A DNA stretch of 64,000 bases from contig MWBZ01000011.1 of NCBI GenBank assembly GCA_002069765.1, forward strand, positions 1 to 64,000, given 5' to 3'. Position numbers and translations under genes: made by a program. This document shows positions 1-64,000 of the stretch, piece after piece. Numbering within the stretch: the stretch's first letter is position 1; the number at the start of each line of letters is the position of its first letter. Source of the DNA: a bacterium ADurb.Bin243. Lineage in GTDB: Bacteria > Muiribacteriota > UBA9980. Under the pieces are notes generated by a model that worked only from the letters and a program-made list of their open reading frames with translations, was not told the DNA's origin and did not search any database.

Positions 1-353
1 ATTAACTTTACCAGAAAAGGGTTATAGTGTCCATTATATTATCAAATACCTAGCAACTTTTTCGGAGAAGAACCAAAAAAATTATTGATTTACAGAAAAA
101 CAAGCTAGCTGTAAATTCTGAATCATTCTATCACAAGCGCCGCACAAAAATCAATAAAAATTAATATTTAAGCTATACTTAATCAACTTTCAAAAGCTTA
201 TTAAACATAGGATTTTTTTAATAAAATCCAAGTTTAAACTTTTCCAAACCCAATTAGTGAAAAAAAGACCGGATCACCCCGGTCTTTTAATAAAATATTA
301 TTTTATCCGTTTTTTAAATTAATCCAAAATTATAAAGTTATTTCTGATATTAT
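1..353. other. AT-rich intergenic region, no gene seen
   Basis: About 350 bases with strongly AT-rich composition. I see no convincing coding frame, tRNA or repeat here. The only recognisable element is the hairpin terminator at 263-288 that ends the minus-strand transcript entering from the right. What lies to the left of position 1 is unknown. Confidence 0.6.
263..288 (-). terminator. Rho-independent terminator of the amrS transcript
   Basis: A perfect 10-base-pair stem (263-272 with 279-288, core AAAAGACCGG) encloses a 6-base loop. On the minus strand it is followed by a run of seven T. It lies 66 bases past the stop of the 97-residue gene. The flanking A/T runs could let it work in both directions. 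Confidence 0.85.
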
Positions 354-647
354 TCAACCTTTATAAATGGGTTCTACTGGATAATAAGCCCTGTCGTCGA
401 GTTCGAAAATCTCTAAAACGAGCGAATCCGGATATTCTACTACTAAATCGGTTTCTTTAGGATGAGAGCGTGAAATAAGTATCCTGTGGCTATCTACGCC
501 GTCTTTGACAATTTCCTTTTCCACCCTCGTTGAACCGTTCACAAAATTGCGCGTAACGACTGCTTCAAAAACTTTATGCTGCGGGTTGTTGAACTGAAGG
601 TGAAGAAGGTAGTACTCAGGCGTCCATTTATATCTATATGTTTTCAT
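354..647 (-). CDS. Hypothetical 97-residue protein, co-transcribed with amrS
   Basis: I do not recognise a family. The protein is 97 residues, mixed alpha/beta in character, charged, without a signal peptide, membrane segment or Cys motif. It is aromatic-rich at the N-terminus (KTYRYKWTPEYYLLHLQF) and acidic near the C-terminus. The start is ATG at 647, preceded by a good AAGGAGC ribosome site that overlaps the stop codon of the upstream radical-SAM gene. Translation of the two genes is therefore probably coupled. The transcript ends at the hairpin at 263-288. A role linked to the AmrS-like enzyme is a guess from operon position only. Confidence 0.7.
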   Translation of the reverse strand: MKTYRYKWTPEYYLLHLQFNNPQHKVFEAVVTRNFVNGSTRVEKEIVKDGVDSHRILISRSHPKETDLVVEYPDSLVLEIFELDDRAYYPVEPIYKG

Positions 648-665
648 AAATCTAAAAGCCGCTCC

Positions 666-1877
666 TTAATCTATATCTTCCGGCTGGCGGCCCGACTGGT
701 CGATGTGAATTACGGGCGTCTGGCAGCCGCATTTATTGCATTTTCCGCTATCGCTTATAGCCGGCTTTACGTATGTATTAAGGCCGTAACGCCTTATAAG
801 CAGCTCGCCGCACGAAGGGCAGTAAGTGTTAAGACCGTCGCAATCGAAAGCGTTTCCCACATAAGGATATTTTATGCCCGCCGCGCGGGCGCGGGCGCGG
901 GCCGCCATTACATCTTCGAGCGGAGTCTTAGCATTGTCCATGTATTTATAATCGGGATGAAACCTCGTAAAATGTATCGCGGTTTCAGGCGAAAGGTCGT
1001 CAAGTATAAAATTTATCATTTTATCGTAATTATCGTTATTATTGGTAAGGCCTGTCACGACCAGATTGCTTATTTCGTAATGCATCCCCGAACGGTGCAC
1101 CTGTCTGGTATTTTCAAGCACGGGCGGCAGCCAGCCTTTAGTGAATTTTTTGTAATATTCTTCATCCATGGCTTTAATTGAAATGGCGAACACGTCGATG
1201 ACTTTTATAAGCTCGCCGACAGCTTCGCTCGTAAGAAAGAACGCCGATTTGAATAGATTTTTAAGGCCGAATTTTTTAGATTCGCGCGCGGTGTCTATGA
1301 CGAATTCGAACCATACGGCCGGATCGTTGTAGGTCCATGAAAGCATTTTCACGTTATCTGAAATAGCCATGTCGATAACCTGTTTTGAAGAATAATCATA
1401 AATATGCTCCGGCGAAGAGTATTCGAACTGAGAATACATCCAGTTCTGGCAGTAATCGCAATCCAGGTTGCACCCGAAATTGCCCAATGAAAGGATCCGC
1501 CCGCCCGGATTATAATGGTGAATAGCTTCGGTTTCGATGCGTTCCACCGTAACGTGAGTGGCTTTACCGTAAGACTGGGCGAAAAGTTTTCCGCCTATAT
1601 TTTTACGCACTTTGCAAAAGCCCGTTTTTCCGGGCGCCATAACGCAGCGGCGGGGACACAGGCAGCAGCGAACTTTATTTCCGGGCTGTTTTTCATATAA
1701 ATAGGCTTCTTTGGAGGTATCGTTCCATTCGAGGTGCAGGTTATACTTTTTAACATCAGGTGTCCAGACGTGACTCAAGATAAAGCTCCTTTCGAGCTGA
1801 CGTAAAATGCTTATGATTAAAGACTTTTGGGTTTTCATAAGCGCGGCGCGTTCATAACGGCAAAAAAACGGCCGCAA
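666..1877 (-). CDS. amrS: AmmeMemoRadiSam-system radical SAM enzyme
   Basis: This is a radical-SAM enzyme of the AmrS family, usually paired with Memo and AMMECR1-like proteins; its reaction is unsettled. The [4Fe-4S]/SAM site is visible as GCNLDCDYC (C136, C140, C143 counted from the TTG start). An N-terminal Cys group typical of the family precedes it (CCLCPRRC, then GFC). A C-terminal zinc-ribbon-like pair follows (CPSCG near 355, CNKCG near 383). The longest frame starts with TTG at 1877, which has GAGGAAG six bases upstream; ATG at 1838 is the alternative. A promoter at 1895-1924 puts the transcript start around 1888, so the leader before TTG would be very short. Neither Memo nor AMMECR1 genes are in this window. 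Confidence 0.9.
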   Translation of the reverse strand: MRPFFCRYERAALMKTQKSLIISILRQLERSFILSHVWTPDVKKYNLHLEWNDTSKEAYLYEKQPGNKVRCCLCPRRCVMAPGKTGFCKVRKNIGGKLFAQSYGKATHVTVERIETEAIHHYNPGGRILSLGNFGCNLDCDYCQNWMYSQFEYSSPEHIYDYSSKQVIDMAISDNVKMLSWTYNDPAVWFEFVIDTARESKKFGLKNLFKSAFFLTSEAVGELIKVIDVFAISIKAMDEEYYKKFTKGWLPPVLENTRQVHRSGMHYEISNLVVTGLTNNNDNYDKMINFILDDLSPETAIHFTRFHPDYKYMDNAKTPLEDVMAARARARAAGIKYPYVGNAFDCDGLNTYCPSCGELLIRRYGLNTYVKPAISDSGKCNKCGCQTPVIHIDQSGRQPEDID

Positions 1878-1894
1878 TTCAAACTTCCTCTGTA

Positions 1895-1924
1895 TATATA
1901 CATAAAAAACGTAGCTCTTGTCAA
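1895..1924 (-). promoter_or_regulatory. Sigma-70 promoter for amrS
   Basis: On the minus strand TTGACA (1924-1919) is followed by an 18-base spacer and TATATA (1900-1895). It faces amrS and lies in the divergent intergenic region shared with ttcA. Confidence 0.6.
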
Positions 1925-1957
1925 GTTTTTTTATTATGGATTTTATTATGTCCGGGG

Positions 1958-1986
1958 TTGAAATTAAGCGTTTATTATGTTATCAT
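1958..1986 (+). promoter_or_regulatory. Sigma-70 promoter for ttcA
   Basis: TTGAAA (1958-1963), a 17-base spacer, then TATCAT (1981-1986), pointing to ttcA. The expected leader is about 110 bases. Confidence 0.55.
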
Positions 1987-2104
1987 ATCGGCAGTATCCT
2001 TCAGGGCCGGTAAATTTAAAGCCTTAACGACGATTTTGCCAACGGAGCGTCATCCGTTAATTTTTTATTGACCGGCCGGCAAGAATTATAACGGCGTGAT
2101 TCAG

Positions 2105-2920
2105 ATGAGCAATTTCAGGTATTCCCTATATCGCAATGTAGGCCTTGCCATAGAGCATTACAACATGATCAACGAAGGCGATAAAGTGCTGGCGGCGCTT
2201 TCCGGCGGCAAAGACTCCTTCGCCATGCTCGATTCGCTCGCGCGCCTTAAATTAAGGTCGCCCGTAAAGTTCAGCATTTTCGTCTGCATAGTCAATTCAG
2301 GATTTCCGGGCTACGCAGTAGAAAAAATAGAAAACTGGCTCAAAGAAAGAAATTTCGATTATCATATAGAAAAAAGCGATATGTACGAGTCTATTTTTTT
2401 AGACCCGGTAAAGGCCAAAGACGGCTGTTTTTACTGCTCGCGCCAGAGGCGGTCCATCTTATACCGCCTGGCCGACGCCAATAATTGTCAAAAAATAGCT
2501 CTGGGGCATCATCTAGATGATTTCATAGAAACGGCGCTTATGTCCATGATGTATAATGGCAAAATAGAGACGATGCTGCCCATTTTCGAAGTAGGCAGCA
2601 AAAAATTCAGGGTTATCAGGCCGTTGATGTACGTGAGCGAGGAAACCACTAAAAATTATTGCCGCAGGATGGAATTTCCGGCCATAACCTGCTGCTGCCC
2701 GCAAAGCTGCGCCGGAACTCTCAAGAGGACTAAAATAAAAAAAATGCTGCTCGATTTTTGCGAAAGCGACCGCAAAGTGAAAGAGACGATGTTCAGGTCG
2801 CTCGCTAATTTCAATGCCGAATACATGCTGGATTTAAGATATAACAAAAAGCTTTCGGAACTCAAGTACGAAAAGATAAACTCCAGGCAAAGCCGCCGCG
2901 GCGGACAGAAGGATGAATAA
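2105..2920 (+). CDS. ttcA: tRNA 2-thiocytidine biosynthesis protein TtcA-like
   Basis: TtcA is a cytoplasmic, iron-sulfur dependent PP-loop ATPase that thiolates cytidine 32 of some tRNAs. The N-terminal ATP-pyrophosphatase loop SGGKDS is at residues 33-38 of the ATG version. The family's paired cysteines follow in CFYCSRQRRSILYRLA (C108 and C111), then GHHLDDFIET. A third Cys group, TCCCPQS, sits where TtcA has its third cluster ligand. Length (about 270) fits the family. GTG at 2096 is an alternative start; neither has a strong ribosome site, so ATG was preferred. The gene is followed after six bases by the J-domain gene, suggesting one transcript. Confidence 0.85.
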   Translation: MSNFRYSLYRNVGLAIEHYNMINEGDKVLAALSGGKDSFAMLDSLARLKLRSPVKFSIFVCIVNSGFPGYAVEKIENWLKERNFDYHIEKSDMYESIFLDPVKAKDGCFYCSRQRRSILYRLADANNCQKIALGHHLDDFIETALMSMMYNGKIETMLPIFEVGSKKFRVIRPLMYVSEETTKNYCRRMEFPAITCCCPQSCAGTLKRTKIKKMLLDFCESDRKVKETMFRSLANFNAEYMLDLRYNKKLSELKYEKINSRQSRRGGQKDE

Positions 2921-2926
2921 ATAACA

Positions 2927-3910
2927 ATGTTTCGCAATCCCGCTTACCAATATAATTTTTACGAAATACTCGAAGTGAGTCCCGCGGCCACGAGCGGAGT
3001 CATAGAAGCCGCTTACAAGGCGCTGGTTAAAAAATACCATCCCGACCTTAACGCGGGAATATCCGACCATAAAATAAAGCTTTTAAATATGGCCAAGGAG
3101 ATACTTCTCGACGATTCCAAACGCAAAGATTACGATTCGGCCATGAATTTCAACCATCACAAACCTAAATTCACCAGCGATTACAACTCAACGCACTCGC
3201 TTTCTATCGAAAACGAAAAATTAAAAAACGAGATACGCGCTCTTCATAAAAAAATAGAAAATTTAAAGAGCCAGCCGGCCGACGACGGAAACGTTTTCGT
3301 TATCTGCACGAACTGCGGAACTAAAAACAGGCTTCCCGATCTTTCATACCTGAATATGCAAAGCATTAAATGCGGGTTATGCAAGTTGCCTTTCGGCACC
3401 GGCAACCGCGATTTCGAAAAAGAGCGGGACTTAAAGGAAAAAGCCTCCGCAATGAAAAAAACCGCCGACGTCGAATGGCGGAGGGTTTCGGCAAATATCA
3501 ACAAAATAGAATATAACCGCATAGAGTCGCTTTTGAATAAATACACCGAAATCCAGCAGGTGTACCCGCGCGTTTACGGCATCAAAACCAAGTTAAAATC
3601 GCTCAAGGACGAGCTGCTTCTCAGAAACTCCAATATAGTGGTTATGCGCAAAATAGCCATGGAGTGCTCCGACGAATTATCAAAATACAAGTCGGGCGGT
3701 ATTTTCGGGCTTTTTAAAAACGAAAAAGTCATTAACGACGTCAAAGAAAAATTGAGCGGAGAGCTTCTCATGTATCCAAAATTAAGCGAAGAGAAGCTGA
3801 CGTTCAACTGCCGTTCATGCGAAGCGAAAAACGTTGTAAAAATAAGCCTTTTCGTGGCCAATCATGAAAATATACTCTGCGGCCACTGCCATGTAAATTT
3901 ATTCAAATAA
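2927..3910 (+). CDS. J-domain protein with two C-terminal zinc-ribbon-like Cys pairs
   Basis: The N-terminal 70 residues are a J domain: the YKALVKKYHPDL helix carries the HPD tripeptide at 38-40, which stimulates Hsp70 ATPase. A coiled-coil-like charged stretch (about 90-115) follows. Next is a zinc-ribbon-like module with C126, C129, C148 and C151, a helical middle, and a second module at the end with C295, C298, C318 and C321. It has no G/F region and no DnaJ-type CxxCxGxG repeats, so it is not DnaJ itself but a specialised co-chaperone with unknown client. It sits six bases after ttcA. No dnaK is in the window. Confidence 0.8.
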   Translation: MFRNPAYQYNFYEILEVSPAATSGVIEAAYKALVKKYHPDLNAGISDHKIKLLNMAKEILLDDSKRKDYDSAMNFNHHKPKFTSDYNSTHSLSIENEKLKNEIRALHKKIENLKSQPADDGNVFVICTNCGTKNRLPDLSYLNMQSIKCGLCKLPFGTGNRDFEKERDLKEKASAMKKTADVEWRRVSANINKIEYNRIESLLNKYTEIQQVYPRVYGIKTKLKSLKDELLLRNSNIVVMRKIAMECSDELSKYKSGGIFGLFKNEKVINDVKEKLSGELLMYPKLSEEKLTFNCRSCEAKNVVKISLFVANHENILCGHCHVNLFK

Positions 3911-3988
3911 TAGACGGTTTTAAAAACCGGTAAAAGAATAAGGTATGAAGTATTATAAATAAAGACATAATTTAGGGGGTAGCTGACT

Positions 3989-5137
3989 ATGGACATCCAA
4001 AAAATCGTTCGCCGCGACCTTAAAGGCGCCGCTGCATACGTTCCCGGTAAACCCATCGAAGAGCTCGAACGCGAGCTGGGCATTTCTAATATAGATAAAC
4101 TCGCCTCTAACGAAAATCCCTGCGGCACGCCGGAAACGGCAAAAAAGGCCATCATGGAATGTCTGGATAAAATATATCTTTACCCGGACGGCGAATCATA
4201 CAGTTTTAAAAGCGTAATAGCCGAATTTCACAAAGTGAGCTACGAAAGCGTTTTCACGGGAAACGGCTCCGACGAACTTTTACAGATCATAATGCACGCT
4301 TTTTTAGAGCCCGGCGATAACGTAATTTCTTCGCAGCATTCTTTTTTAAGGTACGGCCAGATGACAAAAATCGCCCACGGAGAATACCGCCAGGCGCCCA
4401 TGAAAGAAGACATGAGATACGACCTGGAAGCCATAGCCGCGCTCATCGACAAACGCACCAAGATCATCGTCATAGCCAATCCGAATAATCCCACCGGCAC
4501 GATAGTTTACGATAAAGAAGTCCGCGCGCTCCTGGATAAAATATCAGACGATATAATCGTCATTTTAGACGAAGCGTACGCCGGGTTCGTAGAATCTAAA
4601 GATTACCCGAACGCGCTTAAACTGCAAAAAGATTATCCGAACAAGCCTATCGTCATGCTGCGCTCGTTTTCGAAGATATTCGGCCTCGCCGGCGTTCGCG
4701 TCGGATACGGAATAGCTCCCGCCGAACTCGTTAAATACATAAACGTAGTCCGCGGGCCGTTCAATATAAATATGCTCGCGCAGGCGGCCGGAATCGCATG
4801 CCTTAAAAACGCTTCACAGCACGCTAAAAACAGCAAAGATCTCTGCACGGCGGAAAAAAAATACCTCTATGAAAGCTATAAAAAACTCGGAGTCAAATAT
4901 TTTGAAAGCGAAGCCAATTTCATTCTGGTGAAAATAGACGATCAATATAACGGCAAATACCTGGTGGAAGAGCTTTTAAAAGCCGGAATAATCGTGCGCC
5001 CAATGAAATCCTGGGGATTGACCGATAATTATATGCGCATAACCATCGGCACCGCCGAGCAGAACAAAAGGCTTGTAAATGAATTGACCAGGCTTTTGAA
5101 TAAAGACTCCAGATCGAAAACGGCGGGCGGAAAGTAA
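3989..5137 (+). CDS. hisC: Histidinol-phosphate aminotransferase
   Basis: A fold-type I PLP aminotransferase that converts imidazole-acetol phosphate and glutamate to histidinol phosphate in histidine synthesis. Visible motifs: NENPCGTP near the start, NPNNPTGT, DEAYAGF, and the PLP lysine K229 in SFSKIFGLAGVRVGY. At 382 residues it has normal length. The start ATG has AGGGGG upstream. No other his gene is nearby, so some activity on aromatic amino acids (the HisC/AroAT overlap known in this family) cannot be excluded. Confidence 0.92.
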   Translation: MDIQKIVRRDLKGAAAYVPGKPIEELERELGISNIDKLASNENPCGTPETAKKAIMECLDKIYLYPDGESYSFKSVIAEFHKVSYESVFTGNGSDELLQIIMHAFLEPGDNVISSQHSFLRYGQMTKIAHGEYRQAPMKEDMRYDLEAIAALIDKRTKIIVIANPNNPTGTIVYDKEVRALLDKISDDIIVILDEAYAGFVESKDYPNALKLQKDYPNKPIVMLRSFSKIFGLAGVRVGYGIAPAELVKYINVVRGPFNINMLAQAAGIACLKNASQHAKNSKDLCTAEKKYLYESYKKLGVKYFESEANFILVKIDDQYNGKYLVEELLKAGIIVRPMKSWGLTDNYMRITIGTAEQNKRLVNELTRLLNKDSRSKTAGGK

Positions 5138-5171
5138 AAAATTGAATCGATTTTTATTCGCGGCGTATAAA

Positions 5172-7181
5172 TCAATAATTTATAGAATAAAGGCCGTAGC
5201 CGTTGCCTGAGGCTATCGCTTTAGTTTTCGACTTTATAAATTCCTTAAAAATCGCGGACTTGCGTTCGTCGTCGAACCCGCGGGCCGCTATTTCGAGAGC
5301 GCGATCTTTCGCCAGGATATGCGTTATTCCGGCGGACTTCATCTTTTCAGATAAAAAATCACTCGCCGCGGATCCAACCGCGGCGTTTTTTCCGTCAAAA
5401 TATGAATGCACGGCGATTTCGAGTTCGCAAGGCTCAAAAACGTCGCGCCATATATAATTTTTCCGGGCGTAATAAAGCCTCGGCTCGTAAACCGTCATAA
5501 GCTTTACGTCCAGCAGGCTTTCGTAAATTTTATTGAATTCGCTTATGCAGTGGTAAGGCGCGAGATTGCGCGTTAAAAAACTTTCGGCGGCCTCTTCGCC
5601 TTTAAGATAAGCCATGGGCGAACAGCTAAAAAACAGTACGGCGGCCGGCCATGCGTTCAGAGCTAAAAAGCATGCGAATAAGAATATAAACGTTTTTTTC
5701 AGCGCGGCCGGTTTCAAATTTTCAGCTGCGAATTTCAGCCCCAGCGCGGAAATTATATAAAACACAGGCGCGGCAGCCAGAAAAAACCTCGTCGATTGCG
5801 CCCCGAGGACGAATAAATAATACAGCGCGAATATGGCCGCCAGGGCTAAAACATTAAAATTTAACGGCGCCCCGTTCCGGCCCGCCCTGTAAAGCGCGTA
5901 AAAAAAGAACGGTATCATGGCGAAAAAAGTCATGCCCATAACGCCGTCGTAGTATAAGTTTCCGTGATAGCGCGAGTTCATCATCGAATCGTAAGGGTAT
6001 AAAAGCTTATCGATAAATCCGCGGCCGCCGCCGACGCGTTCGAGCGTGGCCAGATATGTGTCCATATGATCGTAACGCACGGTTTCAAAAGGCATATATG
6101 AATCGAAAAACGGATAAAAAGGGTTCGAAGTGAAATAAAAATTAGCCGCCATATAAGGCGCGAAAACAAGCGCCGTAATAAATATTAGTTTCACAATATA
6201 TAATGCTTTGCGCGGATCAGCCGCTTTAATTTTAAAAAATACGACGGCGTAGAATATAGCGGCTATCATAAGCCCGGTATATTTCGCGCACGCAGCCGAG
6301 CCCAGGAAAAAAGCGCACAGGACATAATTTCCGGAAATCAGACACAGCGCGGAAACCGTAAAATAAAACATGAGGCCGAGGTCTATATATGCCCACGAGC
6401 ACAGCACCAGAGCCTGCGGGTGGGCCAGCAGCAGAAGCGAAGCGAGCCCGGCGGAGCCGCCGGTAAAATCCGGATGCAGGTGTTTTTTAAAATCGAAGCT
6501 TAAAACGGCCAGGCAGCAGGCGATCAAAAAAGTAAAGTGAAACGTAGAGCAAAGGGAGTCTTTGCCAAACATCATAAAAAACGAATATATCATATTGACG
6601 AGCTTCGGATGCCCTGAAAAGTGAATATCTTCAATGAAGAAAAGGCCGCCGTTTTGAATATAACGCTTGGGCACCTCGAGCTGATAGGCCATGGCGTCCC
6701 AGCCGAACTGCGGCACTAGAGAAGAAACGAAAGCGAAAACGCACAGGGCGGCAGCCAGCGAATGCACGGCAAGGATCGGAACGGACAGGTATGTAATATC
6801 GTAAATATATCTTTTTATTCCGGATAAAACTCCCGAAAAAAATCCGGTTGAAAATAAACCTTCCGAAAGATATTCGTCGCACCGGCCGCCGCGATAAAAC
6901 AAAAAGGCCTGAAACAGAATCGGCGCCAGCAGCACCAACGCGAATGAAATCCGGCACGCTACTTGAGCGGCGAACACTAAAAATATAGCCGTTGAAAAAA
7001 TGACGATTCCGGCCGCCAGACGTAAAACTATTTTAAAAACCGGGCCGTAGCCGGCAACGTCTAAAAGCTCAGCGCCGTACTTTCTGACCGAATAAAAAAA
7101 AATGCCGCCGTAATTGTAAGCGGATATTAAAAAAAGAAAATATATCAGCCATTTTTGAAAATCGATGAAATTAATTAGCAT
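5172..7181 (-). CDS. Polytopic GT-C-like membrane glycosyltransferase
   Basis: A large inner-membrane protein with about 12 predicted hydrophobic segments spread over the first 530 residues and a soluble C-terminal part. The first luminal loop contains FGWDAMAYQLEVPKRYI, resembling the D-x-x-x-Y signature loop of GT-C lipid-linked-sugar transferases (ArnT/PMT-like, RgtA-type). It probably moves a sugar from a polyprenyl-phosphate donor onto an envelope glycan; donor and acceptor are unknown. I chose ATG at 7181 because a minus-strand promoter (7189-7218) puts the transcript start at about 7182, giving a leaderless mRNA. In-frame TTG 7280 and ATG 7244 lie upstream of that transcript start and have no ribosome site. 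Convergent with hisC, 34 bases apart, no clear terminator. Confidence 0.75.
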   Translation of the reverse strand: MLINFIDFQKWLIYFLFLISAYNYGGIFFYSVRKYGAELLDVAGYGPVFKIVLRLAAGIVIFSTAIFLVFAAQVACRISFALVLLAPILFQAFLFYRGGRCDEYLSEGLFSTGFFSGVLSGIKRYIYDITYLSVPILAVHSLAAALCVFAFVSSLVPQFGWDAMAYQLEVPKRYIQNGGLFFIEDIHFSGHPKLVNMIYSFFMMFGKDSLCSTFHFTFLIACCLAVLSFDFKKHLHPDFTGGSAGLASLLLLAHPQALVLCSWAYIDLGLMFYFTVSALCLISGNYVLCAFFLGSAACAKYTGLMIAAIFYAVVFFKIKAADPRKALYIVKLIFITALVFAPYMAANFYFTSNPFYPFFDSYMPFETVRYDHMDTYLATLERVGGGRGFIDKLLYPYDSMMNSRYHGNLYYDGVMGMTFFAMIPFFFYALYRAGRNGAPLNFNVLALAAIFALYYLFVLGAQSTRFFLAAAPVFYIISALGLKFAAENLKPAALKKTFIFLFACFLALNAWPAAVLFFSCSPMAYLKGEEAAESFLTRNLAPYHCISEFNKIYESLLDVKLMTVYEPRLYYARKNYIWRDVFEPCELEIAVHSYFDGKNAAVGSAASDFLSEKMKSAGITHILAKDRALEIAARGFDDERKSAIFKEFIKSKTKAIASGNGYGLYSINY

Positions 7182-7188
7182 CGGTCTT

Positions 7189-7218
7189 ATTATATAACAA
7201 CCAAAATAAAAAAAGCAA
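7189..7218 (-). promoter_or_regulatory. Promoter giving a leaderless transcript of the glycosyltransferase gene
   Basis: On the minus strand TTGCTT (7218-7213), an 18-base spacer and TATAAT (7194-7189). Exactly seven bases (AAGACCG) separate the -10 box from ATG at 7181, so transcription would begin at or next to the start codon. Confidence 0.6.
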
Positions 7219-7248
7219 TAAAAACCTTCCGATAAGGCGCCCATCGTA

Positions 7249-7277
7249 TTGACTTTTATTGCAAAATCTGGTATTAT
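7249..7277 (+). promoter_or_regulatory. Promoter of the prepilin peptidase gene, near-leaderless
   Basis: TTGACT (7249-7254), a 17-base spacer and TATTAT (7272-7277). The expected transcript start is about 7284, only about three bases before ATG 7287. No ribosome-binding site fits in that space. Confidence 0.65.
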
Positions 7278-7286
7278 CAAGCCGTT

Positions 7287-8135
7287 ATGTTAGATTTCGA
7301 ATCGGTCATATTAAACTCGACGGAAATATTAAAGCTGGCGATGCCCGTTTTAATAGTCCTGTTCGGGCTTCTCGTCGGGTCGTTTTTAAACGTTTGCATT
7401 TACAGGCTCGCTAAAAACGAGTCGATCGTCTATCCAAATTCGCATTGCCCAAAATGCTGGACCCGCCTTGGTTTTTTAGACCTTTTTCCGGTCGTGAGCT
7501 ATGTGGCGCTCGGCGGAAAATGCCGATACTGCGCCAGGCCATTTTCGCCGCGCTACGCGTTCGTCGAGCTTCTGACCGCCTATGTTTTTTTCGCGGCGTA
7601 TATGATCTGCGGCTTTAACCTTAAGCTGGCGGTTTACTTATATATGTTCTCGGTCTTCATAGTCATCACGTTCATAGATTTCGACTGGCAGATAATACCG
7701 GATCAGATAACTATCAACGGCACGGCCGCCGGGCTTTTGCTGTCGTATATATGCTGGCTCCGTCCGGATTCGGCGGCGCTCACTTTTTACACTCCGCTAA
7801 ACGATTCTATCTGGGGCGTGCTCAGCGGCGGCGGAATATTATATTCCATTTCAGTGCTCAGCGGCGGCGGAATGGGCGGCGGCGACGTAAAGCTCGCGGC
7901 GCTCATCGGGGCTTTTCTCGGATGGAAAACCACTTTGCTCGGCCTTTTACTTGCATGTTTCATAGGCTCTTTTTTCGGAGTTTCCATGATAATTCTGGGT
8001 TATAAAAAAAGAAAAGACTGCGTGGCGTTCGGGCCTTATATAGCTCTTGGAACGGCCATAGTAATGGTTTATGGAAACCAGGAAACCATAAATTTATATT
8101 TTAAATTGGTTGATTTGATGACCGGCATCTATTAA
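7287..8135 (+). CDS. Type IV prepilin peptidase (A24 family)
   Basis: An inner-membrane aspartic protease that cleaves the leader peptide of type IV prepilins and pseudopilins and methylates the new N-terminus. It starts with GLLVGSFLNVCIYR, the usual N-terminal helix. The cytoplasmic zinc domain with two CxxC pairs follows (C54/C57 and C79/C82), typical of bifunctional PilD-type enzymes. The catalytic aspartates are in FIDFDWQIIPD (about 130) and in the GxGD box GGGDVKL (D199). Length is 282 residues if ATG 7287 is used; ATG 7341 just before the first helix is an alternative. Two pseudopilin genes follow directly, its likely substrates. Confidence 0.92.
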   Translation: MLDFESVILNSTEILKLAMPVLIVLFGLLVGSFLNVCIYRLAKNESIVYPNSHCPKCWTRLGFLDLFPVVSYVALGGKCRYCARPFSPRYAFVELLTAYVFFAAYMICGFNLKLAVYLYMFSVFIVITFIDFDWQIIPDQITINGTAAGLLLSYICWLRPDSAALTFYTPLNDSIWGVLSGGGILYSISVLSGGGMGGGDVKLAALIGAFLGWKTTLLGLLLACFIGSFFGVSMIILGYKKRKDCVAFGPYIALGTAIVMVYGNQETINLYFKLVDLMTGIY

Positions 8136-8192
8136 AATATAATAAACAAGCAATAAAAAAATCGCGTCTTAATTTTTTAAGGACACATTATT

Positions 8193-8681
8193 ATGAACAT
8201 ATTTAAAAAATACTTATCGTTAAAAAACAAAAGAGCGTTTTCGTATATAGAAGTTCTGACCGCCACAGTAATGCTCGCTATCGTAATAGTTCCGGTCACG
8301 AGGCTTCTTTTGTTTTCTTCATGGGGCACCCGTGAATCTTCCGAATACGTCCTGGCTTATAATCTCGCTTCAGATAAAATCGAGCAGATCAAGATGCTTC
8401 CCTTCGACAGGATAGAAAACGAAGAAAACGACATATTCACCAAAGAAGAGGCCGATAAAATACCTGATTTCCATAAATTCATGCAGCTTTACAAGTCTAG
8501 GTACAAGCTCGATTTTAAATTTTACGACTCGCACCAGGGCATTTTCGCAAGAACCGTCACCATAGACGATAAGCTCGATCCATACAACAGCCCGCCAAAG
8601 ATAAAAAAAGTGACCGTCAACGTTTACATGAAAGGCTCTAAAAAAGTCCTTGCCACAATTAATACGCTTATAGGAGAGTGA
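8193..8681 (+). CDS. Type IV pseudopilin (prepilin-type N-terminal methylation domain)
   Basis: The N-terminus has the prepilin signal: a short basic leader ending in KNKRA, then FSYIEVL with the conserved Glu at +5 and a hydrophobic helix of about 20 residues. Gly before the mature Phe is replaced by Ala, which some minor pilins tolerate. The 130-residue C-terminal domain is polar and of unknown fold, as in minor pilins PilV/PulI. It has an AAGGA ribosome site and lies between the prepilin peptidase and a second pseudopilin, so it probably belongs to the same pilus or secretion apparatus. Confidence 0.82.
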   Translation: MNIFKKYLSLKNKRAFSYIEVLTATVMLAIVIVPVTRLLLFSSWGTRESSEYVLAYNLASDKIEQIKMLPFDRIENEENDIFTKEEADKIPDFHKFMQLYKSRYKLDFKFYDSHQGIFARTVTIDDKLDPYNSPPKIKKVTVNVYMKGSKKVLATINTLIGE

Positions 8682-8686
8682 CGGCG

Positions 8687-9328
8687 ATGTTTTGCGCATA
8701 TCACGCCGCGCGCGGCCATAATAAAGCCTTCACGCTTATAGAAGTAATGATAGCCATAACGCTTACCGCTTCTATAATGACCGTCGCATATACCTTTCTG
8801 TTCTTTTCCAACCGCACTTTTTCCAAAGGCATGGATAAAATCGACATACAAAAAAAAATCAGGAGCGCCATGAATAAAATGTCCTCCGATTTACGCTCTG
8901 CGAAAGAAATTATCAGGGCCGACAAAGACTGCCTGGAATTTAAAAAATTCATAGACGACCGCGAAGAGCAGCAGCATATCAACCTCACCGGCGATACGAT
9001 GAGCCGGCTTATAAAATACGAACTCAAGAAAAAACATTCGTCTAATTCTGACGCCATAATAATGACTGTCGATAATCAAGAATATAAGCTCATGCAGTTC
9101 GAATCCATAGACGAAAACCTTTTCGAAGCTTACACTTATAACAACGACGACGCCCTCATACCTTTCGACGGAAAGATAAACGACAGCATCCAGCGTTCAA
9201 AAATATCGCTCGTAAAAGTCAATTTCAAAATCAAGCAGGGAAACACCGAAGTTATATTGACCACCTCTATAAACCCCAGATACCTGTTCGGCTTCAAACA
9301 GCAGCCCTACTGGAATTACAACAAGTAA
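8687..9328 (+). CDS. Type IV pseudopilin, PilW/PulJ-like
   Basis: The prepilin signal is clear: basic leader with HNKA before FTLIEVMIAITLTASIM, the +5 Glu and the hydrophobic helix. The C-terminal domain (about 170 residues) is charged and fits the larger minor pseudopilins (PilW/PulJ) in size. Start: GTG 8678 overlaps the stop of the preceding gene but sits only one base from the AGGAG at 8672-8676. ATG 8687 has a spacing of about 10, so I prefer it. As with its neighbour the residue before the cleavage point is Ala rather than Gly. Confidence 0.82.
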   Translation: MFCAYHAARGHNKAFTLIEVMIAITLTASIMTVAYTFLFFSNRTFSKGMDKIDIQKKIRSAMNKMSSDLRSAKEIIRADKDCLEFKKFIDDREEQQHINLTGDTMSRLIKYELKKKHSSNSDAIIMTVDNQEYKLMQFESIDENLFEAYTYNNDDALIPFDGKINDSIQRSKISLVKVNFKIKQGNTEVILTTSINPRYLFGFKQQPYWNYNK

Positions 9329-9374
9329 AAAGCTTCGAATAAAATAAATTATATTTGATTAACGGAGACCGAAT

Positions 9375-10196
9375 ATGAACAAAACCGGCAAAACGAAAGG
9401 CAGCTCAAAACCGGCGTCATTAAAAAAGACCGGAAAATCAAACAAAACGAACGCGGCGAAAAAGTCTTCCACGGTCAGAAAAACGGACGCCAGAAAAATA
9501 AAAAAAGATACCGCCGTAGTGCTTTTATCGGGCGGAATGGATTCGGCCGCGGCGCTCGGAGTTCTGGCGCAAAAATATCAGCCGGCGGCCCTCCATCTTA
9601 ATTACGGCCAGCGCACCGAAGCAAAAGAGCTGGACTGCTTCGTTCGCCTGTGCGACCATTACGGCATAAAGCAAAGGCTGATAGTCGACGTAAGTTACCT
9701 GGAACAGATTGGCGGCTCCTCGCTCACGGACCATAAGATGATAGTCCCGAAAGCCGATCTGGATTCGAATGAAGTCCCGAACACTTACGTTCCGTTCAGA
9801 AACGCCCATATTCTCTGCATAGCCACTTCATGGGCCGAAGTGATCGGCGCTAAAAGAATATTCATAGGCGCCGTCAGCGAAGATTCTTCAGGCTACCCCG
9901 ACACGCGCCCCGAATTTTACGAGGCGTTCGAAAAAGTCATTAAAACCGGAACGCGCGCCGGCGGCGCCATTAAAATCGAAACTCCGGTAATAGACCTTTC
10001 AAAAGCCGAAATAGTAAAACTCGGCCTGAAACTTAAAGTGCCTTTCAAATACACCTGGAGCTGCTATGTTGGCAACGAAAAAGCCTGCGGAGTATGCGAT
10101 TCATGCGCGCTCCGCCTCCGCGGCTTCGCCAGGGCCGGGGCCAAAGACCCTATAGAATACGAACAGACGGTTTTTAAAACCGAAATATTCGTGTAA
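9375..10196 (+). CDS. queC: 7-cyano-7-deazaguanine synthase with a basic N-terminal extension
   Basis: QueC makes preQ0 from 7-carboxy-7-deazaguanine, ammonia and ATP in queuosine synthesis. The PP-loop SGGMDS is at 52-57. NYGQR, a PFRNAH segment and the C-terminal zinc site ([15 protein letters not shown]) are all typical. Odd feature: about 45 residues rich in Lys, Ser, Thr and Ala precede the catalytic domain. No in-frame start lies closer to it, and the ribosome site CGGAGA supports the distal ATG. The gene sits between pseudopilins and the pilus ATPase fusion, with no other queuosine gene present; the co-location may be accidental. Confidence 0.92.
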
Positions 10197-10221
10197 CGCG
10201 GCATAATTAAAATATGCCGCG
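10197..10221 (+). terminator. Hairpin after queC, weak terminator candidate
   Basis: A perfect 9-base-pair stem (10197-10205 with 10213-10221, CGCGGCATA) with a 7-base loop, starting right after the queC stop. Only four T follow, after GCGG, so termination would be partial at best. Confidence 0.4.
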
Positions 10222-10271
10222 GCGGTTTTGCGGATTTAATGTCATATACAAAAGAGAAGGAGCTGTATTTT

Positions 10272-13055
10272 ATGGCGGAAGATAAAATGAACTCGGAATA
10301 CAATAAACAGGCCGAAAAAATGTCGCAGCAGATAGCCGAGCTTGAAACCAGAGCCGACAGGGCTGCCATTTTAAAATTGATAGAATGCTTCCATCACGAA
10401 ATCTGGGCGGTAAGAAAACAAGCTTCCCTGGCTCTGGTAAGGTGCGGCAGAAAAAATCGCGAAACGCTTGAAACCATCAACGAATACCTGCTCAAAAGCT
10501 CCTTCAAAAACGAAGACGACGTTTACTGGGCGCTGCAGACGGCCGCGGGAATACGCGTGAACAACGCGGCGGGATACCTCATGAAATGGGCGGCCGGCGA
10601 TTCATATCCCAAAAATTACCTGGCTCATCTCATAATAGCCCTGGCAAAGATAAACGACACTTCTTCCGTATCGTTTTTAATCGAATCGCTCGCAAACGAA
10701 AACTGGATAGTTAGAAAAGAAGCTTCCTCGGCGCTCATAGCCTTCGGCAGAAATATCATACCTCAGCTTCAAAGCGCGTTTTCCAACGAGAAGATCGAAA
10801 TCAGGACATGGATTTCAAAGATCATAGGCCAGATACTGGGAAAAGACGCCTATTCTTTTTTTAAAAATATGCTGGGCTCCGAGCGCAAGGAAATGCGCTA
10901 CTACGCTATCTGCGCCCTTTCGGAAATAGACGATCCCCAGGCGATAGCCGCCATAGCGGCCAAAGTGGCCGACCCGTCGTGGCTCATCAGAATACAGACG
11001 GCCGACGTAATGGAAAAAATGGGCGAACCCGCGCTGGCGTACCTGAAAAAAAATATAGAAGAAGGCAGCTCCGACGACAAGTTCCATTCCATAAAAATAA
11101 TACAGAAAATCATGAAGGACAAAGCTTTTTCAACTATAAGAGATTTTCTGAACCTCGACGACACTGAAACTAAAATATTATCGCTTTCTGCATTGGCGGA
11201 GCAAAATGATGAAACGGTGTTCAACCTGCTGTGCGATTCGCTTACCGATCCCAATTATTTAATACAACGCCACGCCGCCAACCTGCTTATTCATTCGGGA
11301 AACCAGGTGGCCGATAAAATCCCGGCGGCTTTCGAACGCACGCAGAACGACACTCTGCGCTACTGGTTTATAGAAGTGCTCGGAGCTTTCGACACCCGAA
11401 ACGCCTTCCGCGCCCAGCGGGCTATATTCGGCGCGGCCGCCAAAAGGCAGAAAATACAAATATTGCGTTCCATAAACTGCACGGGCGACTCCGCGCTCGA
11501 CCAGCTTAAAACGGCATTTTTAATTAAGACGCTCGCGGACGAAGGCTATTCGGTTAGAAACGCCGCGTTCAACCAGCTCGTACGGTTCGGGCATTTAAAG
11601 GTCGGCTTCGGTTCCGGCGCGGCCGGCCTCAACGACGTCCTTCTCAAGATACGCGAAACGGGCCTCGAGCACCAGGGCAACGCTCATGTAAAAGAGCTTA
11701 TAAAATCAAATCCGGCAGACGGCTTAGAGGCGTCTCCGGCCGAAGGGCCCTCCCGGACGGACGGCGGGAGCTCTTTCATTCCGGCCGCTCCCCACGCGCC
11801 GGCCTTTCTTACCGGCCAGCAGCATCCGGCGGGCGTTTTTTCCGCCGCGGAAGCGCCGGTCTACGAAACGCGCGAATACCCTCTCACCATTGAGGAAATA
11901 TTAAAGCAGGCCGTAGAAAAAAAGGCTTCAGACATTCATTTCGCTTCGGATTATCCTCCTACGTTTAGAATAAACGGCCAGATAGAATTTCAAGATTACC
12001 TTCAGACGCTCGAGCCGGAACACATACGCCACCTGGCCTATCAGGTTTTAAAACCTCACGCGAGGCACGCTTTCGAAGTGGGCCAGGAGCTCGACACTTC
12101 TTATGAAATCAAAGGTCTCGCGCGTTTCCGCGTAAATATGTACATGGATATGCGCGGCATCGGCATGGTATTTCGCGTAATTCCCTATGAAATACCCGAC
12201 CTCGACACGCTCGGCGTTCCGGCTATAATCAAAACGCTCGCGCAGAAGCAAAAAGGGCTCGTCCTGGTTACGGGGCCTACGGGCTCCGGCAAGTCCACGA
12301 CGCTCGCTTCCATGATAAATTTTATAAACAGGAACAGGAAAGCGCATATAATAACCATCGAAGACCCAGTTGAATTCGTCCATAAGCCTGTTTTATCAAA
12401 GGTCACCCAGCGCGAGCTCAACACATCCACACGCTCTTTCGCGGCCGCCCTGCGCTCTTCGCTTCGCGAAGACCCCGATATAATCCTCGTCGGGGAAATG
12501 CGCGATCTGGAAACTATAGAATTGGCCATCACGGCCGCTGAAACCGGGCACCTGGTTTTAAGCACCGTGCATACTTCGTCGGCGGCCAACACCATAGACC
12601 GCCTGATAGACGCTTTCCCCGCCGACAAGCACTCGCAGGTGCGCGCGGCCCTTACGGAAGGCCTTATAGCCGTCGTAGCGCAGTCGCTGGTGCCTAAAAA
12701 GAGCGGCGGAATGGTGGCGGCGTTCGAAATTATGACGATGACCAGCGCTATAGGCAACCTCATAAAAGAAGGCAAAACCACGCAGATAAAAGATTATATG
12801 CTCGCCGGCAAGCAGTACGGAATGCAGATACTCGACGATTCGCTCGCCGAACTGATGTCGCGCGACGAAATAACTTTCGAAGAAGCCATGGCGGCGTCTT
12901 ACAATAAAGACGACTTTAAAAAGCGTTATGGAACGGCTCAAAACGCCCAGAACGCGTCTTCACGAACGCCCAATTTCAAGCCTGGCGCCGAAGACGAATC
13001 GCTCTACGGGCTCAAGCAAAAAACGCCGCTCAATAAGCCGCCGGTTAAAAAATAA
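10272..13055 (+). CDS. HEAT-repeat / PilT-type retraction ATPase fusion
   Basis: A 927-residue fusion. Residues about 20-450 are tandem HEAT-like helical repeats with recurring sequence themes such as VRKEASSALI, IRIQTADVMEKMG and YSVRNAAFNQLV. A low-complexity linker (about 470-530, Pro/Ala/Gly-rich) follows. The C-terminal 390 residues are a complete PilT/T4P retraction ATPase: ASDIHF near its start, Walker A GPTGSGKST (K674), Asp box EDPVEF, Walker B ILVGEMRD with Glu near 740, and His box HLVLSTVHT. PilT powers pilus retraction at the inner membrane. The HEAT part probably docks a partner or scaffolds the hexamer; that is inference. ATG 10272 is chosen for its AAGGAG site nine bases upstream; ATG 10239 has none. 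The pseudopilin and prepilin peptidase genes lie just upstream. Confidence 0.93.
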   Translation: MAEDKMNSEYNKQAEKMSQQIAELETRADRAAILKLIECFHHEIWAVRKQASLALVRCGRKNRETLETINEYLLKSSFKNEDDVYWALQTAAGIRVNNAAGYLMKWAAGDSYPKNYLAHLIIALAKINDTSSVSFLIESLANENWIVRKEASSALIAFGRNIIPQLQSAFSNEKIEIRTWISKIIGQILGKDAYSFFKNMLGSERKEMRYYAICALSEIDDPQAIAAIAAKVADPSWLIRIQTADVMEKMGEPALAYLKKNIEEGSSDDKFHSIKIIQKIMKDKAFSTIRDFLNLDDTETKILSLSALAEQNDETVFNLLCDSLTDPNYLIQRHAANLLIHSGNQVADKIPAAFERTQNDTLRYWFIEVLGAFDTRNAFRAQRAIFGAAAKRQKIQILRSINCTGDSALDQLKTAFLIKTLADEGYSVRNAAFNQLVRFGHLKVGFGSGAAGLNDVLLKIRETGLEHQGNAHVKELIKSNPADGLEASPAEGPSRTDGGSSFIPAAPHAPAFLTGQQHPAGVFSAAEAPVYETREYPLTIEEILKQAVEKKASDIHFASDYPPTFRINGQIEFQDYLQTLEPEHIRHLAYQVLKPHARHAFEVGQELDTSYEIKGLARFRVNMYMDMRGIGMVFRVIPYEIPDLDTLGVPAIIKTLAQKQKGLVLVTGPTGSGKSTTLASMINFINRNRKAHIITIEDPVEFVHKPVLSKVTQRELNTSTRSFAAALRSSLREDPDIILVGEMRDLETIELAITAAETGHLVLSTVHTSSAANTIDRLIDAFPADKHSQVRAALTEGLIAVVAQSLVPKKSGGMVAAFEIMTMTSAIGNLIKEGKTTQIKDYMLAGKQYGMQILDDSLAELMSRDEITFEEAMAASYNKDDFKKRYGTAQNAQNASSRTPNFKPGAEDESLYGLKQKTPLNKPPVKK

Positions 13056-13185
13056 TCTTAAAATAAAAGTGCATAGTATTAAGTGCGTTTTTAAGTCTCT
13101 ATAAATTGGCCTCATGTAAAGGGTATGTAAAATAACGAAGCAAAATTTTTAAATTATCGCAAATCGTAATGAAAGGGTGACGCAA

Positions 13186-13818
13186 ATGTTTTCAGAATTA
13201 AAAATAAGGGAATTTTTCGATAAGGTCGCAAGCAGCGATCCCACGCCGGGCGGCGGTTCGGTGGCGGCGATGAACGTGGCCGCCGGGTGCTCGTGCGCGC
13301 TTTTAATGGCGAACGTGACTCTCGGAAAAGAAAAATTCGCGGCGGTGCAAAACGACGTGCATAAAATAGTGGTCGAGCTCGAAGATATAAAAAAAGAGGC
13401 GCTGGTTTTGATGGACCGCGATAAAGACGCATACGACGCCGTGGTAAACGCTTTCAAGATGAAAAAAGAGACGGACGCCGAAAAAGACGCGAGAAAAAAA
13501 GCTATATTCTCCGCCACGGTAAAATCCACGGAAGTCCCGATCAAAATAGCCGAAACGGCATTGTCCGCGGTCGGCATAATGCTCAAGCTCGTGGAAATAG
13601 CCAATAAAAAAGCCGTATCGGATTCCATAACAGGGCTTTTCAACTGCTACGCCGGCGCCGTAAGCTCCATAGCCGTAGCGAGGCTTAATCTTTCGGGCAC
13701 ATGGGACAACCCTGAAATCAAGGCCAATTTCATTTCTAAAGTAAAATCCCTCGAAATAGAAGCAGAAAACGCTCTCGAAGACATCAGAAAGTCTATGACC
13801 GCTAATTTATCGTCGTAA
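13186..13818 (+). CDS. Cyclodeaminase/cyclohydrolase-family protein
   Basis: An all-helical protein of the formiminotetrahydrofolate cyclodeaminase (FTCD C-domain/FchA) family. The signature DPTPGGGSVAAMNVAAGCSCALLMANVT is at the N-terminus (shown in parts, residues about 19-46), followed by DRDKDAYDAVVNAFKM. Members act on 5-formimino- or methenyl-THF in one-carbon metabolism. Full length (about 210 residues) fits a stand-alone cyclodeaminase. GTG 13177 is possible, but ATG 13186 has the AAAGGG site at proper spacing. It directly precedes yicC (30 bases), suggesting a shared transcript. Exact substrate is not proven. Confidence 0.8.
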   Translation: MFSELKIREFFDKVASSDPTPGGGSVAAMNVAAGCSCALLMANVTLGKEKFAAVQNDVHKIVVELEDIKKEALVLMDRDKDAYDAVVNAFKMKKETDAEKDARKKAIFSATVKSTEVPIKIAETALSAVGIMLKLVEIANKKAVSDSITGLFNCYAGAVSSIAVARLNLSGTWDNPEIKANFISKVKSLEIEAENALEDIRKSMTANLSS

Positions 13819-13848
13819 TTGATTAAAATTCATCCAGTGAGGAGCATT

Positions 13849-14751
13849 ATGATTTACAGCATGACCGGCTATGCCCGCGTTACTAAAAGCGTCAACGGCA
13901 TGGAACATACGGTTGAAATTAAAACCCTCAACCATAAATATATCGATATAAAACTCAACCTGGCCCGCGATCTCGAAAGTTTCGAACACCATATCAACGA
14001 AACCATTAAATCCAGGCTTCAAAGGGGCAGCATAAAACTTTTGTACAACATAAAAAAAGCCGGGGCCGCCCCTAAAAAAAATAAAATTTTCGAAGTGGAC
14101 CTCGAAGCCGCCAGGGCCTATAACGACGCCTTCTCAAAAACGGCGAAACACTTGAAAATTAAATACGAACCCAATATAGAAACCATCATGCGCCAGAACG
14201 GAGTGTTAACCGCGGCCGAAACCGAAGCCGAAATGGACAAAGACCAGGTATTGGAATTAATATGTTCCGCCATAGACGCTTTAAATAAATTCAGGCTCAA
14301 CGAAGGCCAGAAGCTTTCCAAAATAATAGCTCAGCGCCTTAAAGTTCTGCAGTCGCTTATAGTTAAAATCACGAAATATTCAAAAGACGTAAAAAGCCTT
14401 TATTATGAAAAGCTTAAAGACAGGATAGAAAATTTCGTAAAAAACGCAAAGGTCAATATAGATATAAGTGAAGACAGGATGAACCAGGAAATAGCCATGA
14501 TGGCCGACAGAAGCGATATAACCGAGGAGATCGACCGTTTCCTGACGCATATAAAGCACTTTGAAACCATGCTGAAAGGCGACGACAAAGACCTTACCAT
14601 AGGCAGAAAAATGGATTTTCTCTGCCAGGAACTTTTCCGCGAGATAACCACGCTTTCTAACAAAACCAATTTAACCGATATAACTAAAATAGCCATAGAA
14701 GTTAAATCCGAAATAGAAAAAATCCGCGAGCAGGTCCAGAATATACAGTAA
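13849..14751 (+). CDS. YicC-family endoribonuclease
   Basis: YicC proteins are hexameric endoribonucleases; in E. coli YicC promotes decay of a small RNA. The N-terminal signature SMTGYAR and the block EIKTLNHKYIDIKLNLARDL are clear. The C-terminal half contains the DUF1732 region (ISEDRMNQEIAMMADRSDI, then FLTHIKHFETML, then GRKMDFLCQEL). At 300 residues it is full length. ATG 13849 has GAGG upstream; the in-frame TTG 13819 does not. In many bacteria gmk and rpoZ follow; here an ADP-ribosylglycohydrolase gene follows instead. Confidence 0.9.
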   Translation: MIYSMTGYARVTKSVNGMEHTVEIKTLNHKYIDIKLNLARDLESFEHHINETIKSRLQRGSIKLLYNIKKAGAAPKKNKIFEVDLEAARAYNDAFSKTAKHLKIKYEPNIETIMRQNGVLTAAETEAEMDKDQVLELICSAIDALNKFRLNEGQKLSKIIAQRLKVLQSLIVKITKYSKDVKSLYYEKLKDRIENFVKNAKVNIDISEDRMNQEIAMMADRSDITEEIDRFLTHIKHFETMLKGDDKDLTIGRKMDFLCQELFREITTLSNKTNLTDITKIAIEVKSEIEKIREQVQNIQ

Positions 14752-14792
14752 TGCAATTAACGCTAATTTTAAGCCGCCGCTTTTAAAAGACA

Positions 14793-15914
14793 ATGAACGA
14801 AGAAAATTCAATCAATTTAAAAGAATCTATCGCCGGCTGCATTCTCGGAACCGCAGCCGGCGATTCGCTCGGGCTCCTTTATGAAAACCTCACGCCTGAA
14901 AGGCAGGCGAGGCTTTATAAAGGCGCTTACGAGCAGAGGTTCTTTTTTTCAAAAGGATTCATTTCCGACGATACTGAACACACCATAATGCTCGCCGCGG
15001 CGCTTATCGAATCGGGCCTCGATCCGGGCCTCTTTCCGGCCGGCTTCGCCCGCCAGCTTAAAAGATGGATTTTTACGATGCCGGCCGGCGTGGGGTTCGC
15101 CACGCTCAGGTCCTGTTTAAAACTCGTAGCCGGCTTTCCGCCTGATAAAAGCGGCGTATTTTCAGCAGGAAACGGCCCCTGTATGCGTTCGGCGCTTCTA
15201 GGCGTCCTGTTCGGCGGCAACCCGGAAAAGATGAAGCTGTTCGTAAAGGCGTCCAGCGCGATAACCCATACCGATAAAAAAGCCGAAAACGCGGCTCTCG
15301 CTATAGCTTTGGCCGCGCATATGTCGTCTTGCCGAAAAGATGTATCGCCCGCCGGATATTTTAGCGAAATCGAAAAATCGCTGCCGGCCGAAACCGAATT
15401 TTTAAATTTAATAAAAAACGCCGTTAACAGCGTCGAGCGCGGCGAAACGACGCGGGAATTCCTTCAAAAAAATTCCATGGGCGGGGGCGTTAGCGGCTAC
15501 AGCTACCATACCGCGCCCGCCGTGATACATTGCTGGCTGAAGAACCAGGCCGACTTTCAGGGCGGAGTGAGCTCGATAATATCGTGCGGCGGAGACACCG
15601 ATACGACCGCGGCTATAACCGGGGCCATAATAGGAGCGAGGGTTCATAAAAGCGGCATCCCTTCGAAATGGCTCGAAAATATCGCAAGCTGGCCTTACAC
15701 CATAGAATTTATGAGCGGGTTGGCCGAGATTTTAAGCGAAGCCGCTGCCGAAAAAGAAAACAACGGCATAAATAAAACGGCCGCGCCTGTAAACATAAAA
15801 AAAATCAGCCGCAAAAATATCGAAAAACCTATAACGCTATGCTTTCTTAGAAATACGGCCGCCGTCGCCGCGATACTTTTTCATGCGCTGAGACGCGCTC
15901 TGCCGCCATATTAA
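14793..15914 (+). CDS. ADP-ribosylglycohydrolase family protein
   Basis: A DraG/ARH-fold hydrolase that removes ADP-ribose from proteins or small molecules using a di-Mg centre. Metal ligands are visible in SDDTEHT (about 58-64) and GGDTDTTAAI (about 268-277), with GTAAGDSLG near the start as usual. The catalytic fold ends near residue 310. A non-family tail of about 60 residues follows, ending in a hydrophobic/arginine segment (LRNTAAVAAILFHALRRAL) that could be an amphipathic or membrane-associated helix. No ADP-ribosyltransferase gene is nearby, so the target is unknown. There is no good ribosome site at the ATG. Confidence 0.88.
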   Translation: MNEENSINLKESIAGCILGTAAGDSLGLLYENLTPERQARLYKGAYEQRFFFSKGFISDDTEHTIMLAAALIESGLDPGLFPAGFARQLKRWIFTMPAGVGFATLRSCLKLVAGFPPDKSGVFSAGNGPCMRSALLGVLFGGNPEKMKLFVKASSAITHTDKKAENAALAIALAAHMSSCRKDVSPAGYFSEIEKSLPAETEFLNLIKNAVNSVERGETTREFLQKNSMGGGVSGYSYHTAPAVIHCWLKNQADFQGGVSSIISCGGDTDTTAAITGAIIGARVHKSGIPSKWLENIASWPYTIEFMSGLAEILSEAAAEKENNGINKTAAPVNIKKISRKNIEKPITLCFLRNTAAVAAILFHALRRALPPY

Positions 15915-15939
15915 CCGGGCGCGTAAAATTATGGATTAT

Positions 15940-15968
15940 TTGACTTAAATTTTTATTTATGTTATATT
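15940..15968 (+). promoter_or_regulatory. Sigma-70 promoter for ribF
   Basis: TTGACT (15940-15945), a 17-base spacer and TATATT (15963-15968). It overlaps the first in-frame ATG (15959), showing that translation must begin further down, at ATG 16037. Confidence 0.65.
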
Positions 15969-16036
15969 TAGCGCGGCTAAATAATCGCATTGATATTAAG
16001 CATATTATTATTCGGATAGTTATAAAGCGCGGAAAT

Positions 16037-17002
16037 ATGATAACCGTTAACGGAATACAAAATTATATAAGCGGAAACAAGCCGGTATATGCCGCCATGG
16101 GCGCTTTCGACGGCATCCATCACGGGCACTCGCGGCTTATTAAAATGGCCGTGGATATGGCGCATCAAAATAGCGGCGAGGCCGTCGTTTTGACTTTCAA
16201 GCCGCACCCGCGCTGCTTTATATCGTCCGAAAAACATTTCAAACTCATTACCGATTTCAGCCAGAAAGAACGCATAATATCCGGGCTCGGCATAGATAAA
16301 ATGGTAGTCGTCGATTTTAACGAAAATATCGCGGCCATGCCGCCTGAAAAATTCATAGAAGAATATCTCGTCAACAAATTGAAGGTAAACGAAGTTTTTG
16401 TCGGCTTCAATTTTTATTTCGGCGCCAACCGCAGCGGAAACGCCGAAACGCTCCGCGAATCGGGCGCGAGGCACGGTTTTAACGTCAACGTATTAAAACC
16501 CATAGAAATAGGCAATTTCATCGTATCGTCTTCAAAAATACGCCTTCTTATAGAAGCCGGGGCCGTCGATGACGTTATAAAATTCATGGGGCGGCCTTTC
16601 GAATTATGCGGCAAAGTGATCCACGGCGACGGGCTCGGCAGGAAGCTGAATATTCCGACGGCTAATATAGAAGTGCCGGACGAGGGGCTTATAGCTCCAA
16701 AACCCGGAGTTTACGCCGTAAAATGCAGGGCAGCCGGACGCGTTTATAACGCGGTTATGAATATAGGCACCAGGCCTACGGTTTACGAAAAAAAATCGAC
16801 AGTCCTCGCTTTCGAGCTCCATATTATAGATTTCAACGAAAATATTTACGGCGAAACCGTCGAGGTGTTTTTTATTAAAAGGCTGCGCGATGAAAAAAAA
16901 TTCGCCGATTTTAAAATGCTGTGCGCGCAGATAGGCGAAGATATAGCTTCCGCGGCCGAATATTTCAGAGACGACGAAATACCCAAATTCGAAATTAATT
17001 AA
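16037..17002 (+). CDS. ribF: Bifunctional riboflavin kinase / FAD synthetase
   Basis: RibF phosphorylates riboflavin to FMN and adenylates FMN to FAD. The N-terminal FAD synthetase nucleotidyltransferase domain has GAFDGIHHGHSRLI (HxGH-type ATP site) and FKPHPR. A flap with SSSKIRLLIEAGAVDD follows. The C-terminal riboflavin kinase domain has GRKLNIPTANIEVPD, GVYAVKC and NIGTRPT. Length (321) is normal. The start at 16037 is set by the promoter position; the longer frame from 15959 would start inside the -10 box. The SpoIIE phosphatase gene follows 72 bases later with its own ribosome site. Confidence 0.93.
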   Translation: MITVNGIQNYISGNKPVYAAMGAFDGIHHGHSRLIKMAVDMAHQNSGEAVVLTFKPHPRCFISSEKHFKLITDFSQKERIISGLGIDKMVVVDFNENIAAMPPEKFIEEYLVNKLKVNEVFVGFNFYFGANRSGNAETLRESGARHGFNVNVLKPIEIGNFIVSSSKIRLLIEAGAVDDVIKFMGRPFELCGKVIHGDGLGRKLNIPTANIEVPDEGLIAPKPGVYAVKCRAAGRVYNAVMNIGTRPTVYEKKSTVLAFELHIIDFNENIYGETVEVFFIKRLRDEKKFADFKMLCAQIGEDIASAAEYFRDDEIPKFEIN

Positions 17003-17074
17003 CGCGGCGCGCCGCCGGACGGCCGGACGCGGCATTATCAAATAAAGCTAATATTCTATGAGGAAATATCAAAA

Positions 17075-19252
17075 ATGAGCGATAACAACGAAATAACAAC
17101 CCGGTTGAATTCCGCGGGCGATAATCAGCCCGATAACCCTTCGGCAGGAGAGCCTGCAAGCCGCAAGCTCTTGCAGTTTACCGCAAAATCAAGCATAACG
17201 AAAAAATTGATACTTTACATAACTCTTTTGATTTTCGGAATTATCGCGGCCACTTCGGTTTATATCTCGCGCCAGCAGGAAATCCTGCTTATCAATAAAA
17301 TGATCGAAAAAGCCGAATATTTGAATAAACTTCTGCTCGTAAGCTTCAGCGAAGCCATACTTTCAAATCAGATCACCACGCTGCAATATTCGGTAGAAGA
17401 CGTAAAGCGCAACGACGGCGACGTCATGTTCTGCGAAGTTTACGATCTGGACATCCGCTGCATAGCCTCTTCGACCGAAGCCAACCGCGGCGCGATAAAG
17501 CCTTCGGGAGGCGAAGATAAAGCTTCATACGAGCTCATCATGAACTCTATAAAAACCGCCTCCACCATGAGAAATTTCATCTCCAACAGGCAGTATTTCG
17601 AGGTGGCCGTGCCGCTGGTCATAAGCAAAACCGTCAGGGGCAGCCTTATAGTAAGGTACTCTCTGAAAAAAGTCCACGAAGAGATAATGAACTCTTACAT
17701 TCACTCCGTTTTAATCTGCGTAATAGCTATTATCATAGGATGGCTCATATCCATATTCATGAGCCGCAAAATAACCACTCCCATATACGATCTTGCGCGC
17801 GGCGCCAATGAAATCCTTAACGGCAATTACGATTATAAGATAACTAAAATATCCGACGACGAAACCGGAATAATATCCACGGCGTTCAACTCCGTAACCG
17901 GCGCGCTTACCCTGAAAATAAAAGAGCTCAAGGAATATTCCGAAAATCTCGCCCGCACCAACGCGGAGCTCGATAAGAAGATCGGCGAAATGAAATCGCT
18001 TCAGGACCTGGGAAAAGTTATCAGCTCGATATTCAATCTCGAAGAGCTTTTGCGCGCTATAATCCAGAACGCCACGATAGTCATGAAAAGCCGCCGCTGC
18101 TCTATAATATTAGTCAACGACAAAACCGGCGACCTCTATATAAAAGTGGCTAAAGGCATGGACGAGGCCAACGATTTCACCGAAAACATAAAGCTCAAAA
18201 CGGGCGGCCTCATAACCGACTACTGCATAAAGCAAAAGCAGTCGCTTCTGGTGACCGATGTAGAAAACGACGACCGTTTCCCTGAATCAAAAGACGCCAA
18301 ATATAAAACCAAATCGTTCATAGCCGTTCCGCTGGTAATAAACGACAGGGTCATCGGCATGATATCCATAACGGAAAAATACAACGCTGAAATTTACAAC
18401 AGCTCAGATCTTCAACTGCTGCAGATTTTCGCCAATCAGGCCGTTATCGCCATAGAAAACGCCCGCCTCTACGAACGCCTTGTCGTGCGCGAAAAGCTCG
18501 AGCGCGAGCTCGAAATAGCTCATAACATACAGATGAGCATGATGCCGCAGAAATATCCCGACATAAAAGGTATATCCATAGCCGGAGTGGCCATCCCGGC
18601 CAAGGAAGTGGGCGGCGACTATTACGATTTTCTGCCCATATCCGAAGCTAAAGTGGGAATAACCATAGGCGACGTATCGGGAAAAGGAGTTCCGGCCGCC
18701 CTTATGATGGTTATGATACATTCCATCCTCAGGGCAAAAGTGATGAGCGACCACAATCCCAAAGATATCGTGCTGGAGCTCAACAAATTCATGCTAAACG
18801 AGCTGGAACCCCGCATGTTCATAACACTTTTCTATATGATTCTCGACGTGGACAATAAAAAGCTTAAATACACCAATGCCGGGCACAATTATCCCATGGT
18901 ATTCCATGCGGACAACACCGAAGTGGATTCGCTCAAAGACGGCGGCCTGCTGCTTGGCGTTTTCGAAGCGCCGCAGTACGACGAAGGCGAGTACCAGCTT
19001 GCTTCGGGCGACGTCGTGGTGATGTACACCGACGGAATAGTGGAGGCCATGAACGATAAAGACGAAATGTACGGCTACGAACAGTTCTGCGAGTTCGTGC
19101 ACGGCATAAAGCATAAAAAAGCCGATGAAATAAAAGAAGATATCCTTCAGGAAATGAGACGGTTCATGGGTGAAGCCCCCCAGTACGACGATCTCACGCT
19201 TATAGTCGTAAAATTAGAAAAAGAATCGGATCATATCAAATCAGAAATATAA
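17075..19252 (+). CDS. Membrane HAMP-GAF-SpoIIE protein phosphatase
   Basis: A membrane receptor-type PP2C/SpoIIE serine phosphatase, probably acting on an anti-sigma-factor antagonist or similar STAS-type partner. Order: N-terminal polar tail, transmembrane helix (about 45-65), extracytoplasmic sensor of about 140 residues, second helix (about 210-230), HAMP (about 230-285), short coiled coil, GAF domain (about 310-470), linker ERELEIAHNIQMSMMP, then SpoIIE phosphatase. Metal and catalytic motifs: KEVGGDYYDF, GDVSGKGVPAALMM, YTDGIVEA and YDDLTLIVVK. GAGGA precedes the ATG. No anti-sigma kinase or antagonist gene is visible here. The gene ends three bases before the opposing PH-like gene. Confidence 0.92.
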   Translation: MSDNNEITTRLNSAGDNQPDNPSAGEPASRKLLQFTAKSSITKKLILYITLLIFGIIAATSVYISRQQEILLINKMIEKAEYLNKLLLVSFSEAILSNQITTLQYSVEDVKRNDGDVMFCEVYDLDIRCIASSTEANRGAIKPSGGEDKASYELIMNSIKTASTMRNFISNRQYFEVAVPLVISKTVRGSLIVRYSLKKVHEEIMNSYIHSVLICVIAIIIGWLISIFMSRKITTPIYDLARGANEILNGNYDYKITKISDDETGIISTAFNSVTGALTLKIKELKEYSENLARTNAELDKKIGEMKSLQDLGKVISSIFNLEELLRAIIQNATIVMKSRRCSIILVNDKTGDLYIKVAKGMDEANDFTENIKLKTGGLITDYCIKQKQSLLVTDVENDDRFPESKDAKYKTKSFIAVPLVINDRVIGMISITEKYNAEIYNSSDLQLLQIFANQAVIAIENARLYERLVVREKLERELEIAHNIQMSMMPQKYPDIKGISIAGVAIPAKEVGGDYYDFLPISEAKVGITIGDVSGKGVPAALMMVMIHSILRAKVMSDHNPKDIVLELNKFMLNELEPRMFITLFYMILDVDNKKLKYTNAGHNYPMVFHADNTEVDSLKDGGLLLGVFEAPQYDEGEYQLASGDVVVMYTDGIVEAMNDKDEMYGYEQFCEFVHGIKHKKADEIKEDILQEMRRFMGEAPQYDDLTLIVVKLEKESDHIKSEI

Positions 19253-19255
19253 ATC

Positions 19256-19930
19256 TTAAGCGGACGGCTTGACGCCGTTATCGACCACTTTTACTTCGGT
19301 TCGCGATAATATATCGTCGAGCGCGGCGAATTTGCGCTTTATGAAAGGCACGTTCTCGAGCACCACGGGCTCTTTTTCGCCGGCAATAAAAAGCTTCAAT
19401 TTTCCGGAACGCAAAAGAAGGCTTTCAAAAACGTCGTTTATCGACTGCTCGTAACGAAGAGACGGCGCGGGATATCGTTTTACATCGGCAAAAAAGCCGC
19501 TGTGAAGTATAAGCTCGTTGGAAGTGATCTCGCAATATTCGAAACGGGCCTCTATAAGGATTAAAATAAAGGCGCCCGCGAAGGTGAAAGTCATAAACGC
19601 GTAAAAATCGGCGCTCATTGTAAGGTCTATTTCCGCCAGAAGCGAAAGCAGGCGAGCGAAAAGGCCCGGATATATACCTTTAAGCCACAGGCCGCAGAAT
19701 ATAAGTGTAGTGAAACCTATCATCATGTTTATAAAAAGGTTTTTCGTGAATTCTACGGCCACCACCAGAAAATTAAAGCCGAATGTGAGGCAGAAAACGG
19801 CACCCGCGAGTTTATCCGCCGCAAAACCGGCGTTCACCGATATCATTATGAATAACGCGACTAAAAACGTTGGATAAAAAAATACGGCTTTAGGATATTG
19901 CCTGATTATAACCTTTTCTTTGGATTGCAT
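19256..19930 (-). CDS. Membrane protein with bacterial PH-like C-terminal domain
   Basis: A 224-residue protein with about four hydrophobic segments in the first 130 residues. A soluble C-terminal region follows (EYCEITSNELILHSGFFADVKRY in parts, about 135-200) that has the look of a bacterial PH/YdbS-YdbT domain with its "reads as beta strands, switches at a Gly" pattern. Function is unknown. It has a strong GGAAGAGG ribosome site and follows the LOG gene by 30 bases, so it is likely the last gene of the long minus-strand operon. Identification of the domain is tentative. Confidence 0.65.
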   Translation of the reverse strand: MQSKEKVIIRQYPKAVFFYPTFLVALFIMISVNAGFAADKLAGAVFCLTFGFNFLVVAVEFTKNLFINMMIGFTTLIFCGLWLKGIYPGLFARLLSLLAEIDLTMSADFYAFMTFTFAGAFILILIEARFEYCEITSNELILHSGFFADVKRYPAPSLRYEQSINDVFESLLLRSGKLKLFIAGEKEPVVLENVPFIKRKFAALDDILSRTEVKVVDNGVKPSA

Positions 19931-19960
19931 AAAAACCTCTTCCGCCGAAAATTTTAATTG

Positions 19961-21001
19961 TTAAAACTTATTGATTTCGTCTATCAGCATTCTCAATTTT
20001 CCGTAATTTCTGCGGTTGAAATTAAAGACCAGGCGGGGCATAGCGGCGAGATCCGTTTCGTTTTCCTCTTCCGCGAGCGCTCCGGACTGGCTTATAGAGC
20101 CGTTTACCACGATAGATGCGAACTTTTCGTTCAACGCGGCAAGAGCCGTTTCCGGCAGCTTGCGCTGCATTCTGATAGACAGCAGCTCGCCGACGAACCT
20201 GAGCGAATGATAGTTTTTATAAAAATTGCACACTTCTTCGACGGCTTCGTCCGCGCTGTAAACTATTCTGTAAAGCGCCAGGTCTTCTTCGGAAACCAGG
20301 CCCTCGCCGAGCATTTCAGTCTTTATAAAATCGTCGAGCTTTTTCCAGTAAGTGCCGCCGGCCGGCTCTAACATTACGACGGGAAGCGGATTGCTCTTTC
20401 CGGTTTGAAGCAGTGTGAGCAGCTCGAAGCCTTCGTCGAGAGTGCCGACGCCGCCGTGGCAGAGCACTATTGCGTTAGTTTCCTTGGCGAAAGCTAGTTT
20501 TCTTGCGAAAAAATATTTGAATTTCAATACTTTGTCTTTTGCTATATGCGGATTTGGCTCGTATTCGAAAGGAAGCCGTATCGAAACGCCGAAGCTTTTA
20601 TCGGGGCCGGCGCCTTCGTTGCCGGCCTGCATGATTCCAGGACCGGCGCCGGTTATGATCATGTATCCGAGTTTAGCTATTTTACTCGAAAATTCGCGCG
20701 CTATTTTATAATTAGGGTTTTCCGGCCTGGTACGCGCGGAACCGAATACCGACACTTTTTTGACGCCGCGATATTTTGAAAACATCATGAAAGCCTTATA
20801 TACTTCCTTGAGCGAAGAATTAAGGATTTTAAGGTCAAGCCTGCTTATCTGCGGATTGAGCAGCTTGAAGCCCGTGACTATTATCTCGCGCGCTATGTCT
20901 ATATTTTCGCCGGAAGCGAATTCGTCGACCAGCTCGCCTATTTTTTTATCGAGTAATTCGTTGCCGCTCGAATATACCCGATTCGTAATTTTTTCTTTCA
21001 T
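19961..21001 (-). CDS. LOG-family Rossmann protein with an atypical active-site loop
   Basis: Member of the LOG/TIGR00730 family (cytokinin riboside 5'-monophosphate phosphoribohydrolase and related nucleotide hydrolases, once misnamed lysine decarboxylases). Seen: VFGSARTRPENPNY (about 86-97), ITGAGPGIMQAGNEGA and CHGGVGTLDEGFE at 181-193. The usual signature is PGGxGTxxE; here His replaces Pro, while Gly-Gly, Thr and Glu190 are kept. Extra N-terminal (about 80 residues, helical) and C-terminal (about 100 residues) parts resemble the longer type II LOG proteins. It has a GGGGAG ribosome site and follows truB by 16 bases in the same direction. Confidence 0.85.
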   Translation of the reverse strand: MKEKITNRVYSSGNELLDKKIGELVDEFASGENIDIAREIIVTGFKLLNPQISRLDLKILNSSLKEVYKAFMMFSKYRGVKKVSVFGSARTRPENPNYKIAREFSSKIAKLGYMIITGAGPGIMQAGNEGAGPDKSFGVSIRLPFEYEPNPHIAKDKVLKFKYFFARKLAFAKETNAIVLCHGGVGTLDEGFELLTLLQTGKSNPLPVVMLEPAGGTYWKKLDDFIKTEMLGEGLVSEEDLALYRIVYSADEAVEEVCNFYKNYHSLRFVGELLSIRMQRKLPETALAALNEKFASIVVNGSISQSGALAEEENETDLAAMPRLVFNFNRRNYGKLRMLIDEINKF

Positions 21002-21017
21002 TTATAGCAACTCCCCG

Positions 21018-21782
21018 TCAGCGAATATTTTTAATCAAATCTTCGATATTTTCACAATTTATACCGTTAAAATCAAAGGCCGATTCAACTTTTATAGGGC
21101 CGATTACCGTCCTTCTGAGGGCGCTCATGTGCGCCGGAACACCTATAAGGGATCCGATATCGCGGCACAGCGACCTTATGTAAGTGCCTTTAGAACAGCT
21201 GACCCTGTATCTGAACCTGAAACCTTCGAGCCCGGCGTCGTAAACAGGCTTTTCATCCATGGCTTCTATCGAATAAATTACGCACCTTCGTTTTTCGCGC
21301 TCTACCGTTATTTTATTTCGAGCCAGTTTATAAAGCGGAAGACCGTCTTTTTTTATGGCCGAAAACATGGGTGGTTCCTGCATTATTTCGCCTTTAAAAG
21401 AAACGAGCGCTTCATAAAGACGGCGAAGGCTGGCCGCGTCGCCGTAATAACCGGCGTCCATAGGCATTTTTTCTATAATTTCACCGGTCGCGTCGTACGA
21501 ATCGGTAGAGCATCCTATGAAAAGCTCGGCTTCGTAAGTTTTATCCATATTCAAAAATTCGGCCGATTTTTTAGTGCCGCCGTTTATAAGCGTAATTACA
21601 AGCCCGGACGCTATAGGATCGAGCGTTCCGGCGTGCCCTATTTTTTTGAGTTCGCCGGCCCTGGCGCTTTTTTTAAAAGCCGCCTTTATCCTTCTGATGA
21701 TATCGAAAGAGGTGACGCCCGTGATTTTATCTACGGGCAGAATTCCGCTGCGTATAATATCGGTAGGATTCATATCCGCCAT
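21018..21782 (-). CDS. truB: tRNA pseudouridine(55) synthase
   Basis: TruB converts uridine 55 of tRNA T-loops to pseudouridine. The N-terminal GILPVDKITGVTSFD and the catalytic loop GHAGTLDPIASGL (D55 nucleophile) are diagnostic; RVSCSKGTYIRSLCRDIG follows. Length (254) suggests a minimal form without a full PUA domain. It sits between nrnA and the LOG gene in the translation operon, with about 10 bases to nrnA. The start ATG 21782 has a modest site; ATG 21773 is possible. Confidence 0.93.
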   Translation of the reverse strand: MADMNPTDIIRSGILPVDKITGVTSFDIIRRIKAAFKKSARAGELKKIGHAGTLDPIASGLVITLINGGTKKSAEFLNMDKTYEAELFIGCSTDSYDATGEIIEKMPMDAGYYGDAASLRRLYEALVSFKGEIMQEPPMFSAIKKDGLPLYKLARNKITVEREKRRCVIYSIEAMDEKPVYDAGLEGFRFRYRVSCSKGTYIRSLCRDIGSLIGVPAHMSALRRTVIGPIKVESAFDFNGINCENIEDLIKNIR

Positions 21783-21792
21783 AAATTACCGC

Positions 21793-22794
21793 TTAATTCT
21801 TTACGTATTCGCGGATATAGTCGCGGAATTCGAAAATCACTTTATTGACCGCCTCGTCGAGCGGCGCGTCGAGAACCATTCCGGCGGCTTTTTTGTGGCC
21901 GCCGCCCTGGTACTTGAGGGCGAATTTCTGAACGTCCACGCTGTTTCTGGCGCGAAGGCTGAGTTTTATTTTTCCGTCGTGAAGATCGCGGAATAAAATG
22001 GCGACCTCGACGGTTTCAATGGAAGTGATGTTGTTTATCACATTTTCCAGATCGTCGGAATTGGCGCCGCACTCGTCGATAACTTCTTTGGTGGCGGTTA
22101 TCCAGCCTATTTTTCCGCTCGGGTCGAATTTTAAAGTGGAAAGCACCTTGCCCATAAGCACGATCTTGGCCGCGCGGTTTGAAAAATAAACCTTCTGCGA
22201 TATTTTTTCGGGGCCGGCGCCTGCTTCAATAAGTTCTGAAACGGCTCTCATAGCCGAAGAAGTGGTGTTCTGAAACTGGAACCCTCCCGTATCGGTCATG
22301 ATGCCTACATATAAAGCTTCTGCGATTTCAGGCGTGATTTTAACGCCCATATCGACTAGAAGGTTGTATATTATTTCTGCCGTGGAAGAATACGATGAAT
22401 CCACGAAACTTATATCGCCGCAGTTTTCGGTTTTTACGTGATGGTCTATGTTGAGCACAAGGCCGGTGAATTTTCTGATATCAACCGATTCGCCTACCCT
22501 TTTGAGGCTTCCGACGTCAAGGACTATGGCGCAGTCGAATTTAGGCCTTTCTTCTTCGAGTTTTTCAAAGCCGTATATTTTATCGGTGCATGATAAGAAT
22601 TTATATATATGCGGCACCGGCGATACCAGCGCCATAGTAACCGTTTTTCCGAGCTGCGAAAGCCCCATGCCCAGCGAAACTATAGAAGCTATATTATCGC
22701 CGTCGGGATTTATATGCGAAGTTATGAGTATGTGATCGAGCGCTTTTAATTTTTCGGCTATTTTTAAGTATTTTTCATCCGCGATCCTTGCCAT
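21793..22794 (-). CDS. nrnA: DHH/DHHA1 phosphoesterase, NrnA-like
   Basis: NrnA degrades short oligoribonucleotides and dephosphorylates pAp. The DHH domain shows ITSHINPDGDNIAS (metal aspartates 31 and 33), VLDVGS and NIDHHVKTE; the C-terminal DHHA1 half ends with a GGGHKKAAG motif. At 333 residues it is full length. The rbfA-nrnA-truB order is the classic arrangement in many bacteria. The ATG lies five bases after rbfA's stop, so translation is probably coupled. Confidence 0.9.
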   Translation of the reverse strand: MARIADEKYLKIAEKLKALDHILITSHINPDGDNIASIVSLGMGLSQLGKTVTMALVSPVPHIYKFLSCTDKIYGFEKLEEERPKFDCAIVLDVGSLKRVGESVDIRKFTGLVLNIDHHVKTENCGDISFVDSSYSSTAEIIYNLLVDMGVKITPEIAEALYVGIMTDTGGFQFQNTTSSAMRAVSELIEAGAGPEKISQKVYFSNRAAKIVLMGKVLSTLKFDPSGKIGWITATKEVIDECGANSDDLENVINNITSIETVEVAILFRDLHDGKIKLSLRARNSVDVQKFALKYQGGGHKKAAGMVLDAPLDEAVNKVIFEFRDYIREYVKN

Positions 22795-22799
22795 AAAAC

Positions 22800-23204
22800 T
22801 TATTTATCGCTCTCTTTCTTTTCGTTTTGTCCGTCCTGCGGCTCAACCGGGGCGGCCTTTTTTTCGTCTTCTATCTTTTTGAGAATACCGTAAATGCGTT
22901 CGGCGTTATCGAAAGTTTCGTCCAGAAAAAACTTCAGCGTAGGAATATAGCGCATGGTAAGTCTCGACTTGAGCTTTACGCGTATGAAATTAGCCGCGTC
23001 GTTAAGCGCTTTTCCGGTAGTTTCCTCTTTTTTCTTATCGCCGACAACGCTGTAGTAAATCTTGGCGTTTTGAAGGTCTTTTGAGACTTTCGCGTCGGTA
23101 ATGGTCACGAACTCCGATATGCGCGGGTCCTTGACTTCGTTTTTAATTATATTCGACAATTCGCGAATCAGCAGTTCGCTGACGCGTTCAACTCTATGTT
23201 CCAT
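22800..23204 (-). CDS. rbfA: Ribosome-binding factor A
   Basis: A small KH-fold protein that binds 30S precursors and helps 16S rRNA 5'-end maturation. Typical sequence: N-terminal RVSELLIRELSNIIKNEVKDPRI, then VTITDAKVSKDLQNAKIYYSV, and a core ending PTLKFFLDETFDNAERI. A charged tail rich in Glu and Lys ends the protein. It has an AAGGA site and lies 47 bases downstream of infB, its usual neighbour. Confidence 0.93.
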   Translation of the reverse strand: MEHRVERVSELLIRELSNIIKNEVKDPRISEFVTITDAKVSKDLQNAKIYYSVVGDKKKEETTGKALNDAANFIRVKLKSRLTMRYIPTLKFFLDETFDNAERIYGILKKIEDEKKAAPVEPQDGQNEKKESDK

Positions 23205-23251
23205 AATGCCGTTCCTTATCTAAATTGCCGTTCACCGGACATTTAAAACTG

Positions 23252-25629
23252 CTATCTTCTGTTTTCTTTAGACTGCGCCTGGCCTGACATTTCAGAAGGC
23301 TTTACTTCCTGCATTTCGAACGCTTCGAGTATGTCGCCTTCTTTTATATCGTTGAACTTATCCATGCCTATGCCGCATTCAAGGCCGTTGGTGACTTCCT
23401 TCGCGTCATCTTTGAAACGCTTGAGCGACTTGAGCTTGCCTTCGTAAATTTCTATGCCGTCGCGCACTACCCTTATGGTGGCGTCTCTCGTTATCTTTCC
23501 GTCTTTGACCTGGCATCCGCCTATAGTGCCTATATGCGAGATCTTGAATACCTGCCGGACTTCAGCGCGGCCTAAAACGACTTCTTTATAGGTAGGATCG
23601 TACATGCCGACCATAGCCTGCTGTATCTGGTCTATGGCGTCGTATATTATGCGGTAAACCTTGACGTCTACTTTTTCGGTTTCGGCGAGCTTTTCCGCGA
23701 GGGCGGAAGGCCTTACTCTGAAGCCTATGATAAGGGCGTTCGAAGCAGCCGCGAGCAGTATGTCGTTTTCGGTTATGGCGCCAACGTTGTTGTGTATGAC
23801 GTTGACCCTTACTTTGTCGTTGGATAATTTTTTAAGGGAATCCGAAAGCGCGATTATGGAACCGGCTACGTCGCCTTTTATAATGATATTAAGGTCTTTG
23901 ACTTTGCCGTTCTGTATTTCGGAGAACAATTCGGAAAGCGAAATATGCTTTTTGAGCTTCATGCGTTCTTCGCGCATAGCTATCTGGCGGTGGGTTGCGA
24001 TTTCACGCGCCACTTTTTCGGAAGTGACGACTTTAAGCTTGTCGCCGGCCTGCGGAACTTCGTCGAGGCCGGTAATTTCGACCGGCGTAGAAGGGATCGC
24101 TCTGGCCATTTTCTCTCCGCGGGCGTTGGCCATGCTTCTAACCTTGCCGCATGTGCAGCCTACTATCACGGGATCGCCTACCTGCAGAGTGCCTTTCTGG
24201 ATCAATATGGTAGCCACGGGGCCGAAACCCTTGTCGAGCCTTGATTCAATAACCGCTCCTACGGCCTTTCTTGTGGGATCGGCTTTGAGCGAGCGCATTT
24301 CGGATACGAGAAGGATCATTTCAAGCAGGCCGTCTATATTGATGCGCTGCTTGGCCGAAACTTCAACGCAAACGGTGTCGCCGCCCCAGTCTTCGGGCAC
24401 GAGGCCGTGCTCGGCGAGCTGTTTTTTAACGTTGTCTATATTGGCGCCGGGTTTGTCTATTTTGTTTATGGCCACTATTATGGGTATTTCAGCCGCTATA
24501 GCGTGGTCGATAGCTTCTATCGTCTGGGGCTGGACGCCGTCGTCCGCCGAAACTACCAGAATGGCGATATCGGTGACTTTAGAGCCGTGGGCGCGCATCT
24601 GAGTGAACGCTTCGTGGCCCGGAGTATCGAGAAAGGTTATCCTCTGGCCGGAGCCGGGAAGATCTACCTGATAAGCGCCTATATGCTGCGTAATGCCGCC
24701 GTCTTCGCTTTCTACCACGTTGGTTTTGCGGATGGCGTCGAGAAGAGACGTTTTACCGTGATCGACATGGCCCATGATAGTTACTATAGGCGGCCTGGGA
24801 ACCATTTTTGAATGGTCGTCGGCCTCTTCGGCCATCTGGCTTTCGGCTTCAGCCGTAAGCACTTTAACCGTATATTTATATTCTTCGGCTATTTTTATTA
24901 CCACTTCGAGCGGCAGCCTCTGGTTGACGTTCATTATGCCGAAATTCATGAGCTTTTTGATTACGTCTATACGCTGCAGCTTGAAAAGGTCGCATACTTC
25001 CTTTACGGAAAGCGGGCCTTCTATGGTAACCACTTTAGATTCGTCTACGGGAGGCGGAACTACGGTTTTCGGCTGTTCTTTTTCGGCCGGCTTTCTTTCT
25101 TCGAAATTTTTTACTTCGGCGGGTTTTACCTGCGGCTGGATTTCCGGCTGCTTCTGCGCCGTCTGCTGCTGAGGCTGAACGGGCCTTTCGGGCGCCGTTT
25201 CTTTATGCGCCGCCGGCGGCGTATGCTGCTTTTGCGGAGCCTGCTGAACGGGCGGCTCCGGACGTTTTACCTGCGGCTGAACATGCTGCTGAGGCTTTAC
25301 GGGCTCCGTTTTTTTCTGCTCGGGCTGCCTTGCCGGTTCGACCGGCTTTACCGCAGGCTTTACAGGTTCCGCCTTAATTTCGGCGGGTTTAACTTCTACG
25401 GGCTTGACCCCTCTTTTTTCACTTCCACGGGTTTCACGGCTTCTTTTTTTACTTCGGCCGCGCCGCCCTGCTCTTTTTTTAAATAATTTTCGAACGCCTC
25501 CACCATGTCGTTATCGATGGCCTTGAAATGCGATTTTACATCAAAGCCGAGGCTATTTAAGACGTCCATAACTTTTTTGCTGGGTATATTTTTTTCTTTC
25601 GAATAATCGTAAATTCTTTTGTTACTCAA
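23252..25629 (-). CDS. infB: Translation initiation factor IF-2, interrupted by an apparent frameshift
   Basis: IF-2 is the GTPase that brings initiator tRNA to the 30S subunit. The G domain has GHVDHGKT (G1), DTPGHE (G3) and NKIDKP (G4), followed by domains II-IV. As read, the gene is in two frames. The N-terminal IF2N part starts at TTG 25629 after a perfect AAGGAGGTGA site and stops at 25396. The body (open from about 25418 down to 23252) continues in the -1 frame. The joint lies around 25408-25419, next to runs of six A and four G on the coding strand. One missing base there would restore a continuous protein of about 790 residues with the usual Lys/Pro/Gln-rich linker. Since infB is essential, a sequence error or recoding is more likely than loss. 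ATG 25033 could serve as an internal start for a short form. Confidence 0.88.
25396..25629 (-). CDS. infB: IF-2 N-terminal fragment as read (IF2N domain)
   Basis: The 77-residue frame that contains the IF2N domain (IYDYSKEKNIPSKKVMDVLN, then LGFDVKSHFKAIDNDMVEAF) and the beginning of the Lys/Val/Glu linker. It ends at TAG 25398-25396 just after the suspected frameshift. It starts with TTG preceded by a consensus Shine-Dalgarno sequence, 14 bases after the stop of nusA. It should be read together with the body at 23252-25418 as one gene. Confidence 0.8.
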   Translation of the reverse strand: MSNKRIYDYSKEKNIPSKKVMDVLNSLGFDVKSHFKAIDNDMVEAFENYLKKEQGGAAEVKKEAVKPVEVKKEGSSP

Positions 25630-25643
25630 ATAAGCTCACCTCC

Positions 25644-26804
25644 TTAAAGGTTTTCATTTTCTGAATTGTTGTCGGTTTCTTTATCGTTTTGCGTATCCGT
25701 TCCGGCGCTTTCAGCGGCGGCGGCCACGCCCATAGCGGCGGTTCCGTCCATAACTTTATTGAGATGCTCCTTGTACTGCGATTCGCTCTTTATGTCTATT
25801 TTATATTTAGTGAGCTGGGCCGCGAGACGGACGTTCTGGCCGTCTTTGCCTATGGCGAGCGAAAGCTGGGTGTCGGGAACGACTACTAAAAAGCCTTTTC
25901 CGCCTTCAATGGGGTTTGCCGATATAACTTTAGCCGGCGACAGCGCGTTGGAGCAATATACCGACGCGTCTTCGTCCCAGCGGATTATGTCTATTTTTTC
26001 GCCCATAAGTTCGGAAACTATTTCTTTAATGCGCGAGCCCTTAAGACCGACGCAGGCGCCGATGGGGTCTATTTTTTTGTCGCTGCATGCGACGGATATT
26101 TTAGAACGCGAGCCGGCTTCTCTTACAGAAGCTTTTATTTTAACTATGCCTTCGTTTATTTCGGGGATATAATACCTGAAAAGGCCTTCTAAAAAGTCGC
26201 TGGAGGCCCTGGTAACTATTATCTCGAGCCCCTTGACGTCCTTGCGGACTTCTGAAACGCAAACTTTAACCGGGTTTCCAACTTTAAATATCTCGCGGCC
26301 GATCTGCTCTTTTTCGGGCAGAGTAGCTTCGAGCTTGCCGAGCGATATTAAAACCTTTTTCTTTTCTATTTTCTGAACGTTGCCGGTGACTAAAATCCCT
26401 TTTTTCTTCATATATTCTTCGAACTGGATTTCGCGTTCGGCTTCTTTGAATTTCTGCATTACGACCTGTTTAACGGTCTGGGCGGCTATCCTGCCTATAT
26501 CTTCGGGCGGAATTTCTACTTCGAGGGTTTCGTTTATTTCGGCGTCGGCTTTTATTTTTCTGGCTTCGCTGATGGTGATGCCGTTACGCTGCAGTATGCC
26601 GTCTTCGGTGATCATTCTGCACCAGTAAACTTTGATGTCTTTCTTTTCTTCGTCTATTACGACTTTAAGGTCTTTAGAAGAGCCTAATTTTTTGCGATAA
26701 GCGGTAATTAAAGCCTGCTGGATAGCCGAATAAATAATGTCTTTGGCTATTCCCTTTTCATCGATTATCTGCTTTATCGCCACGAAAAATTCGTTGGGTT
26801 TCAT
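25644..26804 (-). CDS. nusA: Transcription termination/antitermination factor NusA
   Basis: NusA binds RNA polymerase and nascent RNA, modulating pausing and termination. Domains in order: N-terminal RNAP-binding domain (1-125; begins NEFFVAIKQIIDEKGIAKD), S1 domain (about 130-200), then two KH domains (about 225-345; ACVGLKGSRIKEIVSEL, then AIGKDGQNVRLAAQLT). The protein ends soon after KH2 with a Gly/Ala/Asp/Asn tail, so the acidic repeats of the enterobacterial form are absent, as in most bacteria. AAGGAGG five bases before the ATG. Operon order rimP-nusA-infB is standard. Confidence 0.95.
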   Translation of the reverse strand: MKPNEFFVAIKQIIDEKGIAKDIIYSAIQQALITAYRKKLGSSKDLKVVIDEEKKDIKVYWCRMITEDGILQRNGITISEARKIKADAEINETLEVEIPPEDIGRIAAQTVKQVVMQKFKEAEREIQFEEYMKKKGILVTGNVQKIEKKKVLISLGKLEATLPEKEQIGREIFKVGNPVKVCVSEVRKDVKGLEIIVTRASSDFLEGLFRYYIPEINEGIVKIKASVREAGSRSKISVACSDKKIDPIGACVGLKGSRIKEIVSELMGEKIDIIRWDEDASVYCSNALSPAKVISANPIEGGKGFLVVVPDTQLSLAIGKDGQNVRLAAQLTKYKIDIKSESQYKEHLNKVMDGTAAMGVAAAAESAGTDTQNDKETDNNSENENL

Positions 26805-26835
26805 CGGGGCCTCCTTGTAATTTTATATTTTATAA

Positions 26836-27405
26836 TTAAAAATGAATCTTAATGCTTGTTTTGGCAATCGCCGAAAGCGGGATCGTTATAGAGGACGGCA
26901 CTGCGACCTCGGGCGCGTTTTTCTTCTTCTTTTTGAGATACTCTTCCATTTTTTTATCGCCCATTTCGGTCAGCTCGAGAGTTATAGCGGCGCACTGCCC
27001 CTCTTCGTAAATAATTTCCTTTAAAAACCCGCTGAATTTGAAGAAATCGTTTAATTTTTTATTGAGCTTGACTTCCACTTCGATGCCGATATTCGCTTCG
27101 TAATCGTCGGCAGTAGAAAAAGCCCTGCCAAGGCCGAAAGAAGCCACTTCTATAGTGTAGTCGAGTTCGTCCGCGTTATAACGCCGGCCGATTTCCTCTT
27201 CTACCATTTTGGTTACTTTTATGCAGTCGCCGTGGGTAATTCCGTCTCTGGCGTCGGCTTTTTTCAGCTTGTCTATGACGAATTTCAAAACGAGCGTGCG
27301 GCCGTGGTTTATACTGGCATGGTTGAATTCGACGAGCCTGAAACCGGCCTGCCTGATTGCAGGCTGAACGTCTTCGACGATTTCTTTGATATTGTCTTTT
27401 AACAC
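26836..27405 (-). CDS. rimP: Ribosome maturation factor RimP
   Basis: RimP assists 30S assembly. The N-terminal domain shows VEFNHASINHGRTLVLKFVID and GDCIKVTKMVEEEI; the C-terminal SH3-like domain has YTIEVASFGLGRAFSTADDYE, where the family normally has a "SPGLDRPL" type turn. Divergent but full length (189). The start is GTG 27405 with GAAAGG upstream. It is the first gene of the translation operon, with a promoter at 27567-27595 and a leader of about 155 bases. Confidence 0.88.
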   Translation of the reverse strand: MLKDNIKEIVEDVQPAIRQAGFRLVEFNHASINHGRTLVLKFVIDKLKKADARDGITHGDCIKVTKMVEEEIGRRYNADELDYTIEVASFGLGRAFSTADDYEANIGIEVEVKLNKKLNDFFKFSGFLKEIIYEEGQCAAITLELTEMGDKKMEEYLKKKKKNAPEVAVPSSITIPLSAIAKTSIKIHF

Positions 27406-27566
27406 TTTCGATTGCCTTTCATAAGCCGTGACTAATATTTTACCGGCTTTTTCAAAAAGAATTCCGGCGGAAAGCCGCTTCTTTTCAGAGCCTTATATAA
27501 AAGAAAAAGTGGACCGCATTCGCCCACTAACAAAAATAAAATATTTCATTTGGCTGATTTTTTGAC

Positions 27567-27595
27567 ATTATAACATAAATAATAAAATAAATCAA
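27567..27595 (-). promoter_or_regulatory. Promoter of the rimP-nusA-infB operon
   Basis: On the minus strand TTGATT (27595-27590), a 17-base spacer and TATAAT (27572-27567). It lies about 155 bases upstream of rimP and directs the long minus-strand operon. The leader holds a small GCGG/CCGC hairpin but no recognisable riboswitch. Confidence 0.7.
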
Positions 27596-27664
27596 GTGCC
27601 GTTTATATATTTTTTATAAACCGGCCTCCGATATTTTATTTTTGCGCCCGAACGCTTTACAGCG

Positions 27665-27931
27665 TTATCTTATGAGAGTCGAGGATTCTATATCGAAATA
27701 TTCGCAAAGCTCCTGGAAATCGTCTTCGCTGATATCGCCGCTCAAGATGCTTTCTTTGCTTATCTTGTCTTTAAAAAAACTGTCTTCTTTCAGCGAATCG
27801 TCGAGAAATTCCTTGATTTCCTTAAGGGAAACCTTAGATATCAGATCGTCAAAAATATTCTTTTTGCCGAGATGTATCTTCATGTGAACGAGATCGGTTT
27901 GCTCCACCCATCTGATCGTGATTCTAATCAT
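27665..27931 (-). CDS. Small acidic hypothetical protein (88 residues)
   Basis: No family recognised. The protein is 88 residues, mostly helical and acidic (many Asp/Glu and Lys), with no Cys or membrane segment; the C-terminal half reads like a small helical bundle (DDSLKEDSFFKDKISKES). Support for it being real: an AAGGAG site 10 bases before the ATG, an extended -10 promoter at 27967-27975, and isolation as a single-gene unit between rimP's promoter and rpiB. It ends about 70 bases upstream of the rimP promoter, without a clear terminator. Confidence 0.65.
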   Translation of the reverse strand: MIRITIRWVEQTDLVHMKIHLGKKNIFDDLISKVSLKEIKEFLDDSLKEDSFFKDKISKESILSGDISEDDFQELCEYFDIESSTLIR

Positions 27932-27966
27932 TAAATTAAAAACTCCTTGTTAAATGCGTTTTATGG

Positions 27967-27975
27967 ATTATAACA
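27967..27975 (-). promoter_or_regulatory. Extended -10 promoter for the 88-residue gene
   Basis: On the minus strand TGT followed by TATAAT (27972-27967). The -35 match 17 bases upstream is weak (TTTTAA), which fits an extended -10 promoter. About 35 bases lie between it and the ATG. Confidence 0.5.
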
Positions 27976-28052
27976 TAATTTTGAAAAATTTAAAAGCATA
28001 ATTTTAGCGGCAGTAAATTTAAATAATATTTTTACCGCATAAATCAAATAAC

Positions 28053-28081
28053 TTGAAAAATTGAATAAAATTTAGTAAAAT
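28053..28081 (+). promoter_or_regulatory. Promoter for rpiB-upp
   Basis: TTGAAA (28053-28058), a 17-base spacer and TAAAAT (28076-28081), about 40 bases upstream of rpiB. Confidence 0.55.
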
Positions 28082-28123
28082 TTTCGAAATTAATAAACAG
28101 CCTTTCAACGGAGGTAATTGCCG

Positions 28124-28582
28124 ATGGAAAAAAACCTTAAATTAGCTGTGGGCTCCGATCACGGCGGAGCGAAACTCAAAAACGAGATCCTCGAATATAT
28201 AAAAAAAGAATTAAAAGACCATAGCGCCGACGATTTCGGCGGTTCGGAAAGCGTTTCGAGCGACTATCCGGACATGGCCGCCAAAGTATGCGAAAAAGTC
28301 GCATCCGGCGAATACGACATGGGAATTTTATTTTGCGGCACCGGCCAGGGCATGGCCATTTACGCCAACAAAGTCGCGGGCATAAGGGCCGTCTGCGTAA
28401 CCGATCCCACCGTGGCGCGCTTCACAAGAGAGCATAACGACGCCAACGTCCTTTGCATCGGCGGGCGCATAAGCGGGTTCGAAATCGCGGCGGATATAGT
28501 CAAAACTTTTATCGGTACCAGATTTGCCGGGGGACGGCATCAAAGAAGGGTGGATAAAATAAATGACCGGGAAAAAAGATAA
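28124..28582 (+). CDS. rpiB: Ribose-5-phosphate isomerase B
   Basis: RpiB interconverts ribose 5-phosphate and ribulose 5-phosphate. Motifs: [10 protein letters not shown] at the N-terminus, SSDYPD, the active-site Cys loop [11 protein letters not shown] and [14 protein letters not shown]. At 152 residues it is full length. TTG 28118 is in frame but ATG 28124 has the GGAGG at a better distance. The last 20 bases overlap the start of upp, so the two are translationally linked: ribose phosphate supply next to a PRPP-using salvage enzyme. Confidence 0.93.
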
Positions 28583-29267
28583 GGCGGCAAAGGAAGTCCG
28601 GGCTGCTGACGGCATTTGCGTCAGGAAAAACATATCGAAAGGCGAATTGGTTATAGTCGAGCATCCGCTTATAAAGCATAAAATTACGCTGCTTCGCAAC
28701 AAAGATACGCGGGTCAACGTATTCCGCGATCTGGTGGAAGAAGTTTCCACGCTTATAGGGTTCGAAGCCACGTCGGATTTTCCCCTCTACGAAGTAGAAG
28801 TGGAAACGCCCGTCGCCAAAACTTTCGGCTATAAAATAGAAGGCAAAAAAGTGGCCATAGTCCCCATTCTGCGCGCCGGCGTTTCCATGATAAACGGCCT
28901 TCTGCGGCTCATGCCCCTGGCTAAAATCGGGCACATAGGCATATACAGAAATCCCGAAACTTTCGAGCCGGTGGAATATTTTTGCAAGCTTCCCACTTCC
29001 ATATCGAAACGCGCGGTGCTTTTATGCGATCCGATGCTCGCCACCGGCGGTTCCGCCGTAGCCGCCATCGACATGATCAAAAAACGCGGCGCAAAAGACA
29101 TAAAATTTCTGTGCATAATAGCCGCGCCCGAAGGCGTCAAAACCCTTCACGAACATCATCCCGACGTTAAAATATTCACCGCCACCCTCGACGAGCGCCT
29201 CAACGACCACGCGTATATAGTGCCGGGCCTCGGCGACGCCGGCGACAGAATTTACGGAACTCTATAA
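28563..29267 (+). CDS. upp: Uracil phosphoribosyltransferase
   Basis: Upp salvages uracil with PRPP to form UMP. It shows [32 protein letters not shown], the PRPP loop [14 protein letters not shown] and the C-terminal uracil-binding [13 protein letters not shown]. About 25 extra, basic N-terminal residues precede the conserved domain compared with typical 209-residue enzymes. The ATG lies within the end of rpiB. Confidence 0.94.
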
Positions 29268-29292
29268 TTTTTGCAACGCAACAAAATAGTTC

Positions 29293-29321
29293 TTGATTTT
29301 TTTTTATTTGTATTGTAGTAT
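29293..29321 (+). promoter_or_regulatory. Promoter for ndk
   Basis: TTGATT (29293-29298), a 17-base spacer and TAGTAT (29316-29321). The transcript would have a leader of about 150 bases before ndk. Confidence 0.5.
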
Positions 29322-29352
29322 TAAGCCGGATAAAAAATTAGCTTTTTTCATT

Positions 29353-29442
29353 TTGCGCGGGCAAGTTTATGGGCGAACAGCGTGGAGTTTATAGCGGACG
29401 GCTTCCGGACTCTTAACTCGACCAAAATATTTTGCCGCGCAA
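29353..29442 (+). other. Long inverted repeat in the ndk leader
   Basis: TTGCGCGGGCAA (29353-29364) and TTGCCGCGCAA (29432-29442) are inverted repeats with one bulged G. They enclose about 67 bases that contain a smaller CGGA/TCCG hairpin. The arms would close a stem in the 5' leader 34 bases before the ndk start. I cannot match it to a known riboswitch class. Confidence 0.4.
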
Positions 29443-29476
29443 TTCGAGAAAGAACCAAATAATTATGGAGGTCTCA

Positions 29477-29932
29477 ATGGAAAGAACATTCGTAATGGTC
29501 AAGCCGGACGGCGTCGATAAAGGGCTTATCGGCGAAGTGGTTTCACGCATAGAAAATAAGAACCTCAAAATAGTAGCTATGAAAATGATGAAAATATCAG
29601 AGCAGATAGCCGGAGAGCACTACAAAGAGCACGTAGGAAAACCCTTCTTCCCGGCGCTTATGCGTTTCACCACCATGGGCCCCGTCGTAGCGATGGTAAT
29701 AGAGGGGCCGAACGTAATAGAAGTGATGAGAAAGCTCGCGGGCGCCACCAACCCCATGGAAGCCGCGCCGGGCACCATCAGAAAAGAATACGCCATGTAC
29801 GTTACATACAACATAGTCCACTGCTCTGATTGCGTCGATTCGGCCAACAGGGAAATCTCGATATTTTTCAACGAAAACGAGATAGTTTCATATACCAAGT
29901 CGCTGGAAAAATGGAACGAATTATTAAAATAA
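29477..29932 (+). CDS. ndk: Nucleoside diphosphate kinase
   Basis: Ndk transfers the gamma phosphate between nucleoside triphosphates and diphosphates through a phosphohistidine. It starts ERTFVMVKPDGVDKGLIGEV and has the catalytic His115 in NIVHCSD. The canonical motif is NxxHGSDS; here Gly after His and the second Ser are both Cys. Length is 151, near the usual 140-150. GGAGG precedes ATG 29477; an upstream in-frame ATG (29432) has no site and falls in the leader repeat. Confidence 0.93.
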   Translation: MERTFVMVKPDGVDKGLIGEVVSRIENKNLKIVAMKMMKISEQIAGEHYKEHVGKPFFPALMRFTTMGPVVAMVIEGPNVIEVMRKLAGATNPMEAAPGTIRKEYAMYVTYNIVHCSDCVDSANREISIFFNENEIVSYTKSLEKWNELLK

Positions 29933-30033
29933 TTTTATATATTGCAACGCAGTATAAAGACGCGCGGCGGCGGACGCTTTATGGCCCGCTCATCCAGGCG
30001 GCACCGGCCGGCGCCATGTAAAAGGAGTAAAAA

Positions 30034-30711
30034 ATGAGGTTTAAACGCGCACTTAATTTATATTTACCGGCCTTTATTTTTATATTAACGCTTTCAACCG
30101 CTGCTTTGGCGGCTGAAAAAGCGTCGCCGAACCGCCCGGACGACCAGGTAACAAACGCCTTTAAAATGCTGGAAAAAATCGAAACGCAGGTCAACAGCAA
30201 ATCGATCGACGCGCTAACTAAAAAGCAATTCATCGAAATGCTTGAACTTGAAATCGAGCGCGAAAACTTTTTTATAGAAGAGCTCAAAGAAAGGTTGAAA
30301 TATTTCGATCAGTACCTGGACATGCTCGAAGTAGTTAAAAGCAAAACCGAAGAATTAAAGGCGAAGCTCGAAGGCGGCGCTCAAAAATCCCGGTCCGCCG
30401 GAAGAATATCGGCCGGCTCTCAAAAGCAGATAACCGCCGACCAGATACTCGATCTTGAAACTTACGCTAATTTCAGCGAATCGAAAAAAATGCTCGAAGA
30501 TATCGAAAAAGAAGTCGATCAGAATAAAATCGATGCCGCCGGCAAATTATCGCTCGTTAAAAATTTAACCCAGCAGCTTGTATCGGTTGAAAAGCTCATA
30601 GAAGAAACCAGAAGCAACAAAAGAAGCGTTGAAAAAAATATAATTAAAATGCTCGAAGTAAAATTAAGGTCTAAAAATCTGCTGGACAAATTTTATAAAA
30701 TCCTTAAATAA
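30034..30711 (+). CDS. Exported coiled-coil protein
   Basis: No family recognised. A signal peptide (about residues 1-27, ending in ALAA) is followed by about 195 residues that are almost entirely charged helix with heptad character (for example KKQFIEMLELEIERENFFIEE), suggesting a periplasmic coiled coil. A short Ser/Gly/Arg-rich break near 115-130 splits it in two. The AAAGGAG site supports the ATG. It may form a unit with the next secreted protein, though 231 bases with a separate promoter lie between them. Confidence 0.7.
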   Translation: MRFKRALNLYLPAFIFILTLSTAALAAEKASPNRPDDQVTNAFKMLEKIETQVNSKSIDALTKKQFIEMLELEIERENFFIEELKERLKYFDQYLDMLEVVKSKTEELKAKLEGGAQKSRSAGRISAGSQKQITADQILDLETYANFSESKKMLEDIEKEVDQNKIDAAGKLSLVKNLTQQLVSVEKLIEETRSNKRSVEKNIIKMLEVKLRSKNLLDKFYKILK

Positions 30712-30815
30712 TCGCTAAAAATATATTAAAAAGGCCGCGTTTCGTTTTAAACGATGACGCCTGCACGGGCCTGATAATTTTTTATAAAAAATATGGAACT
30801 TTTTAACCGCGCTTA

Positions 30816-30824
30816 TGGTATAAT
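30816..30824 (+). promoter_or_regulatory. Extended -10 promoter for the LEA-like secreted protein gene
   Basis: TGG followed by TATAAT (30819-30824) with no good -35 match. The leader would be about 110 bases to the ATG at 30943. Confidence 0.5.
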
Positions 30825-30942
30825 TGTAATAGATATTATTACGCTGCCCGGCGCGGTTTTTTATTTATGCGCGTCAACACTGTAAAGTCAATAATTTTGA
30901 AACCGAGTGAACTTATAAATTAATTTTGAAAGGGGATTTTTT

Positions 30943-32427
30943 ATGAAAGCAAAGAAAAACACGGCTTTAGTTGTTTTACTGGCGTTCATTTTTTCGATTG
31001 CGGCAAATATAGCGCCCGTCATAGCGGCGGATTCCGCTTCTTCAAACATAGGCAAGATCAATCAGAGTTTAACCACGGGTTCGAGCGTTTCCGACAACAA
31101 GCAAAACAATAACGCTGCCGCCGATGTCAATAAATCCGGCGCGGCCGTTAAAGACCAGAAATCCGAACAAAAAATAGTTAAATCTCAGGCTAAAATAATC
31201 GCCGACACCGGCGAAGTAAAGCTCTGCCGCGCCCGCATAGGCCGTATAGCCGTCGCCACGATGAATTACGTCAAAATGGCGAAAGTCAATAAAAAAACAT
31301 ATCCGCGCAGCGCGAAAGAGCTCGTTAACGCGAACCATATTTCAAAAGACGAAATATACTGCGTTCACAAAGAAAAAGGCCTTTTCGGCGAAAAGAAACA
31401 GGAATATACATTTAAACTTCAGCAGCCTTACGAAAAATTCATAGTAATCCAGTGCCCTGTTCATCCCGAAAACCGCATGCTCGTTCCTATGCCTACCGAC
31501 ATGAACAAAGAAGAGCTCGCTAAAGAAAAAGAATGCAAAAAAGACTGCCTTATTAAAATGATAAGCGCCGCGGGATCTATTTCAAGGGCCGTCAGAGTAG
31601 CCGTACACGACAAAAAAATGTATCCGCGCGAAATAGGCGATCTGGTAAGAACCAATCATCTTACCAAAAACGGCATCGAGTGCCCTCAGGAAATTAAAAA
31701 ACTTTTCGGCACAAAACATGAAGAGTTCATGCTAAGACTTCAGGATAACGAAAAAAGCTATACTTTAGAATGCCCTTATCACGGCAATCTTATAAATATA
31801 AAAGTTCCTAAATACGAAGACACTCTCAATGTAAACGAAAAAGAAGAGCTCGCAAAAGACAAAGAACGCGAAGAAAAATTAAAACAGGCCGTAAAAGACG
31901 GTTTATTATTAGCGGCTGCGGCGCCCCTCATACCCGCGGCGCTTACGGTAGCCGGCGGCATCTGGGCGGCTAACGCGGCTTACGACGCCGGTAAAAAAGC
32001 CGGAGCTTTCGTGGCCGAAAAAGGAAAAGAAGCCGGAGAAGCCGCGGCTAAAACCGCAAAAGAAGCGGCGGAAGCGGTATCAGACGCGGGCGAAGCCGCA
32101 GCTAATGCCGTTAAAGAAACCGCCCAGGCCGCTGCGGACGCCGGAAAACGCGCGGCAGACGCGGTGGTTGAAACCGGCAAAAACGCGGCGGAAGCAGTGG
32201 CCAACGCAGGCGAAGCCGTCGTAGAAACCGGAAAGAAAGCGGCGGACGCCGTGGTTAACGCCGGAAAACAGGCCGTAGACGAAGCGGGCAAGGCTTTAAC
32301 CAACGCGGGCGTATCGGCTGCCGAAGCGGGAATCAACTTCCTCGACGGCGCGCAGTCGTTCATAAACGGCGGATTGAACAGCCTTAAAAACGGCCTTAGC
32401 AGCTGGAAAAAAGGCCTTAAAAATTAA
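30943..32427 (+). CDS. Exported protein with duplicated Cys module and LEA-like helical tail
   Basis: A 494-residue protein of unknown function. A signal peptide (about 1-29, ending VIAA) is followed by a low-complexity linker to about 85. Two related copies of an approximately 95-residue module follow (about 90-185 and 200-290). Shared positions include YPRxxxxLVxxNHxxKxxIxC, LFGxKxxE and a C-terminal CPxH. A hydrophobic Ala-rich segment (about 322-345, LLLAAAAPLIPAALTVAGGIW) comes next. The rest (about 345-480) is a tail of 11-residue-like repeats of Ala, Lys, Glu, Gly and Asp (AAKTAKEAAEAVSDAGEAAA and so on), reminiscent of group 3 LEA or apolipoprotein-like amphipathic helices. It may bind membranes or protect against drying; both are inference. 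A strong terminator follows. Confidence 0.75.
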   Translation: MKAKKNTALVVLLAFIFSIAANIAPVIAADSASSNIGKINQSLTTGSSVSDNKQNNNAAADVNKSGAAVKDQKSEQKIVKSQAKIIADTGEVKLCRARIGRIAVATMNYVKMAKVNKKTYPRSAKELVNANHISKDEIYCVHKEKGLFGEKKQEYTFKLQQPYEKFIVIQCPVHPENRMLVPMPTDMNKEELAKEKECKKDCLIKMISAAGSISRAVRVAVHDKKMYPREIGDLVRTNHLTKNGIECPQEIKKLFGTKHEEFMLRLQDNEKSYTLECPYHGNLINIKVPKYEDTLNVNEKEELAKDKEREEKLKQAVKDGLLLAAAAPLIPAALTVAGGIWAANAAYDAGKKAGAFVAEKGKEAGEAAAKTAKEAAEAVSDAGEAAANAVKETAQAAADAGKRAADAVVETGKNAAEAVANAGEAVVETGKKAADAVVNAGKQAVDEAGKALTNAGVSAAEAGINFLDGAQSFINGGLNSLKNGLSSWKKGLKN

Positions 32428-32455
32428 CGGTACGTTTTAAAAATCTAAAATATAA

Positions 32456-32498
32456 ACAAAAGGGCTGTAACGGCGAATGAACGTTGCAGCCCTTTTGT
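32456..32498 (+). terminator. Strong Rho-independent terminator
   Basis: A 17-base-pair stem with one G-T pair (32456-32472 with 32482-32498) and a 9-base loop. The stem's 3' arm ends in TTTTGT. It closes the secreted-protein transcript before the kinase promoter. Confidence 0.85.
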
Positions 32499-32539
32499 AA
32501 TTTAAATAATCGATATTCATTGTCTGGCAAACTATAAAC

Positions 32540-32568
32540 TTGCAATATTAAAATATAAATGCTATAAT
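32540..32568 (+). promoter_or_regulatory. Promoter of the hybrid kinase-aspA operon
   Basis: TTGCAA (32540-32545), a 17-base spacer and TATAAT (32563-32568), about 44 bases before the ATG at 32612. Confidence 0.7.
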
Positions 32569-32611
32569 CTGCGGTGTAAAATCTTATTATAAATATATCG
32601 TTATAAAAATA

Positions 32612-34948
32612 ATGAATTCAGAAAATAAAAATACCAATAAAAATAAAGACGCAAAATATCGGGCTATCTTTGAAAATATGCTCGACGCTTTCGTATTTGT
32701 AGATATATCTGGAAAAATAATCGAATGCAATAAAGCGTATTGCGATATGCTCGGCTATTGCGAAGATGAACTGAAAAATATGAACTTCAGAGATATCACT
32801 CCACAAAAATGGTTGGATTTCGAAGAAAACATTATTAAAAATCAGCTTATCGCCACCGGACATTCGCAGGTTTACGAAAAGGAATATATCAGAAAAGACG
32901 GAACCGTATTTCCAATAGAGCTCCGAACGCACCTTATAAAAAGCGAAGACGGCGGCATAGAGAGCATGTGCGCCATAATCCGCGATATAAGCGAAAGAAA
33001 AAAACTGGAAGCCGAAGCCGCCGCCGAGAGCGATTTTGCCAAAAGCCTTATAGAAACGGCACAGGTGATAATAGTAGTCCTTAATGAAAATGGAAAAATA
33101 GCTTTAATCAACCCTTTCTTCGAAAAATTATGCGGCTTAAAAAGTTCCGATCTGATCGGAAAAGACTGGTTCGAAACTTTTCTTCCGCCAAAAGACATGG
33201 AACGTGTCCGCAAGATTTTTCTCAACGCCATTAACGATATCGAATCCAACGGAACAATCAATCCCATAGTTTTAAAAGACGGCCGGGAAGTCGATATAGA
33301 ATGGTATTCGAAAACCTTAAAAGATAAAAATTCCAAAAGCATAGGGCTTCTTTCAGTCGGATTGGATATGACCAGTCATAAACTTTATGAAAGTTACAGA
33401 ATAGTAGCCGATTACACTCTCGACTGGGAATACTGGCGCGCGCCGGACGGAAAGTATATTTACGTTTCTCCCGCATGCGAAGCCATAACCGGTTTCAGCG
33501 CCCGGGAGTTTATAGAAGACGAAGAACTTATATTAAAGATAGCCCACCCTGAAGATAAAAGTATAATCGCCGGACATATAAAAGATTTAAAAAACGGCAA
33601 TTTAAAAACCGACCATCTGATCGAATTTAAAATTATAACTAAATCCGGAGAGGTAAAATATTTAGAGCATAAATGCAGGGCTATTTATCGTCCCGACGGA
33701 ACATGGCTCGGCAACCGGGGCAGCAATAAAGATATAACCGAACGCAAAATATTCGAAAAAGAGTTAAAAGCCGAGCGCGACAGGGCGAACGCCGCCACGC
33801 TGGCTAAAAGCCTTTTCCTGGCTAAAATGAGCCATGAAATCAGGACCCCCATGAACAGCGTTATAGGATTCGCCAATCTTTTGAAAATGACCGATTTAAG
33901 TCCGGAACAGTCAGACAGCGTAAACCATATTTCCGGTTCGGCTGAAAAATTGCTGACTATAATTAACGATATTCTCGACGTTTCAAAGATAGAAGCGGGC
34001 AAATTGACTTTGAGGCCGGCGCCTTTCGATCCGGTAGCGCTGGCCCGCGATTGCGTAAAATCTATGAGCCTTGCCGCGGCTTCTAAAAACTTAACCATAA
34101 ATGAAGAATATGACGAAAAATTAAGCCGTTCGCTTCTTGGCGATCAGACAAGGATAAGACAGATAATAACCAACCTTATCAATAACGCTATTAAATTCAC
34201 TCAAAAAGGCTGCGTCAAGGTCGCCATAAAACTTACCGGAGAAGCTCCGGACAGTACCGACGTTGAATTCAGCGTATCAGATACAGGTATAGGCATAGCG
34301 CCGGAAATGATAAATAAGATCTTCGAAAATTACGTCCAGCAGGACTCGGAGCTTCACCGCGCACGCGAGGGAACGGGCCTGGGATTGAATATCGTTAAAA
34401 ACCTTGTAGAACTGATGGGCGGAAAAATATCGGTAAAAAGCCGGCCGGGAAATGGAAGCGAGTTTAGCGTCAATATAAGATTCCCAAAAGCCTCCGGCGG
34501 GGAAGCTTTCGAAAAAACGCCGAAAATCTCCGCATCTCCGGCAATGCCGGAACCGGCCGGAAAAAAACTTAAACTTTTAATAGCCGAAGACGAACCAGCC
34601 AACCGCAGACTTATTAAAAAAGTTATAGAAATGAAAGGCTGGGAGGCCGTCATAGTAGACGACGGCGAAAAAGCGGTCGAAAAAGCCTCGTCTGAACATT
34701 TCGACGCGGTCCTTATGGACATCCAGATGCCGGTAATGGACGGAATAACCGCTTCTAAAGCCATCAGCCGCATTTTCAGCGAAAAAGGCCAAAAACGTCC
34801 GCCTATAATAGTTTTAACGGCAAGCACCATGCCTGAAGAATTCGAGTTTTATATCAGGGCCGGAATGGATGGAATAATTCCGAAGCCTTTAAACGTAATT
34901 AATTTTTACGAAACCGTAGAAAAAATAATTGAAAGCGGTACTAAATGA
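32612..34948 (+). CDS. Soluble PAS-rich hybrid histidine kinase
   Basis: A 778-residue hybrid sensor kinase without membrane helices, so it senses something in the cytoplasm. Order: PAS (about 10-125), PAS (about 138-255), PAS/PAC (about 260-380), dimerisation/phosphoacceptor helix with H408 in KMSHEIRTPMNSV, ATPase domain (NLINNAIKF, DTGIGIAPEM, GTGLGLNIVKNL), and a C-terminal receiver with D703 in [11 protein letters not shown]. The final output regulator is not encoded beside it. The last four bases overlap the start of aspA (ATGA), so kinase and aspartase are made together. There is no clear ribosome site at the ATG. Confidence 0.93.
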   Translation: MNSENKNTNKNKDAKYRAIFENMLDAFVFVDISGKIIECNKAYCDMLGYCEDELKNMNFRDITPQKWLDFEENIIKNQLIATGHSQVYEKEYIRKDGTVFPIELRTHLIKSEDGGIESMCAIIRDISERKKLEAEAAAESDFAKSLIETAQVIIVVLNENGKIALINPFFEKLCGLKSSDLIGKDWFETFLPPKDMERVRKIFLNAINDIESNGTINPIVLKDGREVDIEWYSKTLKDKNSKSIGLLSVGLDMTSHKLYESYRIVADYTLDWEYWRAPDGKYIYVSPACEAITGFSAREFIEDEELILKIAHPEDKSIIAGHIKDLKNGNLKTDHLIEFKIITKSGEVKYLEHKCRAIYRPDGTWLGNRGSNKDITERKIFEKELKAERDRANAATLAKSLFLAKMSHEIRTPMNSVIGFANLLKMTDLSPEQSDSVNHISGSAEKLLTIINDILDVSKIEAGKLTLRPAPFDPVALARDCVKSMSLAAASKNLTINEEYDEKLSRSLLGDQTRIRQIITNLINNAIKFTQKGCVKVAIKLTGEAPDSTDVEFSVSDTGIGIAPEMINKIFENYVQQDSELHRAREGTGLGLNIVKNLVELMGGKISVKSRPGNGSEFSVNIRFPKASGGEAFEKTPKISASPAMPEPAGKKLKLLIAEDEPANRRLIKKVIEMKGWEAVIVDDGEKAVEKASSEHFDAVLMDIQMPVMDGITASKAISRIFSEKGQKRPPIIVLTASTMPEEFEFYIRAGMDGIIPKPLNVINFYETVEKIIESGTK

Positions 34949-36327
34949 GAAAAGAAAAAGATTTGCTGGGAACGCTCGAAATAGACGATTCGCTTAATTA
35001 CGGCGTCCAGACGAAAAGAGCAGCCGATAATTTCAGCATTAAATACAAAAGAGTCAACACAGAAATAATACGCGCTTACGCTATTGTAAAAAAAGCCTGC
35101 GCCACTGCCAATTACAAAACCGGAAAATTGAGCGAAGAAAAGCACGGCGCCATAATATCCGCCTGCGACGATATAATAGCCGGAAAGCATGACTCCGACT
35201 TCGTTCTGCCCGCTATTCAGGGCGGGGCGGGCACTTCGATAAATATGAATTTAAACGAAGTTATAGCTAATATAGGCTTATCCTATATGGGCGTTAAAAA
35301 GGGCGAATACGGCAGGCTGCATCCGCTCGAAGACGTGAATATGTCCCAATCGACGAACGACACGTTTCCGACCGCTATAAAAATAGCCATAATAAAGCTA
35401 TTGAGAGAGCTTACCGACCATGTCATGGGCCTTCAAACGGCGCTGCAGCAAAAAGAAAGCGAATTCGCCGACATATTCAAACTTGGCCGCACGCAGCTCA
35501 AAGACGCCGTCCCGATAACCCTGGGACAGGAATTCGGCGCGTACGCCGAAGCGATATCGCGCGACAGATGGCGTTTATACAAATGCGAAGAGCGCATACG
35601 CCAGATCAATATAGGCGGCACGGCCATAGGCACGGGAGTGGGCGCGACGCAAAAATACCGGTTCGCGGTCACCGAAGAATTACGCTGCCTCACCGGATAC
35701 GGCCTCGCGCGCGCGGAAAACCTGATTGACGCAACGCAAAACCTCGATACATACGTCGAAATAGCCGCCATAATAAAAACCCTCGCCGTCAATTTAAATA
35801 AAATATCGAGCGATTTGCGCCTCATGGATTCCGGGCCGGTCGGCGGGCTTTCTGAAATTTTTCTCCCTCCGCTGCAGGCAGGTTCCACTATTATGCCGGG
35901 TAAAGTCAATCCGGTCGGGCCTGAATTTATAAAACAGATCTATTATAAAGTCATCGGCAACGATCTGGCGCTCACTATCGCCGCCGCCGACGGCAATTTC
36001 GAACTCAATCCGATGCTTCCGCTCGTGGCGGACTGCATACTCGAAAACCTGGAACTCCTGCGCGACGGCGTAAAGTTTTTCAACGAAAAGGTTATATCCG
36101 GAATCCGGGCCGACAAAAAACGCTGCCGCGAATATATAGAAAAATCCTGGTCGCTCTCTTCGCTTTTTATAGAAAAATTAGGCTACGAAAAATTGACTGA
36201 AGTTCTAAAAGAATCGTTTAAAACCGGCAGGAGCTATAAGGAAATAATTCTTGAAAGCGGCCTTCTGGACGAAGAAACGATTAACCATATAATTAAAAAC
36301 AATACCGAGTCCAAAAATAACGAATAA
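34945..36327 (+). CDS. aspA: Aspartate ammonia-lyase
   Basis: AspA reversibly splits aspartate into fumarate and ammonia. The superfamily signature GSTIMPGKVNPVGPE and the conserved GRTQLKDAVPITLGQE and MSQSTNDTFPTA blocks are present. The substrate-binding region fits aspartase more than fumarase, although the two are close relatives. Length (460) is normal. The start overlaps the stop of the hybrid kinase as ATGA, an unusual partner for a metabolic enzyme. Confidence 0.88.
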   Translation: MRKEKDLLGTLEIDDSLNYGVQTKRAADNFSIKYKRVNTEIIRAYAIVKKACATANYKTGKLSEEKHGAIISACDDIIAGKHDSDFVLPAIQGGAGTSINMNLNEVIANIGLSYMGVKKGEYGRLHPLEDVNMSQSTNDTFPTAIKIAIIKLLRELTDHVMGLQTALQQKESEFADIFKLGRTQLKDAVPITLGQEFGAYAEAISRDRWRLYKCEERIRQINIGGTAIGTGVGATQKYRFAVTEELRCLTGYGLARAENLIDATQNLDTYVEIAAIIKTLAVNLNKISSDLRLMDSGPVGGLSEIFLPPLQAGSTIMPGKVNPVGPEFIKQIYYKVIGNDLALTIAAADGNFELNPMLPLVADCILENLELLRDGVKFFNEKVISGIRADKKRCREYIEKSWSLSSLFIEKLGYEKLTEVLKESFKTGRSYKEIILESGLLDEETINHIIKNNTESKNNE

Positions 36328-36367
36328 GATTTTATAAAGCCCGAATTAATATTAAGCAATATAAGAA

Positions 36368-36397
36368 TTGACATACTGCCGCCCTATATTGTATAAT
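36368..36397 (+). promoter_or_regulatory. Promoter for the ClpP-like gene
   Basis: TTGACA (36368-36373), an 18-base spacer and TATAAT (36392-36397). The leader would be about 90 bases. Confidence 0.7.
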
Positions 36398-36495
36398 TAC
36401 CTCACTGTAATTATTTTTTTGCCTTATAAACTATACGGCTGTTAAAAAGACAATCAAACAAATATATAAAAATAATTAATATTCGGAGGAAGAAA

Positions 36496-37074
36496 ATGCC
36501 CTGCAAAGACAACAATGAAGAAAAAAAGAATTCTATGGATAGTTTTGAGGTTTTGCAAAAAACCAGAACTGTAGTAATCAGCGAAGAAGTCAGTCAGAAA
36601 CTCGCGGCGCGCGTATGCAACCAGCTGCTTTACCTTCAGGAATTATCGAACGACCCTATTAAAATACTTTTAAATACACAGGGCGGCCATGTAGAAGCCG
36701 GCGATACGATCCACGACATGATTAAATTCGTAAGGCCCGAAATTATAATGATAGGCACCGGCTGGGTAGCCAGCGCCGGCATATTGATATATCTCGCCGC
36801 TAAAAAAGAAAACCGCTACTCGCTCAAAAACACCCGCTATCTCATTCATCAGCCGTCGGGCGGCGCATACGGCCAGGCTACCGATATAAAGATCGAAGCC
36901 GAAGAAATAACTAAAATGAAAAAAAGGCTCAATAAAATAATCAGCGACGGCACAGGCCAGCCGCTCGATAAAGTGACAAAAGATTCCGACAGAAATTTCT
37001 GGCTTGGCGCGGAAGAAGCCATAGAATACGGAATAGTCAATAAAATAATAACATCAATAAAAGAAATAAAATAA
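36496..37074 (+). CDS. ClpP-like serine peptidase
   Basis: A 192-residue member of the ClpP fold. The nucleophile Ser93 (GWVASAGIL) and His118 (YLIHQPSGGAYGQATDI) are in place. By alignment with the usual DRDNFMSAEEA segment, the third catalytic residue appears to be Asn167 (SDRNFWLGAEEA) rather than Asp, though Asp165 is two residues away. It lacks the ClpP-style N-terminal loop and has a polar 18-residue start. No clpX or clpA is adjacent and it is transcribed alone between a promoter and a terminator. It may be a ClpP paralogue with its own partner rather than the housekeeping enzyme. Confidence 0.85.
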   Translation: MPCKDNNEEKKNSMDSFEVLQKTRTVVISEEVSQKLAARVCNQLLYLQELSNDPIKILLNTQGGHVEAGDTIHDMIKFVRPEIIMIGTGWVASAGILIYLAAKKENRYSLKNTRYLIHQPSGGAYGQATDIKIEAEEITKMKKRLNKIISDGTGQPLDKVTKDSDRNFWLGAEEAIEYGIVNKIITSIKEIK

Positions 37075-37100
37075 TTATATAATTACTTAACCCCAAATAA

Positions 37101-37134
37101 AAAACCGGCTGAGTTTTATTTTTCAGCCGGTTTT
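37101..37134. terminator. Bidirectional terminator between clpP-like and HExxH genes
   Basis: A 12-base-pair stem (37101-37112 with 37123-37134, core ACCGGCTGA) with a 10-base loop, followed by six T on the plus strand and by a T run on the minus strand. It serves the two convergent genes. Confidence 0.9.
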
Positions 37135-37181
37135 TTATTGTTTTTTATCGGGCCGACGCCTGATTTTTATAGATTAAAAAT

Positions 37182-38771
37182 TTATTCGGTCATATCCGAA
37201 GCTTTATATTTTGCTTTGAAAGCGGCGGTTTTTTCTGCGCCAAGAATAGCTTCAAGCGCTTCGGTAGCGGTTTTATAAGGAAGGACGCCTACCGCTTCCC
37301 TGGCTTTTATGAATTCGAGCACTTCGGCTTCGGTAATGCCCGCGGCCTCGAATTTATTTAAAAGCCAATTTTCGGGTTCAAAAAGGGAAATATTGATATT
37401 TTCATCTCTGTCGGGCTTATTGTCTTTAGAGGGTATTTTGAGATTAATCCAGAGATCCGGGCCTATATTTGAATCGATATTATCGCTCTGCATAGCTTTT
37501 TTGAAAAGCTCTTCCTTGAATGTAAGCCATTTATTTCTGATTAATTCCGAAGCGTTTTTATCGAGCTTGCCCTGTTTGAATTTAACGCCGGCCTGGTAAT
37601 AATCGTAATAAAGCTTGCGGGCTTCGTTGGACATCGTAACGTATCTGGTTTCTTCGAGCAGTATTCTGTATAAAACCTGTTTATCGGCGCCGAACTCTTT
37701 AACCCAGCATTTTATGAATTGAATAAAATCGGAAGGTTTGTATTTATACATAACGGTTATCGACTTCAAAAACGGAGACTCTATTTTGCGGGAGGTCATG
37801 ATATCGAAAAACAGGCCGGCCACGGCGCCTTCGGTAGAGATAAGCTGAAGGCCGTTTTTTAATATGCCGCTCTTTTTGCCTTTATAGTTCTGCCATATAT
37901 AACGGTCGCGCCTGACAGGGTCCTGCCTGGTAAACTGAAATTCGCTTATGGCGTATTTTTCCCTTTCGGATTCTTTTAACAGCAGCGGGTTCAGCTGCCC
38001 GTATATGGCTTCGAAAGCCTCCGCCCAGCCTTCGGTATAAGCCATATGGCGGTCGGATACTATCGGCCCGTCGTGGCCGCTGGTAGAAACGCTTCTGAGC
38101 AGGCGCCAATCTTTTAAATACATGTCGAGCATCATCGCATGGGCGTTTTCGTGGGCGAAACCGAGGCACAGCGTATCGTTTTTTATGCGGTCGGCTACTT
38201 TAGCTATACCGTCGGTAATTTTGATATAGCTGTTAAAAAAATATTCTATATTCGATTTATAGCCCATATAAGAGGAAGAATGGCTCATGGCGCATCCGCC
38301 GCTTCCGAACGGGCATATTAAGATAGGCGTCATGACGTATTTTTTGTAATATTCGCCATACTGCGTATCGCCGGACGCGTTTATAAGCTCGAGTTTTTTC
38401 ATTCTGGCTATATGCCTTAATTTTACCGAATCGGCGACCACTTCTGAATTTTTTAAATAATCAACCATATCCGTAAGGTTATATCTTTGCGGCTCGACGG
38501 CGACGGATACGAACGCCGATTTATATCTTGTTTCGAGTTGATCGAAACCGGGCTTCACTTCGACTATTTTATTTTCGTCGGTTTTGAGTTCATTAATTAA
38601 AAAACCGGCCGGTATCAAGGATTTTTGCACATCGGTATTTATGCTTTGATAACCTGGAGCGAGAAACGTGGTGGGCGCTTTGGCGTATAAAGGCTCTGAA
38701 ACGAGCAACGCCAGAGAAAAAAGAACGGATAGCACGGTGAAGATTTTAATTTTATTTTTTGATTTAATCAT
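37182..38771 (-). CDS. Exported protein with HExxH zinc-peptidase motif
   Basis: A 529-residue protein with a signal peptide (about 1-31, ending YAKA). I do not recognise the family, but HENAH at 207-211 is an HExxH zinc motif inside a helix (FAHENAHAMMLDMYL). A second helix 36 residues later has YTEGWAEAFEA, where Glu247 (or 251) could be the third zinc ligand, the arrangement of gluzincin metallopeptidases. The rest is helical and charged, with no repeat. ATG 38771 is chosen because the AAAGGA site is eight bases upstream; ATG 38780 is too close to it. A consensus promoter lies at 38857-38885. Activity and substrate are unknown. Confidence 0.75.
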   Translation of the reverse strand: MIKSKNKIKIFTVLSVLFSLALLVSEPLYAKAPTTFLAPGYQSINTDVQKSLIPAGFLINELKTDENKIVEVKPGFDQLETRYKSAFVSVAVEPQRYNLTDMVDYLKNSEVVADSVKLRHIARMKKLELINASGDTQYGEYYKKYVMTPILICPFGSGGCAMSHSSSYMGYKSNIEYFFNSYIKITDGIAKVADRIKNDTLCLGFAHENAHAMMLDMYLKDWRLLRSVSTSGHDGPIVSDRHMAYTEGWAEAFEAIYGQLNPLLLKESEREKYAISEFQFTRQDPVRRDRYIWQNYKGKKSGILKNGLQLISTEGAVAGLFFDIMTSRKIESPFLKSITVMYKYKPSDFIQFIKCWVKEFGADKQVLYRILLEETRYVTMSNEARKLYYDYYQAGVKFKQGKLDKNASELIRNKWLTFKEELFKKAMQSDNIDSNIGPDLWINLKIPSKDNKPDRDENINISLFEPENWLLNKFEAAGITEAEVLEFIKAREAVGVLPYKTATEALEAILGAEKTAAFKAKYKASDMTE

Positions 38772-38856
38772 AAATTTCATCCTTTCATTTAAGCCGTTTT
38801 ATATATTTTTTAAGTGATTTAAAGTTTTTTGGTAACATTTTTTAAGATATAGATCA

Positions 38857-38885
38857 ATTATAACAGCCGAAAATAAGTCTGTCAA
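38857..38885 (-). promoter_or_regulatory. Consensus promoter of the HExxH protein gene
   Basis: On the minus strand TTGACA (38885-38880), exactly 17 bases and TATAAT (38862-38857): a perfect sigma-70 consensus. Expected leader is about 80 bases. Confidence 0.8.
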
Positions 38886-38953
38886 GTTTTCAGGAATCTA
38901 TTTAATCTAACGGCTTAAATCATAAAATATACCGCTTATCGTTTCTATTATTC

Positions 38954-38982
38954 TTGACAAAACCGGATGTAAATATTATAAT
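38954..38982 (+). promoter_or_regulatory. Consensus promoter of the SH3-M23 peptidase gene
   Basis: TTGACA (38954-38959), 17 bases and TATAAT (38977-38982), divergent from the promoter at 38857-38885. The two consensus promoters are 68 bases apart. Confidence 0.8.
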
Positions 38983-39060
38983 TAATGAGTAAGGTTAAAT
39001 GTCTTAATTATCAGCGTTTAATTTGTTATTGTTAATATTTTATAAAAAGGCGGAAAGTTT

Positions 39061-40365
39061 ATGAAATATAAAATTGTTATATCATTGTTTCTCGTCTCGT
39101 TAATTTGCGCGGGCATAAGTTACGCCGCGGGCTCCGACGACGCCGGCCTTAAAGAATGTTACTCTCAATGCGTAAAGCTTTTCGGCGAATATAAAGAAGC
39201 CGTCAGAAATAACGCAGGACAGGACATTATCGATTCGTGCTTTCAAAAATACAGAGCGGCTTTAGATAAATACAAAGAGCTTTCAAATGAAAAAGGTTCA
39301 GACAATGAATTAAAAACATCGTCGGACCTTCCAAATTTAAATAATAACGGCATAAACTACGAAACCGTTCAGGATATTATAAATTCCGGAGCCGTAAGCC
39401 AAAAGGCGCAGGACACCGCCGTAATATCCGCAAAAATATCTTCAGCCCCGGCGAGCGGCGGAGTCGTGATGGCTTCGGTTTTAAACGTCAGAAGCGGGCC
39501 GTGGGGCGAAGTTATAGGCCAATTAAAGGCTGGCGCCAAAATAGAAATCATTTCAAAACAGGGGTCATGGTATAAAGTGAACTTCGACGGGCGCGAAGCG
39601 TATATACACTCGGGTTATATAGCCACAAAAGATTCGGTGGCGGAAGCTTACGAAGGATACGCCGTTTCAGAAAACGTGAGCGTAAGCGCGTCCCAGGGCG
39701 GATCGGCCATAGGCTCGCTTAAAAAAGGCGAAGCCGTCGAAGTCCTTGAAAAACGCGGCGAATGGCTTGTCATAAAATTTAACGGCCGCGAGGCCTTTGC
39801 CCGCGCGGACGCCATATCAAAAAATTTAGCCGGAGAAAACGCGGCCGGCGCAAAAGTTTCGGCTTCCACGCCGGATCCCGGCTCCATACCGGCTTCAAGC
39901 ACTATCATGGCCAATATCGGAACCAAAACTGAAAATTCCGTAATATCAAACAACGGCTTTGGATCGGGCCCCCCGCTGATAGGCGGTCCCGTGCCCCCGG
40001 CTAAAGTCACCTCCACATACGGCCCGCGCGAACTTTTCGGAAAGAACTTCCACTATGGCGTAGATCTCGGCGTTCCAACCGGAACTCCGCTGCGTTCGTT
40101 AGGCGACGGCAAGGTCATTTCCACGGGCTACGATTACGGCGGAGGCAAAACCATAGTCATTAAATACGCTAACGGCATGACCTCGTCTTACGCGCATTGC
40201 CGCGACGCGAGCGTCGCCGTGGGTGCGACGGTCAAAAAAGGCGATCTGGTAGGCCATACCAATAACACCGGCGCTTATACCACCGGGCCGCATCTTCATT
40301 TCAGCCTCAAAGACGCCGGCAATAAATTCGTCGATCCTCTGAAAATACCCCAAATATGGTACTAA
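39061..40365 (+). CDS. Exported M23 peptidoglycan endopeptidase with two SH3 domains
   Basis: A 434-residue exported cell-wall enzyme. Signal peptide about 1-22; short helical region to about 130; two bacterial SH3 domains (about 138-196 and 200-260; the first has LNVRSGPWGEVIGQL); linker; then a C-terminal M23 (LytM/DD-endopeptidase) domain. Zinc ligands are visible: HYGVDLG gives His and Asp, and GPHLHF gives the HxH motif. It cuts peptide cross-links of peptidoglycan, with the SH3 domains targeting the wall. A ribosome site GGCGGAAAG precedes the ATG. Confidence 0.93.
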   Translation: MKYKIVISLFLVSLICAGISYAAGSDDAGLKECYSQCVKLFGEYKEAVRNNAGQDIIDSCFQKYRAALDKYKELSNEKGSDNELKTSSDLPNLNNNGINYETVQDIINSGAVSQKAQDTAVISAKISSAPASGGVVMASVLNVRSGPWGEVIGQLKAGAKIEIISKQGSWYKVNFDGREAYIHSGYIATKDSVAEAYEGYAVSENVSVSASQGGSAIGSLKKGEAVEVLEKRGEWLVIKFNGREAFARADAISKNLAGENAAGAKVSASTPDPGSIPASSTIMANIGTKTENSVISNNGFGSGPPLIGGPVPPAKVTSTYGPRELFGKNFHYGVDLGVPTGTPLRSLGDGKVISTGYDYGGGKTIVIKYANGMTSSYAHCRDASVAVGATVKKGDLVGHTNNTGAYTTGPHLHFSLKDAGNKFVDPLKIPQIWY

Positions 40366-40426
40366 AAACTTAATTTATAATATATACAAATTCAATAGTT
40401 CTTTACAATCAAGGCTAATTTATTTT

Positions 40427-41620
40427 ATGACTAATCAAACGCAAAAGAATATATTGCTCGTAGAAGACGAATCCACCACGGCATCTCTTGAAACAACCAT
40501 TCTCGAAAGTTATGGCTTCGATGTTATCTGCGTGAATACCGGCGAGGCGGCGATCGAAAAAATATCTTCGAATCCGCAAATAGATATGGTCCTCATGGAT
40601 ATAAACCTGGGGCCCGGGATCGACGGAACGCGGGCCGCGGAAACAATCCTGAGCATCAGGGAACTGCCTTTGATATTTCTTTCGTCGCACACGGAAAGAG
40701 AAGTAGTCGAAAAAACCGAAGGCATAACTTCTTACGGATATATCGTTAAAAATACAGGTGAAACGGTTCTTATAGCCGGCGTAAAAATGGTGTTCAGGCT
40801 TTTCGAAGCGCGCAAGAAAGAAAAAGAAAATTATGAAATGCAGCAGATGGTCTTTAACCAGACCTTTCAATTTATGGGCATTCTCGACACGGCCGGGCGC
40901 GTGGTCAAAATCAATCAAACGGCCCTTAATTTCGCAGACATTACCGAAGATAAAGTGCTGGGCCTTCCTTTCTGGGAAACGAAATGGTGGAATCACGATC
41001 CGGCGCAAATACAGATGGTAAAAGAAGCCGTTAAAAAAGCGGCCTCAGGAGAAACAGTTCGCCTTGAAACTACCCATCGCGACATAAACGGCCAGCTTCG
41101 CAATATAGACTTTTCATTAAAACCTATTAAAAATTCAGCGGGAGAAGTTATTTACCTCATTCCCGAAGGGCGCGATATCACTGAGCAAAAGCGTACCGAA
41201 ACGGAACTTTTCGAGCATAAGGCGTTCCGCAGTAAAATGTTCGAAAGTTTTAAGCTTCCTATAGTCTTAATGGATTCCACTACTTTCAAATATCTGGATT
41301 GCAACCCGGCGGCTATAGCGGCATACGGTTATTCCTCCGCCGGAGAAGTGATCGGCAAAACGCCTTTAGATGTTTCCGCTCGGCTGCAATATGACGGAAC
41401 GCCTTCAGCCGAAAAAGCGCAGCATTATATACAGCGCGCCATGAATGAAGGTTCAGTCACGTTTCAATGGCTTCACCGGCGGCCCGACGGCTCGCAATGG
41501 GACGCAGAAGTGCATCTTATGTATTTCAAGGTCAACCAAACCAGTTTTCTGCAATTTATCCTTATAGATATAACACATAAAAATGGAACCGGCGCGTTCA
41601 ATATGCAAAAGAGGTGTTAA
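40427..41620 (+). CDS. Receiver-PAS-PAS signalling protein
   Basis: A 397-residue protein: N-terminal receiver (about 5-122; NILLVEDES, then MDINLGPGIDG with the phospho-acceptor Asp near 49), and two PAS domains (about 140-260 and 270-390). It has no kinase or DNA-binding output. It ends at TAA 41618-41620 and the next ATG begins at 41621 in the same frame, so the pair looks like one kinase cut by a single stop codon. The receiver probably gates the PAS-kinase downstream. No clear promoter was found in the 61 bases before it. Confidence 0.9.
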   Translation: MTNQTQKNILLVEDESTTASLETTILESYGFDVICVNTGEAAIEKISSNPQIDMVLMDINLGPGIDGTRAAETILSIRELPLIFLSSHTEREVVEKTEGITSYGYIVKNTGETVLIAGVKMVFRLFEARKKEKENYEMQQMVFNQTFQFMGILDTAGRVVKINQTALNFADITEDKVLGLPFWETKWWNHDPAQIQMVKEAVKKAASGETVRLETTHRDINGQLRNIDFSLKPIKNSAGEVIYLIPEGRDITEQKRTETELFEHKAFRSKMFESFKLPIVLMDSTTFKYLDCNPAAIAAYGYSSAGEVIGKTPLDVSARLQYDGTPSAEKAQHYIQRAMNEGSVTFQWLHRRPDGSQWDAEVHLMYFKVNQTSFLQFILIDITHKNGTGAFNMQKRC

Positions 41621-43042
41621 ATGATCGACACTACGAGGTTTTTAAGCAAACTTATCGAAACGGCCAATATGATGATCGTAGGAATCGACAATGCCGGAAA
41701 CGCTATAATTTTTAACGCCGAAGCCGAAAAAATTTCAGGCTATAGCCGCGAAGAAGTAATAGGTAAAAACTGGCTGGAAAAAATACTGCCCAAAGAAATG
41801 TTCGCAGACCTGTGGAAAAACGTTAACGATCTCATTATAAATTACGAAATACCCGCGTCTTATGAAAACCCTCTCATCACTAAATCAGGCGAAACAAAGA
41901 TAATTTTATGGCACAGCGTCACGCTTATGGACGACAATTCCCAAACGGCGCATATATCCTTTGGAATCGATATCAGCGAAAAAAGAAAAGCAGAAGAAAA
42001 CCTTAAATTAAAATCAACGATGCTCGATACCATCGCCGACAGCATATTTTTGACCGACGAAAACGGCAATATAGAATATTTTAACAGGGGCGGCGGGCTC
42101 GCGCCGGAAAACGCCGCAGGAAAGAATATAAGAGATCTTTTCGATGAACCGGGCGTTAAAATTCTCAACGAAAACCTTGAATTATTAAAAAACACTGCCG
42201 AAGCCTCGTTTGAAATTATTTATAACGGAAAGTCTGAAACGCCTTTAATTTTAGAAATGAGAATATCAAAAATATATTATGGCGGCAAAAAGTATATACT
42301 GTTTATAAGCCGGAACATAACTGAACGCAAAAAAAATCAAATTAAACTGCAGGATTTAAACGCAACTAAAGACAGGCTTTTTTCCATAATAGGCCACGAT
42401 CTGAAAGGGCCGGTCGGCAGCGCTTCAAAATTTTTCGACATGATAGCCGATAATCAAAATGATATGCCTAAAGATCAGCTGTCTGAATTTTTAAAATACC
42501 ATTCCAACTCTTTAAAAAATATAAAAATTCTGCTCGATAATCTTCTTGAATGGGCAAGAAGCCAGAAAAATGAAACCGCCGTCAAAATCGAAAGAGTAAA
42601 TATAAAAAGTACTGTAAGCGAATGCATGGAACTATTAAAAGGCTCCGCCGATTCAAAAAAGATAGAATTATCCTTCGATATAAACGAAAATTTAAACGCG
42701 CGGGCCGATTCTGTAATGATAAAAACCGTTATACGCAACCTGATATCAAATGCCGTTAAATATTGCCGGGAAAAAGGCAAAATAAAAGCGGCCGCAAAAA
42801 TTAAAGGCGAAACTATACTAATTTCAATCGCCGATAACGGAATAGGAATGGACGAAGAAACGCTTTGCAAACTTTTTAAAATATCCGAAAAAGTGAGCCG
42901 CAAAGGCACCGGCGGTGAATCCGGAACCGGATTCGGCCTTATTCTCTGCTACGAATTCATATCAAAAAACGGCGGAAAAATTTGGGCTGAAAGTAAAAAC
43001 GGTTATGGCAGCACATTTTACATTGAACTTCCGGCGTATTAA
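41621..43042 (+). CDS. PAS-PAS histidine kinase
   Basis: A 473-residue soluble kinase: PAS (about 5-120; SGYSREEVIGKNWLE), PAS (about 130-235), then a HisKA-type dimerisation helix with H259 in IIGHDLKGPVGSASKFF and an ATPase domain (NLISNAVKY, DNGIGMDEE, GTGFGLILCYEFI). The ATG directly follows, in frame, the stop of the receiver-PAS gene. An AGAGGTG site four bases before the ATG would allow re-initiation. No receiver follows the kinase core, so phosphate would pass to another protein, possibly the upstream receiver. Confidence 0.92.
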   Translation: MIDTTRFLSKLIETANMMIVGIDNAGNAIIFNAEAEKISGYSREEVIGKNWLEKILPKEMFADLWKNVNDLIINYEIPASYENPLITKSGETKIILWHSVTLMDDNSQTAHISFGIDISEKRKAEENLKLKSTMLDTIADSIFLTDENGNIEYFNRGGGLAPENAAGKNIRDLFDEPGVKILNENLELLKNTAEASFEIIYNGKSETPLILEMRISKIYYGGKKYILFISRNITERKKNQIKLQDLNATKDRLFSIIGHDLKGPVGSASKFFDMIADNQNDMPKDQLSEFLKYHSNSLKNIKILLDNLLEWARSQKNETAVKIERVNIKSTVSECMELLKGSADSKKIELSFDINENLNARADSVMIKTVIRNLISNAVKYCREKGKIKAAAKIKGETILISIADNGIGMDEETLCKLFKISEKVSRKGTGGESGTGFGLILCYEFISKNGGKIWAESKNGYGSTFYIELPAY

Positions 43043-43067
43043 AAAAGCGGCGTTAATATCATTAATC

Positions 43068-43096
43068 TTGACTTAAAAATCGAGTTTTGATATAAT
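43068..43096 (+). promoter_or_regulatory. Promoter of the MEDS-domain kinase gene
   Basis: TTGACT (43068-43073), 17 bases and TATAAT (43091-43096), about 57 bases before the ATG. Confidence 0.75.
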
Positions 43097-43153
43097 TAGG
43101 CAATTCGCACCGCATAGAAAGTTTTTGCTTTAAGCGTATTAAAAAGGGGCTTT

Positions 43154-45751
43154 ATGAGCGAATCGGATCCTTTATCTTTTTCAAATTCAAATGTTATAAA
43201 AGAAGGAAGCCACATCCTTCATATCTACGATAATGACGGCGATTATTACGGCGCGGTTATCGGCTTTATTCTTCACGGGCTTAAAAACAATAACAAAATA
43301 ATATATATACTTTCAGAACATTCCAAAAACGATATTTTTCGAAAAGTTAATAAATTCGCCGGCCGGGATTCAAATTTCCCTCATTTTCAGCCTGGAACGA
43401 TAGATTTCATTGATTCAAAAATTATTTTTGACGAAACCAATTTATCCGATCACGAATATTATCATAATTTTTTAACCGGCAAAAACGAAACCGCTAAAAA
43501 AGAAGGATATCAGGGCATATCGGTTATAAACGAAATGTCGTGGATAATGAACTATCCGGATAAAATAAACGATTTTGCTTGCGTGAGAGCGGCGGACAAC
43601 GATTTTTATTCGCAAAATCTCATAAGCGTTCTATGCTGCTTTAACAAAAAACTTATCTGTCCTGAACATATATTGAAATTCATGGATTTACATCCTTTTT
43701 TAATCGTCGATAACGAATTGCATCGTAATGTTTATTATATTCCATATGCTTTCAACTGCGGTGATGCGCTGCTGAATTTCAAGATAAATAAAATTGCCGA
43801 GCATAAAAAAGATCACGGCAGGCTCAAAAAAAGTGAATCGAGACTTAAACTCGCCCTGGAAGCCGCCAACGAGTCAGTATGGGATTGGGACATAAAAAAC
43901 GACAAGCTTTACTGGAACGCCAATTATTATAAAATGCTGGGCTACGAGCCTTTTGAAATAGAATCGTCGTTTCTTAACTGGGAAAGCCTGGTATATCCCG
44001 AAGACGCGCCGGCGGCCAAATCTAAGATCACCGAGCACTTTAACGATCCTTCAAAATTATATGAAATGCAGATGCGCATGAAAAAAAAAGACGGCGGGTT
44101 CGTCTGGATACTTGCGAAAGGCTGCGTAATAGAATACGATAACGATGGAAAGCCGTCTCGAATGATCGGCACGCATGTAGATATAACAAACCAGAAGGAG
44201 CTCGAAAAAAAATACAGCCTGTTATTCAGCAAAATGCTCGACGGCTTCGCGCTGCACGAAGTAATTTGCGATAATAGCGGAAAGGCTGTAGATTATAAAT
44301 TTATCGAAGTAAACCCCGCGTTTGAAAATTTAACCGGGTTGAAGCGCGAAACTATAGTCGGAAAAACGGTTCTTGAAGTAATGCCGGATACGGAGCCTTA
44401 CTGGATCGAAAATTACGGCAAAGTCGCATTAACCGGAGAATCGTTAAGGTTCGAAAATTATTCGGTAGAGTTGGACAAATATTTTGAAGTAGTCGCCTTT
44501 TGCCCTGAATACGGAAAATTCGCCGTTCTTTTTATGGATATAACCGGCCGAAAAAACATAGAAAAAGAGCTCATTAAGTCCAGACAGAAAGCCGAAGAGG
44601 CAAACACCGCCAAAAGCCTGTTCTTAGCCAACATGAGCCATGAGATAAGAACTCCCATGAACGGCATTATAGGCTTTTCAAATCTTCTCGAATCAACGCA
44701 ACTCGACGAACGGCAATCCGAATTTTTAGATTTTATCAAAATATCCGCGAACCATCTGCTTGAAATAATCAACGATATACTCGATTTTTCAAAAATAGAA
44801 GCCGGAAAATTAAAACTTGTATACGGCAAATTTAATATCAGGCAATTGATCGAGAGCACCGTTAATCTTTTGTCCGTCCAGTCCGAACAAAAAAAGCTTA
44901 AAATTTCGGTTCGCATAGATGAAAAAATTAATTACGATCTTATGGGAGACGCCTTAAGAATCAGGCAGATTATAGCCAATTTACTTAGCAATGCTATTAA
45001 ATTCACCGACGAAGGCTTTATTAAGATCGGCGTGGAAGAAATCGAAAAAACGGTTCATAAATCAAAACTCAAGATAAGCGTGAAAGACAGCGGCATAGGG
45101 ATTCCCGAAAATAAAATCGACGATATATTCGAAAGCTTTAATCAGCTCGATAACTCTTTTACCAAAAAGTACGCCGGAACCGGCCTCGGGCTTGCAATAG
45201 TAAAAAGCCTCATTGATTTGATGGGCGGCGAAATTTCCGTAAAAAGCGAACCGGGACACGGCACTTCATTCGATATAATTATTTCTTTCGACATAAGCGG
45301 TTCTTTAGAAACACCTATCCGCGCCGCGGAAGAAAAACAGGCGTTCATTTGCCCGGCTGCCGACATAAAGATTTTACTCGTCGAAGACGACCATATCAGC
45401 CGCGAACTCATTAAAATCCTGCTTAAAAAGAATAAAATAAATAAAATAGACGCAGCTTCAAATGGAAACGATGCAGTTGAATTGCTGGCTAACAATAAAT
45501 ACGATCTGGTTTTAATGGACATACAGATACCTCATATAGACGGTCTGCAAATAATAAAAATGGTCAAGACCGACGGCTCGGGGCATAAAAATTATTTTAC
45601 GCCTATAATAGCCATCACGGCTTACGCGCTAAAAGGCGACCGGGAAAAGTTCATAGAAACCGGCGCTTGCGAATATTTATCAAAGCCGCTGTCGGAAAAA
45701 GATTTTTTTTCCACTATAGATAAATTTTTACTTCCAGTAAACAATAAGTAG
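43154..45751 (+). CDS. MEDS-PAS-PAS hybrid histidine kinase
   Basis: An 865-residue soluble hybrid kinase. The first about 205 residues look like a MEDS domain (GSHILHIYDNDGDYYGAVIGF in parts), a sensor named from methanogen/methylotroph regulators such as DcmR. PAS (about 228-350) and PAS (about 355-460) domains follow, then HisKA with H496 in MSHEIRTPMNGI, ATPase (NLLSNAIKF, DSGIGIPENK, GTGLGLAIVKSL) and a C-terminal receiver with D789 in LMDIQIPHIDG. AAGGGG precedes the ATG. It is followed by the haem-type kinase in the same direction, with a gap of only about 30 bases. Confidence 0.9.
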   Translation: MSESDPLSFSNSNVIKEGSHILHIYDNDGDYYGAVIGFILHGLKNNNKIIYILSEHSKNDIFRKVNKFAGRDSNFPHFQPGTIDFIDSKIIFDETNLSDHEYYHNFLTGKNETAKKEGYQGISVINEMSWIMNYPDKINDFACVRAADNDFYSQNLISVLCCFNKKLICPEHILKFMDLHPFLIVDNELHRNVYYIPYAFNCGDALLNFKINKIAEHKKDHGRLKKSESRLKLALEAANESVWDWDIKNDKLYWNANYYKMLGYEPFEIESSFLNWESLVYPEDAPAAKSKITEHFNDPSKLYEMQMRMKKKDGGFVWILAKGCVIEYDNDGKPSRMIGTHVDITNQKELEKKYSLLFSKMLDGFALHEVICDNSGKAVDYKFIEVNPAFENLTGLKRETIVGKTVLEVMPDTEPYWIENYGKVALTGESLRFENYSVELDKYFEVVAFCPEYGKFAVLFMDITGRKNIEKELIKSRQKAEEANTAKSLFLANMSHEIRTPMNGIIGFSNLLESTQLDERQSEFLDFIKISANHLLEIINDILDFSKIEAGKLKLVYGKFNIRQLIESTVNLLSVQSEQKKLKISVRIDEKINYDLMGDALRIRQIIANLLSNAIKFTDEGFIKIGVEEIEKTVHKSKLKISVKDSGIGIPENKIDDIFESFNQLDNSFTKKYAGTGLGLAIVKSLIDLMGGEISVKSEPGHGTSFDIIISFDISGSLETPIRAAEEKQAFICPAADIKILLVEDDHISRELIKILLKKNKINKIDAASNGNDAVELLANNKYDLVLMDIQIPHIDGLQIIKMVKTDGSGHKNYFTPIIAITAYALKGDREKFIETGACEYLSKPLSEKDFFSTIDKFLLPVNNK

Positions 45752-45784
45752 TAAAACAACGCATTAAAAATTTTGGTGAAAACG

Positions 45785-47857
45785 ATGAAACTTCAAAATA
45801 AAATTATAATATATCTTTCTACCGTGCTGCTGATTATAGGCGCCGCCAGTTATTTTTATCTTTCAAGAATCAACGACGCGCAGATGGAAGCGTTTTGCCT
45901 TGCATCGGCGCGAAGCGTTTTTAATAACCAGGTAATAACGAGGCAGTGGGTTACAAAGCACGGCGGAATTTACGTAGAAAAAAAAGAAGGCGTCTTTCCA
46001 AGCAAGTTTTTAGAGTCTATTCCGGGGCTCAAAGTCAATTTAAAAGACGCCGAAGGCAAAGAATACACTTTAAGAAACCCCGCGTTCATGACTCGCGAAA
46101 TCGGCGAATTGACATGGAAAAACGAACACGGCATAAAATTTAAAATAACGAGCCTTAAAAACGTAAACCCGCTTAACGCGCCTGACACTTTTGAGGCGGC
46201 GGCCCTCAAAAAATTCGGCGAAGGCGTTAAAGAATTGTGGACATATTCCGAAAAATTTCATGAAAACAAAGATTACTTCAGATATATCGCGCCTTTTTAC
46301 ATAGAGGAATCCTGCTTAAAATGCCATGCGGCGCACGGCTATAAAGTGGGCGATATCGGCGGCGGCATCAGCGTGAGCGTACCGCTTTCCAGCATAAAAG
46401 CTTCCCACGAAACCCTCGCCCGCAGCATAACTTATTTCTGGGCGCTGCTGATAGCCGTGCCTATATTTTTAACCGTTTTTATAATTAAAAGAAGCGTTAT
46501 AATACCGCTCCAGCAGGTTAAAATAAAAAGCGAAAAGATCAAACAGGAAAATTACGACGAAAATATAATAATAAAAACCGGCGACGAACTCGAAGAAGTT
46601 TCTTCGGCGCTCGAAAATATGAAAAATTCACTGCGCGATCAAAACGCCGTGCTGGAGAAAAAAGTTGGTGAGCGCACCGCCGCGCTCGAAAAAGCGAGCC
46701 AGGCGAAATCGGATTTTCTGGCCAATATGAGCCATGAGCTGAGAACGCCTATGAACGGAATCATAGGCTTCACCGACCTGCTTCTTCTCGACGATAAAAT
46801 AGAAGGCGAACATCGCGAGCTTCTCGAGCTCGTCAAAAAATCAGGGCACAGCCTTTTACGAATAATCAACAATATACTCGATATTTCAAAAATAGAGGCA
46901 GGAAAAATAGTCATTTCAAACGATGAGTTCAGCCTTTATAATCTTTACGCCAAGCTGATAAGCATTTTTAATATCAGGGCATGCAGCAAAAATTTGAAAT
47001 TATATTATAACGTGCAGAAGGGCGTTCCGGAAAAAGTCATCGGCGACGAAGCCAAGCTCGAGCAGATTATGACTAATTTGATAGACAACGCCATAAAATT
47101 CACCGAAAAAGGGATTATTGAAATAGGGATTAATTTACTGGAAGACGGACCGGAAACGGTAAAGCTCGAGTTCATAGTAAAAGACACCGGCATCGGAATT
47201 CCGGATTCTAAAAAAGAAGCCGTATTCAATAAATTCGAGCAGGGCGAATATTTTTTAACTAAAAAATACGCCGGAACGGGTCTCGGCCTTTCAATATCCA
47301 AGCAGTTAATAGAATCGCTCGGCGGCGGCATCAGGGTTGAAAGCGCGGAAGGCCTCGGATCGCGTTTTATTTTTGAACTCAGCTTTAAAAAATCGTCGGA
47401 AATTTGCGAATCGCAGGGAATGGATTCGTGTATAATAGTGGAATCGCCTGCATATAAAGACAAACATACGTTTTCAAAAAATTTCAGGGCGCTGCTCGTC
47501 GAGGATAACGAAATGAACCAGCAGCATATAAAAAAGCTTCTCGAAAGAAAAAATTTTCTGGTGGATATAGCTGAAAACGGCGCCAGAGCGGTTGATCTTT
47601 ATAAAAACAAGCTGTACGACGTAGTGCTTATGGATATCCAGATGCCGGTAATGGACGGCCTTGACGCCACCAAAGCCATAAGAACCGTAGAAAAAGAAAC
47701 CGGACGCTACACTCACATCATAGGCGTAACGGCTTTCGCCATGAGAGGCGACCATGAAAAAGCACTTGAAAGCGGAATGGACGATTATATCCAGAAGCCG
47801 GTGAGAGTGGAAGAATTTTACGAACGCTTAAATAACGCGTTAAATAAAAAAAACTGA
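45785..47857 (+). CDS. Membrane hybrid kinase with haem-c Tll0287/DUF3365-like sensor
   Basis: A 690-residue kinase. A transmembrane helix (about 8-26) leads into a periplasmic sensor of about 185 residues that ends with [21 protein letters not shown], holding a c-type haem motif CxxCH at 177-181 as in the Tll0287/DUF3365 domain. A second helix (about 210-232), a HAMP-like linker, a coiled coil, HisKA with H317 in [12 protein letters not shown], ATPase ([31 protein letters not shown]) and a receiver with D617 in [11 protein letters not shown] follow. It would sense redox state or a small ligand at the haem. TTG 45773 is possible as a start. Confidence 0.9.
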
Positions 47858-47888
47858 CCGCTCGCCAAAATACGAAAAGGCGTCTTCT

Positions 47889-48302
47889 TTATTTTTGAAA
47901 GATATGCAGGGGAAGCCTTTCGATTATAGCCTGAAAAACTTTTTCCGCGGTAACTATAACCGTTTTAGCCTCTTCTACATCGGTTTTAAAAGTAGTGTTC
48001 CTCGGATGCGGACGCATCGCGGAAACCTGATCGCATATTGCGCTTAAATCAGGGTCGGATTCTTTAACGTAATCGCAAAGCTTTTTAAATCCGTCATTTT
48101 TATCAAATTTAAAGCCTTTGAATATCAAAAACGCCATAAACGACTTTTCTATCGAAGTCTGACAATGAAAAATTGCGTCTTCGAGAAGCGGCGACGGCGA
48201 AAAAAAATTTATGCCCGCAGCGCGAAGCTCTATAGTGGCCGAAGATAAAAGTTTTTTTATCTCGCGCATCTGTTCCGGCGTTAATTTAAACGATTCTTCC
48301 AT
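47889..48302 (-). CDS. HEPN-domain protein
   Basis: A 137-residue helical protein of the HEPN superfamily: the core FHCQTSIEKSFMAFLIFKGF, followed by a second long helix pair, matches the nucleotide-binding/RNase helical bundle. The catalytic R-x4-6-H pair of HEPN ribonucleases is not obvious (RPHPRN is present instead), so it may be a non-catalytic binding module. No MNT nucleotidyltransferase partner is adjacent. GAAGG lies seven bases before the ATG. It is convergent with the haem kinase and divergent from the CDF gene. Confidence 0.78.
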   Translation of the reverse strand: MEESFKLTPEQMREIKKLLSSATIELRAAGINFFSPSPLLEDAIFHCQTSIEKSFMAFLIFKGFKFDKNDGFKKLCDYVKESDPDLSAICDQVSAMRPHPRNTTFKTDVEEAKTVIVTAEKVFQAIIERLPLHIFQK

Positions 48303-48373
48303 AATAAAACCTTCATATTTTTTACTTCATTTTACTTTAATTCTTATAAATTTTCAATAAAAATTTTATTATC

Positions 48374-48402
48374 TTTACAAATTCAAGCTTCGCTGGTATA
48401 AT
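48374..48402 (+). promoter_or_regulatory. Promoter giving a leaderless CDF transcript
   Basis: TTTACA (48374-48379), 17 bases and TATAAT (48397-48402). Seven bases then lead straight to ATG 48410, so transcription should start at the start codon. Confidence 0.65.
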
Positions 48403-48409
48403 TACCGGC

Positions 48410-49843
48410 ATGAACAATCTGGAAAACAGCAACGACATAATGAACCGCGAAAAAAATCAGGTGGCGCTCACTTCGGTTATAGCCGCCGTTTTTTTAACCG
48501 TGATGAAGCTGATAGTAGGCTATATGACCGGCTCTCTCGGCATAATTTCAGAAGCGCTGCATTCTGGCCTCGACTTCGTGGCCGCATTTATAACATGGAT
48601 AGCCGTCAAATTGAGCTCGAAGCCGCCCGATAAAAAATTCAATTACGGGCGCGGCAAGATAGAGAGTTTTTCGGCCCTTATAGAAACCCTGCTGCTGCTT
48701 GTTACATGCTTCTGGATAATACACGAAGCGGTGGACAGGCTCAAGGGCGAAGGCGGCGCGGTCGAAGTTACCGTATCGGCTTTCGTGATAATGATAATTT
48801 CAATAATAGTGGATTATTCCAGATCGTCGGCGCTTTATAAAATAGCGAAAAAATATAACTCGCAGGCTTTAATGGCGGATGCGCTCCATTTTTCGTCCGA
48901 CATACTGAGCTCCGCCGTTGTAATCGTCGGCCTTATATTCGTAAAAATAGGATACCCTTACGGCGATCCCATCGCGGCCCTCGGCGTGGCGTTGCTGGTA
49001 ATTTTCGCCAGCTACAGGCTCGGCATGGAAACCATTAACTGCCTCATGGACAGGGCGCCGGAGGGCCTCGACGAAAAAATAGAAAGCGCCATAATGTCCG
49101 ATAATAATATCGATAAAATAACCAGATTAAGGATCCGTGCGGCCGGCTCCGAAATATTCGTAGACGCTAATATAGACGTGTCCAGCAGTCTTTCTCTTGA
49201 ACGCGCTCATGAAATAGCCGCCCTGGCCGAAGAAAACGTTAAAAAAGCGGTGGCGGGCGCCGCCGACGTGGTAATACATCCGGACCCGACTCATATCGAC
49301 GGCGATCCCTTGAGCAATAAAATCATCGGCATAGCCAATAAATTTCAGCTGATAAAAGAAACCCACAATATCGCGCTTTTGAAATTTGACGGAGGCAAAA
49401 TGGCGGCCGAACTGCACGTTACCGTATCGCCGGAACTTTCGCTCATTGAAGCTCACAATGAAATAAGCGCTTTCGAAGAGCAGCTGATCAGCAGCATACC
49501 GGAAATCAACTTCGTAAATACGCATATAGACGTGACTGCGCCCGAATTGCTAAATTGCGTGGAAGCCGGAAATAAAAATAAAAATTTGACCGGTAAAATA
49601 AAGGAAATAGTAGATTCCATGCCCGGTTCAACGGCAAAATGCATCGATGTGAATATAAGGATGATCGGTAAAAAATTATACGCTTCGGTCCGCTGCACCA
49701 CAAAACCCGATATAGACATGGCGCGCGCCCACGAAATAAGCGACGAAATAGAGCACCGCATACATAATCAGATAAAAGAAATAAAATACGTGCTGGTTCA
49801 TATAGAGCCTAACCCTGATTTGATGCCGGAAACGTCCCGCTGA
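48410..49843 (+). CDS. CDF cation efflux transporter with three tandem cytoplasmic domains
   Basis: A cation diffusion facilitator that exports divalent metal (Zn, Mn, Fe or Cd) in exchange for protons. Six membrane helices occupy about 15-210, with the metal-site motifs HSGLD (TM2) and HFSSD (TM5). CDF proteins usually carry one ferredoxin-like cytoplasmic domain of about 90 residues. Here residues 215-477 hold three related copies, each with AHE(I)xxxxE and ending in a V-x-x-H or similar strand (near VVIHPDPT, VNTHIDVT and VLVHIEPNP). No ribosome site precedes the ATG, and the promoter implies a leaderless mRNA. The last 46 bases overlap the opposing radical-SAM gene. Confidence 0.9.
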   Translation: MNNLENSNDIMNREKNQVALTSVIAAVFLTVMKLIVGYMTGSLGIISEALHSGLDFVAAFITWIAVKLSSKPPDKKFNYGRGKIESFSALIETLLLLVTCFWIIHEAVDRLKGEGGAVEVTVSAFVIMIISIIVDYSRSSALYKIAKKYNSQALMADALHFSSDILSSAVVIVGLIFVKIGYPYGDPIAALGVALLVIFASYRLGMETINCLMDRAPEGLDEKIESAIMSDNNIDKITRLRIRAAGSEIFVDANIDVSSSLSLERAHEIAALAEENVKKAVAGAADVVIHPDPTHIDGDPLSNKIIGIANKFQLIKETHNIALLKFDGGKMAAELHVTVSPELSLIEAHNEISAFEEQLISSIPEINFVNTHIDVTAPELLNCVEAGNKNKNLTGKIKEIVDSMPGSTAKCIDVNIRMIGKKLYASVRCTTKPDIDMARAHEISDEIEHRIHNQIKEIKYVLVHIEPNPDLMPETSR

Positions 49844-50424
49844 TCGGGAATGCCTATCACATAAATCTTTCCGCCGCACGAAGCCACCTGAAGGGCCCTG
49901 CCGGCCCCCGCCGCGGCATCCGCCATATAAGAAATATATTTTTCGCGCAATTGCTTTTTTTCGGATAAAATTATCATATTTTGATTATTTGAACCGCGCC
50001 ATTTTTCATTTGAATATGCGCCTTCCATAAAAGGCGAATCGACGAGCGCGTCTATTTTATCCAGCGCTAATGAATGATTTTTTCTTAAGATATCATAAGT
50101 ATATCCGCTATAGACCATTATATCTTCTATTCCGCCCTTCTTTAATAGTATAAGAAGTTCGTTAAACGCCGCGGGCTGATCGAAAGGTTCGCCGCCGGAA
50201 ACGGTCAGCCGGCCCGAGCCGAAGCTCAATATTTTATCCGCGGCTTCTTTTACCTTCATTTTATATTCGCCTGAAAATTCCCATGTATAAGAGGCCACGC
50301 AGCCGGGACACCTTATAGTGCATCCCTGCGTCCACAGGCCGGCCCTCTCGCCGGGGCCGAGAACGTTGATCGGATAATATATTAAATTGACGTAAATGAA
50401 TGTTTTTGAAAGGGACGGTTTCAT
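49798..50424 (-). CDS. Radical SAM activating enzyme, NrdG-like
   Basis: A 208-residue radical-SAM protein with WTQGCTIRCPGC (C35, C39, C42) and the SAM-binding SGGEPFDQ. The small size and GPGERAGLWTQGC fit the NrdG / 4Fe-4S activase group that installs a glycyl radical. No NrdD or other glycyl-radical enzyme is in the window, so its target is unknown. The ATG follows the stop of the lipoprotein gene by eight bases, without a ribosome site, suggesting coupling. Its 3' end overlaps the CDF gene tail-to-tail by 46 bases. Confidence 0.85.
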   Translation of the reverse strand: MKPSLSKTFIYVNLIYYPINVLGPGERAGLWTQGCTIRCPGCVASYTWEFSGEYKMKVKEAADKILSFGSGRLTVSGGEPFDQPAAFNELLILLKKGGIEDIMVYSGYTYDILRKNHSLALDKIDALVDSPFMEGAYSNEKWRGSNNQNMIILSEKKQLREKYISYMADAAAGAGRALQVASCGGKIYVIGIPDQRDVSGIKSGLGSI

Positions 50425-50432
50425 TGCGGCGC

Positions 50433-50963
50433 TTACTTTACAAGCTCGTTATTAGCGAGCGGGACAGGTTTAAAGGTGAATCGGGAAGTGAATCTTTCGG
50501 GCATTTCAATATTTCCGGCGCTTTTCGCGCCTTCGAGCAATACGACCCTGTAATCATCTGAAATAAGCTGTTTTACGGGTATGTAATCGAAATATTCCTT
50601 ATCTGTATTCAAAATAGTTCCCCATATGAATTTTCCGTAAAAAGGATAATCCCTGGAGTTATAAATCCTGAATTTTTCTTCGACGCTCGCCCGGTCCATT
50701 TTTTCGTTAAAAATTACCGTTATTTTGCATTCAGGGCCTATATATTTTTCTTTCGGCGTTATTTCCACCACGGCCGGAACCGCCATTCCTCTTTTTTCGA
50801 GCGTTACGGGATAGCCGTTGATATTCTGCGGATCGTAGTCGGCGTTTTCGCCCGAATGGATCACGTCTTGAATACAACCGCTGGAAGCGCTTATCAAAAA
50901 GAAAAGCGCGGCTATTAAAAATATTTTTTTTGAGCGTGTGTCGAATTTATTGATTGACTGCAT
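50433..50963 (-). CDS. Probable lipoprotein with bacterial Ig-like (SbsA/Big_5) domain
   Basis: A 176-residue exported protein. A basic N-terminus and hydrophobic stretch end in ISASSGC, a weak lipobox with Cys as the likely modified residue. Residues about 60-150 form a bacterial Ig-like domain of the SbsA/Big_5 type (AVVEITPKEKYIG, then ITVIFNEKMDRASVEEKFRI), usually found in surface proteins. ATG 50963 is preferred over TTG 50987. Either start overlaps the end of the upstream gene, indicating coupling. Function is unknown. Confidence 0.75.
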   Translation of the reverse strand: MQSINKFDTRSKKIFLIAALFFLISASSGCIQDVIHSGENADYDPQNINGYPVTLEKRGMAVPAVVEITPKEKYIGPECKITVIFNEKMDRASVEEKFRIYNSRDYPFYGKFIWGTILNTDKEYFDYIPVKQLISDDYRVVLLEGAKSAGNIEMPERFTSRFTFKPVPLANNELVK

Positions 50964-52638
50964 TTTCCGTATGAACTTCCCTGGCAAGGCTTATTAAGCC
51001 GTCCGCCTGCGAAGACTGAAAAGCGTATGAGTTTTGCATTTCGCCCGAGTCCATCGACTCGTTCGAATCGAACGCAGCGGCCGAATAGCTTTCCATTTCG
51101 GCTATCGCTTTCGAGCAGAGCGAAATGACTTCGGTGTTTTTTTCGAACAGCTCGTGAGACATCAAAGTCTTTTTCAGCTCTTCGAAACGTTCTGTTTCGC
51201 GCTGGTTAAAACATCTCTGGGCGAGCATTTTAAGCGCCGTAATGGCGCAGCACCTTACATAAACCGTTTCGTGGTTCATGGCGTCTATTATCTCGGGCGC
51301 GCATTCTTCGTATCTGGCGAATTTTGCCACGTTAACGAGTTTTATTCCTTTTACGTAATCGTTCGAGCCGCTGCGGCCGGAATCGCTATCCGCCGGAGCT
51401 TTGGTTTTAATATTGGCCACGTTTTTCGCCAGCTGTTTGAAGCTGGTTTTACTTTCGGGCGCTCCCGGCTTGAAAATTTCGTCTATGGTCATAAAGCTGA
51501 ATTTCTGAATATCGGCGCCGGACGGTTGGTCTTTAGAGTTTTTAATGACGGCGGGCGTTTTAACGGCCTGCATAACCGGGCCGGCGGCCGGCGAGCCTTT
51601 TAAAATATTGGAACTTCCCGCGAATTCTCCGTTAAGTTTGGAGTTTATATATAACATGGCTTCCACTATTACCGGATCGTCATATTGAGCCAGCGCGCAT
51701 GATATGGCAAAAAGCCTGTCGCGGTCGTCGGTCTGGTAAGCTTCTATAACCAGTTTATGAGGCTGTTCGAAAAATACCGACCGGTCCACGCCTAAATCCA
51801 TGCCGGCGTTATCCTGCAAGTACGCTTCGCCGGCCGGCGCGCCTGTTAAATAAGAGCCGGGATTATATTCCGCCTGGGAGTCCACTTTCTGAACGCTTTT
51901 GATATATTCGCTGTTTTCGATAATGTTGACCATCTCCTCGGTAATAAAATGCTTGTTGGTGCGCATTATAAACCCGTTAACCGCGCTCTGGACCTTCAAA
52001 CTTTCATGTGATAAAAGCGGGGTGAGTATCATTAAAAGCCTGTCGTCTTCGCGGAAATCTTCCAGCTGCTCTATAAGGCGGCAAATTTCATCTTCAGAAT
52101 GCGCATGAACGAATTTTTCGTAAATTTTAGCGAAATCGTCGTATGCGAAAGTATCTATAAGCAATTGAAGCGTTTTTCCGTCTATTTCATAGCGGGCCTG
52201 ATCGTCCGCCGAAGTGTCTTCTTCGCTAATCCGATAATTTGAATCGCCCGTATCAGGAAAAGTTTCTCCGGTCGAAGCCGATGCGTTAAATTCTTCTTCG
52301 TAAACCGCCGCGCAAGTTTTAACGGGCTCGGTAAAATCAGGAATGTTTGACGCGCTGCGCTGCGTTTCCGGCGCTTCGCCGCCCGCGGCTTTAAGGTTCG
52401 CCGCCCCTTCGGCCTGCGCTTTTTTTATCTTACGGCCGATTTCATACTGAGCGTTATAAACCGGATCGGTAAGCTTTTCGAGCAGGTTATGCTTGCGCCT
52501 GAATTTAAGGCTTTTTTCCTTTACAGGCTTATCCTGCTGAGTTTTGCCTTTACGCAGCCCTAAAAAATAAACCAGGGCCACGGCGCCCATAATAAACGAA
52601 TATGTAAACAATAAAAATAAAGTTACGCTATTATCCAT
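50947..52638 (-). CDS. Membrane-anchored HEAT-like repeat protein
   Basis: A 563-residue protein with an N-terminal transmembrane anchor (about 6-28), a basic stretch (KEKSLKFRRKHNLLEKL) and a disordered region to about 135. The rest is mostly helical repeats with HEAT character (for example LLMILTPLLSHESLKVQSAVNGFI and EIIDAMNHETVYVRCCAITALKML, shown in parts), interrupted by low-complexity linkers. It likely serves as a cytoplasmic scaffold at the membrane. The window has a second HEAT protein (the PilT fusion); whether the two interact is not known. A clear promoter was not found upstream. Confidence 0.7.
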   Translation of the reverse strand: MDNSVTLFLLFTYSFIMGAVALVYFLGLRKGKTQQDKPVKEKSLKFRRKHNLLEKLTDPVYNAQYEIGRKIKKAQAEGAANLKAAGGEAPETQRSASNIPDFTEPVKTCAAVYEEEFNASASTGETFPDTGDSNYRISEEDTSADDQARYEIDGKTLQLLIDTFAYDDFAKIYEKFVHAHSEDEICRLIEQLEDFREDDRLLMILTPLLSHESLKVQSAVNGFIMRTNKHFITEEMVNIIENSEYIKSVQKVDSQAEYNPGSYLTGAPAGEAYLQDNAGMDLGVDRSVFFEQPHKLVIEAYQTDDRDRLFAISCALAQYDDPVIVEAMLYINSKLNGEFAGSSNILKGSPAAGPVMQAVKTPAVIKNSKDQPSGADIQKFSFMTIDEIFKPGAPESKTSFKQLAKNVANIKTKAPADSDSGRSGSNDYVKGIKLVNVAKFARYEECAPEIIDAMNHETVYVRCCAITALKMLAQRCFNQRETERFEELKKTLMSHELFEKNTEVISLCSKAIAEMESYSAAAFDSNESMDSGEMQNSYAFQSSQADGLISLAREVHTENAVNQ

Positions 52639-52738
52639 ATATGCAATTTATCGTCAATTTAATGATTAATTTTATAATCGTTAAAAAGTTATTTTAAAAA
52701 TAGCATTATAAAATATTTTAAAAAAATAAAAAAAGATG

Positions 52739-52767
52739 TTGACTTTATTTTAGAATTATGATACAAT
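52739..52767 (+). promoter_or_regulatory. Promoter of the tRNA operon
   Basis: TTGACT (52739-52744), 17 bases and TACAAT (52762-52767), about 46 bases before tRNA-Ile. Confidence 0.65.
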
Positions 52768-52819
52768 TGCATTACTTCAATTTAAGCCATGTTTGGGGTT
52801 TGACAAATATAACACATAC

Positions 52820-52893
<74 letters not shown>

Positions 52894-52935
52894 CTGATAA
52901 TCACTTATAGGCATGTGTTTAAAGAAAGATTTTAT

Positions 52936-53008
52936 GGGGGTGTAGCTCAGCTGGGAGAGCATCTGCCTTGCAAGCAGAGGGCCAGCGGTTCGATCCCGCT
53001 CACCTCCA
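52936..53008 (+). tRNA. tRNA-Ala (anticodon TGC)
   Basis: A complete 73-base cloverleaf: acceptor GGGGGTG pairs with CACCTCC with one G-T, D arm GCTCAGCTGGGAGAGC, anticodon TGC at 52969-52971, T arm GTTCGATC. Discriminator A at 53008; CCA not encoded. It follows tRNA-Ile by 42 bases in the same transcript. Confidence 0.96.
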
Positions 53009-53017
53009 TGTCATAAT

Positions 53018-53049
53018 AAAAAAGGACTGCATCATTGCGGTCCTTTTTT
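53018..53049 (+). terminator. Terminator of the tRNA operon
   Basis: A 14-base-pair stem with one G-T pair (53018-53031 with 53036-53049) and a TCAT tetraloop; the 3' arm ends in six T. Confidence 0.9.
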
Positions 53050-53115
53050 ATTTTCCGCTTTAACGCCTGCCGGCGCCGGGCGTAAATTCCGGAAAATACC
53101 GCTAATATTATTGCG

Positions 53116-53145
53116 TTGACAACGGGTAAAGGTTTGTTATATAAT
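53116..53145 (+). promoter_or_regulatory. Promoter of the exported-protein/amidase operon
   Basis: TTGACA (53116-53121), 18 bases and TATAAT (53140-53145), about 35 bases before ATG 53181. Confidence 0.7.
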
Positions 53146-53180
53146 TATGACTCATAAAGTTAATATATAGAAGGGTGTTT

Positions 53181-54056
53181 ATGTTGAAAATATCAAAAGC
53201 GTTAAAATTCATAATCCGTTTATCCCTTTATGTTACTATAATCACTATGCTGCCGGCTTTTAATCAAAGCTTCGTTTACGCGGCCGTAAAACAGCCGGCC
53301 GGGCAAAGCGTCAAATATATTTTAATAAAAGCCATCGATACCGATTCCAGCCGCGCCATTAATTCGGCCGCAATAACCATAAATAAGCGCATATTTTTAT
53401 CCACTTCGCCTTCCGGCATAATAAAGGTCGATATAAGCTCGAAAGAACTTTCCGGCTTCGACTTTTTAGATATACAGGCAAAGCGTGAAGGGTATTTTGA
53501 CGAAAGCCTCGAAATTTCCATCAAAGACCCCTCTAAAATAGCCCAGCCGGTTAAAATTAAAATGAAGCAGAAAATGGGAACGCTGAGCGGAGTTATAACC
53601 GGCTGCTGGAGCGATAAAGACGGGCATTATAAAGATTCCTACTCCAACGAGGAAATTAAAGTATTCGGCAAAGCTCTTTCCTCGCAGCATATCATATATA
53701 AATTCAAATCGGACGCCGAAGGCTATTTTAAAATATTCAACCTGCCCGTCGGAACTTATGAGATCGAAATCAGGCACAAGCAATGGCCCGTTTCCGTGGA
53801 AAAACAGGGCGAAGATATCAGCCGCGAGTTCAGCATAAGAAAGTGCAACCGCGAGCAATACCATAAAAACGATAAAAACCCGTCTAAAGATAAAGACGGC
53901 GGCGGAACCTCAAAATTCGACCTGAACGAAAGCCTTAATCAAAAAGACGGCGGCGCCGTTAAAAATTATCTTAAAATAGACGGTTATAATGTTAAAGATA
54001 AAAAGAATACTGAAAAAACAAATGTTAAAAACGGCGATAAAAATAAAAGCAAATAA
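53181..54056 (+). CDS. Exported beta-sandwich protein with two carboxypeptidase-regulatory-like domains
   Basis: A 291-residue exported protein. Signal peptide about 1-34 (ends VYAA). Two beta-sandwich modules follow (about 45-130 and 135-215). The second, with GTLSGVITG, then SDAEGYFKIFNLPVGTYEIEI, resembles a CarboxypepD_reg/SpaA-like domain. The C-terminal 75 residues are low-complexity Lys/Asp/Asn. ATG 53181 is better spaced to AAGGG than GTG 53175. The last 68 bases overlap the amidase gene, which reads in another frame. Likely a cell-surface or periplasmic protein; function unknown. Confidence 0.72.
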   Translation: MLKISKALKFIIRLSLYVTIITMLPAFNQSFVYAAVKQPAGQSVKYILIKAIDTDSSRAINSAAITINKRIFLSTSPSGIIKVDISSKELSGFDFLDIQAKREGYFDESLEISIKDPSKIAQPVKIKMKQKMGTLSGVITGCWSDKDGHYKDSYSNEEIKVFGKALSSQHIIYKFKSDAEGYFKIFNLPVGTYEIEIRHKQWPVSVEKQGEDISREFSIRKCNREQYHKNDKNPSKDKDGGGTSKFDLNESLNQKDGGAVKNYLKIDGYNVKDKKNTEKTNVKNGDKNKSK

Positions 54057-55551
54057 AAAGCTGGCGTTTTTTTCTATATACGGGGGCGTAATAAAGGCCG
54101 CAGCGCTTTTTTGCGCCGTTTTGCTGGCGTTCGCTCTTTACGGCGGCCCGGCGTTCGCGGCATCCACACTTTTATTGACCGATTCAAAAACTTTCTTTCT
54201 ATCGGACGCGGTAAAGGTGGTTTTTTACTTCAACCGCCAGCCGCAAATAAAACCGGTTAAATCAAATAACCGGCTCGAATTCGTAATCGATTTCCCCGAA
54301 TGCGACTTTTTAATTAAAAAATATAAGCAAAATATCAAAGACGAATTGCTCAACGGCATACTTATATTTAAAACTGAAAACGCCACGCGCGCCCTGGTCA
54401 GGCAGCTGCAGATGACGCAGGTGAGAATAACTCAGGGATACGATAAATCCAGAAAAAACTTTTACGTATCGGCGCTTTTTTACAGGCCTTACGAACGGTA
54501 TTCAAAATACGAAGCCCGTCTCGCCGAAATAGAACGATATAAAAAAAAGGGAGTACCCGTAGTTTTAATAGACGCCGGGCATGGCGGAAAAGACCCCGGC
54601 GCCAAAAGCATTTACGGCGATATCGAAAAATCGCTCAATTTAAAGTTCGCGCGGATGATCGTAAGCGCTATCAACGAAACCGGCCTTTGCAGAGCTTATC
54701 TCACAAGAAGCGGAGACCAGTTTTTATCGCTCGGCAGGCGCGTCTTTCTGGCCAACCAATACGGGGCCGACGCTTTTATTTCCATACATTTCAACGCCAA
54801 TAAATCTAAAAAAGTGAGGGGTTTTGAAATATATTATCTTTCCAGCGGAACGGCTTCAGACAAGGCGGCTGAAATACTCGCAAATATAGAAAACTCGGCC
54901 GAATTTCTCGACGAAAATATAGCGGGCGAGCAGGATTATCAGGTACAGTCGATATTACTCGACCTTAAAGAAAAAGAAAATATAAAAGAATCCGGAATAC
55001 TATCTACCATCATAACCGGATGGGTTTCAAAGATAGCCGCATATCCAGCTTCAGAGCCCAAGCAGGCAAACTTCGCCGTATTAAGAAACCTCAATATGCC
55101 TTCCATACTGGTCGAAATCGGATACCTTTCCAACGAAAACGATCTGTCGTTTTTGCGCTCGTCGTCGAACTTCGAAGAAATTTGCTCCAGAATAGCCATC
55201 GGAACCATTAATTATCTATGCCCGAAGGCGGCCCTCGACTACAGCATAATTAAAAATAATAACGGCGGCGAAGTAAAAGCCGCCGCGCCTAAAAAAAACC
55301 AGGCCGTAAAGGCACCCACCGGCGCGGACGCTCTGGCCGAAGTTATAATCGCCGCTAAAAATAAAACCAGCCGGAAAAATTTAAAACCAGCCGAAACGAA
55401 AAAAATCGAATATAAAGTAAAAAAAGGCGACACGCTAAGTAAAATAGCAAAAAAATTTAAAATAGACCTTAAAAAACTCATGGAATTAAATAACAAAACG
55501 GCCGCTGGCTCGATCTTTCCCGGCGAGGTTTTAAAGATATCCAATGATTGA
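53989..55551 (+). CDS. N-acetylmuramoyl-L-alanine amidase (AMIN, Amidase_3, LysM)
   Basis: A 520-residue exported cell-wall amidase. A long basic N-terminus is followed by a hydrophobic export segment (about 34-57), an AMIN-like domain (about 60-165), then Amidase_3 (about 182-400). The zinc ligands and catalytic Glu are seen in DAGHGGKDPGA, IEKSLNL, ISIHFNA and LVEIGYLSN. A disordered linker and one LysM domain (about 470-518; YKVKKGDTLSKIAKKF) bind the wall. It removes peptide stems from peptidoglycan, for example at division. The 53989 start overlaps the preceding gene by 68 bases; ATG 54022 is an alternative. Confidence 0.92.
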   Translation: MLKIKRILKKQMLKTAIKIKANKKLAFFSIYGGVIKAAALFCAVLLAFALYGGPAFAASTLLLTDSKTFFLSDAVKVVFYFNRQPQIKPVKSNNRLEFVIDFPECDFLIKKYKQNIKDELLNGILIFKTENATRALVRQLQMTQVRITQGYDKSRKNFYVSALFYRPYERYSKYEARLAEIERYKKKGVPVVLIDAGHGGKDPGAKSIYGDIEKSLNLKFARMIVSAINETGLCRAYLTRSGDQFLSLGRRVFLANQYGADAFISIHFNANKSKKVRGFEIYYLSSGTASDKAAEILANIENSAEFLDENIAGEQDYQVQSILLDLKEKENIKESGILSTIITGWVSKIAAYPASEPKQANFAVLRNLNMPSILVEIGYLSNENDLSFLRSSSNFEEICSRIAIGTINYLCPKAALDYSIIKNNNGGEVKAAAPKKNQAVKAPTGADALAEVIIAAKNKTSRKNLKPAETKKIEYKVKKGDTLSKIAKKFKIDLKKLMELNNKTAAGSIFPGEVLKISND

Positions 55552-58180
55552 CGATCGCGCGCTTAAGATACTTGTAACCAGGCTCACGCCCGAAAAAACC
55601 GTTTCGCTTTCATTTTCGCATAAATTCATACTGGATCTGCTCGAACGCCGTTTCAACAAATCGGTATTCGTAGATTATTTCTTTTTTCCGGAATATAAAA
55701 AGTTTATAAGCCTCAAAAATAATAAATTCCAGGGCGCCGTTTCGCAAAAAGCCGGAATAGATATTTCATTATTCGACATTATCGCGGTTTCTAATTCTTT
55801 TCAGCTTGAATTATTCAATTTATTTCACCTGATTTCAATTTTGAAAGCCCCTTTTAAATTAAAAGACAGGTTGAAAGACGAAAAAGTTCCGCTTATAATA
55901 GCCGGGGGGGTGAACACTCCATCGATCGCCGCCGTCACAGGCGCTCCGGAAGGAACCGAAGGCATGACCGACGACGGTTCGTCCTCCTTAATCGACGCTA
56001 TTTTTATGGGCGAAGCCGAAACGAACCTGCCGGCTTTTATACAAACCCTTCTGAATAACCCGGACTGGAAAAAAAATAAATACGAGCTTCTCGGCAAAGC
56101 TTCGCAAAGCATAGCGGGCGTTTATTTTCCGCCGGCATATATTCACCGGTTCGAACGCACAGGTCCGGACGGTGAAAACGCGCTCGCCGCAATACTAGCG
56201 GCTGACGGAAAAGATTCGCAGTTGAAACCGGTCCGTTCGTCTTATATTGAAAATATCGACACGGTACATGAATTCAACGGGGCCATATTCGACGATTCGC
56301 CCAACGGCGCCACCGTGCCCGTTGAAATATCCAGGGGCTGCGCTTCCATGTGTTCTTTCTGTAAAGAAGGCTATACGCAAAAGCCGTACCGCGAAAAAAG
56401 CGCGGATGAAGTCGTTAAAATATGCGGCAGGCTGCGAGATAAAACAGGCATTTCACGGTTCAACCTGTATTCTTATAACTTCAGCGACCACAGCCATATC
56501 CACGAAATCGTAAAAGGCCTGGCCGAAAGATCCATGGAAGCCGAAGTTAAAAGCCAGCGCGCGGATACAGCGCTTAAAACGCCTAAACTTTTATCGTATC
56601 TCCAATCGATCGGTTCGGCTTCGCCGACCTTTGCCATAGAAGGAATTTCAGGCCGGCTGCGAAGCTATCTTTCCAAAAACCTCGATCAAGCAACTATAAA
56701 TAGTTTCGCAGATTCGGTTTTCATGACCAAACCGCGACAGATAAAACTTTTTTTCATTATAACCGGCCTCGAAAACGAATCGGACCTGGCCGAATTCAAC
56801 GATTTTTTCACGAGACTCGTTAAAAACAGAAAAAACTTTTCCCCTTCGACTTCTATCGTGATTTCGCTTATGCCTCTGGTGCCCTGCCAGAAGACCCCGC
56901 TGATGTTCGCCCCTGCGCCAGACGGCGAGCGGGTTTATAAAATAATAGATAAAATAAGCAAAACCGCCGGCGGTTGTGAAAAAACCGTCGTAAGAAGCTC
57001 TATCGGCCGAAAACTTTATGAAATTACGGCGATAATGGAGTACGGCGGGCGTGAAATTACCCGCTGCCTTTACGATCTGGCGATCAACGGCGGGTTCGTT
57101 TACTATGAAGATATCGACGACAAAGCATATAACCGTTTTATACAAAGCGTCAAAAAAGCCGGGTTCGCGTTTTCAAAGTTTTACGGCGAAAAAGATATGA
57201 AAACGGTCTTTAACTCCGACGACCGCGAATACGGCGTCACTAAAATTTTTTTATACAAAGCCTGGATTTCGGCGAAAAATTTTAAAGACATGCCGCGCTG
57301 CCTTAGAAATTCGGCAGATAAATGCTGCGGCTGCGGCGCCTGCTGCGGTGAAACCGCCGTTTATAAAAACGCCGGGGCCGAAAAAAACGACCGCGATTTC
57401 AATATAAAAAGAGATTCCGGCGCTAATAAAAAAAGAAGCGTTCTATCGGTTTTTATAGGCGATAAAATAGATATCCCGCATGGGCTTATTTCACCGCTTA
57501 TGAACGGCAGTCCGTTTAAAATACTCGAAGATTCTATCTCAAAATTATCGCTAAACCCGAATTCGTTTTACGGAAAAAATTATTATTTAATAGAATGCCC
57601 CGAAGGTTCCGCCAAACCTTCAAAAATGCCGGATAAAAACAAAAAAGCAGCCGGCGGCGAAGCCTTAACTCTTAATAATCCGGCTGTTAACGATTATAAA
57701 TCTTTTGATTTTCTGCTGGAATATAATTATATTTTCGCCAGAGTCAATTTCGACCCGCGTTTTTTTAAGCCGGGCGACACCGGCAAATCGGCCGCAACGC
57801 TTTTTAGCAGGCTCAATCCTAAATTCAAACCGGCTAAATTCAAATCGGATTGCACTTATTTTAAAGAAAACCGCCGCGCTTCCGGCGCCGCCGGATTCAC
57901 ATGCCTGACCAACGCCGACGGGCTAAAAAAAAGGCCGGCAATGCCCGTAATATTAATAGATAATGAAACATCTGCGATTTACGCGCTTTTCAAACTAGAT
58001 AAAGAAATACTCGATATTATCGCCGGGGCCGAAATACTCGAATACGTTAAATTTTACGACTATAACGTAAAAGACCCCCAAACCATCTGCGGCAAATGCG
58101 GCAGGGTCATGTCTCATACGCCGGAAACTTTTAAAAGCTTTTCATCTTCCGAATGCTTCGTCTGCGGGCTTCTTTCGTAA
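55544..58180 (+). CDS. B12-binding-like radical SAM protein with unusual Cys clusters
   Basis: An 878-residue protein resembling the TIGR03960 radical-SAM family with an N-terminal cobalamin-binding-like fold (about 1-200; the IIAGGVNTPSI turn). The radical-SAM site is SRGCASMCSFCKEGY (C266, C270, C273). A second part has CCGCGACC at 594-601, a possible extra iron-sulfur or metal cluster. The C-terminus ends in two CxxC pairs (CGKCGRVM and CFVCG). The chemistry is unknown; TIGR03960 proteins are often next to a DUF2344 gene, which is not visible here. It overlaps the amidase end by eight bases and so is translationally coupled. Confidence 0.85.
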   Translation: MIDDRALKILVTRLTPEKTVSLSFSHKFILDLLERRFNKSVFVDYFFFPEYKKFISLKNNKFQGAVSQKAGIDISLFDIIAVSNSFQLELFNLFHLISILKAPFKLKDRLKDEKVPLIIAGGVNTPSIAAVTGAPEGTEGMTDDGSSSLIDAIFMGEAETNLPAFIQTLLNNPDWKKNKYELLGKASQSIAGVYFPPAYIHRFERTGPDGENALAAILAADGKDSQLKPVRSSYIENIDTVHEFNGAIFDDSPNGATVPVEISRGCASMCSFCKEGYTQKPYREKSADEVVKICGRLRDKTGISRFNLYSYNFSDHSHIHEIVKGLAERSMEAEVKSQRADTALKTPKLLSYLQSIGSASPTFAIEGISGRLRSYLSKNLDQATINSFADSVFMTKPRQIKLFFIITGLENESDLAEFNDFFTRLVKNRKNFSPSTSIVISLMPLVPCQKTPLMFAPAPDGERVYKIIDKISKTAGGCEKTVVRSSIGRKLYEITAIMEYGGREITRCLYDLAINGGFVYYEDIDDKAYNRFIQSVKKAGFAFSKFYGEKDMKTVFNSDDREYGVTKIFLYKAWISAKNFKDMPRCLRNSADKCCGCGACCGETAVYKNAGAEKNDRDFNIKRDSGANKKRSVLSVFIGDKIDIPHGLISPLMNGSPFKILEDSISKLSLNPNSFYGKNYYLIECPEGSAKPSKMPDKNKKAAGGEALTLNNPAVNDYKSFDFLLEYNYIFARVNFDPRFFKPGDTGKSAATLFSRLNPKFKPAKFKSDCTYFKENRRASGAAGFTCLTNADGLKKRPAMPVILIDNETSAIYALFKLDKEILDIIAGAEILEYVKFYDYNVKDPQTICGKCGRVMSHTPETFKSFSSSECFVCGLLS

Positions 58181-58209
58181 CAATACTCTCTGAAATATAA
58201 TCCCATAGA

Positions 58210-58238
58210 TTGAATTTACCGCTCGAATTTAGTATAAT
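58210..58238 (+). promoter_or_regulatory. Promoter of the membrane protein-SUMF1 operon
   Basis: TTGAAT (58210-58215), 17 bases and TATAAT (58233-58238), about 44 bases before the ATG at 58282. Confidence 0.7.
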
Positions 58239-58281
58239 TGAATTGAGAGAATTAAAATAAAACACGAAAGGAGGGGTTACC

Positions 58282-59685
58282 ATGAGTGAAAAAAATGAAA
58301 AAGAAAACGTCGTCTCCGATCCAAACCCTGTGCAATCGGCTTTTTCAACAAATTCTCAGGCGCAGTCCGTTCCCGGACAAAATTCAAACAAAACTAATTT
58401 AAACGGCCCTTTCGGCCCGGTTTACAACCCGCCGGAAGAAGATTACATCCTGGCATTTAAAAAATGGGTGTTTGCAAACAATCCGTTTTACCTTTTGAGC
58501 GTGTTTTTAATGTTCTGGGGGCTTTACATAGCCAGCGTCGACGGCTCCACGGGCCGCGGCCCCGAATCGCTAAAAAGCCTCATCATATTCTACGCGATAG
58601 AAAATATCTACGAAATAATAATGTTCGCCATGGCCGTATATCTTTTACAAAAGCGCGTCAATCAGCCTCATGGAAGGCTTTTAGTCTTTTTTATAATTAT
58701 ATTTTTATGCGACGCGACCATGTATCAGACGGTCATAGCCAATTCATGCAGCCTTAACACCATGTGGGCGGGCATAGCCGTGTCGTTTATTTATTTTATA
58801 CTCGCGGTATGCAAAATAGGGCTGTTGATACATTTTCTAAGGATCAGCATTTGCTACGAAGCTATTTTCTACTCGCTGTCGTCGTTCGCCCTGATATATT
58901 TAACCCCGCAGATAATAAACAACATGGCGCTTAACGGCGGCGCAAAATATAACGTGTGGTGGGTATTCTACGCCATAATGATCGCGGCGTCGCTCACGCA
59001 GCTTCCCGTTATTTTAATGAACTGGAACAAAAAATATGAAGACTTCGTAGAAGAACGCGAAAACAAGTATTTCGGCGCATCGGAACTTTATTTTTATAAA
59101 ATGATCGTCATTATTCCTTTTATAGCGGTTCCGGCGCAGATACTTTTAAACGCCGCGAGCGATCTCAAATCCATCGACCCGTCGTTTTCCAACTTCGACT
59201 ACGGCTTCGTGCCCTATATTTTCTTTTCGGTCTTCTTTATACAATCGGTTTTCAAAAACCTTGTCAATACTTATTTCATTTCCCTTAACGCCTACGATTT
59301 CACCTGCTCGCTGGTTATATTCGCCTTCGCCGTTATTACCAAACCAATAGACATTTCAATATTCGGCGATACCATGCTTTACCCCCACCGCATTAACGTT
59401 TTGCTTATAATGACGGCGAACCTCGCTTTTATAATAACGCGTAAAAACTATATGAGCCTGTCATTTCTGACCGCGCTCATTTTGTTCTACACAAAAAGCT
59501 ATTACTATGGCGTCATCGATTATTTCAATTCGTCTTCGACGATGCGGGCCGCCGCGTTTATCATAGCGTCATTCGCCACACTGGCGGCCGGATTCGTTCT
59601 GAGCGTTTATTCAAAAGAACCTGCCGCGGCCATTGTTATACCAAACCCAAACGGCAAAAACGATAATTTAGAAACCAAAAATTAA
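58282..59685 (+). CDS. Polytopic membrane protein of unknown function
   Basis: A 467-residue protein with a polar, Asn/Gln/Pro-rich N-terminus (about 1-65) and about 11-12 hydrophobic segments up to about 450. No transporter or enzyme motif is recognised. The long N-terminal tail looks cytoplasmic and disordered. Strong AAAGGAGGGG site. It is the first gene of a three-gene run with the unknown 420-residue protein and a SUMF1-fold protein, so it may anchor or export a component of that unit (inference). Confidence 0.7.
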   Translation: MSEKNEKENVVSDPNPVQSAFSTNSQAQSVPGQNSNKTNLNGPFGPVYNPPEEDYILAFKKWVFANNPFYLLSVFLMFWGLYIASVDGSTGRGPESLKSLIIFYAIENIYEIIMFAMAVYLLQKRVNQPHGRLLVFFIIIFLCDATMYQTVIANSCSLNTMWAGIAVSFIYFILAVCKIGLLIHFLRISICYEAIFYSLSSFALIYLTPQIINNMALNGGAKYNVWWVFYAIMIAASLTQLPVILMNWNKKYEDFVEERENKYFGASELYFYKMIVIIPFIAVPAQILLNAASDLKSIDPSFSNFDYGFVPYIFFSVFFIQSVFKNLVNTYFISLNAYDFTCSLVIFAFAVITKPIDISIFGDTMLYPHRINVLLIMTANLAFIITRKNYMSLSFLTALILFYTKSYYYGVIDYFNSSSTMRAAAFIIASFATLAAGFVLSVYSKEPAAAIVIPNPNGKNDNLETKN

Positions 59686-59706
59686 ATTTTTACGGGCATA
59701 AACTAA

Positions 59707-60969
59707 ATGATTAATGAAAAAATATATTTAAACGGCAAAATAACTCTTTTAGACTACATAGACTATTCATACGGTCTAAATTCATCCCGCGCCGCGCTTT
59801 TTTATAAAAAAAGCGCGGACGCCGGTTCTTTTAAGATACGCTACGGAAAATCAAACGACGGCTTCGTTAATTCTTTCGTTCTGGCCGGCGGCGTTCCCTT
59901 ATTCAAATGGCGCTCGTCGAAAAGCGAAACTTTTTACCATGCCGGCTTCGGAATAAACAACATAGAAAACGGCTCGTCTGATGAAAAAAAAACGCAAACA
60001 GATGAAATAAAAGAACGCGACATAGAAACTGCGTTTACAAATTCCCTTAACTTGCTAGAAAAACTCGATACCGGTTTTTATTTATTGACTTTTGCCGATC
60101 ATTACCCGGTCGGACTCGACGCAAAATTTTTCGGCGAACTTTCAAACAATCCGCTAAGATACAAATTTAATTATACGGCAAGCGCCGCCAGGGCTTTTCC
60201 CGCATATCTTGCGCCCGCTTCGCCCGCATCGTCTTACGATATAGATAAAATCAATCATTACCGTAAAGCCATGCGCAACGGTGAATTTATATTCTCTTCG
60301 GCTATATATTTCGACGATTTTATAAGCGTAATTCTTCGGGGCCACCACAAAGCCGCGGCAGCATACTTAGAAGGCAGGATTATTCCCTGCCTCACCGTCA
60401 TTCCATGTTCCGGATACGCTCACGACAATAAAAGCGTGACTTCGCTATTTTTCGCTTCGAACCAGATAGACGCGTCCGGCATAACAAGCGACTTTCTTTT
60501 TGAAATGATGCAGAATAAAAATAAAAAAATCATTACCGAAGCCGAAACTATCGGCTATCTTTCAAAAACCAGCGATGAATGGAATAAAAGGCACGAGCTT
60601 TTCATCGATGAAAGCACAGATGGAAAGTTTTTGAAAATAAAGACGATCGAAGGCATTTCCATTATAAAAGATATTAGCGACGATAGAATAAATTCTCTTT
60701 TGTCTTCGCCGTCGCCTGATTATAAATCCTTAGAAATGCTCTTTGACGTGCTTACAGGCCTTAACGACGGGCGCGCATACGCTCTGGCGCTCAAACTGGC
60801 CGGCTCTGAATCATACCTCGGCTTATGGCCGCAGGCTTTTTCGCATCTGGCCGCTTTTAAAAACAAAGAAGTCGAAAAACTGTTCGTCGATTATTTAATA
60901 AACGATGAATACGGCCTTTCAGATATCACAAAAATCATAGACGCATATTTTGAACATGACAGAATTTAA
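59707..60969 (+). CDS. Unknown 420-residue soluble protein
   Basis: I do not recognise it. The protein is cytoplasmic-looking, mixed alpha/beta, with no signal peptide. An internal region has RGHHKAAAAYLEG and IPCLTVIPCSGYAH, with two Cys and several His that could bind metal, but no known motif. The C-terminal 90 residues are helical. It begins 21 bases after the membrane protein gene without an obvious ribosome site, suggesting coupling, and 24 bases before the SUMF1-like gene. Confidence 0.65.
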   Translation: MINEKIYLNGKITLLDYIDYSYGLNSSRAALFYKKSADAGSFKIRYGKSNDGFVNSFVLAGGVPLFKWRSSKSETFYHAGFGINNIENGSSDEKKTQTDEIKERDIETAFTNSLNLLEKLDTGFYLLTFADHYPVGLDAKFFGELSNNPLRYKFNYTASAARAFPAYLAPASPASSYDIDKINHYRKAMRNGEFIFSSAIYFDDFISVILRGHHKAAAAYLEGRIIPCLTVIPCSGYAHDNKSVTSLFFASNQIDASGITSDFLFEMMQNKNKKIITEAETIGYLSKTSDEWNKRHELFIDESTDGKFLKIKTIEGISIIKDISDDRINSLLSSPSPDYKSLEMLFDVLTGLNDGRAYALALKLAGSESYLGLWPQAFSHLAAFKNKEVEKLFVDYLINDEYGLSDITKIIDAYFEHDRI

Positions 60970-60993
60970 AATTTAATATTATACGGAGGCGTT

Positions 60994-61887
60994 ATGAAAA
61001 AATCCGCTTTATTTTTACCGCCGGTCATTTTAGCGTTAATCTTTACGGTGCTTTTTATAATTTTTAACTTTAACCCGGCGGTCTGCGCCGAAACCGGCGA
61101 GGTCAAAACCGTATTTATCAAAGACGGCGAAAGCTTCGATTTCATTTATATACCCGCCGGAAGTTTTTTAATGGGAAGCGATCTTTCAGACGCCGACCGC
61201 GATCAAACCGAATGGCCGGCGCACACGGTAAAAATTTCCAGAGGCTTCTGGCTGCTTAAAAATGAAGTAACCCAATCGCAATGGCAGAGCGTTATGAAAA
61301 GCAATCCTTCATATTTCAAAAACCGCTCCGATGCCGGAAACGAAGATTCGCCGCTGGACAACCCCGGCGGAGACACTCAAAAATATCACAGCGGCCGCGA
61401 TAACTGCCCGGTAGAAAAAGTTTCATGGTACGATTGCGAAAAATTCATAGCGGCGCTTAATTCAAAAGAAGTAGGCGTTTTCAGGCTCCCGAGCGAAGCC
61501 GAATGGGAATACGCATGCAGGGCCGAAACCCAAACTTCTTACTACTGGGGCGATTCCATAGACGAAAAATATTTCTGGCATATGGATAACGCCTACAACA
61601 AACCGCAGGCGGTATGCAGTAAACTGCCCAATAAATGGGGCCTTTACGATATGAGCGGAAATATGTCGGAATGGTGCGCGGATTGGGGTAAATCGCCCCA
61701 TGACAGAAGCGGAGAAACAGTATGCGACCCGAAAGGCGAGCCCGTCGGCGAATATAAAGTGGTGCGCGACGGCAACTGGGCGATTAGAGCCGTTCATTCG
61801 CGTTCGGCCCGGCGTTCGCTGAAAAAGCCCGACGACAAAGACATGTACACCGGATTTAGAATAGTATGGGAACCGGCCGTTAAATAA
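60994..61887 (+). CDS. Exported SUMF1/FGE-fold protein without catalytic cysteines
   Basis: A 297-residue protein. An N-terminal signal or anchor segment (about 1-33) is followed by a formylglycine-generating-enzyme (SUMF1) fold: YIPAGSFLMGSD, EVTQSQW, NCPVEKVSWYDCEKF, RLPSEAEWEYACRAE, YDMSGNMSEWCAD and a C-terminal GFRIVWE. In true FGE the last block carries two catalytic Cys around RGGSW...C; here it reads RDGNWAIRAVHSRSARRS with no such Cys. It is therefore more likely a binding or other SUMF1-fold protein than a sulfatase activator. ACGGAGG ribosome site; last gene before a terminator. Confidence 0.88.
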   Translation: MKKSALFLPPVILALIFTVLFIIFNFNPAVCAETGEVKTVFIKDGESFDFIYIPAGSFLMGSDLSDADRDQTEWPAHTVKISRGFWLLKNEVTQSQWQSVMKSNPSYFKNRSDAGNEDSPLDNPGGDTQKYHSGRDNCPVEKVSWYDCEKFIAALNSKEVGVFRLPSEAEWEYACRAETQTSYYWGDSIDEKYFWHMDNAYNKPQAVCSKLPNKWGLYDMSGNMSEWCADWGKSPHDRSGETVCDPKGEPVGEYKVVRDGNWAIRAVHSRSARRSLKKPDDKDMYTGFRIVWEPAVK

Positions 61888-61929
61888 AGCGCCGCTTTTC
61901 ATTTATTTATTTCTCGACTCTCCAAATAT

Positions 61930-61959
61930 AAAAAGGCCGTCTGAACAGACGGCCTTTTT
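61930..61959. terminator. Bidirectional terminator
   Basis: A 13-base-pair stem (61930-61942 with 61947-61959, core GGCCGTCT) with a GAAC loop and A/T runs on both sides. It serves the SUMF1-like gene and the opposing large gene. Confidence 0.9.
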
Positions 61960-61993
61960 AATTTAATTTAATTTAAACTATGCAGATATATTA

Positions 61994-64000
61994 TTACTGC
62001 GATCTTCTGTTTTCAACGTTTATGACATTTCGTTTCATAAGCGTATGCAGTATGACCGCCGGAATTTTCATGACCGTAACGTTTCCGGAACTGTCTTTGA
62101 CAGCATAGAACATATAAGGCTTGGGGCTGTTTTCCGGAGTGGGATCTCTGAAAATACCGTAGGCCGCCTTGCAATCCATTAGCGTGCCATTGCTCAGCTT
62201 TGCTTTATCCGATCTCCACATTTTTATAACTTCGTCAAGCATTGCCTGATCGCCTAGGTTTTCGGTGTCGAGATATAACTGCTGGGCTTCGACCTTTCCG
62301 CTGGCTTCGTCGTATGGGGCGGGAGCGATAACGCCGTCGGCGTTATCGCAGCATATAAGCTCGAATTTAGTTCTCGAGTCTTCTATGATTTCGAGCGTTT
62401 CACCCGTAACCTGATCGTAATCGAGGTATGCCAGGCCGTTGGGCGAATAATCGTCATAACCCTGCGTTAATTTTATATTTTTACCGCTGAATTTAATCCT
62501 GTACTCCGGTTCGCCCGAAGAGTTATCTACGGCTATTTCAGGATTGCCCGGCGAAGTCGGAATAAACTGGCGGAGTTTTGAACCGTCCGGAGACATTGAA
62601 AGAGATTCGAACTTAGTTTCTTTGACATCGCCGTTCAAATCTAGCGTTTGCAAAAGCACCGATACCGGCCCGAAAGAAGTGTACTTGAGACGGGGCTTAA
62701 TGGAAGTCGGATCCCATGTCAAAGTGTCTTTGAACGAATCATGATAGCCGCCGAGATCTTCGGGCTTGGGCGAATTCAAAGCGAACCGCTTGATAATGCC
62801 GTCTCTTGAAAGCAGCACGCTGATTATAAGCGAAGGCGAATCGTTGTCTTTGATAGTTATATGCGCCGGGGCGTTTGAATAATCGCGGTTTTTAGCCTTC
62901 ATATCAGCGTCGGCGGTAAAGCCGAGCTTAATTTCAGACGTGGAATTATCGCCGTTGGCGTCGCTAATTTTATTTCCCGCGCCGTCTTCGCCGCTCGCAA
63001 AAAGCGGTATGCTGCCGACCATATCGTAAGGCATCTGCTCGGCTTTTATGCTATTGGCCGGTAAAACGTAAATTGCACGCCTGAAAGGCGCATCGTTGCC
63101 GTAGCCAGGATATTGGGTAAAATCCAGTTTGGTCGGATCTACGTCCTGTATGACGCGGTTCACTCCGACGCCGTTTCCTGACGCCGTAGGAGTTATGGTC
63201 TTTTCCAGGACTTTTTTAACTTTATCTTCGTCAAAAAGCAGCATAACGTCTTCGGACTCATCGACCGGGAAATCGGCCTGCGCGATATCGCTCATCTTTT
63301 TGCCGACATGCGCCACAAGCGTTGATTTTAATTCACGGTTCGGGTTGTTGTCGCATACGTTGTACTTAATTTCCGACGGATAGGCGTCGCCGGTAGTTCC
63401 GCCCTTGAACGGAACTCCTGCTTTTGGAATAACGGCCGCCAGCTGGTCAGTTTCAAGCTGCGGAGTGAACGTGGGATCGTTTCCCATAAAATATGCCTGC
63501 GGTGATTGCCTGTCTTTGACCCTTATTTTATAGCCGATAGGTTTCGGGCTGGCGTTTTTGATAGCCGCAGCGCACTCGTCCACGATAGTTTCGCCGTATC
63601 CGTCATGAACAAGGTCGTAGTAAGAATACATGGGCTTGCCGGTAGCCGGATCGTTAATGATTTTGTTATCTTTGTCGCGCTTTTCTGAACGGCCTTCCCA
63701 TTTGAGTTTAGGGTACTTGAATTTGATATACAGATAATAATCGCCGGGCTCTAAAGGCATATCGAAAGCGTATCTGAGCTTTACTTCCACATTATATTTG
63801 CGATTGGGGCTTATATAGCTGTTAGGCGTCCACGACACCACTTTTTCGTTTGCGATACCGGGTACTACGTTAGGAAAATCGGCTTCGTCCGAAAGGCGCC
63901 CTTTGGCTATCAATATATCGGGCTCCCTGGTGCCGGCTTTAGTCTTGATAAATTCGCTCGCCAGCCCTTCCTGTTTTTCCGCGGCCAGATACCATTCATA
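61994..64000 (-). CDS. Large, probably extracellular protein, 5' part cut by the window end
   Basis: The frame is open to position 64000, giving at least 668 residues of the C-terminal part of a longer protein. A TTG at 63913 is in frame but nothing marks it as the start. I do not recognise the family. The composition is rich in Asp, Asn, Pro, Thr and Ser with few Cys, and short beta-strand-like repeats (DNDSPSLIISVLLSR, DNSSGEPEYRIKFSG) suggest a surface-exposed multi-domain beta protein. The terminator at 61930-61959 ends its transcript. Confidence 0.75.
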   Translation of the reverse strand, partial: YEWYLAAEKQEGLASEFIKTKAGTREPDILIAKGRLSDEADFPNVVPGIANEKVVSWTPNSYISPNRKYNVEVKLRYAFDMPLEPGDYYLYIKFKYPKLKWEGRSEKRDKDNKIINDPATGKPMYSYYDLVHDGYGETIVDECAAAIKNASPKPIGYKIRVKDRQSPQAYFMGNDPTFTPQLETDQLAAVIPKAGVPFKGGTTGDAYPSEIKYNVCDNNPNRELKSTLVAHVGKKMSDIAQADFPVDESEDVMLLFDEDKVKKVLEKTITPTASGNGVGVNRVIQDVDPTKLDFTQYPGYGNDAPFRRAIYVLPANSIKAEQMPYDMVGSIPLFASGEDGAGNKISDANGDNSTSEIKLGFTADADMKAKNRDYSNAPAHITIKDNDSPSLIISVLLSRDGIIKRFALNSPKPEDLGGYHDSFKDTLTWDPTSIKPRLKYTSFGPVSVLLQTLDLNGDVKETKFESLSMSPDGSKLRQFIPTSPGNPEIAVDNSSGEPEYRIKFSGKNIKLTQGYDDYSPNGLAYLDYDQVTGETLEIIEDSRTKFELICCDNADGVIAPAPYDEASGKVEAQQLYLDTENLGDQAMLDEVIKMWRSDKAKLSNGTLMDCKAAYGIFRDPTPENSPKPYMFYAVKDSSGNVTVMKIPAVILHTLMKRNVINVENRRSQ

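Follow-up and report, generated by a model that had tools for sequence, protein, structure and literature searches.

The window, a stretch of 64,000 nucleotides (positions 1 to 64,000, forward strand, of contig MWBZ01000011.1 from bacterium ADurb.Bin243, assembly GCA_002069765.1), carries a gene in which an array of HEAT repeats, a linker and a PilT-type ATPase follow one another in a single reading frame, downstream of a prepilin peptidase gene and two minor pilin genes. We refer to this gene and its product as HEAT-PilT. The features of the locus are as follows.

7287..8135, + strand: prepilin peptidase, PilD (A24_N, 5.1e-31; Peptidase_A24, 8.2e-19)
8193..8681, + strand: candidate PilV-like minor pilin (TIGR02523, 1.2e-4, below cut-off)
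8678..9328, + strand: prepilin-type minor pilin, GspJ-like (N_methyl, 8.3e-7; TIGR02532 above cut-off)
9375..10196, + strand: QueC-like gene between the pilins and HEAT-PilT (synteny in the genus; the QueC name comes from reading the sequence only)
10272..13055, + strand: HEAT-PilT gene, 927 amino acids (start ATG 10272; alternative upstream ATG 10239)
10275..11591, + strand: HEAT solenoid, residues 2-440, ~13 repeats (Pfam HEAT_2, self-similarity, AlphaFold2 helices)
11706..11876, + strand: disordered Pro/Ala linker, residues 479-535 (pLDDT below 50, linker dN/dS of 0.35, composition)
11877..12923, + strand: PilT-type ATPase, residues 536-884, N2D plus CTD (TIGR01420; ~45% identity to solved PilT)
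12273..12299, + strand: Walker A, GPTGSGKST
12348..12383, + strand: Asp box, IITIEDPVEFVH
12480..12506, + strand: Walker B, IILVGEMRD
12537..12584, + strand: His box, AETGHLVLSTVHTSSA
12747..12770, + strand: AIGNLIKE, counterpart of the PilT AIRNLIRE motif, 6/8 identical

The open frame extends from 10239 to 13055 on the forward strand and would encode 938 amino acids if counted from its first ATG. The ATG at 10272 is preferred over the one at 10239: each of the four genus members has a Shine-Dalgarno-like AGGAG or GGAGG 8-12 bases 5′ of this start, and in two of them an in-frame stop lies shortly 5′ of it; residues are numbered here on the 927-amino acid protein. The preliminary description had proposed that HEAT repeats, a Pro/Ala linker and a complete PilT ATPase reside in this one gene, and Pfam, NCBIfam, AlphaFold2 and the sequence motifs bear this out. 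A Pfam domain search places HEAT_2 (E=1.8e-27), HEAT and HEAT_PBS in the N-terminal half and T2SSE (E=1.5e-51) in the C-terminal half. The AlphaFold2 model of the full-length monomer has a pLDDT of 72 and a pTM of 0.44, and its placing of the HEAT half relative to the PilT half is therefore untrustworthy.

The HEAT_2 (PF13646) match scores 95.9 bits, above the gathering score of 27.7, and the repeats are arranged in three-repeat blocks of 92-100 residues with block markers near residues 44, 144, 236, 328 and 425. Offset against itself by 92 residues, the array gave a mean BLOSUM score of -0.17, against about -0.86 (sd 0.11) for shuffles at nearby shifts, and we read this 92-residue period as blocks of three ~31-residue repeats. 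AlphaFold2 predicts residues 2-440 to be an all-helical solenoid (HEAT-only model, pLDDT 83.9, pTM 0.69), with further helices after the solenoid up to residue 478; in the linker that follows, Pro and Ala account for 19 of the 57 residues. Fold comparison of the HEAT part returned loose matches to alphaRep designs and other HEAT proteins, with TM-scores of at most about 0.5. The part shares its ~31-residue helical repeats with HEAT_2/HEAT_PBS proteins and with alphaRep, the nearest solved match, but differs from them in being fused to a motor ATPase. The HEAT residues that are conserved from one family to another resemble residues required for the fold rather than a clear binding patch, and a viral fold search with HEAT-PilT gave noteworthy matches to the ATPase part only, the rest being unspecific repeat matches.

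The motor half is that of a retraction ATPase. It scores 455 bits (E=1.3e-136) with the NCBIfam model pilT_fam, TIGR01420, against a curated cut-off of 319 bits, and AlphaFold2 predicts the PilT fold C-terminal to the linker. Walker A, the Walker B glutamate, the Asp box and the His box are all present. Like Geobacter PilT4 and P. aeruginosa PilT, the protein comprises N2D and CTD; AIGNLIKE, identical at six of eight positions, stands in the place of the PilT motif AIRNLIRE. Its 927 residues exceed the ~350-390 of PilT by virtue of the N-terminal solenoid and linker, and its gene lies outside the pilB-pilC cluster. We regard HEAT-PilT as a variant form of PilT and not as a new type of machine. 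The motifs are not complete in every protein of this architecture: an 898-amino acid HEAT-PilT of family f3 (locus L097, 175-2871, genome G005) keeps the GKS of Walker A, has lost the Walker B glutamate and the His box, and is likely a pseudo-ATPase.

HEAT-PilT is full-length in all four genomes of the genus examined, the other three proteins being 95, 80 and 80% identical to that of the window; the relatives with names are JPNA_metabat.86, Ca. Wallbacteria GWC2_49_35 and UBP16 UBA6123. Compared with the nearest species, the window's gene has a dN/dS of 0.057 in the HEAT part, 0.018 in the ATPase and 0.35 in the linker; in more distant pairs, synonymous sites are close to saturation. Selection therefore keeps both halves, and the linker much less so.

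A prepilin peptidase and two pilin-like genes had been noted upstream, and their identities are upheld by Pfam and NCBIfam. The order PilD, two minor pilins, QueC, HEAT-PilT recurs in genome G003 and also in the remaining genus members, over the part that their contigs cover. A weak terminator-like hairpin separates the QueC-like gene from HEAT-PilT, which leaves co-transcription with the pilins uncertain. On the other side of pilD, a 702-amino acid membrane-protein-like frame (window 5172-7280, - strand) is 55% conserved in G003 and has no Pfam or NCBIfam match. The preliminary description had suggested looking for pilB, pilC and pilM near HEAT-PilT; these are absent nearby and lie on other contigs. 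The same genome possesses a standard pilB-pilT-pilC-pilA cluster on another contig, as well as more T2SSF, PilM and secretin genes elsewhere, and because the ordinary cluster is located apart from it, HEAT-PilT represents an extra, accessory motor.

A profile built from 12 HEAT-PilTs was searched against 40 genomes of the window's phylum and detected the two parts within a single frame in 33, some frames being cut by contig ends; the architecture is less isolated than had been supposed. Its carriers belong to five families (f1, 4/4; f5, 21/24; f7, 3/3; f8, 1/1; f3, 4/4), and two additional f5 genomes have HEAT-PilT fragments at contig ends; the same search found none in f2, f4 and f6. Several genomes of the phylum have two or three paralogs. 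Among ~490 genomes outside the phylum (~340 plus a set of ~150, mostly from one large genus with few PilT genes), no best match extended into the HEAT part, although this check was shallow, with 2 and 5 candidates per genome scored, and does not prove absence. Other N-terminal extensions of PilT also occur within the phylum. In f7, PilTs of 549 and 581 amino acids (L019, 934-2583; L062, 5007-6752) have an extension that resembles one or two HEAT-like repeats by eye and has no Pfam match, and the extra N-terminus of a 544-amino acid PilT of f6 (L022, 970-2604, genome G008) resembles, by reading, a degenerate second N2D domain.

The closest relative of the window's PilT domain outside the genus, an f7 HEAT-PilT of ~1150 amino acids, has nearby a gene of PilD-N/pilin type (L050, 783-1778), in which a prepilin-peptidase N-terminal domain without a Peptidase_A24 match precedes a pilin-like stretch, as well as another pilin-like gene. 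By eye, no pilus genes were recognized alongside the HEAT-PilT loci of f5, f3 and f8 or those of the 915- and 917-amino acid forms of f7, and the idea of a conserved pilus operon at every HEAT-PilT was rejected, such genes being seen at the f1 and f7 (~1150 amino acids) loci alone. Because the other loci are without recognized pilus genes, the case for a pilus role relies on the ATPase together with the loci of f1 and f7 (~1150 amino acids). In f5 genomes (L052, 6292-9318; L054, 1869-4913) a HEAT protein of ~1010 amino acids lies tail to tail with HEAT-PilT.

Phylogenies of the two halves suggest that the fusion probably arose more than once. In the tree of the PilT domain, the window clade groups with the ~1150-amino acid f7 HEAT-PilT and the short f7 forms (support 89), and a second clade contains 29 HEAT-PilTs from f5, f3, f7 and f8 (support 85). 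Constraining all HEAT-PilTs, a group set by architecture before the quick tree was made, to one clade was marginally rejected by the AU test (p=0.046), and a single fusion for all of them was set aside on this result and on the HEAT tree, which requires at least two changes on well-supported branches. There, the window's array groups (support 99) with a pair of HEAT-only proteins from the same genus rather than with other HEAT-PilTs; 27 of the latter, most of them belonging to the second clade, cluster apart with weak support. HEAT alignments are poor and many branches long in this tree. The number of origins is uncertain, because uniting the window clade with the 29-member clade was not rejected (p=0.136). 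More than one fusion event is the simpler reading of both trees, and loss of the ATPase from paralogs could also account for the HEAT tree. The proteins closest to the window's HEAT array are HEAT-only products of 782 and 725 amino acids encoded in its own genome (L099, 3949-6297; L100, 5225-7402), and a search of the neighbors of HEAT-only paralogs for a partner recognized nothing related to pili.

We favor, at a probability of roughly 0.55, the interpretation that HEAT-PilT is an accessory, type IVa-style hexameric retraction ATPase whose HEAT repeats form arms for docking or regulation. In current models, a retraction ATPase turns a PilC-like protein that sits in the pore of its hexamer (PMC6858323, PMC5424180). 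The C-terminal 350 residues of HEAT-PilT would assemble into the hexamer typical of PilT and would pull such a platform protein, while each of the six subunits would carry a HEAT solenoid on a flexible linker just before N2D. These arms would occupy the place of N1D/MshEN in the extension ATPases PilB and GspE; in PilB, N1D precedes N2D, and HEAT-PilT resembles both proteins in having an additional domain in that position but differs in that its motor is of the PilT type and the added domain is a HEAT solenoid. Most likely the arms would tether the motor to a partner protein or permit a partner to switch it, such that it would be engaged solely by certain pili or under certain conditions. The neighboring pilin and peptidase genes suggest that it may serve a pilus or pseudopilus built with the adjacent minor pilins. 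Docking of a regulator or of the pilus base by the HEAT part, as the preliminary description had conjectured, draws support from the stronger constraint on this part than on the linker, from the apparently repeated fusion and from the PilB/GspE-like N-terminal placing; recurrence across the phylum and the probable repetition of the fusion likewise suggest that the arm has a real job in docking or regulating the motor.

A different function for a second motor is that of PilU, which normally accompanies PilT (PMC6762196). HEAT-PilT would then stack as a second hexamer on ordinary PilT and add force, the arms merely holding it against PilT or PilB. It is, as PilU is, a second PilT-family ATPase besides the ordinary PilT, which this genome encodes beside PilB, PilC and PilA, but it is nearer in sequence to solved PilT (~45% identity) than to solved PilU (37%), PilU has no repeat arm, and the AIRNLIRE motif, a marker of PilT that is absent from PilU (PMC6762196), is retained at six of its eight positions. 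We consider this helper role unlikely. Also doubtful, and slightly more so, is a task apart from pili, in which the arms would bind cytoplasmic or envelope cargo and the ATPase would remodel it in the manner of other T2SSE-family ATPases. The absence of recognized pilus genes from most HEAT-PilT loci of the phylum and the location of the genome's HEAT-only paralogs away from pilus genes are in keeping with such a task, whereas the adjoining pilin and peptidase genes in f1 and its f7 sister lineage and the intact PilT motifs argue against it. That the array is a neutral passenger on a motor acting as plain PilT seems improbable: genomes of this HEAT-rich lineage encode many HEAT proteins, and between families HEAT diverges faster than PilT, yet the purifying selection on the HEAT part is strong (dN/dS 0.057) and the fusion appears to be repeated. 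Finally, an assembly or frameshift artifact joining two genes, which separate HEAT and ATPase genes in all close relatives were to have revealed, is ruled out, since the window, the three other genus genomes (80-95% identity) and other families share the same single frame, the halves being joined in 4/4 genomes of the genus and 33/40 of the phylum.

The accessory retraction motor proposed here may belong to a larger set. An f5 PilT of ~600 amino acids (L063, 4263-6071) was found by domain scan to have an N-terminal cyclic-nucleotide-binding domain and MshEN, and L064 and L067, also of f5, lie close to it in the PilT tree, the domains having been scanned in L063. This protein is similar to HEAT-PilT in adding an N-terminal domain of regulatory type to PilT, and differs from it in possessing cyclic-nucleotide and MshEN domains in place of HEAT. 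We tentatively suggest, as a possibility short of even odds, that retraction motors whose N-terminal arms are exchangeable make up a class extending across the phylum. Within it, HEAT would have been fused at least twice independently and sister motors would have taken the cyclic-nucleotide and MshEN domains, so that a separate signal or partner would address or switch each motor. To our knowledge, neither PilT nor PilU has a domain dedicated to input, both being plain motors, and we found no published description of HEAT-PilT in the open literature searched, a scope that leaves out most subscription journals. Work on type IV pili is still asking how a retraction motor is selected and switched, and a little-known lineage in which, as we propose, the motor itself incorporates long arms for docking would offer a direct handle on the partner of the motor or on the pilus that it serves.
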